Assembly: GCA_902514665.1 (NCBI GenBank)
Contig: CABXRS010000009.1
Coordinates: 1 to 41,844 of the forward strand
Origin: an uncultured Pelagibacteraceae bacterium
Lineage (GTDB): Bacteria; Pseudomonadota; Alphaproteobacteria; Pelagibacterales; Pelagibacteraceae
DNA: 41,844 nucleotides
Direction of reading: 5' to 3'
In this document: positions 1 through 41,844 of the stretch, piece by piece
How the letters are laid out: every line of letters starts with the position of its first letter
Position numbering within the stretch: the first letter of the stretch is position 1
Program-made: the position numbers and the translations under genes
The notes under the pieces: generated by a model
The model's input: the letters and a program-made list of their open reading frames with translations, nothing else
The model's database searches: none
Told to the model about the DNA's origin: nothing

Positions 1-1076
1 CTTAAAATTCTCTTGAAATCTTCACTACTTAGGGCCTCTAGTTCAACTCTTATAGGCAGTCTTCCTTGAAGCTCTGGCAGTAGATCTGAAGGTTTTGCTA
101 GTTGAAATGCACCAGATGCTATGAATAATATATGGTCTGTTTTTATAGGCCCATGTTTTGTATTTACAGTTGTGCCTTCTATCAAAGGCAATAAATCTCT
201 CTGAACACCTTCACGGGATACGTCGCCACCAACTCTATCAGTTCTTGCTGAAATTTTATCAATTTCGTCTAAGAATACTATCCCATTATTTTCAGTTGAT
301 AGTTTTGCAGCTTTTATAATCTTATCTTGTTCAATTAATTTGTCTGACTCATCGTTAATTAAGATTTCATGAGACTCTTTGACACTCATTTTTCTTTTCT
401 TTTCTTTAGCTCCCATTGACTTACCAAGCATCTCTCCAATATTAATCATACCAACATTTGCACCAGGCATACCTGGGATTTCGAAAGACGTGCCACTAGA
501 GCCAGTATCACTCACTGAAATCTCTATTTCATTATTATCTAGATCACCGTTTCTAAGTCTTTTTCTGAAACTTTCTCTTGTCGCCATAGTGGCTTTTTTA
601 CCAACTAAAGCATCCAAGACTTTTTCCTCGGCAGCTTTTTGAGCTTGAGCAAAAACTTCTTTTCTCTTTTTAACTTTCTCCATTGCAATAGCAATTTCAA
701 TTAGATCTCTAACAATTTGTTCTACATCTCTTCCTACATATCCAACTTCAGTAAATCTAGTTGCCTCAACTTTTACAAAAGGTGCTTCAGCTAATTTTGA
801 AAGTCTTCTTGATATTTCAGTTTTTCCAACTCCTGTTGGCCCAATCATTAAAATATTTTTTGGTAAAACTTCATTTTTCATTTCTCCTTTAAGAGCTTGT
901 CTTCGCCATCTATTTCTAAGAGCGACAGCAACTGCCTTTTTGGCTTTGTTTTGTCCAACCACAAATCTATCTAATTCAGAGACAATTTCTCTTGGAGAAA
1001 GAGAGCTAACTAATGATGCTTCTTCTTCACTTTTTTTATCTTTTGGAACTAGTGGGGTTACGTTTGAATTTTCCAT
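1..1076 (-). CDS. hslU: HslU, ATPase subunit of the HslVU protease (3' end outside window)
   Basis: AAA+ unfoldase that caps the HslV peptidase in the cytoplasm, unfolding substrates and feeding them in. The frame is open from the ATG at 1076-1074 to the window edge, giving about 358 codons; the family is about 435-450 residues, so roughly the last 80 are missing. Visible are the [16 protein letters not shown] start, Walker A GPTGVGKT at residues 79-86, a charged intermediate domain at about 110-230, and Walker B in [11 protein letters not shown]. The start overlaps the hslV stop by one base (TAATG), which suggests translational coupling. About 25 extra, acidic and poorly conserved residues precede the usual SPREIV start. 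Identification is secure; only the 3' end is unseen. Confidence 0.96.
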
Positions 1077-1591
1077 TATATTTTGTGAACCTTAATATTA
1101 TCATTTGTGAAAACACAGATTTCCGATGCAACCTTAATCGCCTTTTTTGCAACTTCTTCCGCAGACATATCTGTGTCCATTAAAACTTTTCCTGCAGCTA
1201 GAGCATAATTTCCACCCGAACCAATACCAATTACATCACCTTCAGGCTCAAGAACATCACCTGTTCCAGATATTATGTAGCTATTTTCTTTATCTCCTAT
1301 GGCCATTAATGCCTCTAATCTTCTCAAATATTTATCTGTTCTCCAATCTTTTGCTAATTCAACAGCAGCTCTTGATAAATTACCAGCATGCTTTTCTATT
1401 TTTGCTTCCAATCTTTCAAACAAAGTTAATGCATCAGCAGTAGAACCTGCAAAACCAGCGACAACATCTCTTTTTTCAATTTTTCTGACCTTTGACGCAG
1501 TGCTTTTTACAACTGTATTTCCCATACTAACCTGGCCATCACCTGCAACTACGACTTCATTATTTTTTCTGACTAGTACAATTGTGGTCAT
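1076..1591 (-). CDS. hslV: HslV, peptidase subunit of the HslVU protease
   Basis: Proteasome-like threonine peptidase of the HslVU complex. The protein starts [20 protein letters not shown]; removal of Met exposes Thr2 as the catalytic nucleophile, which fixes this start. [46 protein letters not shown] and [14 protein letters not shown] match the family closely. The length of 171 residues is normal. It is the first gene of an hslVU operon on the minus strand, diverging from hisB across an 88-nt gap. Family knowledge: HslV forms a dodecamer of two hexameric rings activated by HslU. Confidence 0.97.
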
Positions 1592-1617
1592 AATGAATAA
1601 ATGGTAATTATTTTTGA

Positions 1618-1628
1618 TACTTCAAGTA
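1618..1628. repeat. Palindrome TACTTCAAGTA in the hslV-hisB divergent gap
   Basis: A perfect 5+1+5 palindrome, followed at about 1629-1648 by a run of imperfect 6-bp direct repeats (GATACT, GATATT, GATATA). It lies between the divergent starts of hslV and hisB, where an operator could sit. No regulator can be named from sequence, and in such AT-rich DNA a chance palindrome of this size is possible. Confidence 0.35.
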
Positions 1629-1640
1629 CTGATACTGATA

Positions 1641-1669
1641 TTGATATAGTAGGATTATGTATGTATACC
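1641..1669 (+). promoter_or_regulatory. Candidate promoter for the his cluster
   Basis: A TTGATA -35 at 1641-1646 and TATACC -10 at 1664-1669 are separated by 17 bp. A start about seven bases further on would give only a few untranslated bases before the hisB ATG at 1680. The -10 matches four of six consensus bases, so this is a plausible but weak call in AT-rich sequence. Confidence 0.3.
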
Positions 1670-1679
1670 TCTAAAATAT

Positions 1680-2270
1680 ATGGCTAGAAAAGGAAAAGTA
1701 TCTCGAAAAACAAAAGAAACCAGCATCAGTGTTGAAGTCAATATTGATGGCAAGGGTCAGTACAAAATTGATACTGGAATTGGTTTCTTAGATCATATGT
1801 TGGAGCAATTATCAAAACACTCCCTTATTGATTTAAAAGTTAAAGCAAAAGGAGACACACATATCGATCTTCACCACACTACTGAAGACACAGGTATTGC
1901 AATCGGTGAAGCTTTAAAAAAAGCTGCCAAAAAATTTGTTGGTATCAAACGTTATGCTCATAGAGTTATTCCAATGGATGAAACTTTAACTAGAGTTGCG
2001 TTAGATGTTTCAAATAGACCTTATTTGATTTGGAAAGTGAAATTGAAAGTTGAAAAACTTGGTGAAATGGATACAGAATTATTCAAAGAATGGTTTCAAG
2101 CTTTTTCTCAATCTGCAGGTATTACTTTACATGTTGAAAATATTTATGGAGATAACAGTCACCATATTATTGAGTCTTGTTATAAAGGCTTAGCGAGATC
2201 TTTAAGAGATGCTTTGGAGATGGATCCTAGAAATAAAAAAAGCATTCCATCAACTAAAGGCTCATTATAA
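1680..2270 (+). CDS. hisB: Imidazoleglycerol-phosphate dehydratase
   Basis: Catalyses dehydration of imidazole-glycerol phosphate to imidazole-acetol phosphate in histidine synthesis. The 196 residues match the monofunctional bacterial enzyme and carry no phosphatase domain. The metal-binding signatures are clear: [27 protein letters not shown] and [23 protein letters not shown], supplying the His/Glu ligands of the di-manganese site. It opens the plus-strand his cluster, five bases before hisH. The start is supported by the conserved beginning of the domain shortly after it; no strong Shine-Dalgarno sequence is seen. Confidence 0.97.
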
Positions 2271-2275
2271 GTTTA

Positions 2276-2902
2276 ATGAATGTCACAATTGTTGATTATA
2301 ATTCAGGCAATATAAGCTCGGTAATAAATTCTTTTAAGGAAGCTGCAAAAGATAAGGTAAGTATCGAGGTAACTTCTGATTTAAACAAGATTAGGACTAG
2401 TGATAAAGTTGTACTGCCAGGGCAGGGTTCGTTTAAAAGTTGTGTTGAAGCTCTAAACAGTATCAATGGATTGGTTGATACTTTGAATGAATTTGCCATA
2501 ACAAATAAAAAGCCACTTCTTGGAATTTGTGTTGGATTACAAATGTTTGCAGATATTGGTTATGAGGAAACCGAGACTAAAGGTTTAGGTTGGATATCTG
2601 GGAAGGTGTATAAAATAGATAGCCAAAATGGTAAATTTAAACTTCCACATATTGGTTGGAACGAATTAAATATTATTAAAGAAAGTAAGATTTTTAAAGG
2701 TATAAAAAATAATTCGCATATGTATTTTGTGCACAGTTATGAACTCATCCCTGAAGACAGAAGTGTAGTATCAGCTACAACTGAGTATTCATCAAATATT
2801 GTTTGTTCAATAGAAAAAGAAAACATATTTGGAACCCAATTCCATCCCGAGAAAAGTGACAAAATTGGTCTTAAAATAATTGACAACTTTATTAATCTTT
2901 AA
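2276..2902 (+). CDS. hisH: Imidazole glycerol phosphate synthase, glutaminase subunit
   Basis: Class I glutamine amidotransferase that hydrolyses glutamine and channels ammonia to HisF. The catalytic triad is visible: Cys85 in LLGICVGLQM, and His190 and Glu192 in GTQFHPEKS. The oxyanion-strand motif appears as VVLPGQGSF. The length of 208 residues is normal. Its partner HisF is encoded downstream in the same cluster. It ends directly against the ATG of a short lipoprotein-like ORF, with no spacer. Confidence 0.97.
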   Translation: MNVTIVDYNSGNISSVINSFKEAAKDKVSIEVTSDLNKIRTSDKVVLPGQGSFKSCVEALNSINGLVDTLNEFAITNKKPLLGICVGLQMFADIGYEETETKGLGWISGKVYKIDSQNGKFKLPHIGWNELNIIKESKIFKGIKNNSHMYFVHSYELIPEDRSVVSATTEYSSNIVCSIEKENIFGTQFHPEKSDKIGLKIIDNFINL

Positions 2903-2995
2903 ATGAAATATCTTGTATGTATCATGCTATTTTTTTTCTACGCCTGTCAAAGTACAAACGTGACTGAGGATATAAAAAAAAATAAAAATATTTAA
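2903..2995 (+). CDS. Candidate 30-residue small lipoprotein between hisH and hisA
   Basis: ATG directly follows the hisH stop. The 30-residue product begins MKYLVCIMLFFFYAC, a short basic start, a hydrophobic stretch and a Cys at 15, resembling a lipoprotein signal with an imperfect lipobox (FYA-C; Leu would be usual at -3). The remaining 15 residues are polar (QSTNVTEDIKKNKNI). After the TAA at 2993-2995 the same frame restarts at an ATG (2996) and runs 13 more codons to a TGA that overlaps the hisA ATG (ATGA at 3034-3037). It may be a real mini-lipoprotein, a slightly longer one cut by a nonsense codon, or chance. I do not recognise the family. Confidence 0.45.
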   Translation: MKYLVCIMLFFFYACQSTNVTEDIKKNKNI

Positions 2996-3033
2996 ATGAA
3001 GGTAAAAACTGAACCAAGCATTAAAATAAAAAA

Positions 3034-3759
3034 ATGAAAATATTTCCAGCTATAGACATCAAAGATAAAAAGTGTGTTAGGTTAATTAAAGGAGATTTCG
3101 ATAATAAAACTGAATATGAAATGTCTCCAATGGAGCAAGCCGGCAAATATAAAGAGTATGGTTTTAAAAATTTACATATGGTAGATCTAGATGGAGCTTT
3201 AACTGGTGAAACCGTAAATTTAAATATTATCCAAGAAATAGTTAAGAAATTTGATTTAAAAATTGAAGTAGGGGGTGGGGTTAGAAGTATTGATAGTATT
3301 AAAAAATACGCTGATGTTGGTGTTGAAAAAGTGATTTTAGGTAGTGCCGCTATAAAGGATAAAAACTTTTTGAAGGAAGCTTGTGAAAAATTTCCAAATC
3401 AAATTGCCTTAAGTTTAGATGCTAAAAATGGATACTTATCTGTGTCTGGCTGGAAAGAAAATTCTAATCAATTAACTTTAGATTTTTTAAAAGAGGTTAA
3501 TGATTTCGGTGTAAGCAGATTGATTTATACTGACATTAATCAGGATGGAATGAAACAAGGACCAAATTTTGTGGAAACTTATAAAGTTGCTGACACTTCT
3601 ACTTGTCCAGTCATAATATCTGGTGGTGTCTCTTCGATTGACGATATTAAAAAGGCCAAAGAATTAAATAACAAAAATATTGAAGGTATTATAGTCGGAA
3701 AAGCCATATACGATGGTGATATTAATTTAGACGAACTAGTTAAGGAATTAGATGCTTAA
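3034..3759 (+). CDS. hisA: ProFAR isomerase (HisA)
   Basis: Isomerises N'-phosphoribosyl-formimino-AICAR phosphate (ProFAR to PRFAR) in histidine synthesis. The (beta/alpha)8 barrel is recognisable from [18 protein letters not shown] (catalytic Asp8), the first phosphate-binding loop VGGGVRS, LGSAA, the second half-barrel [12 protein letters not shown] and the last loop ISGGVSS. The length of 241 residues is typical. The last eight bases overlap the start of hisF, indicating tight coupling. Upstream lies the short lipoprotein-like reading frame. Confidence 0.97.
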
Positions 3760-4504
3760 AAATAGAATAATACCTTGTTTGGATGTTAAAAACGGTCGTG
3801 TAGTGAAGGGTATTAACTTTGTAGACTTAAAGGATGCAGGAGATCCTGTTGAGCAAGCCAAGATTTACTCTAATGGTGGTGCAGATGAAATTTGTTTTTT
3901 AGATATAACTGCCTCAAATGAAAATAGAGATACTATTTATGAAGTTGTTGATAAAACTTCTAAGAAATGTTTTGTACCATTAACGGTTGGAGGTGGTGTA
4001 AGAAGTGTTGAAGATATTAATAAACTACTTAATTGTGGAGCAGATAAAGTATCAATTAATACTGCTGCAGTTCAAAATGTTAAAGTAGTTGAGGACAGTT
4101 CAAGAAAGTTTGGCTCACAATGTATTGTGGTTGCAATTGATGCAAAGAGAAACAATGATGGATGGGAAATTTTTACTCATGGGGGAAGAAATCCAACAGG
4201 AATAAATGCATTGGAATTTGCTTCTAAAATGGAGAAGTGTGGAGCTGGAGAGCTTTTAGTTACCTCTATGGACAAAGATGGAACTCAGTCAGGATATGAT
4301 ATTGAGTTAATGCAAAAAATATCGTCAAGGGTGAATATTCCTGTGATTGCATCTGGTGGAGTTGGAACTTTAGATCACTTGGTTGAAGGAATAAAATCAG
4401 GTGCAAGCGCTGTTTTAGCTGCATCTATATTTCACTATGGTACTTATTCAATTAATGAGGCTAAGCAATATTTGGCTTCAAAAGATATACCTGTTAGGAT
4501 TTGA
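3752..4504 (+). CDS. hisF: Imidazole glycerol phosphate synthase, cyclase subunit
   Basis: Uses ammonia from HisH and PRFAR to make imidazole-glycerol phosphate and AICAR. The start [16 protein letters not shown] contains catalytic Asp11; the second catalytic Asp is in VVAIDAKRN. Phosphate-binding loops VGGGVRS and ASGGVG are intact, as is the [13 protein letters not shown] segment. The length of 250 residues is normal. AICAR released here enters purine synthesis, and purH is encoded elsewhere in this window. hisE follows after one base. Confidence 0.97.
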
Positions 4505-4505
4505 T

Positions 4506-4778
4506 ATGTTAAAAATTTTAGAAGATCTTGTGATCCTTGCACGAGAACGTAGAAGTAATCCTGTTGAAGGCTCATACACTAATAGACTTTTAGAAGATAA
4601 ATCTTTAGCGAGAGAAAAAGTTTTAGAAGAGATTAATGAGTTAATTGAAGCTGTAGAACAAAATACAAATAAAATTCATGAAGCTGCAGATGTTCTTTAT
4701 CACCTAATTATTTATCTTGAAAAAAATGGAATACATATTGAAGAGGTGATGAAAGAATTGGATAGTAGAAAAAAATAA
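4506..4778 (+). CDS. hisE: Phosphoribosyl-ATP pyrophosphohydrolase
   Basis: Hydrolyses phosphoribosyl-ATP to phosphoribosyl-AMP and pyrophosphate, the second step of histidine synthesis. The 90-residue all-alpha MazG-like fold shows REKVLEEINELIEAV and HEAADVLYHLIIYL, which contain the acidic Mg-binding residues of the family. I chose ATG 4506 because it is one base after the hisF stop and gives the usual length; an in-frame start at 4437 would add 23 unrelated residues inside hisF. No fused HisI domain is present. Confidence 0.95.
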   Translation: MLKILEDLVILARERRSNPVEGSYTNRLLEDKSLAREKVLEEINELIEAVEQNTNKIHEAADVLYHLIIYLEKNGIHIEEVMKELDSRKK

Positions 4779-4782
4779 AAAA

Positions 4783-5148
4783 ATGGCCTACGATGACAGT
4801 AATATTTTTGCTAAAATTTTAAGAGGGGAGATACCTTGTAATAAGATTTATGAGGATGAGTTTATCTTATCCTTTCATGATATTAATCCACAAAAAAAAA
4901 TTCATGCCTTAGTAATTCCAAAAGGCAAATACATTGATTTAGATGATTTTAGTTTAAATGCTTCATCCGAAGAAATGGTAGGTTTGCTGAGGGGTATAAA
5001 TATAGTTGCAAAAAAACTTGGAATATCAACAGAAGTAGGCAAAGGCTATAGAGCTTTAACTAATATCAATGATCATGGTGGTCAAGAGGTTCCTCATTTA
5101 CATTTCCATCTTTTTGGAGGTGAAAGAGTTGGAAAAATGGTTGAGTGA
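4783..5148 (+). CDS. HIT-family nucleotide hydrolase (HinT-like)
   Basis: Small histidine-triad protein; family members hydrolyse AMP-linked substrates such as AMP-lysine or adenosine phosphoramidates. The signature H-x-H-x-H appears in VPHLHFHLFGG near residue 108, with the N-terminal IFAKILRGEIPCNKIYED typical of the HinT group and HALVIPK in the centre. The length of 121 residues is normal. It sits four bases after hisE, a frequent pairing in alphaproteobacteria, and its stop overlaps the GTG of the next gene (GTGA). The substrate here is not predictable. Confidence 0.92.
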   Translation: MAYDDSNIFAKILRGEIPCNKIYEDEFILSFHDINPQKKIHALVIPKGKYIDLDDFSLNASSEEMVGLLRGINIVAKKLGISTEVGKGYRALTNINDHGGQEVPHLHFHLFGGERVGKMVE

Positions 5149-5648
5149 CACAAGAAGTAAAAAGAAATTATCTAGAAATAAATTCTCTTGAAGATCTCAA
5201 TGAAGGATGTACCCCGAATTGTGATTATTCTCTTAACTTATTAGATCCAACTGACTTCCAGCTAAACAAATTTTTTTATAAAAGTATTGGAAATAAACAC
5301 AAATGGGTGGATAGATTAATTTGGAGTGAGGAGAAGTGGATAGATTATGTTTCAAATGAAAATGTTAAAACATACGTTTTAAAATACAAAGATGATCTAG
5401 TAGGCTTTTTTGAATTAATTCATCATCACAAGAATAAAGAAATTGAAATAGCTTATTTGGGTATATTAGAAGAATATCACAATAAAAAACTAGGATCATA
5501 TTTATTATCTGAAGCTATAAAAGAATCCTTCAAAAAAAACATTAACCGTGTTTGGGTCCATACTTGTACTTTGGATCATAAAAATGCTTTAAAAAATTAT
5601 TTAACAAGAGGGATGAAAATATTTAAAACTGAAATTATAAATATTTAA
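5145..5648 (+). CDS. GNAT-family N-acetyltransferase
   Basis: A GCN5-related acetyltransferase of unknown substrate, 167 residues. The core follows the fold: a central strand VGFFELIHHHKNKEIEIAYL, then LGILEEYHNKKLGSYLLSEA where the acetyl-CoA loop (usually Q/R-x-x-G-x-G/A) appears as K-K-L-G-S, then VWVHTCTLDHKNALKNYLTRGM, the common beta-bulge/Asn/Tyr segment. The start is GTG at 5145, inside the stop of the HIT gene, so translation is probably coupled. Its 3' end overlaps the convergent lolA stop by four bases. Confidence 0.85.
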   Translation: MTQEVKRNYLEINSLEDLNEGCTPNCDYSLNLLDPTDFQLNKFFYKSIGNKHKWVDRLIWSEEKWIDYVSNENVKTYVLKYKDDLVGFFELIHHHKNKEIEIAYLGILEEYHNKKLGSYLLSEAIKESFKKNINRVWVHTCTLDHKNALKNYLTRGMKIFKTEIINI

Positions 5649-6193
5649 TTTTGGCTTGGTAATTTAAATATATCATTTGTTATCACTCTATTTTTACGTA
5701 TTGAAGATATAAATGTTATATTAAAATTTTGGTATACATCCGTGTTTTGCCATCCAATTAAGTCAAAAGTTTTTTTATTAAAGAAAATATTAATTTCGAT
5801 ATCCTTTTCAATAATTGTATAATTGATTAAAGATCCGTCTACAATTCTTTCTTTCGAGTTATTGATTTTACTAATTAAAAAATTTTTATCTAAAATAAAA
5901 TTGAGTGGGGTTTTTTCAAGTGGATATCTATAATAACTTGTTATAGTTTTAACAACTAACGATTTTCCATTTGATACTAAAATTTTATTATTACTTCTTG
6001 CATATTCGCAAAATATTTTTTTAGGGTATTTTATAGTACAATTTCCATTTTCAATATTTCCATTAATATTTTGTTCAAATTTAAAGTCTAGATTTTTTAT
6101 ACCCTTTAAATTCTCAATTATTTTTTCTTTATTACTTGCTTTAACATTAGTAATTAAAGCTAAATAAAGTATGATAACAATATATCTAAACAT
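5645..6193 (-). CDS. lolA: LolA-like outer-membrane lipoprotein carrier
   Basis: Periplasmic chaperone expected to ferry lipoproteins from the inner membrane LolCDE complex to the outer membrane. A Sec signal peptide is evident (FRYIVIILYLALI, cleavage near NVKA-SN). The mature part starts with IIENLKGIKNLDFKFEQN, the family pattern, followed by CTIKYPKKIFCEYA and the long beta-rich region. The length of 182 residues fits. It overlaps the ftsK stop by one base (TAATG), the ftsK-lolA order common in proteobacteria. Two Cys (in NCTIKY and IFCEYA) might form a disulfide. Confidence 0.88.
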   Translation of the reverse strand: MFRYIVIILYLALITNVKASNKEKIIENLKGIKNLDFKFEQNINGNIENGNCTIKYPKKIFCEYARSNNKILVSNGKSLVVKTITSYYRYPLEKTPLNFILDKNFLISKINNSKERIVDGSLINYTIIEKDIEINIFFNKKTFDLIGWQNTDVYQNFNITFISSIRKNRVITNDIFKLPSQN

Positions 6194-8277
6194 TAAAGAA
6201 CGTCTCTTTTACCAACATGATTAGCTTTGCTGACTACGCCGTTTGCTTCCATCATGTCAATAATTCTTGCAGCTCTATTATATCCTATTTGAAGTTTTCT
6301 CTGTAAAAAAGATGTGGAAGCTTTACCTTCTGATCTAATTATTTCTAAAGCTTGCTGGTATAGCTCATCTTTATCACTTTGATTAGGACTATCACCAATT
6401 TCTTTTTCATCTGCAAAATTTAATATTTCATCAACATAATCTGGTTCTGCTTGTGATCTTAAAAAGCTGTTAATTTTTTCTATTTCATTATCTGAGACAA
6501 AAGGTGCATGAATTCTGACTATCCGATTAGCAGAAGACATGTAAAGCATATCTCCTTTACCCAATAATTGTTCTGCTCCCTGTTCACCTAGGATTGTACG
6601 ACTGTCTATTTTAGAAGTAACCTGAAATGATATTCTTGTTGGAAAATTTGCTTTAATAGTTCCAGTAATTACATCAACGCTTGGTCTTTGGGTCGCCATA
6701 ATAATATGAATTCCAGCAGCTCTTGCCATTTGTGAAAGTTTTTGAATATAATTTTCAATTTCCTTACCTGCCACCAACATTAAGTCAGACATTTCATCTA
6801 CCACTACAACAATATAAGGCATTGGAAGCTTATGTTTTGAGTTGTATCCATCTATATTTCTTACACCTTCTTTGGTCATTAGCCTGTATCTGCTTTCCAT
6901 TTCTTTAACTACCCACCCAAGTACAGATGCAGCTTTTTTTGCTTCAGTTATTACTGGACATAATAAATGCGGAATGCCCTCGTATGTTGATAGTTCAAGC
7001 ATTTTTGGATCAATTAATATGAATTTGCATTTATCAGGAGTGTGTCGATAAAGTAGAGACAGTATGATTGTATTGATACAAACTGATTTTCCTGATCCAG
7101 TAGTCCCAGCAATTAGTAAGTGAGGCATTGAAAACAAGTCTCCAACAATAGGTTTACCTGATATACTTTTACCAAGTGCTATAGGCAATTTTATCTCCTT
7201 CTTTTTAAAATCTTTAGTGTTTAATATCTCACTTAGATAAACATTTTCTCTTGAGTTGTTTGGTAGTTCTATCCCAATTGTATTACTACCTGGTATGGTT
7301 GCTATTCTTGCAGACTCTGAGCTTGTATTTCGAGCAATATCATCTGATAAATTAATTATTTTAGAAACTTTAACTCCTGCTGCTGGTTCAAATTCATTAA
7401 GAGTTACCACTGGACCATGACTTACTTCTTTTATTTTACCATTCACACCAAAGTCCAATAGAATTTTTTCTAAAAATTCTGAATTATGGGATTCGCTTTG
7501 ATCAAAATTTTCTCTTTCTTTTTTGGTTGGAACTTTCAATAAATCAAAACTTGGAAGTTTAAATTTTATTTTATCACTAATTTTATTTTCAGCTTTTATA
7601 AAGGGAAGATCTTCTTGGATAAGGTTTTTTATTTCATCTTGAGGAATATATTCGTTTATAACTTCATTTTTATTAGTGTAATTTCTTTCTTCTTTCTTAA
7701 AAAAGAAATTCAAAATTTTTATACATGAATTATAAAACTTTATTGGATTAAAATTTACACTAATTAAGAATATTAAGAATATTAAAAATATTAATACGTA
7801 AAATGAAATTATTTTATTAATTTCAACTAATGAAATTAAAAAAGTTTGGTTAAAATAATTTCCAACAAAACCACCATTACCATTTATGTAAAGTGTAAAA
7901 GCATCAGAATAAAAATAGCTAAAAAAAAGAGACCCAAATATACAATAAATTATGGTAAAGAATACGTTTTCTAAAAATAGAAAAAATTCTTTAAGTCTAA
8001 ATATATTAATGCCAGTCAAGATCAGTGTTAAAGATATTAAATAAGAAATCAGCCCTACTGATTGAAAAAATAAATCTGAAATAAAGCTACCATAGAAACC
8101 TAACAAATTTCTAATTTCTGTATTTTCTGGAAATATGAAGTTTGGATCTTCTGGAGAATACGTAATCAGTGAAATAAGTAATAAGGTCCCTGATGTAAAA
8201 ACAATAATGCCAAATATCTCTGCCACACGTTTTATTGTGAAATTAAGTAATAAATTAGCTGTTTTCTTAATATCCAT
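6193..8277 (-). CDS. ftsK: DNA translocase FtsK
   Basis: Septum-anchored, ATP-driven DNA pump that moves chromosome termini and activates XerCD at dif. Four membrane helices occupy about residues 18-178 and a short linker about 190-255 (much shorter than in E. coli). The motor holds Walker A GTTGSGKS at 391-398, Walker B VVVDEMSDL at about 491-499 and QMARAAGIHIIMATQRPS. The C-terminal winged-helix gamma domain (about 630-694, with FLQRKLQIGYNRAARIIDMME) is intact and should read KOPS sites. The length of 694 residues is at the small end of the family. It is co-transcribed with lolA. Confidence 0.97.
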   Translation of the reverse strand: MDIKKTANLLLNFTIKRVAEIFGIIVFTSGTLLLISLITYSPEDPNFIFPENTEIRNLLGFYGSFISDLFFQSVGLISYLISLTLILTGINIFRLKEFFLFLENVFFTIIYCIFGSLFFSYFYSDAFTLYINGNGGFVGNYFNQTFLISLVEINKIISFYVLIFLIFLIFLISVNFNPIKFYNSCIKILNFFFKKEERNYTNKNEVINEYIPQDEIKNLIQEDLPFIKAENKISDKIKFKLPSFDLLKVPTKKERENFDQSESHNSEFLEKILLDFGVNGKIKEVSHGPVVTLNEFEPAAGVKVSKIINLSDDIARNTSSESARIATIPGSNTIGIELPNNSRENVYLSEILNTKDFKKKEIKLPIALGKSISGKPIVGDLFSMPHLLIAGTTGSGKSVCINTIILSLLYRHTPDKCKFILIDPKMLELSTYEGIPHLLCPVITEAKKAASVLGWVVKEMESRYRLMTKEGVRNIDGYNSKHKLPMPYIVVVVDEMSDLMLVAGKEIENYIQKLSQMARAAGIHIIMATQRPSVDVITGTIKANFPTRISFQVTSKIDSRTILGEQGAEQLLGKGDMLYMSSANRIVRIHAPFVSDNEIEKINSFLRSQAEPDYVDEILNFADEKEIGDSPNQSDKDELYQQALEIIRSEGKASTSFLQRKLQIGYNRAARIIDMMEANGVVSKANHVGKRDVL

Positions 8278-8337
8278 ATATGAATCAATTTAATCACTTT
8301 GTATCATCTAATTTTTATTGTTAAAATTAAAAATAAT

Positions 8338-9414
8338 ATGAGAGTTTGTATAATAGGCGCTGGCTTATCGAGTTATACTTTAGCAAAAGCTTTAGTAAAT
8401 CAAAACATACATGTAGATATTGTATCACAAAAAAAATTTAATTTATTAGACAAGTCAAGAACAATCGGCATTTCCAAAAGCAATATTGATTTTTTTAATA
8501 ATTCAATAATTAATCTAGATAAGATTTCTTGGAAGTTAAAAAAAATAGAAATATTCACTGATAATTTAACTAAAGAAAAATTAATTAATTTTGAAAATAA
8601 TAAAACTGAGCTTTTTTCTATAGTAAAGAATTATAAACTTTATGAGCTTTTAAAAAAAAGTTTATCTAAAAGTAAATATTTCAAAAAAATTAATTTCAAA
8701 AAAAAATTTGATCTCATAAAAAATTACAACCTTGTGATTAATACAGATCATTCTAATTATATAACTAAAAAATATTTTGATAAAAATATTATTAAGAAGT
8801 ACAATGCTTTAGCATACACTACAATTATTCATCATCAAAAAATTCAAAACGATGTAGCCATTCAAATTTTTACTAAGAGAGGTCCGTTAGCTTTTTTACC
8901 AATCTCTAATAGTGAGACATCGGTAGTTTATTCATTACATAAATTAAATAGAGAGAAAGATAGTCATATCATAGATTTAATAAACAAATACAATTTTAAA
9001 TACAAAATTAAAAATTTAAATCAAATAAAGTCCTTTGAACTTAAAAGTTTAAGTTTAAGATCTTATTTTCATAATAACATTTTAGCATTTGGCGATTTAT
9101 TGCACAGAGTTCACCCGCTTGCTGGCCAGGGTTTTAATATGACTATAAGAGATATTCAAATACTTTTGAATATTATAGAGAATAAAAAAAATTTGGGATT
9201 AGCTTTAGATAGTTCTGTAAATTTAGAATTAGAAAAAAAAATAAAACATAAAAATTTTATTTTCTCAAATGGAATTGATTTAATTCATGAATTTTTTAAT
9301 CTTGAGAGAAAAATGAATACTAATATTTTAAGCAGATCTGTTCAATTAGTTGTGAAAAATCAATCAATTAATAGACTATTTACAAAAATTGCGGATAAGG
9401 GAGTTACACTCTAA
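8338..9414 (+). CDS. UbiH/COQ6-family FAD monooxygenase (ubiquinone biosynthesis)
   Basis: A class A flavoprotein hydroxylase, 358 residues from ATG 8338. The N-terminal dinucleotide fold starts MRVCIIGAGLSSYTLAKAL, and the FAD-binding GD motif with the family signature is at LAFGDLLHRVHPLAGQGFNM. I prefer ATG 8338 over the in-frame ATG at 8299, which would put 13 non-conserved residues before the first strand. Such enzymes hydroxylate the ubiquinone ring; UbiH, UbiI, UbiF or UbiL cannot be told apart from sequence alone. The neighbouring ftsK-lolA genes fit a core role. It is shorter and more Lys/Asn-rich than typical homologues. Confidence 0.85.
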   Translation: MRVCIIGAGLSSYTLAKALVNQNIHVDIVSQKKFNLLDKSRTIGISKSNIDFFNNSIINLDKISWKLKKIEIFTDNLTKEKLINFENNKTELFSIVKNYKLYELLKKSLSKSKYFKKINFKKKFDLIKNYNLVINTDHSNYITKKYFDKNIIKKYNALAYTTIIHHQKIQNDVAIQIFTKRGPLAFLPISNSETSVVYSLHKLNREKDSHIIDLINKYNFKYKIKNLNQIKSFELKSLSLRSYFHNNILAFGDLLHRVHPLAGQGFNMTIRDIQILLNIIENKKNLGLALDSSVNLELEKKIKHKNFIFSNGIDLIHEFFNLERKMNTNILSRSVQLVVKNQSINRLFTKIADKGVTL

Positions 9415-9416
9415 CT

Positions 9417-10052
9417 TTATTGCACTGTAGTATTGTCATAAATATCATAAGTGTAGGTGCTTAATATTTGAGATATTTTATTCTTCCTAACATCTAAGTT
9501 TTTAGACTCCAATAGCATTTGCTTTTCCTCTAGAGAAAAAGGGGAGGCCATTGCTAACGCATTTATTGTTTCATCAATACTTTGCTTTTCAAGCGCTTTC
9601 CAATTAATCACGAAACCTTTCTTTTCAAAAAGTGATTTTAAATCTTTGAAAATAAGCTCAAGATCAGTGAATTTTAAATCTTCTTTTACATTTTCTAAGT
9701 CTTGAGAAAAATTTTTATAATTAACTTCTAATACTCTGTATTTATTATCAGTTTTTATCTCTCTCACTTTTACAAATCTTATTAATCCTTTTAATTCGAT
9801 TAAAAATCTTCCATCTTCGGTTTCTTTAAAACTAGTAATTTTTCCTAAACAACCAACTTCGTGTAACTCAGGGACAGCATTAGAAATTGACGCTTTAGGT
9901 TGTATCATCCCTATCATTTTATTTGTTTTCATACTGTCGTTAATCATATCTATGTAACGCGGTTCAAATATATTTAAGGGAACAGTAGTTTTAGGAAAAA
10001 TTATAAAATTGCTTAAAGGGAAAATTGGTAATTCTGATGGTAAATTATTCAT
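9417..10052 (-). CDS. LON substrate-binding (PUA-like) domain protein
   Basis: A stand-alone homologue of the N-terminal substrate-binding domain of Lon protease, without ATPase or peptidase. The pattern LPIFPLSNFIIFPKTTVPLNIFEPRY, then IGMIQP, EVGCLGKI and DGRFLIELKGLIRFV, is diagnostic. The length of 211 residues is normal for the COG2802 type. These proteins are widespread in alphaproteobacteria; their function is unknown, though peptide binding is inferred from the Lon domain. It converges on the ubiH-type gene with a two-base gap. Confidence 0.9.
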   Translation of the reverse strand: MNNLPSELPIFPLSNFIIFPKTTVPLNIFEPRYIDMINDSMKTNKMIGMIQPKASISNAVPELHEVGCLGKITSFKETEDGRFLIELKGLIRFVKVREIKTDNKYRVLEVNYKNFSQDLENVKEDLKFTDLELIFKDLKSLFEKKGFVINWKALEKQSIDETINALAMASPFSLEEKQMLLESKNLDVRKNKISQILSTYTYDIYDNTTVQ

Positions 10053-10110
10053 ATTTTTATTTATTTAAATTATTAATGTTAACTATAATATATTTTTAAA
10101 AAAATTTTAA

Positions 10111-10959
10111 ATGATAATTTGGATTGCTTCTTATCCTAAAAGTGGAAATACATGGCTTAGATCTTTAATATCTTCTTATTATTTCTCAGAAGATGGCCTT
10201 TTTAATCAAAATTCGCTCCCATTCATTCAACAATTTCCCCAGAAAAAGTATTTTAAAAGTTTTAATTACAACCCTAAAATTATAACTGATACAGCTAAAT
10301 TTTGGATTTCAGCGCAGAAAATAATTAATATGGATAAAAAAATTAAATTTTTTAAAACTCATAACGTTTTGGGTTCAGTTAATAATAGTAAATTTACTGA
10401 CAAAAAAAATACATTAGGATGTATTTATGTAGTTCGAGATCCAAGAAATATAATTACCTCATTACAAAATCACTACGAAATGACAAAAGAAGAGTCTTTA
10501 AATTTTATGTTAAATGAAAATAAATTTATTTATGATTACAGTATTAAGGATGATTATAGTAATTTCCAGTTTATTAGTTCATGGGAAAAAAATTATCAAT
10601 CATGGTTAAATCAAAAAAATTTTTCAGTCATGATGATAAAATATGAAGATTTAATCAAAGACACGCTTGAGACATTTAAGAAGGTAATAAAGTTTATTGA
10701 GTTTATTACAAAATCACAAAAGGCCTATAATGAAGAAAAAGCTAAAATCTCAATCCAATCCACAACTTTTGAAAAAATGAAACAAATAGAGAGAAAAGAT
10801 GGTTTCATCGAATCAATCTTTTCTAAAAATGAGTCCCAAAAAATTCCTTTTTTTCATTTAGGACCCAAAAATAATTGGAAAAATATTTTTGATGAAATTT
10901 ATCAAAAAAAATTAAATCTTACCTTTAAACAAAATCTTAAAGAATTAAATTATCTGTGA
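10111..10959 (+). CDS. Sulfotransferase-domain protein
   Basis: Likely transfers a sulfuryl group from PAPS to an unknown acceptor. The 5'-phosphosulfate-binding loop is IASYPKSGNTWLRSLI (residues 5-20), FFKTHNV follows, and the 3'-phosphate motif is YVVRDPRNIITSLQNHYEM; SVMMIKYEDLIKD is the conserved late segment. The length of 282 residues fits a soluble cytosolic enzyme, and no signal peptide or membrane segment is seen. It stands alone between convergent genes and the tRNA-Gly gene, so context gives no acceptor. Related cell-envelope glycan or small-molecule sulfotransferases are possible. Confidence 0.85.
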   Translation: MIIWIASYPKSGNTWLRSLISSYYFSEDGLFNQNSLPFIQQFPQKKYFKSFNYNPKIITDTAKFWISAQKIINMDKKIKFFKTHNVLGSVNNSKFTDKKNTLGCIYVVRDPRNIITSLQNHYEMTKEESLNFMLNENKFIYDYSIKDDYSNFQFISSWEKNYQSWLNQKNFSVMMIKYEDLIKDTLETFKKVIKFIEFITKSQKAYNEEKAKISIQSTTFEKMKQIERKDGFIESIFSKNESQKIPFFHLGPKNNWKNIFDEIYQKKLNLTFKQNLKELNYL

Positions 10960-10975
10960 ATTAAAATATTTGTTA

Positions 10976-11004
10976 TTGCATTTCTACAAACCGCTATCTA
11001 TAAT
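10976..11004 (+). promoter_or_regulatory. Promoter of the tRNA-Gly gene
   Basis: TTGCAT at 10976-10981 and a perfect TATAAT at 10999-11004 are separated by exactly 17 bp. Transcription would begin near 11011, about nine bases before the tRNA 5' end at 11020. This is the best sigma-70-type promoter match I found in the window. Confidence 0.7.
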
Positions 11005-11019
11005 GTTTTATTTGAACAA

Positions 11020-11094
11020 GCGGGCATAGCTCAGTGGTAGAGCGTCTCGTTGCCAACGAGAAGGTCGAGGGTTCGACCCCCTTTGCCCGCTCCA
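11020..11094 (+). tRNA. tRNA-Gly (anticodon GCC)
   Basis: A 75-nt cloverleaf with encoded CCA. The acceptor stem GCGGGCA (11020-11026) pairs with TGCCCGC (11084-11090); discriminator T11091 and CCA 11092-11094 follow. The D arm contains AGCTCAGTGGTAGAGC. The anticodon stem TCTCG/CGAGA encloses TTGCCAA with anticodon GCC at 11052-11054. The T arm is GAGGGTTCGACCCCC-like. It reads GGC and GGU codons. No integrase or repeated 3' end suggesting an attachment site is seen nearby. Confidence 0.98.
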
Positions 11095-11108
11095 AAAATT
11101 AGAGAATT

Positions 11109-11453
11109 ATGAGTGATTTATTAAATAAAAAATGTATGCCATGTGAAGGTGGAGTATTACCTTTTGATGTATCAGAAATTCATAAATATCAAAAAAAAGT
11201 TGATGGATGGGATATCACAAAAGGTAAAGATGAAATATTTTTTTTATCAAAAAAATTCAAATTTGAAAATTTTTTAAAAAGTCAAGATTTTGTTAATGAA
11301 GTTGGAAAGATTTCTGAGCAAGAGGGTCACCATCCTGATATTTCATTTGGCTGGGGTTATGCAGAAATAAAAGTCACTACTCATGCAATTAAGGGTCTTT
11401 CAGAAAATGATTTTATTTTAGCTGCAAAAATAGATAAAATAACTAATGCCTAA
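11109..11453 (+). CDS. phhB: Pterin-4a-carbinolamine dehydratase
   Basis: Dehydrates 4a-hydroxytetrahydropterin, normally recycling the cofactor of aromatic amino acid hydroxylases. The signature EQEGHHPDISFGWGYAEIKVTTHAIKGLSENDF contains the HHPD motif and the later active-site His (reported here only as a family match). The length of 114 residues is normal. It starts 14 bases after the tRNA-Gly gene, with AGAG as a weak ribosome site, and overlaps the convergent purH 3' end by 11 bases. No phenylalanine hydroxylase is encoded in this window; other roles of the family are known but unsettled. Confidence 0.93.
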   Translation: MSDLLNKKCMPCEGGVLPFDVSEIHKYQKKVDGWDITKGKDEIFFLSKKFKFENFLKSQDFVNEVGKISEQEGHHPDISFGWGYAEIKVTTHAIKGLSENDFILAAKIDKITNA

Positions 11454-12978
11454 AATGTCTAGTCCTGGAAAAAACTAAAACTGTATCAGTTTCATTTGCA
11501 AATTTGATTATTTCTTTGTCTCTCATCGATCCCGACGGCTGGATCACTGCTTGAACTCCTGACTGAACTAATTTTTCAATACCATCTACAAATGGAAAAA
11601 ATGCATCTGAAGCTGCAACTAAATTTTCATTTATATTTGTAAATTTTTTCATTTTATCAATTGCTATTTTGCAGCTATCTAATCGGCTCGGTTGCCCAGA
11701 GCCAATACCAGCTGTTGTCTCATTTGCAGCAAGAACAATCGCGTTAGATTTAACGTATCTGCAAACATTAAATGCAAAAATTAGATTTTTTATTTCTTTC
11801 GAAGTTGGTTTTCTTTTTGATACAATTTTAAAATCTTTAAAGGTAAATTTTTTAGTATCTTCTGATTGAATTAATATTTCATTATTAACAGACAGATATT
11901 TTAAACCATCATTAACTTTGTAATTAGAAGCGTCTATCAGTCTTAAGTTTTTCTTTTTCTTTAATATTTTTAAAGCTTTGATATCAAAGTTATTGGCGAT
12001 AATTACTTCAAGAAATATTTTACTTAATTCAAGAGCTAAAACTTTTGTTATTTTAAAATTACAAGAAACTATTCCTCCAAAGGCACTAACAGGGTCACAA
12101 GCAAATGCAGATTTATAGCTTTCAAGATGGTTTTTTTTAATCGAAACTCCACAAGGATTGGCATGTTTAACTATTACAGTTCCAGTATTTTTTGGAAGCG
12201 ATTTTGAAATCGTTAATGCTGCAAAAATGTCATTATAATTATTATAACTAAGTTTTTTTCCATGAATTTGATTGATTTCCATTTCTGATTCTCTTGAATA
12301 AATCGCACTTTCTTGGTGAGGATTTTCACCATACCTGAGCGTTTCAATTAAGTTTCCATACAACACTTTTTTTTTTGTAAAGTTTGAATGAGTTATTTTA
12401 CTTAAATAATCTGAAATTACTGAATCATAATAGGCTGTTTCAGTAAAAGCAATCTTTGATAGTTTTTCTCTAAAGTTTAGGGATGTAGATCCTTTAAATT
12501 TATTTAGTTCATTTATTAATTCAGGGTATTGTTCAGACGAAGTGATAACTGATACATCCTTATAATTTTTTGCTGCAGATCTGACCATAGCAGGACCCCC
12601 TACATCAATATTTTCAATTATTTTGCTGTGATTAGTTGTTTTTCTTAATGTTCTTTCGAATGGATAAAAATTGACTACGACTAAATCTATATTTTCAAAA
12701 TTATTAACTTTTAAATCTTTCAGGTGTAATTTATTACCTCTTTTGTTTAAAATTCCAGCATGTATCTTTGGATGAAGAGTTTTTACTCTTCCTTCTAAAA
12801 TTTCTGATGAATTTGTAAATTCTGAAACTTCAATACAATTATATTTTAATTTTTTTATTTCTTTAAAAGTACCACCTGAACTTATAATTTTTATTTTGTT
12901 TTTTTTTAATATATTTAAAAGTGGTTTAAGATTTCTTTTATCTGAGACAGAAATAAGAGCTGTTTTTATTTTTTTCAT
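11443..12978 (-). CDS. purH: Bifunctional AICAR transformylase / IMP cyclohydrolase
   Basis: Performs the last two steps of IMP synthesis. The N-terminal cyclohydrolase domain shows TALISVSDKRNL, SSGGTFKEI, EGRVKTLHPKIHAGIL and VDVGGPAMVRSAAKN-like sequence. The C-terminal transformylase has VIVKHANPCGVS, ACDPVSAFGGIVS, GIGSGQPSRLDS and SDAFFPFVDGIE. I start at ATG 12978, which gives 511 residues, begins exactly at the domain and overlaps the upstream stop as TAATG; the in-frame ATG at 12999 adds seven residues. It is last in a YggT-rpe-heparinase-purH run. Confidence 0.96.
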   Translation of the reverse strand: MKKIKTALISVSDKRNLKPLLNILKKNKIKIISSGGTFKEIKKLKYNCIEVSEFTNSSEILEGRVKTLHPKIHAGILNKRGNKLHLKDLKVNNFENIDLVVVNFYPFERTLRKTTNHSKIIENIDVGGPAMVRSAAKNYKDVSVITSSEQYPELINELNKFKGSTSLNFREKLSKIAFTETAYYDSVISDYLSKITHSNFTKKKVLYGNLIETLRYGENPHQESAIYSRESEMEINQIHGKKLSYNNYNDIFAALTISKSLPKNTGTVIVKHANPCGVSIKKNHLESYKSAFACDPVSAFGGIVSCNFKITKVLALELSKIFLEVIIANNFDIKALKILKKKKNLRLIDASNYKVNDGLKYLSVNNEILIQSEDTKKFTFKDFKIVSKRKPTSKEIKNLIFAFNVCRYVKSNAIVLAANETTAGIGSGQPSRLDSCKIAIDKMKKFTNINENLVAASDAFFPFVDGIEKLVQSGVQAVIQPSGSMRDKEIIKFANETDTVLVFSRTRHFRH

Positions 12979-14603
12979 TATAATTTGACTATTTCCCATT
13001 TTATAATTTGCTCATTTTCTTTATTCATTCCAGAAATAAAAATATTTTGATTATCTTTGTATGAATTTTTATTACCGAAATATAGACTATTATCAATGTT
13101 TATCTTAAAATTATCACAACTGAATTTCCAACCTTCATCTTCTAATTCTATAAGTATAGATTTATTATCTTGAGTTTTCATTACTTTTACATTTGGATCT
13201 AGATGAAATCTAATATCAAATTTAATCTCATAGTTTGGGTTTTTTCTCAATATTTTATCATGACCAACGAACCTGCTTTGCTTTGTATAAAATTCAATCT
13301 CTCTTTCATGAATTGTTCCAAATTTTTTTAAATATCCATCGTGAGATCCTGTAATTTTCCAATAGTCTTTTTCAAATATGATATTTTTTTTTAATACTTT
13401 AAGTCCTTTTTCAACAACAATATTGTTATTAATTTTTTTGGAAGAGCATGAAGAAAAATCTTCTATGATCAAGGCGCTATGAAGAGCCGTGCTTTTAGAA
13501 AGTTTGTTTAATTTATTTTTTTTATTAGAGAAATATCCAGCATTAGTTATCAATTTTTTTTGATTTGAAAATACTTCAAAAGATAGAGCTCCATATTGAT
13601 AATCTATTGAAAAATTCATGCTCGGACTTGAGCCAATATCCATTGCTAAAATGACTTTTTTATTTTTAAGAATGGCATATCCACCAAGCTCATTTACTTC
13701 ATTTTTAAAAGTGTAACTAAATCTTTTCAAATATTGATCAAAATCATTATTTTCTGAATGATAATTTCCGTTAAAGAAAACATCGGTGCCAACGTTTTTC
13801 CAAATAAATGCGTAACTTGATCCTAAATAAAATATTGTTTCGTCTATATATTCTGGGATAACATTTTGAGATTCTTTGAACCATTCCCTTATAATAATGA
13901 AATATTTAAGATAGAAGACTAATTGCCTAATATTTCTTGATTTAGTAAATCCCTGATTATCAATTGAGGATTTAATTATATTTTTTAAAATACTCAATCC
14001 ACTTTCAACGTAGTTTTTTTGGTTTTTATAAGCCAATCCAGTTAAAATTATTGCTGAGCATCCTATCAATTTATTTTCAAATTCATTTGAGGATTTAATT
14101 TCATTTAATAAATGATTAGTTTGTTTTTGAATCATGTGATCAAACATTAAACGATATTCTTTATCACTACCTTGATAGGTAAGCTGATGATTAGATAACC
14201 AAGCAATAATTCTTTTAGAAGTTATATCAAATTCCCAACTATCTTTGTTATATTTACCATTATCTTTTAACCAATTTTTTATGACTGTTTGTGTAGTTTC
14301 TTTAGATGACTTTAAATCCAGGCTAAAAAACCAAAAAAAATTATTTAATTTTTCATAATCTTTAGCACCTATTTTATTTTGCCAAATAGAATCAACTGCA
14401 AAGTCTTCAATACGGTACTTTTTTTTTTGATATTTTATAATTGAAGATAGAAGGTGAGGACTTGGTTTATATTGAAAATTATTATCAAATGTTTTTGAAA
14501 TTTTTTTTTCGTAAAATTTGGAATTTTTATAAATTTTTTTAAAATTATTCTTTAAACTAAAATAAAATTGGCCTAAGAAACCTAAGGAATTTGTGCTAAT
14601 CAT
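12978..14603 (-). CDS. Heparinase II/III-family protein
   Basis: A 541-residue protein with the alpha-toroid plus beta-sandwich organisation of the heparinase II/III family. The N-terminal half has WHF/WLSN-type helices (SKRIIAWLSNHQLTY), and the C-terminal half has FDQYLKRFSYTFKNEVNELGGYA, MNFSIDYQYGALSFEVFSNQKKLITNAGYF and STALHSALIIEDFSS. No signal peptide is seen, so a periplasmic polysaccharide lyase role is uncertain. Homologues beside purH and rpe are frequent in alphaproteobacteria, where they are annotated as heparinase without known substrate. Catalytic residues cannot be confirmed by eye. Confidence 0.85.
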   Translation of the reverse strand: MISTNSLGFLGQFYFSLKNNFKKIYKNSKFYEKKISKTFDNNFQYKPSPHLLSSIIKYQKKKYRIEDFAVDSIWQNKIGAKDYEKLNNFFWFFSLDLKSSKETTQTVIKNWLKDNGKYNKDSWEFDITSKRIIAWLSNHQLTYQGSDKEYRLMFDHMIQKQTNHLLNEIKSSNEFENKLIGCSAIILTGLAYKNQKNYVESGLSILKNIIKSSIDNQGFTKSRNIRQLVFYLKYFIIIREWFKESQNVIPEYIDETIFYLGSSYAFIWKNVGTDVFFNGNYHSENNDFDQYLKRFSYTFKNEVNELGGYAILKNKKVILAMDIGSSPSMNFSIDYQYGALSFEVFSNQKKLITNAGYFSNKKNKLNKLSKSTALHSALIIEDFSSCSSKKINNNIVVEKGLKVLKKNIIFEKDYWKITGSHDGYLKKFGTIHEREIEFYTKQSRFVGHDKILRKNPNYEIKFDIRFHLDPNVKVMKTQDNKSILIELEDEGWKFSCDNFKINIDNSLYFGNKNSYKDNQNIFISGMNKENEQIIKWEIVKL

Positions 14604-14607
14604 TAAC

Positions 14608-15267
14608 TTATTTTAGTTTTAATAAATCAATATTTTTTTTTATATCTCCATCATTACTTTTGAATACAGTGGTGCCTGAAACAAGAATATTTGCTCCAGC
14701 ATCAATAGCAATTTTACAATTTTCAAAATTAATTCCACCATCTATCTCAATATCAAAGTTTAATTTCTTTTCTTGCTGAATTTTTTTAAGTTGTTTAATT
14801 TTATCTAGAACTTCTGGCATAAATTTTTGACCACCAAATCCTGGATTTACACTCATGATTAAAACTAAATCTATTTGATCTAGAAATTCATTAATTAATT
14901 CAATTTTTGACTCTGGATTTAGAGAAACCCCAACTTTTTTTTTTAAATTTTTAATTGTTTTAATTGACTCTCTTAAATTCTGAGTAGCTTCCGGATGAAT
15001 TGTGATGATATCTGCCCCTGCATCTGAGTATGCTTTTATGTATTTATGCACTGGTGAAATCATCAAGTGTACATCAAATTTTAATGAACAGTGTTTTCTT
15101 AGAGCTTTAATAACTGGAGGACCAATAGTTAAATTTGGAACAAAGTGACCATCCATGACGTCTACATGGATCATATCTGCACCACCTTCCTCCAATCTTT
15201 TAATTTCATTTCCTAATTGACTAAAATCGGCAGATAAAATTGAGGGTGAAATTTGTATATTTTTCAT
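14608..15267 (-). CDS. rpe: Ribulose-phosphate 3-epimerase
   Basis: Interconverts ribulose-5-P and xylulose-5-P in the pentose phosphate pathway. The TIM barrel is clear: QISPSILSADFSQLG, DMIHVDVMDGHFVPNLTIGPP (metal His/Asp), FDVHLMIS, ITIHPEA, VLIMSVNPGFGGQKF and DIEIDGGIN. I start at ATG 15267, giving 219 residues; the longer frame would use a TTG at 15276. It lies four bases before the heparinase-family gene in the same transcription unit. Confidence 0.96.
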   Translation of the reverse strand: MKNIQISPSILSADFSQLGNEIKRLEEGGADMIHVDVMDGHFVPNLTIGPPVIKALRKHCSLKFDVHLMISPVHKYIKAYSDAGADIITIHPEATQNLRESIKTIKNLKKKVGVSLNPESKIELINEFLDQIDLVLIMSVNPGFGGQKFMPEVLDKIKQLKKIQQEKKLNFDIEIDGGINFENCKIAIDAGANILVSGTTVFKSNDGDIKKNIDLLKLK

Positions 15268-15295
15268 TGATAACAAGAGTTACTAGTATCAATTT

Positions 15296-15652
15296 TTAAA
15301 ATTTAATTGAATTAAAAAATTGATAAATTTGTCTCGATATTTCACTTTCGAGAGGAAATGACAGCATACCCATAACAGAATAGCCCAAGATCCAAGGCAT
15401 TAAATAAAACCTAATCATATAAAAGAACCAAGCCACATATAAGGGCACAAGAGGACCTATAATAAATGACGGGGTAATAGGTTTAAATAGTTTGATTAAA
15501 GGATTTGTATACTTAACAAATACTCTCATAAAAAAGAATTGAGAATCTTCTCTTTGAAAGATGTTCATTGCAACCCGACCGATTAATGTCCACATGATTA
15601 TGCCAAAGAAATAATCAATAAAATATATGAACGGATGAAAATTTGCTGACAT
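15296..15652 (-). CDS. YggT-like integral membrane protein
   Basis: 118 residues with about three hydrophobic segments (YFFGIIMWTLIGRVAMNIF, IGPLVPLYVAWFFYMIRFY, LMPWILGYSVMGMLSF). The central VKYTNPLIKLFKPITPSFI echoes the LTDPLL-x-x-IRR-x-x-P signature of YggT proteins, which a second copy at 24934 shows more plainly. Function is unknown; YggT homologues have been linked to osmotic stress and to membrane organisation, but not firmly. It is the first gene after the terminator at 15686-15709 and probably starts the rpe operon. Confidence 0.7.
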   Translation of the reverse strand: MSANFHPFIYFIDYFFGIIMWTLIGRVAMNIFQREDSQFFFMRVFVKYTNPLIKLFKPITPSFIIGPLVPLYVAWFFYMIRFYLMPWILGYSVMGMLSFPLESEISRQIYQFFNSIKF

Positions 15653-15685
15653 TTAAGATTTATATTTGAAAAAGAAATCAAAGAA

Positions 15686-15709
15686 AAGGGGCGAAATTAA
15701 TCGCCCCTT
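15686..15709 (-). terminator. Intrinsic terminator after the symporter operon
   Basis: AAGGGGCGA (15686-15694) pairs perfectly with TCGCCCCTT (15701-15709) around a six-base loop. Read on the minus strand, the hairpin is followed by a T-rich tract (TTTTCTTTGATTTCTTTTTC). It lies 11-34 bases past the end of the large symporter gene, so it should end that transcript before the YggT-like gene. The GC-rich stem stands out in this AT-rich DNA. Confidence 0.9.
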
Positions 15710-15720
15710 ATAAAGTTTAT

Positions 15721-17532
15721 TTACTGTTTTCCAAGAATTGTTTTACCACTTGGTACACGTACTTCATCAACCATTTTTTGAGTTGCTTTGTCTGGCTCTT
15801 GAGTCATTAAACTCACAACCACCATCGCAACTAAACTAACAGCTGATCCGAAGATACCAAATGTTAATTGTGTAATTCCTAGGAATCCACTTCCACCAGT
15901 TCGTACCCAAACTAAGTACCAAGTACCAGCAGCTAGACCTCCTAACATACCAGCAACAGCACCTTGTCTGTTAGCTCTCTTCCACCATACACCAAGTACA
16001 AGTGGGAAGAACAATCCAGACATCGCAAAGTCAAATGCCCAGATAACCGAACCTAAGATACCTTGGATCTCCATTGCCGCAATAGTTGCTCCAGCAAAAC
16101 CAATTACTACAAGTAATACCCTTGCAACAACTAGTCGTTTTGCAGTTTCCGCTTTTGGATCAATGATCTTATAGTAAACATCATGTGATATAGCGTTTGC
16201 AATTGCTAAGATCAAACCATCGGCTGTTGACATGGCAGCTGCCATACCTCCAGCAGCAACTAGACCTGAGATTACGTAAGGTAATCCAGCTATCTCTGGT
16301 GTTGCTAATACAACGGCTTTACCACCCATGAAGAACTCGTTTAATTCAACAGTTCCATTTCCGTTAAAGTCGCTTATAAACATCAGATTTGCTGAGTTCC
16401 AGTTTTGATACCAATCTATCGCTTGAACTTCTGCTACTGATTTACCGATAATACCGGTTGATAATGTCGGATCGATCAATGACAACTTAGATAGTGTAGC
16501 TAACATTGGAGCAGAAGAATAAAGTAGGAAGATAAAGAATAGTGACCAACCTACTGATTTTCTAGCTGCTTTAACACTTGGAGTAGTAAAGTATCTCATC
16601 ATCACGTGTGGTAATGATGCTGTTCCCATCATCATCGCCAATGCTAATGAAATAAATGCCCAAGGTGTTGCGTTAACTGCAGAGTGAGCTTTAGTTATTC
16701 CTGCTAAGCCTTTAGGTACCGTTGCTAGATCAGCAGCAGAGTTTTTAACAAACCCAAACTGAGATTCTAACTCACCAATTCTAGCTACTTCATCAGCTAA
16801 CATAAAGTGCGGGAAGAAACCTGCACCCATTTTGTTACTGATCCAGAATACTGGAAGCAAGTAAGCTATAATTAGTACTATATATTGTGCAACTTGTGTC
16901 CAAGTTACCCCTCTCATACCACCTAACATTGAACATAATAAAATACTTATTAGTCCAATATAAACCGCGTATTGGAATGGGATATCAAGTGCAACAGATG
17001 CAATAGTACCTGTAGCGTTAATTTGTGCTGTTACATAAGTAAATGAAGCAACGGTTAAAACCACTACTGCACTAAACCTAGCTAAATTACCACCGTATCT
17101 TGTACCTATGAAATCTGGAACTGTATAACAGCCAAATTTTCTTAAGTATGGTGCTAATAAAGATGCAACTAACACGTAACCACCAGTCCAGCCTACAAGT
17201 AGAGCCATATAGCCGTAACCTTTAAAGTAAATACCTCCAGCCATTGCAACGAATGAAGCACCAGACATCCAGTCTGCTGCCGTGGCCATTCCGTTGAATA
17301 CTGTTGGTACCTGTCTTCCAGCTACGTAATATGCATCCGCTTGAGCTGTTCTTGATAGCCAACCGATTAATGCATAGATGAATACAGTAAATGCAACAAA
17401 AGCGATACCAATCGCCTTCGCAGTCATACCCATCTGTTCTGCAATTGCCATAATAATTATGAAACCTATAAACCCTCCGGTATAGATCCCATAAACTCTT
17501 GGCAAGTTATCAATGAAATTAGTACTTTTCAT
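15721..17532 (-). CDS. Sodium:solute symporter, large subunit (VC_2705 type; acetate-like)
   Basis: A 603-residue inner-membrane transporter of the SSS family with about 13-14 membrane segments. VPTVFNGMATAADWMSGASF, GTRYGGNLAR, LGGMRGVTWTQVAQY, LPHVMMRYFTTPSVKAARKS and AAAMSTADGLILAIANAISHD are family motifs, the last close to ActP. The substrate is probably acetate or a similar carboxylate, inferred from the acs gene nearby. Residues 388-399 (DFNGNGTVELNE) match an EF-hand calcium loop. It overlaps the small-subunit gene as TAATG, and its codons are less AT-biased than those of neighbours, suggesting high expression. A terminator follows. Confidence 0.92.
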   Translation of the reverse strand: MKSTNFIDNLPRVYGIYTGGFIGFIIIMAIAEQMGMTAKAIGIAFVAFTVFIYALIGWLSRTAQADAYYVAGRQVPTVFNGMATAADWMSGASFVAMAGGIYFKGYGYMALLVGWTGGYVLVASLLAPYLRKFGCYTVPDFIGTRYGGNLARFSAVVVLTVASFTYVTAQINATGTIASVALDIPFQYAVYIGLISILLCSMLGGMRGVTWTQVAQYIVLIIAYLLPVFWISNKMGAGFFPHFMLADEVARIGELESQFGFVKNSAADLATVPKGLAGITKAHSAVNATPWAFISLALAMMMGTASLPHVMMRYFTTPSVKAARKSVGWSLFFIFLLYSSAPMLATLSKLSLIDPTLSTGIIGKSVAEVQAIDWYQNWNSANLMFISDFNGNGTVELNEFFMGGKAVVLATPEIAGLPYVISGLVAAGGMAAAMSTADGLILAIANAISHDVYYKIIDPKAETAKRLVVARVLLVVIGFAGATIAAMEIQGILGSVIWAFDFAMSGLFFPLVLGVWWKRANRQGAVAGMLGGLAAGTWYLVWVRTGGSGFLGITQLTFGIFGSAVSLVAMVVVSLMTQEPDKATQKMVDEVRVPSGKTILGKQ

Positions 17533-17792
17533 TATTCATCCTCTCTTTCGCTAAAGCCGAACTCTTCGTCGATCTTTTCTTGTCTATTCGCAAACCAGAA
17601 AATAAGGATTACGAATGCTCCAAGAGATCCCTGACATGTAAACCAATATGTCCACGGATAACCGAAAGGTCCTGTGACCTCGTTCATTTCAGCTCCAAAA
17701 AGGAAGATGCCAATTGAGAATACAAACCAGATTGCTAACGTAATCATCAGCAAACCTCTGGATTTCTCCCAATGTTTTTCTTGATTTGACAT
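17532..17792 (-). CDS. Symporter small subunit (DUF4212 family)
   Basis: An 86-residue protein with two membrane helices (LLMITLAIWFVFSIGIFLF and WFTCQGSLGAFVILIFWFANR) joined by NEVTGPFGYPWTYW, the hallmark of the small subunit paired with VC_2705-type transporters. The C-terminal tail is acidic. Its ATG is preceded by AGAGAGGTAAAA, one of the strongest ribosome sites in the window, consistent with heavy translation of the pair. It likely assists folding or activity of the large subunit. Confidence 0.93.
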   Translation of the reverse strand: MSNQEKHWEKSRGLLMITLAIWFVFSIGIFLFGAEMNEVTGPFGYPWTYWFTCQGSLGAFVILIFWFANRQEKIDEEFGFSEREDE

Positions 17793-17802
17793 TTTTACCT
17801 CT

Positions 17803-17809
17803 CTATTTA
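17803..17809 (-). promoter_or_regulatory. Strong ribosome binding site of the symporter small subunit
   Basis: On the minus strand, AGAGAGG ends about ten bases before the ATG at 17792-17790, complementary to the 16S rRNA 3' end. Most genes in this window have no recognisable site, so this one is distinctive. The 113-nt divergent gap (17793-17905) also holds a TATAAT-like box near 17840 on the minus strand, but with no convincing -35. Confidence 0.5.
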
Positions 17810-17905
17810 GTTATAACTGGCAAAACCATAACCATTATAAGGCTTTTGAAAAGACCTAAATTTAACCATAATAGGTACTTATTTACTGACTTTTTTAAGG
17901 TATAA

Positions 17906-18550
17906 ATGCCACATACTGGGCAAATCATGGCAAAATATAAGCTAACTTGGAAAGATCTAACAACAACGGATTTTAAAACATATTTGTTCGCAATGTTCAA
18001 AGCGTTCATTCCTAAAAAAAAAATTAAAAATTTAGATGAACTCGAAGTATTCATTCAAACTAAATCTGCATGGGTTACGCAAGTAACTTTATATAATTAT
18101 TTAAAAACTCGGATGGGAACAAGATATGTCCTCCATTTTGATAATGATGAGTTCATGGGGTCTGTCAATCTTGCTAAATGGAATATTTATTCTGTAGCAC
18201 TTCAAGATTTATCTCTTTTTACATTCTCTTATTTAAAAGTGAATTTTAATTTTCAAGACACCGATAAGGCGAAAGAGATTTTTAATAAAATATTAGACGA
18301 TGAAATTTCAAATAAAATGCCACTAGATATTGTTGACCAAGCTAGAATAGATTTTGACAACAGATTTCAAAATACTAATTGGGATACTTATTATACAGAC
18401 CTTCCATTTAATCCAAGTGCACTCTCTTTGTACAAATGGGCGCCAATCGCTGAAGAATTAAAATCCTTAGATCGTAAAATTGTCTTAAACTCTATGATAT
18501 TAAAGTGGGATGTTATCAAACAAGAATTTCAAAACTTAATTCAGTTTTAA
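17906..18550 (+). CDS. Conserved-looking hypothetical protein between symporter and acs
   Basis: A 214-residue soluble protein of no family I recognise. It is rich in Lys, Asp, Phe and Trp, with no signal peptide or membrane segment. Features are [49 protein letters not shown] and a C-terminal [37 protein letters not shown] 17927 (MAKYKL) is an alternative start. It diverges from the symporter pair, and its stop overlaps the acs stop by four bases. Position suggests a link to carboxylate uptake, but that is inference only. Confidence 0.7.
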
Positions 18551-20673
18551 ATATTTTTTCTATTATCAACTAAACTATCAACAACGCTTGGATCAGCCAA
18601 AGTCGTAGTATCACCTAATTGTCCATGTTCGTTTGCAGCGATCTTTCTTAAAATTCTTCTCATTATTTTACCCGATCTAGTTTTTGGAAGACCTGGAGTA
18701 AAATGTATAAAGTCTGGAGTTGCAAGTGGACCAATTTGCTTTCTAACCCAAAGTTTTAAATCTCTTTCAAGATCTCCAGTTTCAGTTTCACCTGCATTTA
18801 AAGTGACGTAACAATATAGACCGTTTCCTTTAATATCATGTGGGTAACCAACTACTGCTGCTTCAGCAACTTTTGGATGAGCAACAAATGCACTTTCGAT
18901 TTCAGCAGTACCTAAATTATGTCCAGATACAATAATTACATCATCAACTCGTCCAGTGATCCAGTAATATCCATCTTTATCTCTTCTACATCCATCACCA
19001 GTAAAATATTTCCCGTTGAACTGAGAAAAATATGTGTCGATAAATCTTTTATGGTCTCCATAAACAGTTCTCATTTGACCTGGCCATGATTGAGCAATAC
19101 AAAGTCTTCCTTCTCCGGCGCCTTTTATCTCTTTTCCGTTTTTATCTACAATGACAGGTTTTATTCCATAAAAAGGTTTTGTCGCTGAACCAGGTTTTAA
19201 CGGAATGGCTCCTGTTTGAGGAGCTATCAGGATTCCTCCTGTTTCAGTTTGCCACCAAGTATCTACAATTGGGCTCCTAGAGTCCCCAACTGTTTTGTAA
19301 TACCACATCCAAGCCTCAGGATTAATTGGTTCACCAACAGTACCAAGTAATTTTAGTGACTTTCTAGAAGTTTTCTTAACTGGTTTATCACCTTCACGCA
19401 TTAAAGCTCTAATTGCCGTGGGAGCAGTGTAGAAAATATTAACTTTATATTTATCAACGATCTGCCACCATCTCGAAGTGTCAGGATAATTAGGAATTCC
19501 CTCAAACATTATTGTTGTTGCACCATTAGCAAGAGGTCCATAGACGATATAACTATGCCCAGTTACCCATCCAATATCAGCAGTACACCAATAAATATCT
19601 TTTGGTTTATAGTTAAAAATGTATTGATGTGTCATTGATGCATAAACCATATATCCACCAGTAGTATGAAGAACTCCTTTTGGTTTACCAGTTGAACCTG
19701 AAGTATATAAAATAAATAAAGGATCCTCCGCATTCATTTCTTCTGGCTCACAATGACTTGGAACATCTTTTATTAGATCATGATACCAAACATCTCTTTG
19801 TTCATTCCAATTGATGTAATTTCCAGTTCGTTTAACAACAATACATTTTTTTACATTAGGACAACTTGTTAGAGCCTCGTCTGTTGTATATTTTAAAGGA
19901 ATAGTTTTTCCACCTCTAACACCTTCATCAGCAGTAATTATATATTCAGACTCACAATCATTTACTCTACCTGAAATCGACTCTGCAGAAAAACCACCAA
20001 ATATTATTGAATGAACGGCACCAATTCTGACACATGCTAACATTAAAATTGCAAGCTCTGGTATCATGGTCAAATAAATTGTAACTCTATCACCTTTTTT
20101 AATTCCAAGTTTTTTTAGACCATTCGCAGCCTTTGAAACTTTTTGGTATAATTGTTTGTAGGTTATTTTCTGACTATCTTTCGGATCATCACCAACCCAA
20201 ATAATTGCAGTTTTATCTTTTTTGTCTTTTAAATGTCTATCGATACAATTTGCAGAAGCATTTAAAGTTCCATCTTGATACCATTTAATTTTTACTTCTT
20301 TATTACTGTATTTAACATCTTTGATTTTTTTATAGGGTTTTATCCAAGTAATTCTTTTTCCCTCTTTTCTCCAAAAATCATCATTACTCTTTATAGATTG
20401 AGAATATTTTTGTTGGTACTTACTTTTATTTGCCAAACTTACTTTTACCCACTCTGGTTTAGTTTTTATGACTATTTCAGGCGGAGCAGAAGCATTCTCT
20501 TTTTTGGTCTTCTTTTTACTTTTCTTTCTTCTTTTAATTTTTTTTGAAACTTTTTTTACTTTAGTTTTTTTCTTAACTTTTTTAGACGATTTATTTTTTA
20601 CTTTAGTTTTTTTCTTAACTTTTTTAGACGATTTATTTTTTACTTTAGATTTTTTTTTCTTTTTTTTGGGCAT
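18547..20673 (-). CDS. acs: Acetyl-CoA synthetase with a lysine-rich N-terminal extension
   Basis: AMP-forming ligase activating acetate to acetyl-CoA. The catalytic body is complete: [13 protein letters not shown], the P-loop [10 protein letters not shown] at 324-333, [32 protein letters not shown] and the acetylatable Lys669 in [10 protein letters not shown]. The first ~58 residues are almost all Lys/Ser/Val/Thr/Arg, including an exact 14-residue repeat (10-23 and 24-37). There is no Met between residues 1 and 203, so the tail appears to be translated, unless the TTG at codon 80 is used. The 708 residues exceed the usual ~650. It follows tsaD and the EVE gene on the same strand. Confidence 0.95.
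20558..20641. repeat. Perfect 42-bp tandem duplication inside acs
   Basis: Two identical 42-bp units (20558-20599 and 20600-20641) followed by a partial third beginning ACTTTAG at 20642. Each unit encodes 14 residues ([14 protein letters not shown]), so the frame is kept. Zero differences between copies suggests a recent duplication or ongoing slippage/homogenisation. The unit contains A/T homopolymers of six to seven bases. Confidence 0.95.
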
Positions 20674-20688
20674 GTTAAAATTTTTTTT

Positions 20689-21102
20689 TTAAATTCTACT
20701 CATGTTATTTATGATTTTCCAGCTTTTATAATCGATTGGCATCACAGATAATCTACTCTGTTTAATCAACGCTAAATTACTCAATTCCTTGCGTTTTTTT
20801 ATATCTTCTAAAGTAACAGTTCTATCTAATTTCTTTTTAAACTTAACAGTTACAGCTACAAAGCGCCCACTTTTATCAGTTTTGTCAATGTAATGTTCTT
20901 TAATGACCTCTACAATACCGACAATTTCCTTACCGATATTTGAATGATAAAAAAAACAAAGATCACCCTTTTTCATAGTTTTTAAATTTTTTGCAGCCTG
21001 ATAATTTCTTACACCATCCCATGGAGCACCTTTAGCACCTGATTTTATTTGTTGATCAATAGACCACACATCTGGTTCAGATTTCATTAACCAATACTGC
21101 AT
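20689..21102 (-). CDS. EVE-domain protein
   Basis: A 137-residue single EVE (PUA-like) domain: YWLMKSEPDVWSIDQ at the start, WDGVRNYQAAKNLKTMKKGDLCFFYHSN in the middle and IVGIVEVIKE after it. EVE domains resemble YTH readers and are thought to bind modified bases; the bacterial role is unknown. The start overlaps the tsaD stop as TAATG. tsaD-EVE neighbourhood is frequent in alphaproteobacteria, which hints at a link to tRNA or nucleic-acid modification. acs follows after 15 bases. Confidence 0.92.
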   Translation of the reverse strand: MQYWLMKSEPDVWSIDQQIKSGAKGAPWDGVRNYQAAKNLKTMKKGDLCFFYHSNIGKEIVGIVEVIKEHYIDKTDKSGRFVAVTVKFKKKLDRTVTLEDIKKRKELSNLALIKQSRLSVMPIDYKSWKIINNMSRI

Positions 21103-22175
21103 TATAATTGAACTCCAGCTCCTTTTAAAAAAGCAGCTTCTTCATCCAAAGGCCATCTAGGTTTTGCAGGGTGATCCAATTCACTAAACTGTTTTAATTT
21201 AAATTTTTCTAAACCAACCATAGCTATCATTGCAGCATTATCTCCACAAAGTTCTATTGGTGGAAAAATGCTTTGGTAGTTTTGCTCTTTACATAAACTG
21301 ATTAGCATATTTCTAATATTTTTATTAGCCGCAACTCCTCCAGCAACAACAAAATTTTTTTCGGTCAGATTATTTTGTTTTTCGAATTCTTTAAAAGCAA
21401 CATTAGTTTTTTTATGCAAAATTTCCTCTATGGTTTTTTGAAAAGATGCAGCTAGATCAAATTTTTCCTGATCTGTCTTAATATTTTTTGTTACTCTTAA
21501 AACTGCTGTTTTAAGACCTGCAAAAGATAAATTACAACCACCTTTACTAAAAATAGGTTTTGGTAAATCATATTTACTAGGATCACCTTTTTTTGCTAAA
21601 ACTTCGATTTGAGGACCACCCGGAAATTCAATTCCTAAAAGTTTTGCAGTTTTATCAAATGCTTCACCTAAAGCGTCGTCAATGGTTGTTCCTAATCTTT
21701 TATATTTACCTAAACCTTGAACATTTAAAAATTGTGAATGTCCACCTGATATTAACAAAAGTAGATATGGATAATTTAAATTTGAATTTAATTTAGGACT
21801 TAAAGCGTGACCTTCAAGATGATTAACTGCTATAAAAGGTTTATCAATTGAAGTGGCAAAAGCTTTTCCAAAACTTAAACCAACTGACAAACAAACAATC
21901 AATCCAGGTCCTGCAGTGGAAGCTACAGCGTCAATTTCATCGATTTTTTTTCCACTATCGTCAATAGCTTTTTGAACAATCCAATCAATTTTTTCAATAT
22001 GAGATCGCGCTGCTAATTCTGGAACCACTCCACCAAATTTTTTATGAACTTCAACTTGACTTGAAACAATATTTGATAAGACTATTGGATTTCCCTGATC
22101 ATTTTCGGTTATTATTGATGCAGCTGTCTCATCACAGCTCGTTTCTATTCCGAGAATTAAGGGTTTTTTGCTCAT
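21102..22175 (-). CDS. tsaD: tRNA N6-threonylcarbamoyladenosine transferase TsaD
   Basis: Transfers the threonylcarbamoyl group to A37 of ANN-decoding tRNAs, working with TsaB and TsaE. The actin-like ATPase fold shows LILGIETSCDETAASI at the start, GVVPELAARSHIEKID, the metal site AVNHLEGHALSP, LLLISGGHSQFL, DDALGEAFDKTAKLLG, FSKGGCNLSFAGLKTAV and FVVAGGVAANKNIR. The length of 357 residues is normal. It diverges from hemC across 56 bases. Confidence 0.97.
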   Translation of the reverse strand: MSKKPLILGIETSCDETAASIITENDQGNPIVLSNIVSSQVEVHKKFGGVVPELAARSHIEKIDWIVQKAIDDSGKKIDEIDAVASTAGPGLIVCLSVGLSFGKAFATSIDKPFIAVNHLEGHALSPKLNSNLNYPYLLLLISGGHSQFLNVQGLGKYKRLGTTIDDALGEAFDKTAKLLGIEFPGGPQIEVLAKKGDPSKYDLPKPIFSKGGCNLSFAGLKTAVLRVTKNIKTDQEKFDLAASFQKTIEEILHKKTNVAFKEFEKQNNLTEKNFVVAGGVAANKNIRNMLISLCKEQNYQSIFPPIELCGDNAAMIAMVGLEKFKLKQFSELDHPAKPRWPLDEEAAFLKGAGVQL

Positions 22176-22231
22176 TCAAATAGTTTTTAATAATTGTACA
22201 ATCTCAATACAAGTAAGAAATAAATATATTT

Positions 22232-23149
22232 ATGAATAGAAAAATTATCATTGGATCAAGAGGAAGCAAGTTGGCGATGCTTTATGCTGAAAAAGCTAAA
22301 GATAAAATTGTCAAAACCACTGATTTTAGTGAGGAAGACTTAGTTATAAAAAAAATTCCTACTAAAGGGGATGAGTTTCAGGATGTAAGATTGTCAGAAG
22401 TTGGAGGCAAAGGACTATTTTCAAGTAATATTGAAAATGAGCTTCAAGATAAAAATATTGATGTTGCAGTTCATGCACTCAAAGATATGCCAGCTCTTGA
22501 AACAAAAGGTCTTAAAACAAACTCATTTTTAGAAAGAAATGATCCAAGGGAAATTCTTATTACAGTGAATAAAAAAAAATTAAGTGAATTAAAAAAAAAT
22601 TCTATAATTGGAACTTCATCTTTTAGAAGAGAATATCAAATTAAAAAAATTAGATCAGATCTTGAATGCAAACTTATTAGGGGAAATGTTGATACACGAA
22701 TTAAAAAATTAAAAGATGGAATGTATGACGCAATAATTTTGTCTTATGCAGGAATTAAATTTTTAAATTTTGATGATGAAATCTCAGAAATTTTTTCCCC
22801 AGAACAACTGATACCAAGTGCTGGACAAGGTATAATCGCTCTTCAATGCAGAGAAGGTGATGATGAAATAATCTCAGTTTTAAAAAAAATAAATCACAAT
22901 GAAACATTTATGAGAGCACATGTTGAGAGAGATATTTTAAAAGTTTTGGGGGGAGATTGTGAAACCGCAGTTGGAGCCCACTCCATAATAAAAGATGATA
23001 AAATTATTGTTGAAGCAGAACTATTCTCTTTAGATGGCACTAAAAGATTTTATGAAAAAAAAACTGGCAAAGCAGAAGATTTCAGTCAAATTGGTAGAGA
23101 ATTAGGTCAAATTTTAAAAACAAAATCTAACAATTCTTATAAAAGATAA
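22232..23149 (+). CDS. hemC: Porphobilinogen deaminase (hydroxymethylbilane synthase)
   Basis: Polymerises four porphobilinogens into hydroxymethylbilane for haem. The start IIIGSRGSKLAMLYAEKAK, catalytic Asp85 in AVHALKDMPA, GTSSFRREYQIKKI and GNVDTRIKKL, and the dipyrromethane-attachment Cys243 in LGGDCETAVGAHS are all present. The length of 305 residues is normal. It is followed after one base by hemD, and it opposes tsaD, an arrangement typical of alphaproteobacteria. Confidence 0.97.
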   Translation: MNRKIIIGSRGSKLAMLYAEKAKDKIVKTTDFSEEDLVIKKIPTKGDEFQDVRLSEVGGKGLFSSNIENELQDKNIDVAVHALKDMPALETKGLKTNSFLERNDPREILITVNKKKLSELKKNSIIGTSSFRREYQIKKIRSDLECKLIRGNVDTRIKKLKDGMYDAIILSYAGIKFLNFDDEISEIFSPEQLIPSAGQGIIALQCREGDDEIISVLKKINHNETFMRAHVERDILKVLGGDCETAVGAHSIIKDDKIIVEAELFSLDGTKRFYEKKTGKAEDFSQIGRELGQILKTKSNNSYKR

Positions 23150-23150
23150 T

Positions 23151-23849
23151 ATGCATATTTTATTAACAAGACCATTAGAAGATTGTTCTGAAATGATTAC
23201 TAAATTCAAATCTTTAGGTCATCAAGTTTCTCATCTTCCTTTACTAAGTGTTGAGGAGATAATTCATGATAAAATTAATTTTGAAGATTTTAACGGAATT
23301 ATTTTCACTAGTGCTAATGCTGTAAAATTTCTAAATCATGACGAAATTAATAAGACAATTAAATGTTTTTGTGTTGGAGAAACAACTGAAAAAAAAGCAA
23401 GAAGTTTTGGTTTCCAAAATACAATTGCAGCAGAAGGAAATGTTTCAAACTTAAAAGAATTAATCTTGCAAAACTATGAAGCATCGAGCGGTAAGTTACT
23501 GTATGTAAGTGGAGAAACTATATCCGTAGATCTTGACCAACAGTTAATAAATGAAGGTTATAGTATTAAGAGGATTGTGAATTATAGAGCTATTCAAAAT
23601 ATGAATTTTAATGAAGCCTTTGTTAAAGAATTAAAACAAAATATGCCTGACATGGTCTATGTTTACTCCCAAAACAGTGGATCAAGCTTTTTGCACTTTA
23701 TCAAAATTCATCAATTAGAAAGCTTATGGATGGATACGAATTTAATGTGTATAGGTGAAAAAACCTCATCAATACTGAACGAAATTAAATGGAAAAAGAT
23801 ATTTCTTTTTAATCCTGGAGAAGAGGAGTTTTTGTTATATAAAATTTAG
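23151..23849 (+). CDS. hemD: Uroporphyrinogen-III synthase
   Basis: Closes hydroxymethylbilane with D-ring inversion. The family is poorly conserved, but HILLTRPLEDCSEMITKFKSLGH at the start, FNGIIFTSANAVKFL, FCVGETTEKKARSFGF, LLYVSGETISVDL, VNYRAI and VYVYSQNSGSSFLHFI are the expected landmarks of the two-lobed fold. The length of 232 residues is normal. The tight hemC-hemD spacing supports the call. Confidence 0.92.
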   Translation: MHILLTRPLEDCSEMITKFKSLGHQVSHLPLLSVEEIIHDKINFEDFNGIIFTSANAVKFLNHDEINKTIKCFCVGETTEKKARSFGFQNTIAAEGNVSNLKELILQNYEASSGKLLYVSGETISVDLDQQLINEGYSIKRIVNYRAIQNMNFNEAFVKELKQNMPDMVYVYSQNSGSSFLHFIKIHQLESLWMDTNLMCIGEKTSSILNEIKWKKIFLFNPGEEEFLLYKI

Positions 23850-23851
23850 CC

Positions 23852-24937
23852 ATGGATATAATAAATAATTTTTCTGAAATATTTTTATCAGTTTGGAATA
23901 AGGGAATTCTTGGAGTTGATATTTTTCAAATTTTAATTGGTATTGGTATATTTTTAGTTTTTCTAGTTTTTAGAGGTCTGATCAGTAAATTAGTTATTAA
24001 AAAATTAGAAGTTATATCAAAGAGAACTACAAATAAGCTAGACGACACATTCGTTCAATCTTTAGAAGGACCTGCAAGATTTCTGCCAATTGTGTTAGGT
24101 TTTTTTATTGCAAGTTATTACATGACTTTTTCTGCTGAAGGTAGAGATGTGGTAGATACTATTAACAGAACCTTAATAACAATTTTAATATTTTGGGTTA
24201 TCCATCAAATAATTGAACCAGTATCTTATATATTAAGTGGACTAGATAAACTTTTAACAAGAGAACTTATTGGATGGATAATTAAATCATTAAAAGTATT
24301 AATTTTTATACTTGGGTTAGCTGCTGTTTTAGAGTTATGGGGAATTAAAATTGGTCCAATTATTGCAGGACTAGGCTTGTTTGGAGTTGCAGTAGCTCTA
24401 GGTGCACAAGACTTATTTAAAAATTTAATTTCAGGAATTTTAGTATTGGTTGAAAAAAGATTTAAAATTGGAGATTGGATTGCAGTTGAAGGGATTATAG
24501 AAGGGATAGTTGAAAAAATTGGTTTTAGGTCCACAACGATTAGAAAGTTTGATAAGTCTTTAGCAATTATTCCCAACTTTCAGTTTGCAGAAAATGCAGT
24601 GATAAATGTTAGTGAAACTTCTAATTGGAGAGTGAGGTGGATTATAACTCTTCAGTATGACTCTACCATTGATCAATTAAAAAAAATAAGAAACGAAATA
24701 GAGGAATATATTAATAAAAGTGAGGATTTTAACCAAGCAACAGGAGTTGCTGTAAGAATAGAAAAATTTTCAGACAGTTCTATTGATTTACTGGTGAGAT
24801 GTTTCACAAATTCTAATAGTTGGAGTAATTCTTTAGAAGTGAAAGAGAGATTAGCAATTGAAATTAAACAGATAGTTGAAAAAAACGGTGCTTCTTTTGC
24901 TTTTCCAAGTCAGTCGATTTATGTCGAAAAAAAATGA
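23852..24937 (+). CDS. MscS-family mechanosensitive channel
   Basis: A 361-residue inner-membrane channel with about five hydrophobic segments. The last is the pore-lining helix, with Gly/Ala-rich IGPIIAGLGLFGVAVALGAQ followed by DLFKNLISGILVLVEKRFKIGDWIAVEG, the classic TM3b/beta-domain junction. The C-terminal vestibule (VGFRSTTIRKFDKSLAIIPN-like) follows. Role: release of solutes on hypo-osmotic shock, or small-ion conductance. It begins two bases after hemD and overlaps yggT by four bases (ATGA), so all are probably co-transcribed. Confidence 0.93.
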   Translation: MDIINNFSEIFLSVWNKGILGVDIFQILIGIGIFLVFLVFRGLISKLVIKKLEVISKRTTNKLDDTFVQSLEGPARFLPIVLGFFIASYYMTFSAEGRDVVDTINRTLITILIFWVIHQIIEPVSYILSGLDKLLTRELIGWIIKSLKVLIFILGLAAVLELWGIKIGPIIAGLGLFGVAVALGAQDLFKNLISGILVLVEKRFKIGDWIAVEGIIEGIVEKIGFRSTTIRKFDKSLAIIPNFQFAENAVINVSETSNWRVRWIITLQYDSTIDQLKKIRNEIEEYINKSEDFNQATGVAVRIEKFSDSSIDLLVRCFTNSNSWSNSLEVKERLAIEIKQIVEKNGASFAFPSQSIYVEKK

Positions 24938-25224
24938 TAGCAATTTTTTATTTAGTTTTACAAATTTTAAAACTTTACTCGTACGTTGTAATTGCTAACG
25001 TAATTATTAGTTGGTTAATTGCTTTTAACGTTTTGAATACCCAAAACAGATTTGTTTACTCTTTACTAGAGTTAACCTACAGACTTACAGATCCAATATT
25101 AAATAAAATCAGACGTTTTATACCTAATTTAGGTTCTTTAGACATATCTCCTGTAATTCTACTACTGTTGATTTGGTTTATCGAAATGTGTATGAAACTC
25201 TACATTGCGCCAATGATTTTTTAG
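24934..25224 (+). CDS. YggT-family membrane protein
   Basis: A 96-residue protein with two membrane helices flanking the family signature: VIISWLIAFN, LELTYRLTDPILNKIRRFIPN and LDISPVILLLLIWFI. Function is not established. Its start overlaps the MscS stop (ATGA), and folD follows after 10 bases. A second, more divergent relative is encoded at 15296-15652. Confidence 0.92.
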   Translation: MIAIFYLVLQILKLYSYVVIANVIISWLIAFNVLNTQNRFVYSLLELTYRLTDPILNKIRRFIPNLGSLDISPVILLLLIWFIEMCMKLYIAPMIF

Positions 25225-25234
25225 AAAGATAAAA

Positions 25235-26080
25235 ATGATTTTAATAGATGGAAAGAAAGCTGCTGCAGAGTTAAGAGAAGAGCTTAAGCATGAAGTCACG
25301 GGATTAAAAGCAAAATATAATAAAGTACCAGGTTTAACAGTTATCCTGATAGGAGATTTTACTCCAAGCCAAATTTATGTAAGAAATAAAGAAAAATCAG
25401 CTAATGAGGTTGGTTTAAAATCTGAAGTTATTAAATATCCAGATTCAGTCGAGGAAAAAACAGTATTAGAAAAAATTGAAGAATTAAATAAAGATAATTC
25501 GGTTTCGGGAATACTAGTTCAGTTACCACTACCAAAACATATTGATAAACAAAAAGTTATTGAAACTATTTTACCCTCAAAAGATGTTGATGGTTTTCAT
25601 CCAATGAATGTTGGAAATCTTTCTTCTGGATATGAAAGTTCAGTGCCTTGCACTCCTTTGGGTTGCTATTTATTAATTAAAAAAGTTGAACCTAATTTAA
25701 ATGGAAAAAAAGCAGTAATTGTTGGAAGATCAAATTTAAATGGAAAGCCAATGACACAACTTCTTTTAAAAGAAAATTGTACTGTAACAATTACTCATTC
25801 AAAAACCAAAGACCTAAAAGCAGAATGTTTAGAGGCAGATATTATAGTTGCAGCAGTTGGAATTCCAGAACTTGTCAAAGGTGACTGGGTTAAAAAAAAT
25901 ACTATAGTTATTGATGTAGGTATTAATAAAACTGATAAGGGTATTGTCGGAGATGTTGATTTTGATGAAGTTTCTAAAAAAGCAAAAGCACTAACGCCAG
26001 TTCCTGGTGGTGTGGGCCCTATGACAATCGCTTGTTTATTGAAAAATACTATAGAGTGTTTCAAAAGATCGCAAATTTAG
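25235..26080 (+). CDS. folD: Methylenetetrahydrofolate dehydrogenase / cyclohydrolase
   Basis: Bifunctional enzyme converting 5,10-methylene-THF to 10-formyl-THF, which supplies purine synthesis (PurH is also in this window). The signatures TVILIGDFTPSQIYVRNKEKS (catalytic Lys in YVRNKEKS), GILVQLPLPKHID, KDVDGFHPMNVG, CTPLGCYLLIK, VGRSNLNGKPM and PVPGGVGPMTIACLL are all intact. The length of 281 residues is normal. It has a weak GAAAGA ribosome site. Confidence 0.97.
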   Translation: MILIDGKKAAAELREELKHEVTGLKAKYNKVPGLTVILIGDFTPSQIYVRNKEKSANEVGLKSEVIKYPDSVEEKTVLEKIEELNKDNSVSGILVQLPLPKHIDKQKVIETILPSKDVDGFHPMNVGNLSSGYESSVPCTPLGCYLLIKKVEPNLNGKKAVIVGRSNLNGKPMTQLLLKENCTVTITHSKTKDLKAECLEADIIVAAVGIPELVKGDWVKKNTIVIDVGINKTDKGIVGDVDFDEVSKKAKALTPVPGGVGPMTIACLLKNTIECFKRSQI

Positions 26081-26117
26081 CAATTAAATCTCTCAATTTA
26101 TTCTGTTAATCTAAGTT

Positions 26118-26321
26118 ATGAAAAAACCAAAGTATCCTTACAGGATTGCCATAATTTTTCTTTTACTAACTTTTCCAACGATTGGAGCCACTCAACTCGG
26201 TTGGTACCTTCATGATCAGCAAACAGGGTTTGATTATGGAATGATAGTAGGTACTATTTCAGTAATCTATGCAGCTTATTTATTGTACGAAAAAAAATGG
26301 AGAGAGGAAGATGAAGATTAG
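26118..26321 (+). CDS. Small two-helix membrane protein
   Basis: 67 residues: a basic start MKKPKYPYR, a hydrophobic helix IAIIFLLLTFPTIGATQLGWYL, a short loop HDQQTGFD, a second helix YGMIVGTISVIYAAYLLY and a charged tail. I do not recognise a family. It lies 37 bases after folD and three bases before the SHOCT-domain gene, probably in one unit. Reasonable hydropathy and spacing suggest it is real. Confidence 0.65.
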   Translation: MKKPKYPYRIAIIFLLLTFPTIGATQLGWYLHDQQTGFDYGMIVGTISVIYAAYLLYEKKWREEDED

Positions 26322-26324
26322 TTT

Positions 26325-26591
26325 ATGGAAAAAATAATTTTTTTTGGATTAGTAATCCTTATTATGGGTTACGTTTTATATTTAGGTGGCATGGCAATTA
26401 TGAATGGATTTAATGCCAAAGAAGCCAACAGAGTTGAAAAAGAGGAATTAGAAGAGGAAACTAAAACAAATATATCAAATGATAACAGTTCACTGAGTGA
26501 TGAATTAGCAAAATTAAATAGTTTGCGAGAAAGTGGAGTGCTTACTCAAGAGGAGTTTGAGAAAGCAAAAAATAAATTATTAAATACCTAA
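26325..26591 (+). CDS. Membrane-anchored SHOCT-domain protein
   Basis: 88 residues: one N-terminal membrane helix (IIFFGLVILIMGYVLYLGGMA), an acidic linker (about 38-58) and a C-terminal SHOCT motif LAKLNSLRESGVLTQEEFEKAKNKLL. SHOCT is a short helical module at the ends of many bacterial proteins, sometimes linked to oligomerisation; its role here is unknown. It is followed after one base by the dioxygenase gene. Confidence 0.8.
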   Translation: MEKIIFFGLVILIMGYVLYLGGMAIMNGFNAKEANRVEKEELEEETKTNISNDNSSLSDELAKLNSLRESGVLTQEEFEKAKNKLLNT

Positions 26592-26592
26592 G

Positions 26593-27384
26593 ATGTTAAG
26601 AATTATTCCCAATAAAAATAATATTGGGGCTGAGATTGACACTGATCTTCAAAAACTTTCAAAAGAAAATTTTAAAATTATTATGAATGCTCTAAATAAA
26701 TATGGGATGATCTTTTTTAGAAGACAAAATCTTTCTTCTAAACATTATGTTGAGTTTGCTAAAAATTTTGGAAAACTTGCAGATTATCCTAGATTAAAAG
26801 GATTAAACAAAAAATATCCTCAGATAACTGTTGTTCAAAGAAAAGAAAGTGATAAAGGGCCAAGTTTTGGGGAGCAGTTTCACACAGACTCTATTTATAC
26901 AAAAAAACCACCAAGATTTACAATGTTGTTATCAAAATTAGTTCCAAGAAAAGGAAAAGCAAATACCGAATTTTGTTCGCAGTACTATGCTTTTAAAGAT
27001 TTAACAAAATCTATGAAAAGAAAGTTATCAAGCTTAAAGGGTGTCTATTCCTCGGAAGGACCAATTTCAATTACCACAAAAGAGAGAGTGAAAGAGAAGG
27101 GCAAGAAAATAAAAGAATTAAAATCTACCCATAAAATTATAAGAAAAATTAGTTCAAATTATGCAATTTACTCTAGCCCAGGTCATCTAGTTGGATTTCA
27201 GCCAAAAATAAAAAATACAATTAATTTAAAAAAAAAATTGTTCAAACATCAAATTAAAAAAAAATTTCAACATTCATTAGAGTGGGAAAAAAATCAATTA
27301 GCGATTTGGGATAACAGATCCATGTTACATCAAGCAACACCTTTTAAAGGTAATAGAATTATGCACAGAATAACAATTCTTTAA
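26593..27384 (+). CDS. TauD/TfdA-type Fe(II)/2-oxoglutarate dioxygenase
   Basis: A 263-residue double-stranded beta-helix oxygenase. The iron facial triad is visible: His97 and Asp99 in GEQFHTDSIY, and distal His246 in IWDNRSMLHQATPF; Arg259 in MHRITIL should bind 2-oxoglutarate. KYGMIFFRRQNLSSKHYVEFAKNFG is the usual N-terminal pattern. Taurine, quaternary-amine and phenoxy-acid hydroxylases share this fold, so the substrate cannot be named. It overlaps the convergent PQQ-type dehydrogenase stop by four bases. Confidence 0.88.
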   Translation: MLRIIPNKNNIGAEIDTDLQKLSKENFKIIMNALNKYGMIFFRRQNLSSKHYVEFAKNFGKLADYPRLKGLNKKYPQITVVQRKESDKGPSFGEQFHTDSIYTKKPPRFTMLLSKLVPRKGKANTEFCSQYYAFKDLTKSMKRKLSSLKGVYSSEGPISITTKERVKEKGKKIKELKSTHKIIRKISSNYAIYSSPGHLVGFQPKIKNTINLKKKLFKHQIKKKFQHSLEWEKNQLAIWDNRSMLHQATPFKGNRIMHRITIL

Positions 27385-28445
27385 TTTTTCTCCATTAACC
27401 ATAAGTTATCACCTGCTAAAAAATAAATTTTGCCATTTTTAGGATGTACTTGAATGTCTCTTAGTCTTCCAATCTTATCTTTAAAGACTACATTCTCTTT
27501 AACATTAGATAGATTAGAAAAATCAATTGCTCTTAAAGATTTATCTTTTAAAGAAGTTACTAAAGCGAGACCATTCCATTCTTTAAATTCAGAACCCTTG
27601 TAAATTGTTATGGCGCTGGTTGCAATTGAAGGAACCCAATATTTGATAGCTTTTGTAAAGCCAGGCATCCATTTTGGTCCAATTTTGCTTCCTGAATAAT
27701 TTGTTCCACCCCAGCCTAAAATTTTCCATCCATAGTTTTCACCTTTTTTTGCCTCACCAAACCAGTCACCTCCTTTAGCGCCGTGATTACTCATATAAAT
27801 TTTTCCATCATAAGGTGACAATGTTAAACCTTGAGGGTTTCTAATACCTATTTGATATATTTCTGGCAGCCAATCTGATTTTCCCTCAAACTTCGGATTA
27901 TCTTTAGGTATACTTCCATCTAAGTGTATTCTTATAATACTACCCGGATGTTTAGATGGATCTTGTGCAATCATACCTTGTCCTCTCTCACCAGCAGATG
28001 CAAATAAATAATCATCTTTAATAGCAAGTCTTGATCCAAAATGGTAACCAGAGTCTATTGGTGGATTTGCTTGAAAAATATTTTTAAAATTTAATTCTAT
28101 TTTATTTAATTTTGCTTTTGCAATTGACGTGCTGGTTTTCCAATCAACTCTATTCTCGGTATAAGAAATCCAAACAGTATTGTTTTGATAGATAATATCT
28201 AGTAATCCTCCTTGACCATATTCTAAAAAATTTAAATTATGTGGAACTTCTAATAGTTCTTTGGTTTCAACATTTATAATTTTTATTTTCCCACTTTTTT
28301 CCGTAACTATTATTTCATCCTCACTAATAAAAGAAGAGCCCCATGGATCTTTAACTTTAGCAATTTTTTCAAATTTCAAATTTGCAGAAAAACTATTTGA
28401 ACATAGAAAAGTAAAAAAAAATATAGATAAGAAAAACCTAATCAC
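27381..28445 (-). CDS. PQQ-type soluble aldose sugar dehydrogenase family, secreted
   Basis: A six-bladed beta-propeller related to soluble glucose and aldose sugar dehydrogenases (YliI/Asd). Key segments are GYHFGSRLAI (catalytic His), FASAGERGQG, HPGSIIRIHLDGSIPKDNP, QIGIRNPQGLTL, SNHGAKGGDWFGEAKKGENYGW and WVPSIATSAITIYKG. I start at GTG 28445, one base after the SDR stop, giving 354 residues with a clean Sec signal (IRFFLSIFFFTFLCSNSFSA). A longer frame would begin inside the SDR gene. PQQ binding is a family inference; NHGAKGGDW deviates slightly from the usual EHGPRGGDE. Confidence 0.87.
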   Translation of the reverse strand: MIRFFLSIFFFTFLCSNSFSANLKFEKIAKVKDPWGSSFISEDEIIVTEKSGKIKIINVETKELLEVPHNLNFLEYGQGGLLDIIYQNNTVWISYTENRVDWKTSTSIAKAKLNKIELNFKNIFQANPPIDSGYHFGSRLAIKDDYLFASAGERGQGMIAQDPSKHPGSIIRIHLDGSIPKDNPKFEGKSDWLPEIYQIGIRNPQGLTLSPYDGKIYMSNHGAKGGDWFGEAKKGENYGWKILGWGGTNYSGSKIGPKWMPGFTKAIKYWVPSIATSAITIYKGSEFKEWNGLALVTSLKDKSLRAIDFSNLSNVKENVVFKDKIGRLRDIQVHPKNGKIYFLAGDNLWLMEKN

Positions 28446-28446
28446 T

Positions 28447-29157
28447 TTATGAAAGTTTAGACCTACCACCATCAACAGCAATTATCTGACCTGTAACCCA
28501 AGAACTATCTTCAGTAATTAAAAATTTCGCTAACGAAGCTGAGTCTTTACCCTCGCCCAATCTTTTTAAAGGATGAGCCTTTGCGATACCTTCTGCTATC
28601 GCTGTGTTTTTTAACATAGGTTCTGCAATTTTAGATTTTGTTAAGCTTGGAGCAATACAGTTTACTCTAATGTGAGGAGCAAATTCTGCGGCAAGAGAAA
28701 CTGTTAAACCTTCAACAGCTGCTTTTGTAGATGCGATAATAGCATGATTAGTGAAACCCCTTTGTGCAGCTACAGTTGAAAATAAAACAATTGAACCTTT
28801 GTTCTTTTTTAAACTTTCTTGATATCCTTTGATTGCTTCAACAGCTGAATATAAATTAAGCTTCATGCATTTATTAAAGTCTTCTTCTATCACCATACGT
28901 AATGGTTTTAGGTGAATTGAGCCAACGCAATAAGCAATCCCTTTTATTTCTGGTACATCAGTTTTGACTTTTTCTATGAAGCCTTCTTCTAAAACGTCAG
29001 CAACTGTATATGAGCATCCCAGTTTATTTGCGATAGCGCTTACTTCACTTTCGTTCCTTGCGACTAAATGAATGTCATTGCCAGAATTTTTTAATTGTTC
29101 TGATAGGTTAGAACCAATAGATCCTGTCGCACCAAAAATGATATATTTTTCTGACAT
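28447..29157 (-). CDS. SDR-family protein with altered catalytic residues
   Basis: A 236-residue Rossmann-fold protein: IIFGATGSIGSNLSEQL binds NAD(P), followed by AYCVGS, N101 in MKLNLYSAVEAI, and IRVNCIAPSL and VTGQIIAVDGG at the end. Aligning back from Lys145 (STKAAVEGL), the usual Tyr is Ile141 and the usual Ser is Thr128, so the YxxxK motif reads IxxxK. Classical reductase activity is therefore doubtful. It diverges from the photolyase-like gene over 27 bases and precedes the sugar-dehydrogenase gene. Confidence 0.88.
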   Translation of the reverse strand: MSEKYIIFGATGSIGSNLSEQLKNSGNDIHLVARNESEVSAIANKLGCSYTVADVLEEGFIEKVKTDVPEIKGIAYCVGSIHLKPLRMVIEEDFNKCMKLNLYSAVEAIKGYQESLKKNKGSIVLFSTVAAQRGFTNHAIIASTKAAVEGLTVSLAAEFAPHIRVNCIAPSLTKSKIAEPMLKNTAIAEGIAKAHPLKRLGEGKDSASLAKFLITEDSSWVTGQIIAVDGGRSKLS

Positions 29158-29184
29158 AAAAATTTTTATTAGTTATATTTAACT

Positions 29185-30675
29185 ATGAAGTTATTTTTTA
29201 TACTTGGCAATCAATTATTTCCAACAAAATACATTGACCGCTTCAAAAAAGACCATACGTTTTTTATGGCAGAAGATAAAGGTTTATGTACCTATGAAAA
29301 ACACCATAAACAAAAAATTCTATTGTTTCTGTCTTCTATGCGGTCATATGCAGATAATCTCAAGAAAAATAAATTTAAATTAGAATATTTAAAAATTGAA
29401 GATAAAGAATTTAGTGAAGATTATTTTAAAAAATTAAAAAAAATTATTACCCAAAAAAAAATTAAAGAAGTTTCTAGCTTTGAAATAGAAGACAAACCTT
29501 TTGAACAAAAGATTTCCATGTTTTTTAAAAAGGAAAAGATTGATTGGAGTATAATCCAAACACCAATGTTTTTAAATTCTCGTGAAGAATTTAAAAATTA
29601 TTTAGGGAACTCAAAAAAACCATTTATGGCAACTTTTTATAAAGAAGTAAGAAAAAAATCTGGAATATTAATGGGTTCGGATGGTAATCCTGTTGGTGGG
29701 AAGTGGAGTTTTGATGAAGACAATAGGAATAAATTACCTAAAGATATTTCAATACCTAAATTTCCTAAAATTAAAGAAACAAATCACACAAAAAAATTAA
29801 AACCTATTATTGAAAAATTATTCAAAAACCATCCAGGAAGTACAGATAATTTTTGGTTCGCAACAGAATATGATGATGTTGTTAAACTTTTGATTTTTTT
29901 TATAAAAGAGAAATCAAACTTATTTGGTGATTACGAAGATGCCGTAGATCAAAAAGATAATATTCTTTTTCACAGTGCTCTAAGTCCCTATATAAATCTT
30001 GGATTAATAACACCCGAATTTATAATTCAAAAAGTTTTAGAGTTTCACAAAAAAAATAAAATTAGAATGAACTCTCTTGAAGGATATATTCGTCAGGTAA
30101 TTGGTTGGAGGGAATTTATGCGAGGAATTTACCAAAGTTATTCAAAAGAAATGGAAGGTGGAAATTTCTTTAAACAAAATAGAAAAATGAAAATCTCTTG
30201 GTACGAAGGAAATACAGGTCTTCCCCCATTAGACTATGCGATTAAAAATGCTGTTAATCATGGTTGGTCACATCATATAGAAAGATTAATGATTTTATCT
30301 AACATTATGAACTTGTGCGAGATCAAACCTATAATTGTTTACAAATGGTTTATGGAAATGTTTGTAGACTCTTCCGACTGGGTGATGGTTCCAAATGTTT
30401 ATGGGATGGGGCTGTTTAGTGATGGAGGAATTTTTGCAACAAAACCTTATATCTGTGGATCGGCATATTTTATGAAAATGATGGATTTTAAAAAAGGTGA
30501 GTGGTGTAACACCATGGATGGTCTTTATTGGAGATTTATAGACAGAAATAGAAAATTCTTTTTAAAAAATCCGCGTTTATCTATGATGGTTAGGATATTT
30601 GATAAAATGAAAACAGATAGAAAAAAATTAATTTTATCTGAGGCTGAAAAATTTATTAAACAAAATACTGCATAG
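29185..30675 (+). CDS. Photolyase/cryptochrome of the Fe-S (COG3046, PhrB/CryB) class
   Basis: 496 residues: an N-terminal lumazine-type antenna domain (LFFILGNQLFPTKYI) and a C-terminal FAD domain with QVIGWREFMRGIY, HHIERLMILSNIMNLCEI, SSDWVMVPNVYGMGLFSDGG and NTMDGLYWRFIDRNR. Characterised relatives repair (6-4) photoproducts or act as cryptochromes and carry a 4Fe-4S cluster. Here the expected cysteines are mostly absent: TGLPPLD (343-350) has none, the DYC-x-x-C insertion is missing, and only Cys441 (GEWC) aligns. DUF2256 follows as TAGTG. Confidence 0.92.
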   Translation: MKLFFILGNQLFPTKYIDRFKKDHTFFMAEDKGLCTYEKHHKQKILLFLSSMRSYADNLKKNKFKLEYLKIEDKEFSEDYFKKLKKIITQKKIKEVSSFEIEDKPFEQKISMFFKKEKIDWSIIQTPMFLNSREEFKNYLGNSKKPFMATFYKEVRKKSGILMGSDGNPVGGKWSFDEDNRNKLPKDISIPKFPKIKETNHTKKLKPIIEKLFKNHPGSTDNFWFATEYDDVVKLLIFFIKEKSNLFGDYEDAVDQKDNILFHSALSPYINLGLITPEFIIQKVLEFHKKNKIRMNSLEGYIRQVIGWREFMRGIYQSYSKEMEGGNFFKQNRKMKISWYEGNTGLPPLDYAIKNAVNHGWSHHIERLMILSNIMNLCEIKPIIVYKWFMEMFVDSSDWVMVPNVYGMGLFSDGGIFATKPYICGSAYFMKMMDFKKGEWCNTMDGLYWRFIDRNRKFFLKNPRLSMMVRIFDKMKTDRKKLILSEAEKFIKQNTA

Positions 30676-30806
30676 TGAAAAAAGAAAATCTGCCGTCAAA
30701 AATTTGTTTAGTTTGCCAAAGACCCTTTAAATGGAGAAAAAAGTGGAGGTTAAATTGGGATAAAGTTAAGTATTGTTCAAAAAAATGTTCAAATCAAAAA
30801 TTTTAA
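30675..30806 (+). CDS. DUF2256 mini zinc-ribbon protein
   Basis: A 43-residue protein starting at GTG 30675, which overlaps the stop of the photolyase-like gene as TAGTG. It reads KKENLPSKICLVCQRPF then KWRKKWRLNWDKVKYC then SKKCSNQKF, matching the DUF2256 family pattern of two cysteine pairs (C11/C14 and C34/C38), probably one zinc site. Family knowledge: DUF2256 commonly sits beside or is fused to COG3046 photolyase-related proteins. Its function is unknown; a DNA- or partner-binding role is inference. It is too short for routine ORF callers. Confidence 0.9.
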   Translation: MKKENLPSKICLVCQRPFKWRKKWRLNWDKVKYCSKKCSNQKF

Positions 30807-30850
30807 ATTTGTCACAGAGATTAGTTTAAAAAAGAAATTATAAAAATCCT

Positions 30851-32308
30851 ATGAATAAAATTGTTTGGTTTAGATATGATTTAAGATTAATTGACAACGA
30901 TGCTTTTTTAAATGCAATTAAAAATGGAAATATTTTACCAATTTATATATTTGATAAAGGTTATTTTAAGTTAGAAGTTTCTAGTAGTTTTCATTTAAAA
31001 TTCATAATTGAGTCACTTAATGAACTCGACAACAAATTACAAAAAGAATTCGGTACAAACCTAAATATATATTACGGAGATACTTTAGAAATATTAAAAA
31101 AAATTATAGAAAAATTTAAGATCAATGAGGTTTTTTCAAATAAAATATTTAAGAACAAATATTTAAATGATTTAGATTTAAATCTAGAAAAATTTTTTAT
31201 TTTAAAAAATGTCAAGTGGAATTTTTATAATCAATTTGGAATTCAATTAAATCATAGAGAAAGATACAAATGGTCTGCTAACTGGAATAAATTCGTAAAT
31301 AGTGAATTAACTGCTGGTAAGTCAAATTGTAAATTTTTATTTGATCAAAAGTTAGATAATTTTGACATTATTGAAACAAATGAAATAGATAGTAAACTAA
31401 TACAAAAGGGTGGTAGAAAGAATGCGTTAGAATTATTGGATAGCTTTTTAGACTCAAGATCAGAGAATTACCAAAAAGAGATGTCTTCACCTATAACTGG
31501 TGAAAAATCCTGTTCAAGATTAAGTCCTCATATTACATATGGAAATATTTCTCTTAAAGAAATATACAACAAATTAAAAAAAAAAATCGATACTATTGAG
31601 TCTTATTCAAATAAAAAGTCATTATTATCTTTTAAAAGTAGATTAGCTTGGCACTGCCATTTTATCCAAAAATTGTATGATGAACCTGAAATTGAATTTA
31701 CTAATTTAAATAAGGCTTATGATGGACTGAGAGAAAATGACTTTAATGAAGACTACTTTTTAGCTTGGAAGAAAGGCAAAACTGGATTTCCATTTGTTGA
31801 TGCCTGTATGCGTTATTTAATTAAAACAGGTTGGATTAATTTTAGAATGAGAGCAATGCTTGTGTCTTTTGCTTCATATCAGCTTTGGCTAGATTGGAAA
31901 AAAACTTCAAAACACATGGCTAAACTATTTACAGATTATGAGCCTGGTATCCATTACTCTCAATTTCAAATGCAATCAGGCACAACTGGAATAAACTCTA
32001 TTAGAATTTACAATCCAATCAAACAATCTTTTGATCAAGATGTTGATGGTAAATTCATACGTAAATGGGTGCCAGAATTAAGGGGTATTCCAGATAAATT
32101 GGTTCACGAACCATGGAAATTGACTTATCTGGATCAAAAAGGTTTGGGAATAGAGATTGGTACTGACTACCCTTCACCAATTGTTGATAATAAGATTTCT
32201 ACTAAGTTAGCAAAAGATAAGATATGGAATATTAAAAAATCTACAAAATCGAAAATTCTATCCAAAGAAATTTTAAATAAACATGCGAGCTTGTCGTTAA
32301 GAAGATAG
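30851..32308 (+). CDS. Cryptochrome/photolyase-family flavoprotein with atypical FAD pocket
   Basis: 485 residues: a Rossmann antenna domain starting KIVWFRYDLRLIDND, and a FAD domain with SRLSPHITYGNISLKEI, SRLAWHCHFIQKLYDEPEIEF, WKKGKTGFPFVDACMRYLIKTGW, FRMRAMLVSFASYQLW and IRKWVPELRGIP. The motif after the FAD-contact Asp reads TDYEPGIHYSQFQMQSG (361-377), where classical CPD photolyases have a Asn-rich N-x-x-x-WQW segment. This matches a large bacterial subgroup often annotated just as FAD-binding photolyase; repair versus signalling is open. Confidence 0.92.
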   Translation: MNKIVWFRYDLRLIDNDAFLNAIKNGNILPIYIFDKGYFKLEVSSSFHLKFIIESLNELDNKLQKEFGTNLNIYYGDTLEILKKIIEKFKINEVFSNKIFKNKYLNDLDLNLEKFFILKNVKWNFYNQFGIQLNHRERYKWSANWNKFVNSELTAGKSNCKFLFDQKLDNFDIIETNEIDSKLIQKGGRKNALELLDSFLDSRSENYQKEMSSPITGEKSCSRLSPHITYGNISLKEIYNKLKKKIDTIESYSNKKSLLSFKSRLAWHCHFIQKLYDEPEIEFTNLNKAYDGLRENDFNEDYFLAWKKGKTGFPFVDACMRYLIKTGWINFRMRAMLVSFASYQLWLDWKKTSKHMAKLFTDYEPGIHYSQFQMQSGTTGINSIRIYNPIKQSFDQDVDGKFIRKWVPELRGIPDKLVHEPWKLTYLDQKGLGIEIGTDYPSPIVDNKISTKLAKDKIWNIKKSTKSKILSKEILNKHASLSLRR

Positions 32309-32312
32309 AATT

Positions 32313-32837
32313 ATGAATTTAGAAAAATATAGATGGAAAAGTAGAATTTTATTTGTAAGTACTCCAAACTTTAAGGAAAAATCTTATCAAAAAGTAAAAA
32401 AATTATATCAAAGCAAGATTAAGGAATTTCATAAAAGATATGTAAAATTGATTTGCAAATCTAATAAAAACAAAACTTTTTCAATTAATCTTATTGGTTT
32501 TGATGGGAAATCAAAAAAAATAATGAATGATTTAAAGCCCAAACTAGTTTTCCAAATAATTGACAAGATGCCATTAGGTAAAAAAATTAAACCAATTAAC
32601 CTATCTTTATATTCTGATTATAATCCTAAAACCACAACGCCTGGATTGGGATTTAAAAATAAAGAAAAAGCTTTATTTACAATTAATAAAATTAAAAATA
32701 GATCCACAAAGTATCAAGTAAATGTAGTTTCGACCATGCTTGGTAGAGCCAAAAATCATCCAAACAAAACTAAAGACATGGGTGGCGCCATAAAAGTATT
32801 TGAAGATTGGTTGAAACAATATAAGAGAAAAAAATGA
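32313..32837 (+). CDS. DUF4174-like protein with an extra C-terminal domain
   Basis: 174 residues, no signal peptide. The first ~95 resemble DUF4174: KYRWKSRILFVSTPNFKEKSY, KRYVKLI and FSINLIGFDGKSKKIMNDL with VFQIIDKMPLGKK. The second half (LGFKNKEKALFTINKIKNRS, VNVVSTMLGRAKNHPNKTKDMG, AIKVFEDWLKQYK) is a separate helical module that I cannot name. It lies four bases after the cryptochrome gene and overlaps the FG-GAP gene by four bases (ATGA). Role unknown. Confidence 0.7.
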   Translation: MNLEKYRWKSRILFVSTPNFKEKSYQKVKKLYQSKIKEFHKRYVKLICKSNKNKTFSINLIGFDGKSKKIMNDLKPKLVFQIIDKMPLGKKIKPINLSLYSDYNPKTTTPGLGFKNKEKALFTINKIKNRSTKYQVNVVSTMLGRAKNHPNKTKDMGGAIKVFEDWLKQYKRKK

Positions 32838-34276
32838 AAAGTAAGACGTCTAATTTTTTAAATAAAATAATAATTTTAACAATTTTAATGATACCCAACA
32901 TTGTTAATGCTGATTTTTTTGAGGATATAACTGATAAAATTGTAGATAATCCAAAAAGACTTAGTTATGGCATTTCTGTTGCTGATATAAATCAAAATGG
33001 AAAATATGAATTTATAGTTACAGGATTTGGTTATCCTAATTTAGCTTTATCATATGATAGTGGAAAATTAATTAATATTGCTAATCAAAATGTACTTTCT
33101 GATGAATCTAGAAAAACTATTGGTGTTGCAGCATGTGATGTTGATAGGGATGGTTATGAGGAAATATATTTTCTTAACACAGACACATATAGCGGAACAA
33201 AAAAATATTCAGACAGACTTATAGATTTAGAAGAAAATAAGTTTTTAGACATGTTCGAAATTGAAAAAAATAAAGAGGATTTAAATTTAACAGCAGGAAG
33301 GTCGGTTGCGTGTGTGGATAGAAAAGGTAATGGCGAATATGGCCTCTACGTATCAAATTACGGTGGACCATCAAGGTTTTATGAGATTGAAGATAAAAAG
33401 ATTAGGGACAAATCAGTTAGTTTAAATTTAGATAAGGTTACAGGTGGAAGGGCAGTTGTTTCAGGGCATATTTTAACAGATAGATCTGATATTTTTGCAG
33501 CAAATGAAAGAGGTGCAAATTTTCTTTTGAAAAATAATAATGGGGTTTTTGAAGACGTGGCTTTTGATTATCGAGTAGATGATGTGATCCAAAATGGAAG
33601 AGGTACTGCACTATCTGACATACTTTATCGAGGAAGATTAGATATAATAAGTGGAAACTGGCAGGGTTATCACAGAGCCTACGCTTTAAAAGATAATCAA
33701 TTTAAAGATATAGGCAATAGTAAATTTGATAAACCTTCTAGAATTCGAACCATTATATCTGCTGATTTTGATAATGACGGTTATGATGAAGTCTTCATGA
33801 ATAACATAGCTGAGCCTAACAAGTTATTTAGGATAAAAGACAATGGAGTTTTTGAGGAAATAATACTGGAAACAGGCCTTGAACCTGATGGGTTTGGCAC
33901 AGGAGCTGCAGTTGCTGACATTGATGATGATGGCATTTTAGAATTACTAGTTTCTCGTGGTGAAAGTAAAGAACAGCCATTAACTTTATATAAAGCAAAA
34001 GTTCATAAACAGAGCAAATATTTGAGAATTAAACCTCTCAATAAATTTGGAGCGCCAGCAAGAGGTGCAACAGTTACATTGCTTACAAATCAGAGAAAAC
34101 ATTCAAAAACTATTGATGCTGGATCTGGTTATTTGTGTCAAATGGAGCCTGTGGCACATTACGGAATTAGAAAAAATGAAAAAAATCTTAAAGTAGAAGT
34201 TAAATGGACTGATGGTACTAAAAACTTATTTAAAATAACTTCCTTAAATAAAACAGTTACTATAAAACAAAAATGA
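32834..34276 (+). CDS. Secreted FG-GAP / ASPIC-UnbV (CRTAC1-like) protein
   Basis: 480 residues with a Sec signal (IIILTILMIPNIVNA before DFFED). Integrin-like beta-propeller blades carry calcium loops DINQNGKYE (51-), DVDRDGYEE (102-), DFDNDGYDE and DIDDDGILE. The C-terminal ASPIC/UnbV domain is clear in GAPARGATVTLLTN, IDAGSGYLCQMEPVAHYGI and VEVKWTDGTKNLF. Bacterial members are secreted or periplasmic and mostly uncharacterised. It is bracketed by ATGA overlaps with both neighbours, implying a coupled pair with the Cys-rich protein. Confidence 0.9.
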   Translation: MKSKTSNFLNKIIILTILMIPNIVNADFFEDITDKIVDNPKRLSYGISVADINQNGKYEFIVTGFGYPNLALSYDSGKLINIANQNVLSDESRKTIGVAACDVDRDGYEEIYFLNTDTYSGTKKYSDRLIDLEENKFLDMFEIEKNKEDLNLTAGRSVACVDRKGNGEYGLYVSNYGGPSRFYEIEDKKIRDKSVSLNLDKVTGGRAVVSGHILTDRSDIFAANERGANFLLKNNNGVFEDVAFDYRVDDVIQNGRGTALSDILYRGRLDIISGNWQGYHRAYALKDNQFKDIGNSKFDKPSRIRTIISADFDNDGYDEVFMNNIAEPNKLFRIKDNGVFEEIILETGLEPDGFGTGAAVADIDDDGILELLVSRGESKEQPLTLYKAKVHKQSKYLRIKPLNKFGAPARGATVTLLTNQRKHSKTIDAGSGYLCQMEPVAHYGIRKNEKNLKVEVKWTDGTKNLFKITSLNKTVTIKQK

Positions 34277-34962
34277 AAAAAATCTTATCTAAATTCATTT
34301 TAATTTTCTCTATATTTTTTCAATTTGAGTCATTCGCAGAAGAAAAAAATTATCATAAAGAATTAATTACTGATTGGTCTAGAATATTTCCAGATCAAAA
34401 TAGAAATGCAGCTGGACCAAAGTTTTTTAAGTATATTATAGATAAAGAAATTACTTATAAAGATTTTACAGAATTTAATAAATTATATTGTGCAGTTTCT
34501 GGATCATTAATTGACCCAAATAGCGAACCAGATTTTCTATATGCGAAAGAGAGCAGAACTGGGGAAAAAATTTGTGGTGATTACTATAAGTGCTGTATTC
34601 CTTGCTCGTGCGATATAATGAAATATTCTGAAGTTGAAAAGATGACTCATAAGTTTTTAGATGGTTTAAAAGATTTTTATGTATTCACCATCAGAAATCC
34701 TTGCAAGAAGAAAGATTTTCCAGACAGGGTGAATAAAGATTACTTTTGTGATGGAGAAAAAATCAACAATAGTCAAGTCTATAATCTTAATGATCGAGTA
34801 GTAATAGGCTTATTACATGAAGGAAGAAGCTGTAAAAAAGAAGAGATAGATTTTGTAAAAAGTCACCAAGTAACTGGAAGGTTTTGTGAATTACGAAATA
34901 ATACTCCTTTAGAAAATTTAAAAACTGGAATGGGTGATATATTTATAAAGCTTGCCAGATAA
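34273..34962 (+). CDS. Secreted cysteine-rich protein of unknown family
   Basis: 229 residues with a signal peptide (ILSKFILIFSIFFQFESFA). The mature part has ten Cys, clustered in KICGDYYKCCIPCSCD plus LYC, NPC, YFC, RSC and RFC; an even number suits up to five disulfides or a metal site. TFD- or thioredoxin-type CxxC is not convincing. The VIGLLHEG and VTGRFCELRN segments look conserved but I do not recognise the family. Its start overlaps the FG-GAP gene stop (ATGA), so the two are likely made together in the periplasm. Confidence 0.75.
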   Translation: MKKILSKFILIFSIFFQFESFAEEKNYHKELITDWSRIFPDQNRNAAGPKFFKYIIDKEITYKDFTEFNKLYCAVSGSLIDPNSEPDFLYAKESRTGEKICGDYYKCCIPCSCDIMKYSEVEKMTHKFLDGLKDFYVFTIRNPCKKKDFPDRVNKDYFCDGEKINNSQVYNLNDRVVIGLLHEGRSCKKEEIDFVKSHQVTGRFCELRNNTPLENLKTGMGDIFIKLAR

Positions 34963-35009
34963 TATTATTTAATTTGTTCAAAGAACTGTTCTGAGCTAAG
35001 CTGAATTTA

Positions 35010-35729
35010 GTGAATATTATCGTATTACAACACATAAACATAGAAGACCCCGGATACATCAAAGATTTAATGTTAGCTGATGGATTTAATTTAACCACTA
35101 TTGAGTTAGATGAAGGCGAGAAAATACCTGAGGATTTAAATAAATTTGATGGAATGTTTTGTATGGGAGGTCCAATGGATACCTTTATGGAAAAGCAGTA
35201 TCCGTGGTTAGTAGAAGAAAAGAAAAAAATTAAAGAGTTTGTTGTAGATTTAAAAAAACCTTATTTAGGATTTTGTTTGGGCTGTCAGTTACTAGGAGAA
35301 GTAATAGGGGGGCAAGTAGTTAAATCAAATCCTGCAGAGATTGGCATGATGGATATCAATTTTACAAAAGAAAAGGAAATTGACAATTTATTCTCAGAAT
35401 TTCCAAACCAGATCAAAAGTCTTCAATGGCATTCTTATGAGGTGCAGGGCATTCAAAATCATAAGGATGTGACTTTGTTAGCTACGTCACCAGTTACAAA
35501 ATTTCAAATTTTTAAATACCAAAACCACGCCTATGGAATTCAATTTCATATAGAAATAAAAAATAACACAGTCAATGAATGGGGATGCGTCCCAGAGTAT
35601 AGAAAAGCTTTGGAGAAACATCTTGGTTATGGTGCGTTAGAAAAATTTAATCAATCTGCAAAGGATAACATGAAAGATATGAATAACTACTCTACAATCC
35701 TTTATAATAATTTTAAAAAACTTTTATGA
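35010..35729 (+). CDS. Class I glutamine amidotransferase (GuaA-like, stand-alone)
   Basis: 239 residues starting at GTG 35010. The triad is complete: Cys89 in LGFCLGCQLLGEVIGG, His180 and Glu182 in YGIQFHIEIK; the FDGMFCMGGPMD strand and QWHSYEV are typical. No synthetase domain is fused, so it hydrolyses or transfers from a gamma-glutamyl or glutamine substrate that is not known. The next gene overlaps by four bases (ATGA). Similar stand-alone proteins are often called GMP-synthase-like without proof. Confidence 0.88.
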   Translation: MNIIVLQHINIEDPGYIKDLMLADGFNLTTIELDEGEKIPEDLNKFDGMFCMGGPMDTFMEKQYPWLVEEKKKIKEFVVDLKKPYLGFCLGCQLLGEVIGGQVVKSNPAEIGMMDINFTKEKEIDNLFSEFPNQIKSLQWHSYEVQGIQNHKDVTLLATSPVTKFQIFKYQNHAYGIQFHIEIKNNTVNEWGCVPEYRKALEKHLGYGALEKFNQSAKDNMKDMNNYSTILYNNFKKLL

Positions 35730-35947
35730 ACAATAAAATATTTGAATGGGCTGGAGTTATAACTGCAATATTATATTCTTTGTTTGTAGCTTTAAATATA
35801 GGTATTGAATTTTTTGGTTTTTGTTTATTACTTTTTTCAGCAATTTTAATCGGAATATGGGCCTATAGGGGTGGTCATAAAGGAATTTTATTTCTACAAT
35901 TTTTTTATGCAACAGCTGGTATTATTGGGATGGTGCGTTGGTTTTAA
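35726..35947 (+). CDS. Small three-helix membrane protein
   Basis: 73 residues, almost wholly hydrophobic: WAGVITAILYSLFVALNIG, FFGFCLLLFSAILIGIWAY and GILFLQFFYATAGIIGMVRW. It overlaps the amidotransferase stop by four bases and converges with the short cryptochrome by four bases. The size and helix spacing resemble half of PnuC-like or SemiSWEET-like transporters, but I cannot show homology. Confidence 0.65.
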   Translation: MNNKIFEWAGVITAILYSLFVALNIGIEFFGFCLLLFSAILIGIWAYRGGHKGILFLQFFYATAGIIGMVRWF

Positions 35948-37083
35948 TTAAAGCTTGATATTATTTTTGGAATATAATTTTTAAAATTAAAAAAACCTTT
36001 GTTACAATATTGCCAGGAAAATCGATCAAGATCCCTGTATAAAAAATTTAATTTAATAGTATTTGAATTTAAATAATCCAAGTTTTCACCAACAGTTGGA
36101 TATAGTCCACAGGAATTTTCAACATTTTTAATTTCACTAATATCAATAACCTCAGACTCGATAGAATTATCTTTTAATCTTCGTTGTTGGTCATTAATTA
36201 AAAGAGACTTAAATTTCAATGACTTTTCATTGAGCTTGATACATCTATTTTCATTTTTAACAGCAACTATATATATTTTTTTAAAATTATTTTCTTTAAA
36301 ATCAGTGATTTCAAATGAGAGATTGTTCTCAAAAATTACAAGATTTTTTTCCTCAATATTCTGAGGATTACTAAAATCTTGTCTAACTACAGAGTAAGTT
36401 TTTTCTGACATTTTTGGTGGAGCATTCTCATTTAATTTGACACTTTGAAACCTGTTATTGGTAAATTTTTTTATATTCCATTCACTTGCCAGGTAATGCT
36501 TACCTTGAGTTTGAATTCCAGCTACCCATCTCCAACCAAGAGTGTTCGATGCAGCATCTCCATCATACAGATGTTGCATGAAAAACTCAGCACCAAGTTG
36601 CCAAGGTAATTCTAGAGTGAAAATCCAAATACTCGCAAACCACATTCTTGTATGGTTATGAAGATAGTTATTTTCCTTGAGTTCATTTACCCAATAATTA
36701 AAGCACTCAATATTTGTTTTCCCTTCGATTGCATTTAAATAATCTTTGTTATCTTTGAAATCTTCTCTTATTTTTTTTAGCTCTATTAAATAATCATTCC
36801 ATACATTTGGTCTTAGTTCTAGCCAGCCTTTCCAATATGTACGCCAAAGAACTTCTTGGATAAACTTTTCATTTTTAGCAAAAGAAAATTTATCAAGAGA
36901 TTTTTTAATTATTTCTTTTTCGCTTATTATACCGTGTGTAATGTAAGGTGATAAGCATGAAACATTAGATCTACCCTCTGGGCCAAGATCAAAATTTCTT
37001 AATTTAGAGTAATCTGTAAGATTATTTTCAACAAAATGATTTAGCTTTTCAATAGCTTTCGCTCTCGAAGCCTCAAATAACAT
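35944..37083 (-). CDS. Short photolyase/cryptochrome homologue lacking the N-terminal antenna domain
   Basis: 379 residues. The protein begins directly in the FAD domain: NVSCLSPYITHGIISEKEI, EVLWRTYWKGWLELRP, LHNHTRMWFASIWIFTLELPW and the FAD contact DGDAASNTLGWRWVAG (174-189), with GKHYLASEWNIKKFTNNRF. No antenna domain precedes it; only a few codons lie before SRAKAIEKL. Residues ~245-379 are an extra region with hydrophobic strands (NLVIFENNLSFE, KIYIVAV, SLLINDQQ, SEVIDI) that looks alpha/beta. It belongs with the short photolyase-like group. It is last in the argG operon. Confidence 0.88.
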   Translation of the reverse strand: MLFEASRAKAIEKLNHFVENNLTDYSKLRNFDLGPEGRSNVSCLSPYITHGIISEKEIIKKSLDKFSFAKNEKFIQEVLWRTYWKGWLELRPNVWNDYLIELKKIREDFKDNKDYLNAIEGKTNIECFNYWVNELKENNYLHNHTRMWFASIWIFTLELPWQLGAEFFMQHLYDGDAASNTLGWRWVAGIQTQGKHYLASEWNIKKFTNNRFQSVKLNENAPPKMSEKTYSVVRQDFSNPQNIEEKNLVIFENNLSFEITDFKENNFKKIYIVAVKNENRCIKLNEKSLKFKSLLINDQQRRLKDNSIESEVIDISEIKNVENSCGLYPTVGENLDYLNSNTIKLNFLYRDLDRFSWQYCNKGFFNFKNYIPKIISSFN

Positions 37084-37090
37084 ATTTAGA

Positions 37091-37471
37091 TTACCTAGAT
37101 TTTTTTTTCTTTAGACCAAGCTTGTCACTATGCCTTAATCTTAGAACAACAATTGCTCCAGCGATTAGCAGAATAGCAACGGCTTCATAAACAAGAGCTG
37201 TAGGATCCATTTCTTTTCCCTGAAGAATAATAAATCGAGCAAGAGCTGTTATTGCAATAAGAAGTGGTAAGGTAATGCTTATAGATTGTTGATTCCAAAA
37301 AACTCTTACCATTGCAAGAACTTCTAAATATAGAAACATTAAAAGTAAATCAGCTAAAGTAACTGATTGATTTAAAAACATATTCGACATTTCAATACCA
37401 ACAGCAATAACAGTGCTGATTAAAATAATACACATCAACCCCAATTGTAAGTTTTTTGCTATCTTATCCAT
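37091..37471 (-). CDS. PsiE-family membrane protein
   Basis: 126 residues with four membrane helices: LGLMCIILISTVIAVGIEM, LADLLLMFLYLEVLAMVRVFW, ITLPLLIAITALARFIILQG and LVYEAVAILLIAGAIVVLRLR, then a basic KKKK tail. LYLEVLAMVRVFW and the ARFI segment are typical of phosphate-starvation-inducible PsiE. The function of PsiE is unknown. It overlaps the upstream membrane-protein gene by one base. No Pho box can be assigned. Confidence 0.85.
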   Translation of the reverse strand: MDKIAKNLQLGLMCIILISTVIAVGIEMSNMFLNQSVTLADLLLMFLYLEVLAMVRVFWNQQSISITLPLLIAITALARFIILQGKEMDPTALVYEAVAILLIAGAIVVLRLRHSDKLGLKKKKSR

Positions 37472-37929
37472 TACTTATCTTTACTAAAAGGTAGCCATTT
37501 TTCAAATACCGATTTTGAAGAACCATCATATGGAATTGAGTAAGAATACGGGTTTGGACTAGTTAAAACTTCAATTCCTTTTGAAAAGACAAATATAAAA
37601 ACAATAACAAAAACAATTACCATTATCTTAAAGGGATCAAAATTTTTTGTCTTAAAAACGCTCGTAGAACTTTCTTCGGCTCTGTGAAAATGTTTAAATG
37701 TCATATAGACTGCAAAAATCAAACCAATATGAGCTATAAAAAGACCCGCCCAACCAAATGCAAAAGTTGTATATGAAAAAACATATAAACTAAAAACTGT
37801 AGTCCAAATAAAACTTAAGACTAAAAGAATTTGTAGCCTTACTGTTTTAGGAAGAGCTCTCAAATCATTTTTACTATCATCAAACAAAATATTTGCTGCT
37901 TCTATCATCCAATTTTTTAACGATTCCAT
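37471..37929 (-). CDS. Three-helix membrane protein of unknown family
   Basis: 152 residues: a soluble, amphipathic start (ESLKNWMIEAANILFDDSKNDLRALP), helices LQILLVLSFIWTTVFSLYVF, FGWAGLFIAHIGLIFAVYMTF and IMVIVFVIVFIFVFSKGIEV, and a periplasmic-type C-terminus (PNPYSYSIPYDGSS). I do not recognise the family. It is 57 bases after argG and overlaps PsiE by one base. Confidence 0.7.
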   Translation of the reverse strand: MESLKNWMIEAANILFDDSKNDLRALPKTVRLQILLVLSFIWTTVFSLYVFSYTTFAFGWAGLFIAHIGLIFAVYMTFKHFHRAEESSTSVFKTKNFDPFKIMVIVFVIVFIFVFSKGIEVLTSPNPYSYSIPYDGSSKSVFEKWLPFSKDK

Positions 37930-37935
37930 AAATCT

Positions 37936-37963
37936 AAGATATAGTTTTAAACAAATTTGACAA
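37936..37963 (-). promoter_or_regulatory. Possible internal promoter after argG
   Basis: On the minus strand TTGTCA (plus 37958-37963) and TATCTT (plus 37936-37941) are 16 bp apart, just upstream of the membrane-protein ATG at 37929. The gap after argG is wider than others in this run, which fits a separate start. AT-rich composition makes chance matches common. Confidence 0.3.
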
Positions 37964-37986
37964 ACAATAAATTGACCTAAGATTTA

Positions 37987-39174
37987 TTAAGAACGCAGTT
38001 TTTTCTTGTGAAAATTAATAAATCTTTCAACATTTGTTTTATTAAAGGTTTTATTTTCTTCAAAAGAAACTTTTTTCATAGAGTAGGCTGCACTCTTAGT
38101 TTGTCTTGAAATTATCGTAACATTTCCTTTGTAAAGTTTGAGTTTAACTGAACCATTAACTTTATTTTTATTTAGATCTACAATTTTTTGAAGTTTAAAT
38201 CTTTCTTTTGAATACCAGTAGCCATTGTAAATAAGCTCTGCATATCTTGGCATAATTTGATCTTTTTTATGCATTGTATCTTTATCGAGAGTTACAGACT
38301 CAATTGCACGATGGGCATGCATTAACAAGGTACCCCCAGGTGTTTCGTAAACACCTCTAGATTTTATTCCAATAAATCTATTTTCAACTAAATCAACTCT
38401 GCCAATTCCATTTTTACCTGCAAGTTGATTTAATTTTTCTAATAATTTTGCTGGAGTAATTTTTTTCCCATTGATACCAAATGGATCTCCGTTTTTAAAA
38501 TTGACAATAACAAAAGATGCTTTATTTGGTGCCTTTTCTGGCGAAACTGATCTTTGAAAAATAAATTCTGGTGCAAAATTTTTGGGATTTTCTAAAAGCT
38601 TACCTTCAGTAGAAGTGTGAAATAAATTATCGTCTACTGAAAAAGGAGATGCACCTTTTTTATCCTTTGGAATAGCTATGTTGTGTTTTTTTGCATAATT
38701 AATTAGATCAGTTCTTGATTTTAATTTCCAAATTCTCCAAGGAGCGATGATTTTTATTTTGGGGCCAAAGTAATGATAGCCTAACTCAAATCTTACTTGA
38801 TCGTTTCCTTTGCCAGTTGCGCCGTGGGAAACTGCAAATGCCTTAAATTTTTTAGCAACTCTAATTTGATCTTTAGCTATGAGCGGTCTTGCTATGGATG
38901 TACCTAACAGGTAGACACCTTCATAAATAGCATGACCTCTGATCATTGGATAAACATAATCTTTTACAAATATATCTTTTAAATCTTTAATAATTATTTT
39001 AGTGACACCAAATTTTTTTGCGTTAGAAATAATTTTTTTTCTATTAATCTCTTGCCCTATATCTGCTGTGTAACAAATTACTTCTGCGTCATAATTTTCT
39101 TGAAGCCACTTTAAAATTATAGAGGTATCAAGCCCTCCAGAGTATGCTAGAACAATTTTTTTTTTTAATTTCAT
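37987..39174 (-). CDS. argG: Argininosuccinate synthase
   Basis: Ligates citrulline and aspartate using ATP in arginine synthesis. The type I signatures are complete: KIVLAYSGGLDTSIILKWL (PP-loop), EVICYTADIGQ, GTSIARPLIAKDQI, VSHGATGKGNDQVRFELGY, SPFSVDDNLFHTSTEG and GIGRVDLVENRFIGIKSRGVYETPGG. The 395 residues are normal. It lies four bases after the IalB-like gene; no ARG box is seen. Confidence 0.97.
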   Translation of the reverse strand: MKLKKKIVLAYSGGLDTSIILKWLQENYDAEVICYTADIGQEINRKKIISNAKKFGVTKIIIKDLKDIFVKDYVYPMIRGHAIYEGVYLLGTSIARPLIAKDQIRVAKKFKAFAVSHGATGKGNDQVRFELGYHYFGPKIKIIAPWRIWKLKSRTDLINYAKKHNIAIPKDKKGASPFSVDDNLFHTSTEGKLLENPKNFAPEFIFQRSVSPEKAPNKASFVIVNFKNGDPFGINGKKITPAKLLEKLNQLAGKNGIGRVDLVENRFIGIKSRGVYETPGGTLLMHAHRAIESVTLDKDTMHKKDQIMPRYAELIYNGYWYSKERFKLQKIVDLNKNKVNGSVKLKLYKGNVTIISRQTKSAAYSMKKVSFEENKTFNKTNVERFINFHKKKLRS

Positions 39175-39178
39175 TAAA

Positions 39179-39691
39179 CTAACTGCAAGCTTTTCGAGAT
39201 GCGTTATAAGCTTTAGTAAACCCTAGCAATGAATAGTGATCAATTGTTTGAGAACCTTTTTGATTGTATCCTGTAATCATTATTCGAGAACCTTTTCTCA
39301 TTTGTTTAATCATTTTAAGTTCAATTTTATTGTCAGCAATCCAAGCAAAGCCTTGTTCTTTAATGTCAAATTTAAACTTATTTTTTCCTGAAGCTGCAGT
39401 GACAGAGTTGCTTTTGTTAAACTCATAGCCCGGGGTTACACTCACTTCATTGCTAATACTTTCGTTTGGTCTAAAGGCAACAAATAATTTTGCATCTCTT
39501 TTGTTTGATTTTGGAGCTTGCAAGATAGGTGAGGATTGTGCGAAACAAACTTTTCCACTTGCTTCAGAAACTACCATAGCTTCCCAGTCTTTATATTTGC
39601 CAATTTTCTTTACTTCTTGAGCTTGAAGTTGGCTAAAGCTAGTTAAAAACAAAATAGTACAAAACGTTATAATTCTTTTAATTAAGGACAT
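39179..39691 (-). CDS. IalB-family (invasion-associated locus B) secreted protein
   Basis: 170 residues with a Sec signal (IITFCTILFLTSFSQLQA) and the IalB pattern: YKDWEAMVVSEASGKVCFAQS near the start, and NKIELKMIKQMRKGSRIMITGYNQKG with TIDHYSLLGFTKAYN at the end. Two Cys (KVCFAQ and KACS) may pair. Family knowledge: periplasmic or envelope proteins common in alphaproteobacteria; the invasion label reflects Bartonella work and does not imply virulence here. It overlaps the aldo/keto reductase by ten bases. Confidence 0.88.
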   Translation of the reverse strand: MSLIKRIITFCTILFLTSFSQLQAQEVKKIGKYKDWEAMVVSEASGKVCFAQSSPILQAPKSNKRDAKLFVAFRPNESISNEVSVTPGYEFNKSNSVTAASGKNKFKFDIKEQGFAWIADNKIELKMIKQMRKGSRIMITGYNQKGSQTIDHYSLLGFTKAYNASRKACS

Positions 39692-40716
39692 GGATTAGGG
39701 TAAATTTTTTGAACATTGTTAATTTCTTTAATGACATCTTCTGATAGATTAACATTTACACTTTCTATATTTGTTTTCAACTGCTCCATTGTTGTTGCTC
39801 CAATAATCACACTAGTCATAAAGTCTTGTATTTCACAAAATTTGATAGACATTTGACTCATATCAAGATTATGTTTCTTGCTTATATTGTAATAAAGCTC
39901 AACCGCTTCCTCTGTATTTGGCTTTCTGTATCTTGTCCAAAAATCAAAATCTCTCTCCATTCTTGATCCTTTTGGAAATTTTTTATTTCTATATTTTCCA
40001 CTTAAATAACCACTAGCGAGGGGAGAATATGATAGGCATCCGATTTCCTCTCTTATTGACACTTCGGCTAATCCAACTTCGTAAGATCTGTTCAACAAAC
40101 TATATGGATTTTGGATTGACATCATTCTTGGTAAATTTTTGTCCTTTGAAAGTTTGAGAAAACTCATTGTTCCCCAAGGGGTTTCGTTGGATAAACCGAT
40201 GTATCTAATCTTACCTTGATCTATGTACTTGTTTAATTCTTCTAAAACATCCTCAAAGTGGTTCCAGTTATTTTCTTGATGAACGTAACCCAATCTTCCA
40301 AAGTTATTTACCTTTCTTTCAGGCCAATGAAGCTGATATAAATCAACATAATCAGTTTTTAGTCTCTTCAGACTATTATTCAAAGCACTCTCCAAGTTAG
40401 TACCCACAAAACTATTTTCCCCATTCCTCAAATAATCTCGAGCAGGACCTGCAACTTTAGTTGCAAGAATCACGTCATTCCTTTTCTTTGTTTTTTCAAA
40501 CCAGTTTCCAATAATTTCTTCAGTATCTCCGTAAGTTTCTTTTCTTGGAGGCACAGCATATAATTCTGCTGTGTCCCAAAAATTTACCCCCTGATCTAAA
40601 GCAAAATCCATTTGCTCAAATGCTTCATTTTGGCTATTTTGCTCTCCCCAAGTCATTGTTCCGAGACAAATTGTACTTACTTTTAACTCTGTGTTACCTA
40701 GATTTTTGTAATTCAT
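39682..40716 (-). CDS. Aldo/keto reductase (Tas-like)
   Basis: A 344-residue NADPH-dependent TIM-barrel reductase. The tetrad is visible: Asp48 and Tyr53 in FWDTAELYAV, Lys87 in ILATKVAG and His130 in DLYQLHWPER. GLSNETPWG, YSLLNRSYEVG, SPLASGYLSGKY and SVIIGATTMEQL match the Tas / AKR11-12-like group. The substrate is unknown. It heads the minus-strand run to argG and diverges from the Bax-inhibitor gene across 76 bases. Confidence 0.93.
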   Translation of the reverse strand: MNYKNLGNTELKVSTICLGTMTWGEQNSQNEAFEQMDFALDQGVNFWDTAELYAVPPRKETYGDTEEIIGNWFEKTKKRNDVILATKVAGPARDYLRNGENSFVGTNLESALNNSLKRLKTDYVDLYQLHWPERKVNNFGRLGYVHQENNWNHFEDVLEELNKYIDQGKIRYIGLSNETPWGTMSFLKLSKDKNLPRMMSIQNPYSLLNRSYEVGLAEVSIREEIGCLSYSPLASGYLSGKYRNKKFPKGSRMERDFDFWTRYRKPNTEEAVELYYNISKKHNLDMSQMSIKFCEIQDFMTSVIIGATTMEQLKTNIESVNVNLSEDVIKEINNVQKIYPNPCP

Positions 40717-40727
40717 CTGAAAATTAT

Positions 40728-40744
40728 GTTAATGTTTTATTAAC
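40728..40744. repeat. Inverted repeat GTTAAT-N5-ATTAAC
   Basis: Perfect 6-bp arms (40728-40733 and 40739-40744) in the divergent gap between the aldo/keto reductase and the BI-1 gene, 49 bases before the latter. It could be an operator, though in AT-rich DNA a chance dyad is quite possible. Confidence 0.3.
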
Positions 40745-40757
40745 CTTTTATGGTATC

Positions 40758-40786
40758 TTGAATAATTAGTAAAAGGCTATTATATA
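40758..40786 (+). promoter_or_regulatory. Candidate promoter of the BI-1 gene
   Basis: TTGAAT (40758-40763) and TATATA (40781-40786) are 17 bp apart. Transcription would start near 40793, which is the ATG itself, suggesting a leaderless mRNA. No ribosome site precedes the ATG, which fits. Confidence 0.4.
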
Positions 40787-40792
40787 ACACTC

Positions 40793-41554
40793 ATGGAATT
40801 TGATAAAAACGGAATACTAAACAGAGCTAAAGCAGCTCAACAATCAACTGTTATAATGGATGAAGGCTTACGAGCCTACATGCTAAAAGTTTATAACTAT
40901 ATGGCAACTGGAATTTTATTAACAGGAATAGTTGCATTAATTACATTTAAGTTGTCTGTCGTTACCAATGATGTTGGATCCATTGTAGCTCTAACTCAAA
41001 TAGGTAATGCGATTTATATGTCGGGTTTAAAATGGCTTGTCATGCTTGCGCCTTTAGGAATTGTTTTTTATATGAGTTTTGGAATTAATAAAATGAGTGC
41101 ATCAAAAGCTCAAACAACTTTTTGGGTTTTTGCAGGTTTAATGGGCTTATCTTTATCTTCAATTTTATTAGTTTACACAGGAATGAGTGTAACAAGAGTT
41201 TTCTTTATTTGTTCAGCAACGTTTGGGGCAATGAGTATTTATGGCTACACTACTAAAAGAGATCTAACTAAATTAGGCTCTTTCTTAATGATGGGTTTAA
41301 TTGGAATAATTATAGCTTCGATAGTCAATATATTTATGAAATCATCAATGATGTATTTTGTGATTTCAATATTAGGAGTTTTAATTTTTGTTGGTCTTAC
41401 AGCTTACGATACTCAAAAAATTAAAAATATGTATGCAGCTAGCGACACTGGTGAAATCATGGGCAAAAAAGCCGTAATGGGTGCTCTTACTCTTTATCTA
41501 GACTTTATAAATCTATTTATAATGTTGTTGAGATTGTTTGGTCAAAGACGTTAA
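40793..41554 (+). CDS. Bax inhibitor-1 family (YbhL/YccA-like) membrane protein
   Basis: A 253-residue protein with seven hydrophobic helices. The start GLRAYMLKVYNYMATGILLTG, ATFGAMSIYGYTTKRDLTKLGSFL and VGLTAYDTQKIKNMYA (with the pH-sensing Asp) match the family, ending in ALTLYLDFINLFIMLLRLFG. Family knowledge: TMBIM/BI-1 proteins are calcium-leak channels in characterised cases; the bacterial role is unclear. Its 3' end overlaps the convergent ORF by four bases. Confidence 0.94.
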   Translation: MEFDKNGILNRAKAAQQSTVIMDEGLRAYMLKVYNYMATGILLTGIVALITFKLSVVTNDVGSIVALTQIGNAIYMSGLKWLVMLAPLGIVFYMSFGINKMSASKAQTTFWVFAGLMGLSLSSILLVYTGMSVTRVFFICSATFGAMSIYGYTTKRDLTKLGSFLMMGLIGIIIASIVNIFMKSSMMYFVISILGVLIFVGLTAYDTQKIKNMYAASDTGEIMGKKAVMGALTLYLDFINLFIMLLRLFGQRR

Positions 41555-41844
41555 TTAAATTTAATAGATTTAACCAGATTAAATAAATCATCTTTTGCTT
41601 CTTTACATTTTTGCCAGCAGGCCGATGTGATTACGTATTCTTTTCTGTTGAACAAAAATATAACTTGTTGAGTATAAACATTTTCCATGAAGGAACTTTC
41701 ATTTTCTCTATACATGCTCCAATCTGCAAACGAAGGCTGATCGTGCATTCCGCATTCTTTTAACTCAACTTTTCTTTTCCCGATCTTTCTTTCAATTTTC
41801 AAAATTTTTTTACACTGTTTTAGAACTTTTTTTTCGTTAATTTT
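41551..41844 (-). CDS. Hypothetical protein, 5' end beyond window
   Basis: An open frame on the minus strand that runs to the window edge with no stop, at least 97 residues. The stretch LKECGMHDQPSFADWSMYREN, VYTQQVIFLFNRKEYVITSACWQKC and FNLVKSIKF is not one I recognise. There is no ATG upstream of an internal one, and a TTG at 41802 is unlikely as the start because the frame continues (KINEKKVLKQCKKI), so the true start lies outside. Three or more Cys are scattered. It converges on the BI-1 gene. Confidence 0.6.
   Translation of the reverse strand, partial: KINEKKVLKQCKKILKIERKIGKRKVELKECGMHDQPSFADWSMYRENESSFMENVYTQQVIFLFNRKEYVITSACWQKCKEAKDDLFNLVKSIKFN

Follow-up and report, generated by a model that had tools for sequence, protein, structure and literature searches.

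The acs gene of the window

SAR11 bacteria are among the most abundant marine cell types and have a streamlined genome. In such a cell it is unexpected to find a polycation of about 20-90 residues kept on a core carbon enzyme across nine or ten genus-level groups, and the question raised by the locus described here is what the lysine-rich beginning of its acetyl-CoA synthetase (Acs) is and for which of its properties it is retained. The window, that is, the whole stretch of 41,844 nucleotides that was analysed (contig CABXRS010000009.1 of an uncultured Pelagibacteraceae bacterium), carries the acs gene together with the features collected in Table 1.

Table 1. Positions of the acs gene, its parts and its upstream neighbours in the window
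Feature	Position	Strand	Remarks
tsaD, upstream of the EVE gene	21102..22175	-	PF00814
EVE-domain protein gene, directly upstream of acs	20689..21102	-	PF01878, E 6e-46
acs, AMP-forming acetyl-CoA synthetase with N-terminal tail	18547..20673	-	708 aa; Pfam AMP-binding, AMP-binding_C, ACAS_N; TIGR02188
Lys/Arg-rich tail, residues 1-58	20500..20673	-	37/58 Lys or Arg, 0 acidic
In-frame tandem repeat within the tail	20552..20656	-	42-bp (14 aa), 2.5 copies
Linker, residues 59-79, into the Acs body	20437..20499	-	Overlapping the region in which tail-less orthologues have their start
TTG codon 80	20434..20436	-	Sole alternative start codon within codons 2-100; judged a non-start
Lys669 of the PKTRSGK motif	18667..18669	-	Taken as the equivalent of Salmonella Lys609

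The body of the protein was matched by the TIGR02188 profile with 992.3 bits (curated cut-off 724.95), and the domains followed in the order ACAS_N (residues 86-143), AMP-binding (145-529) and AMP-binding_C (591-669). Its nearest named relatives by sequence, on which the assignment to SAR11 rests, lie on single-cell and metagenome contigs of Pelagibacteraceae and reach 98% identity. When compared with the solved Acs chains 1pg3 and 2p2f (TIGR02188), the window protein shared all domains over a body of about residues 80-682 as well as the PKTRSGK motif; the alignment to these chains begins at window residue 80, the tail being extra. The motif lysine, Lys669, was invariant across a 40-sequence alignment and is presumably the acetylatable site, as in Acs enzymes regulated by Pat/CobB acetylation; 1pg3 is the Salmonella enzyme, in which the corresponding residue is Lys609. 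Judged from these matches, the body behind the tail is a standard acetate--CoA ligase. The tail alone, searched against PDB sequences, returned zero matches at E 0.01 or better.

Residues 1-58 consist of K35 S7 V6 T3 N2 R2 and one each of M, P and I. An earlier note on this DNA had described them as almost entirely Lys, Ser, Thr, Val and Arg with only one acidic residue; the counts bear out this composition, and Glu59 is indeed the first acidic residue (followed by Glu66 and Glu74), only it lies just outside the 1-58 stretch. The same note had placed Lys669 about 60 residues beyond Salmonella Lys609, and this agreed with the phmmer alignment, in which window residue 681 pairs with residue 621 of the solved chains (e.g. 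1pg3), giving an offset of 60 at this end and 62 at the other.

Translation of the tail

The acs gene begins with an ATG at 20673-20671 on the minus strand. The claims that this is the only ATG start, the next Met being residue 203, and that a TTG at codon 80 is the sole near alternative were both correct, as no other ATG, GTG or TTG occurs in codons 2-100. A start at TTG-80 was considered and rejected; it would delete Trp75, which is invariant in the 40-sequence alignment, and tail-less orthologues begin 17-20 residues ahead of window residue 81 (seven loci shown), that is, upstream of TTG-80, which together make such a start unlikely. Every scored tail is, by construction, an open frame joined to the Acs body, and in 93 of 151 tailed loci (one duplicate dropped) the frame offered no further ATG, GTG or TTG up to roughly residue 83 of the body. 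This result upheld the reading of the tail as a true, translated N-terminal addition.

Start codons of the tailed loci were ATG in 130 and GTG in 22 cases (n=152), and the tail opened with M/V, Pro/Ala, Lys and Lys/Arg in 133/152. A Shine-Dalgarno-like (SD-like) motif before the tail start was found in 31/151 loci overall and was unevenly spread over the genus-level groups of the Acs-body tree: 14/15 in g4, 6/6 in g9, 2/2 in g7, 1/1 in g5, 3/8 in g3, 2/5 in g2, 1/4 in g6 and 0/1 in g14, with only 2/109 in g1 plus the named-contig loci. With the motif so rare in g1 and the named-contig loci, the group to which the window belongs has no independent mark of the tail start. In three loci such a motif preceded a later start. 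Trypsin would presumably chop the tail into pieces under the size ordinary in proteomics, and this may explain why it has gone unremarked.

Charge of the tail against its genomic background

The background was formed by 434 ORFs with a minimum length of 100 aa, taken from the window and from 20 stretches of 20 kb (400 kb, one third) of G003, a genome that is complete and belongs to the same genus. The net-charge maximum over 40 aa reached +0.65 in the window Acs, compared with a median of 0.15 and a 99th percentile of 0.375 among these ORFs; for the Acs of G003, which lies outside the sampled stretches, it was 0.675. Whole-ORF charge scoring was adopted because runs of Lys/Arg codons mean little by themselves: runs of six were nearly as frequent with the reversed-pattern control (8+24 vs 7+20, 27+16 vs 22+18 and 14+19 vs 10+22). 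Starts of the type M-x-KKKKK occurred once per genome in three genomes, and only that of the window belongs to acs. When the tail was used as a protein query against five genomes, only itself was matched; as this search overlooked even the Acs tails already identified in G003 and in a second genome, G009, it carries no weight.

Some other basic N-termini were seen on the way. The only other ORF of the 434 to equal the charge of the window Acs (+0.65) was L295:8073-9269 (minus strand) of G003; its 399-aa product has an Acs-like, Lys-rich N-terminus of about 65 aa followed by what reads as a charged coiled-coil-like region, and is without a Pfam match. DksA of G003 (L282:12433-12969, minus strand) has a milder Lys-rich N-terminal extension, and a 472-aa ORF that reads as glutamate-synthase-type (L243:103-1521, minus strand) starts with the short Lys run MAKKKKKKNG.

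Distribution of the tail

Within the family, acs matches were obtained in 193/197 genomes (E <= 1e-100). In 21 of them the match reached only E 1e-109 to 1e-142, a level at which a 37%-identical paralogue also scores (7e-120 in G003), so that about 172 genomes have acs itself. The wider searches gave matches in 134/147 genomes of the order (E <= 1e-150), 185/240 of the class (same limit) and 330/398 of the phylum (E <= 1e-200). Nine rows whose ORF leaves the locus or begins past the tail (L068, L089, L097, L174, L179, L194, L213, L236 and L201) were dropped before counting, and L002-L005 gave no match. Among the 202 de-duplicated acs loci that were scored, 152 carried the tail (L240 within the 152 repeats L218).

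It is clear from the Acs-body tree that the tail is widespread in Pelagibacteraceae, occurring in nine genus-level groups and also in g10, there in a locus truncated within the tail (1/1). All loci were tailed in g1 (17/17), g2 (5/5), g4 (15/15), g6 (4/4), g7 (2/2) and g14 (1/1), as were the seven scored in g9 (L179 is cut inside the tail, L194 is unscored), 8/9 in g3 and 14/15 of the named-contig loci. The tail was scarce or absent in g5 (1/9 scored), g12 (0/6) and the sister family f2 (0/7 scored). The 50 loci scored without a tail comprised 27 outside the order, seven of the sister family, six of g12, eight of g5, L041 and L062.

A few rows need care. L174 and L179 show a partial tail and were scored as tailed in the tree, and L062, whose short tail falls under the count threshold, was also labelled tailed there. 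L213, the ninth g3 locus, is unreliable since its ORF is fused with other coding sequence and leaves the fetched stretch; a partial tail is visible and its tree label is "none". L146 is unreliable as well (branch 0.81). In L041:1-330, from the single-cell contig AG-447-P03, acs begins MFKEFKKENGN and the upstream neighbour is a gene other than EVE; it is doubtful whether this locus reflects a tail loss or an assembly chimera.

Outside the SAR11 order, no tail was present in the 27 loci of the same class. With these 27 included, convergent tails were looked for in 73 genomes among the several hundred with a match. None was seen in 28 non-SAR11 loci from the phylum search, all of the same class and two of their genomes shared with the 27 above, where the highest Lys+Arg fraction over 30 aa was 0.30, compared with 0.70 in the SAR11 row; nor was any seen in 20 loci outside the class (highest fraction 0.33). 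The paralogue of G003 is likewise without a tail.

Gain or loss in place

Where at least 300 bases were available ahead of acs, an EVE-domain gene stood directly upstream of it in 152/152 tailed loci, in 14/14 tail-less Pelagibacteraceae loci and in 7/7 loci of the sister family; in the other loci of the class an EVE match was found there in 3/27. Since this neighbour is kept with and without the tail, the tail was gained or lost in place. The earlier note had regarded orthologues without a tail, with the stretch left untranslated, as counting against its reading. Tail-less relatives do exist (g12, most of g5 and the sister family), but in them the stretch is absent, not untranslated, given that their acs opens 17-20 residues ahead of the position of window residue 81 in the seven loci shown, with EVE directly upstream (14/14 and 7/7).

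On the Acs-body tree, g5, g7, g9 and g12 formed one supported clade, in which the tailed g7 and g9 adjoin the tail-less g12 and the mostly tail-less g5; the rest of Pelagibacteraceae was tailed, except for the doubtful L041 and L213. At least five changes of tail state were needed with L213, L041 and L146 included, on a tree built with a quick method in which 37/102 inner branches are open and 39 rows fill less than half of the columns. As we read this tree, one gain followed by loss in g12 and within g5 would cost the same as three separate gains. The absence of the tail in two genera (g12 and most of g5) where acs is otherwise conserved indicates that it is useful, yet dispensable for catalysis. 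The tailed and tail-less relatives together offer a natural contrast.

Composition and selection on charge

In the 152 tails, the core measured 19-88 aa (median 44), with 50-75% Lys+Arg (median 65%) and a net charge of +12 to +58. The earlier note had proposed to see, across SAR11, whether tail length varies and basic composition is kept, and both were found. Acidic residues numbered 31 of 6680, and among the others Ala and Pro made up 2.3% each, V 5.7%, I 4.3%, L 1.5% and F 0.7%. Based on this composition, the tail is most likely disordered. An AlphaFold model made with 40 Pelagibacteraceae sequences was poor over body and tail alike (mean pLDDT 44.5). In-frame tandem repeats of at least 7 aa were detected in 46/152 tails compared with 11.45 in shuffles, and the copies of the 14-aa duplication in the window match at 98%. 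The tail turns over fast and grows partly through in-frame tandem duplication. Furthermore, in 90 representative tails the non-basic residues avoided spacings of 1-3 and favoured those of 4-7 and 10, a bias that spreads the charge evenly along the tail.

Such a tail could have arisen without any use, if A-rich repeats expand at the gene start in an AT-rich genome, are tolerated and happen to encode Lys. AAA accounts for 44% of tail codons, and this, the tandem repeats and the absence of the tail in two genera would all suit such an origin. A within-codon comparison bears on it directly, as a single A-to-G step from AAA leads to the silent AAG, to AGA for Arg or to GAA for Glu. It was carried out with 29 disjoint sister pairs of equal tail length and >75% identity, comprising 1204 tail and 15950 body codons, pairs whose independence on the tree is not proven; tail codons that had changed at more than one site, 40 in number, were excluded. 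The A<->G changes touching tail Lys codons fell 40 times on position 3 (silent), 42 times on position 2 (K<->R) and once on position 1 (K<->E), with p = 1e-11 for position 2 vs position 1 and p = 0.91 for position 2 vs position 3. The same counts in the Acs body were 117 silent, 12 K<->R and 1 K<->E, and the rate of nonsynonymous changes per codon was 0.089 for the tail compared with 0.0071 for the body.

Lys and Arg therefore swap in the tail as freely as synonymous codons, and selection at the protein level retains the positive charge and not the sequence. The charge is not absolutely kept, as changes between Lys/Arg and neutral residues also occurred (K<->N 5, R<->S 4, K<->I 3, K<->T 2, R<->I 2, R<->G 2 and K<->Q 1). 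The composition of the mRNA gives no explanation for the scarcity of K<->E, because GAA is as A-rich and purine-rich as AGA. This charge bias contradicts pure neutrality, and together with the rarity of acidic codons (0.5% in the tail vs 11% in the body) and the keeping of the tail in nine genus-level groups it leaves the non-adaptive origin distinctly unlikely.

A possible electrostatic tether and its partners

What is retained is a fast-changing polycation whose charge is evenly spread and is the property under selection, and from this we infer an electrostatic tether. In this proposal, the polycationic extension, added ahead of an otherwise ordinary acetyl-CoA synthetase, would attach by charge and without specificity to some polyanion of the cell, probably to RNA or DNA in the form of ribosomes, mRNA or nucleoid, and its binding would hold or concentrate Acs there. 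The composition fits RNA, DNA, polyphosphate, acidic membrane or acidic protein alike; nucleic acid is put first as presumably the commonest cellular polyanion. We give roughly even credence to the tail being a translated, probably disordered polycation that tethers Acs to a polyanion, RNA or DNA in the first place. The stronger version, in which the charge-selected tail would bind the bulk of SAR11 Acs to the nucleoid, or else to ribosomes and mRNA, and acetyl-CoA would be made beside nucleic acid, seems improbable. ACSS2 is chromatin-bound in animals, and if this version were true, the SAR11 enzyme would be its independently evolved bacterial counterpart. The keeping of a tail under selection on charge suggests that this minimal cell organises its metabolism in space.

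Binding to the inner membrane or to an acidic protein, by which Acs would be sited near acetate uptake or another enzyme, appears unlikely. In its favour, hydrophobic residues in the 90 representative tails were spaced 6-8 apart more often than in shuffles (z 4.0-4.4), an enrichment that in 67 repeat-free tails stood at z 5.3 for lag 6 and 2.2 for lag 7; 24% of the 152 tails exceeded z 1.64 for helical (100 degree) periodicity, with a mean z of 0.59, and a weakly amphipathic helix formed upon binding is possible. However, lags 3 and 4 were not enriched, and the hydrophobic residues are sparse, as is evident from the V, I, L and F contents given above.

Attraction of the enzyme's own polyanionic ligands, ATP and CoA, or shielding of the enzyme, so that its kinetics are tuned, would suit selection on charge only, but the core length of 19-88 aa and the absence of the tail in two genera are hard to square with a geometry adjusted to the active site, and we consider this reading quite improbable. 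We place equally little weight on binding to polyphosphate, with Acs joining polyphosphate bodies in stress or starvation; its precedent is the basic-tailed bacterial protein AlgP, which localises to polyphosphate granules according to the part of the source consulted (PMC9239181).

For the proposed tether to RNA or DNA, precedents exist on other proteins. The consulted part of PMC9239181 also describes the basic repeat tail of AlgP as binding DNA and as required for granule positioning, and that of PhaF as thought to tether granules to the nucleoid. These Pseudomonas proteins resemble Acs in having long basic tandem-repeat tails; as far as that part of the source goes, theirs are C-terminal and built of KPAA repeats, whereas the Acs tail is N-terminal, poor in Ala and Pro and placed on a metabolic enzyme. 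Repeats of the KPAA type (Lys/Ala/Pro), by which histone H1-like and AlgP-PhaF proteins are recognised, are not a feature of the Acs tails, as the low Ala and Pro contents show. Human LysRS has a disordered basic N-terminal extension (RID) with non-specific nucleic-acid binding (PMC6213541, in the part consulted), and the RID, the yeast AspRS extension and the Acs tail are, so far as that part describes the first two, all lysine-rich N-terminal additions on adenylating enzymes; LysRS and AspRS act on tRNA, Acs does not, and no homology is claimed. Some TetR regulators have a histone-like, lysine-rich unstructured region before the HTH (PMC10891134); in the consulted part of that source these regions belong to DNA-binding regulators and are discussed as acetylation targets, whereas the Acs tail stands on an enzyme. 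A description of the SAR11 Acs tail was not found in the titles and abstract openings of the open-licence literature, among the matches listed, and the tailed Acs is a real, conserved and apparently so far unreported variant of a known enzyme.

Acetylation and deacetylase genes

The earlier note had suggested that the tail could feed local acetylation or serve as an acetylation sink. The product of Acs is acetyl-CoA, and genes of the histone-deacetylase family (PF00850) are indeed common, being present in 19/21 and 37/40 SAR11-order genomes of two sets. On the other hand, an acetylation substrate should resist Lys<->Arg exchange, which in the tail is as free as silent change (42 vs 40), and SIR2/CobB was found in 0/21 genomes (13 of the window's genus and 8 of the sister family; 11 at least 90% complete and 10 below) by a search that recovered it in 10/14 named genomes. 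Moreover, both kinds of deacetylase occurred in tail-less genomes (2/7 of g5 and 3/6 of g12), and none of eight tailed genomes from g2, g3 and g6 had more than a single match. The suggestion thus found no support, and we regard a role of the tail as lysine sink or as carrier of acetyl-CoA to local acetylation as very improbable.

A co-occurrence of deacetylases with the tail was considered and rejected, as the wider set of 40 genomes showed no tracking with the tail. In the first set, two PF00850 matches were present in 9/13 g1 genomes, the pair in G512 and in G270 probably representing a single gene in pieces, and every one of the 8 sister-family genomes had one match, a pattern that had suggested a connection to the tail; in the 40-genome set, most tailed g1, g4 and g9 genomes had two. 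Two or more PF00850 matches were counted in 23/40 SAR11-order genomes, those of G028 probably being pieces of one gene.
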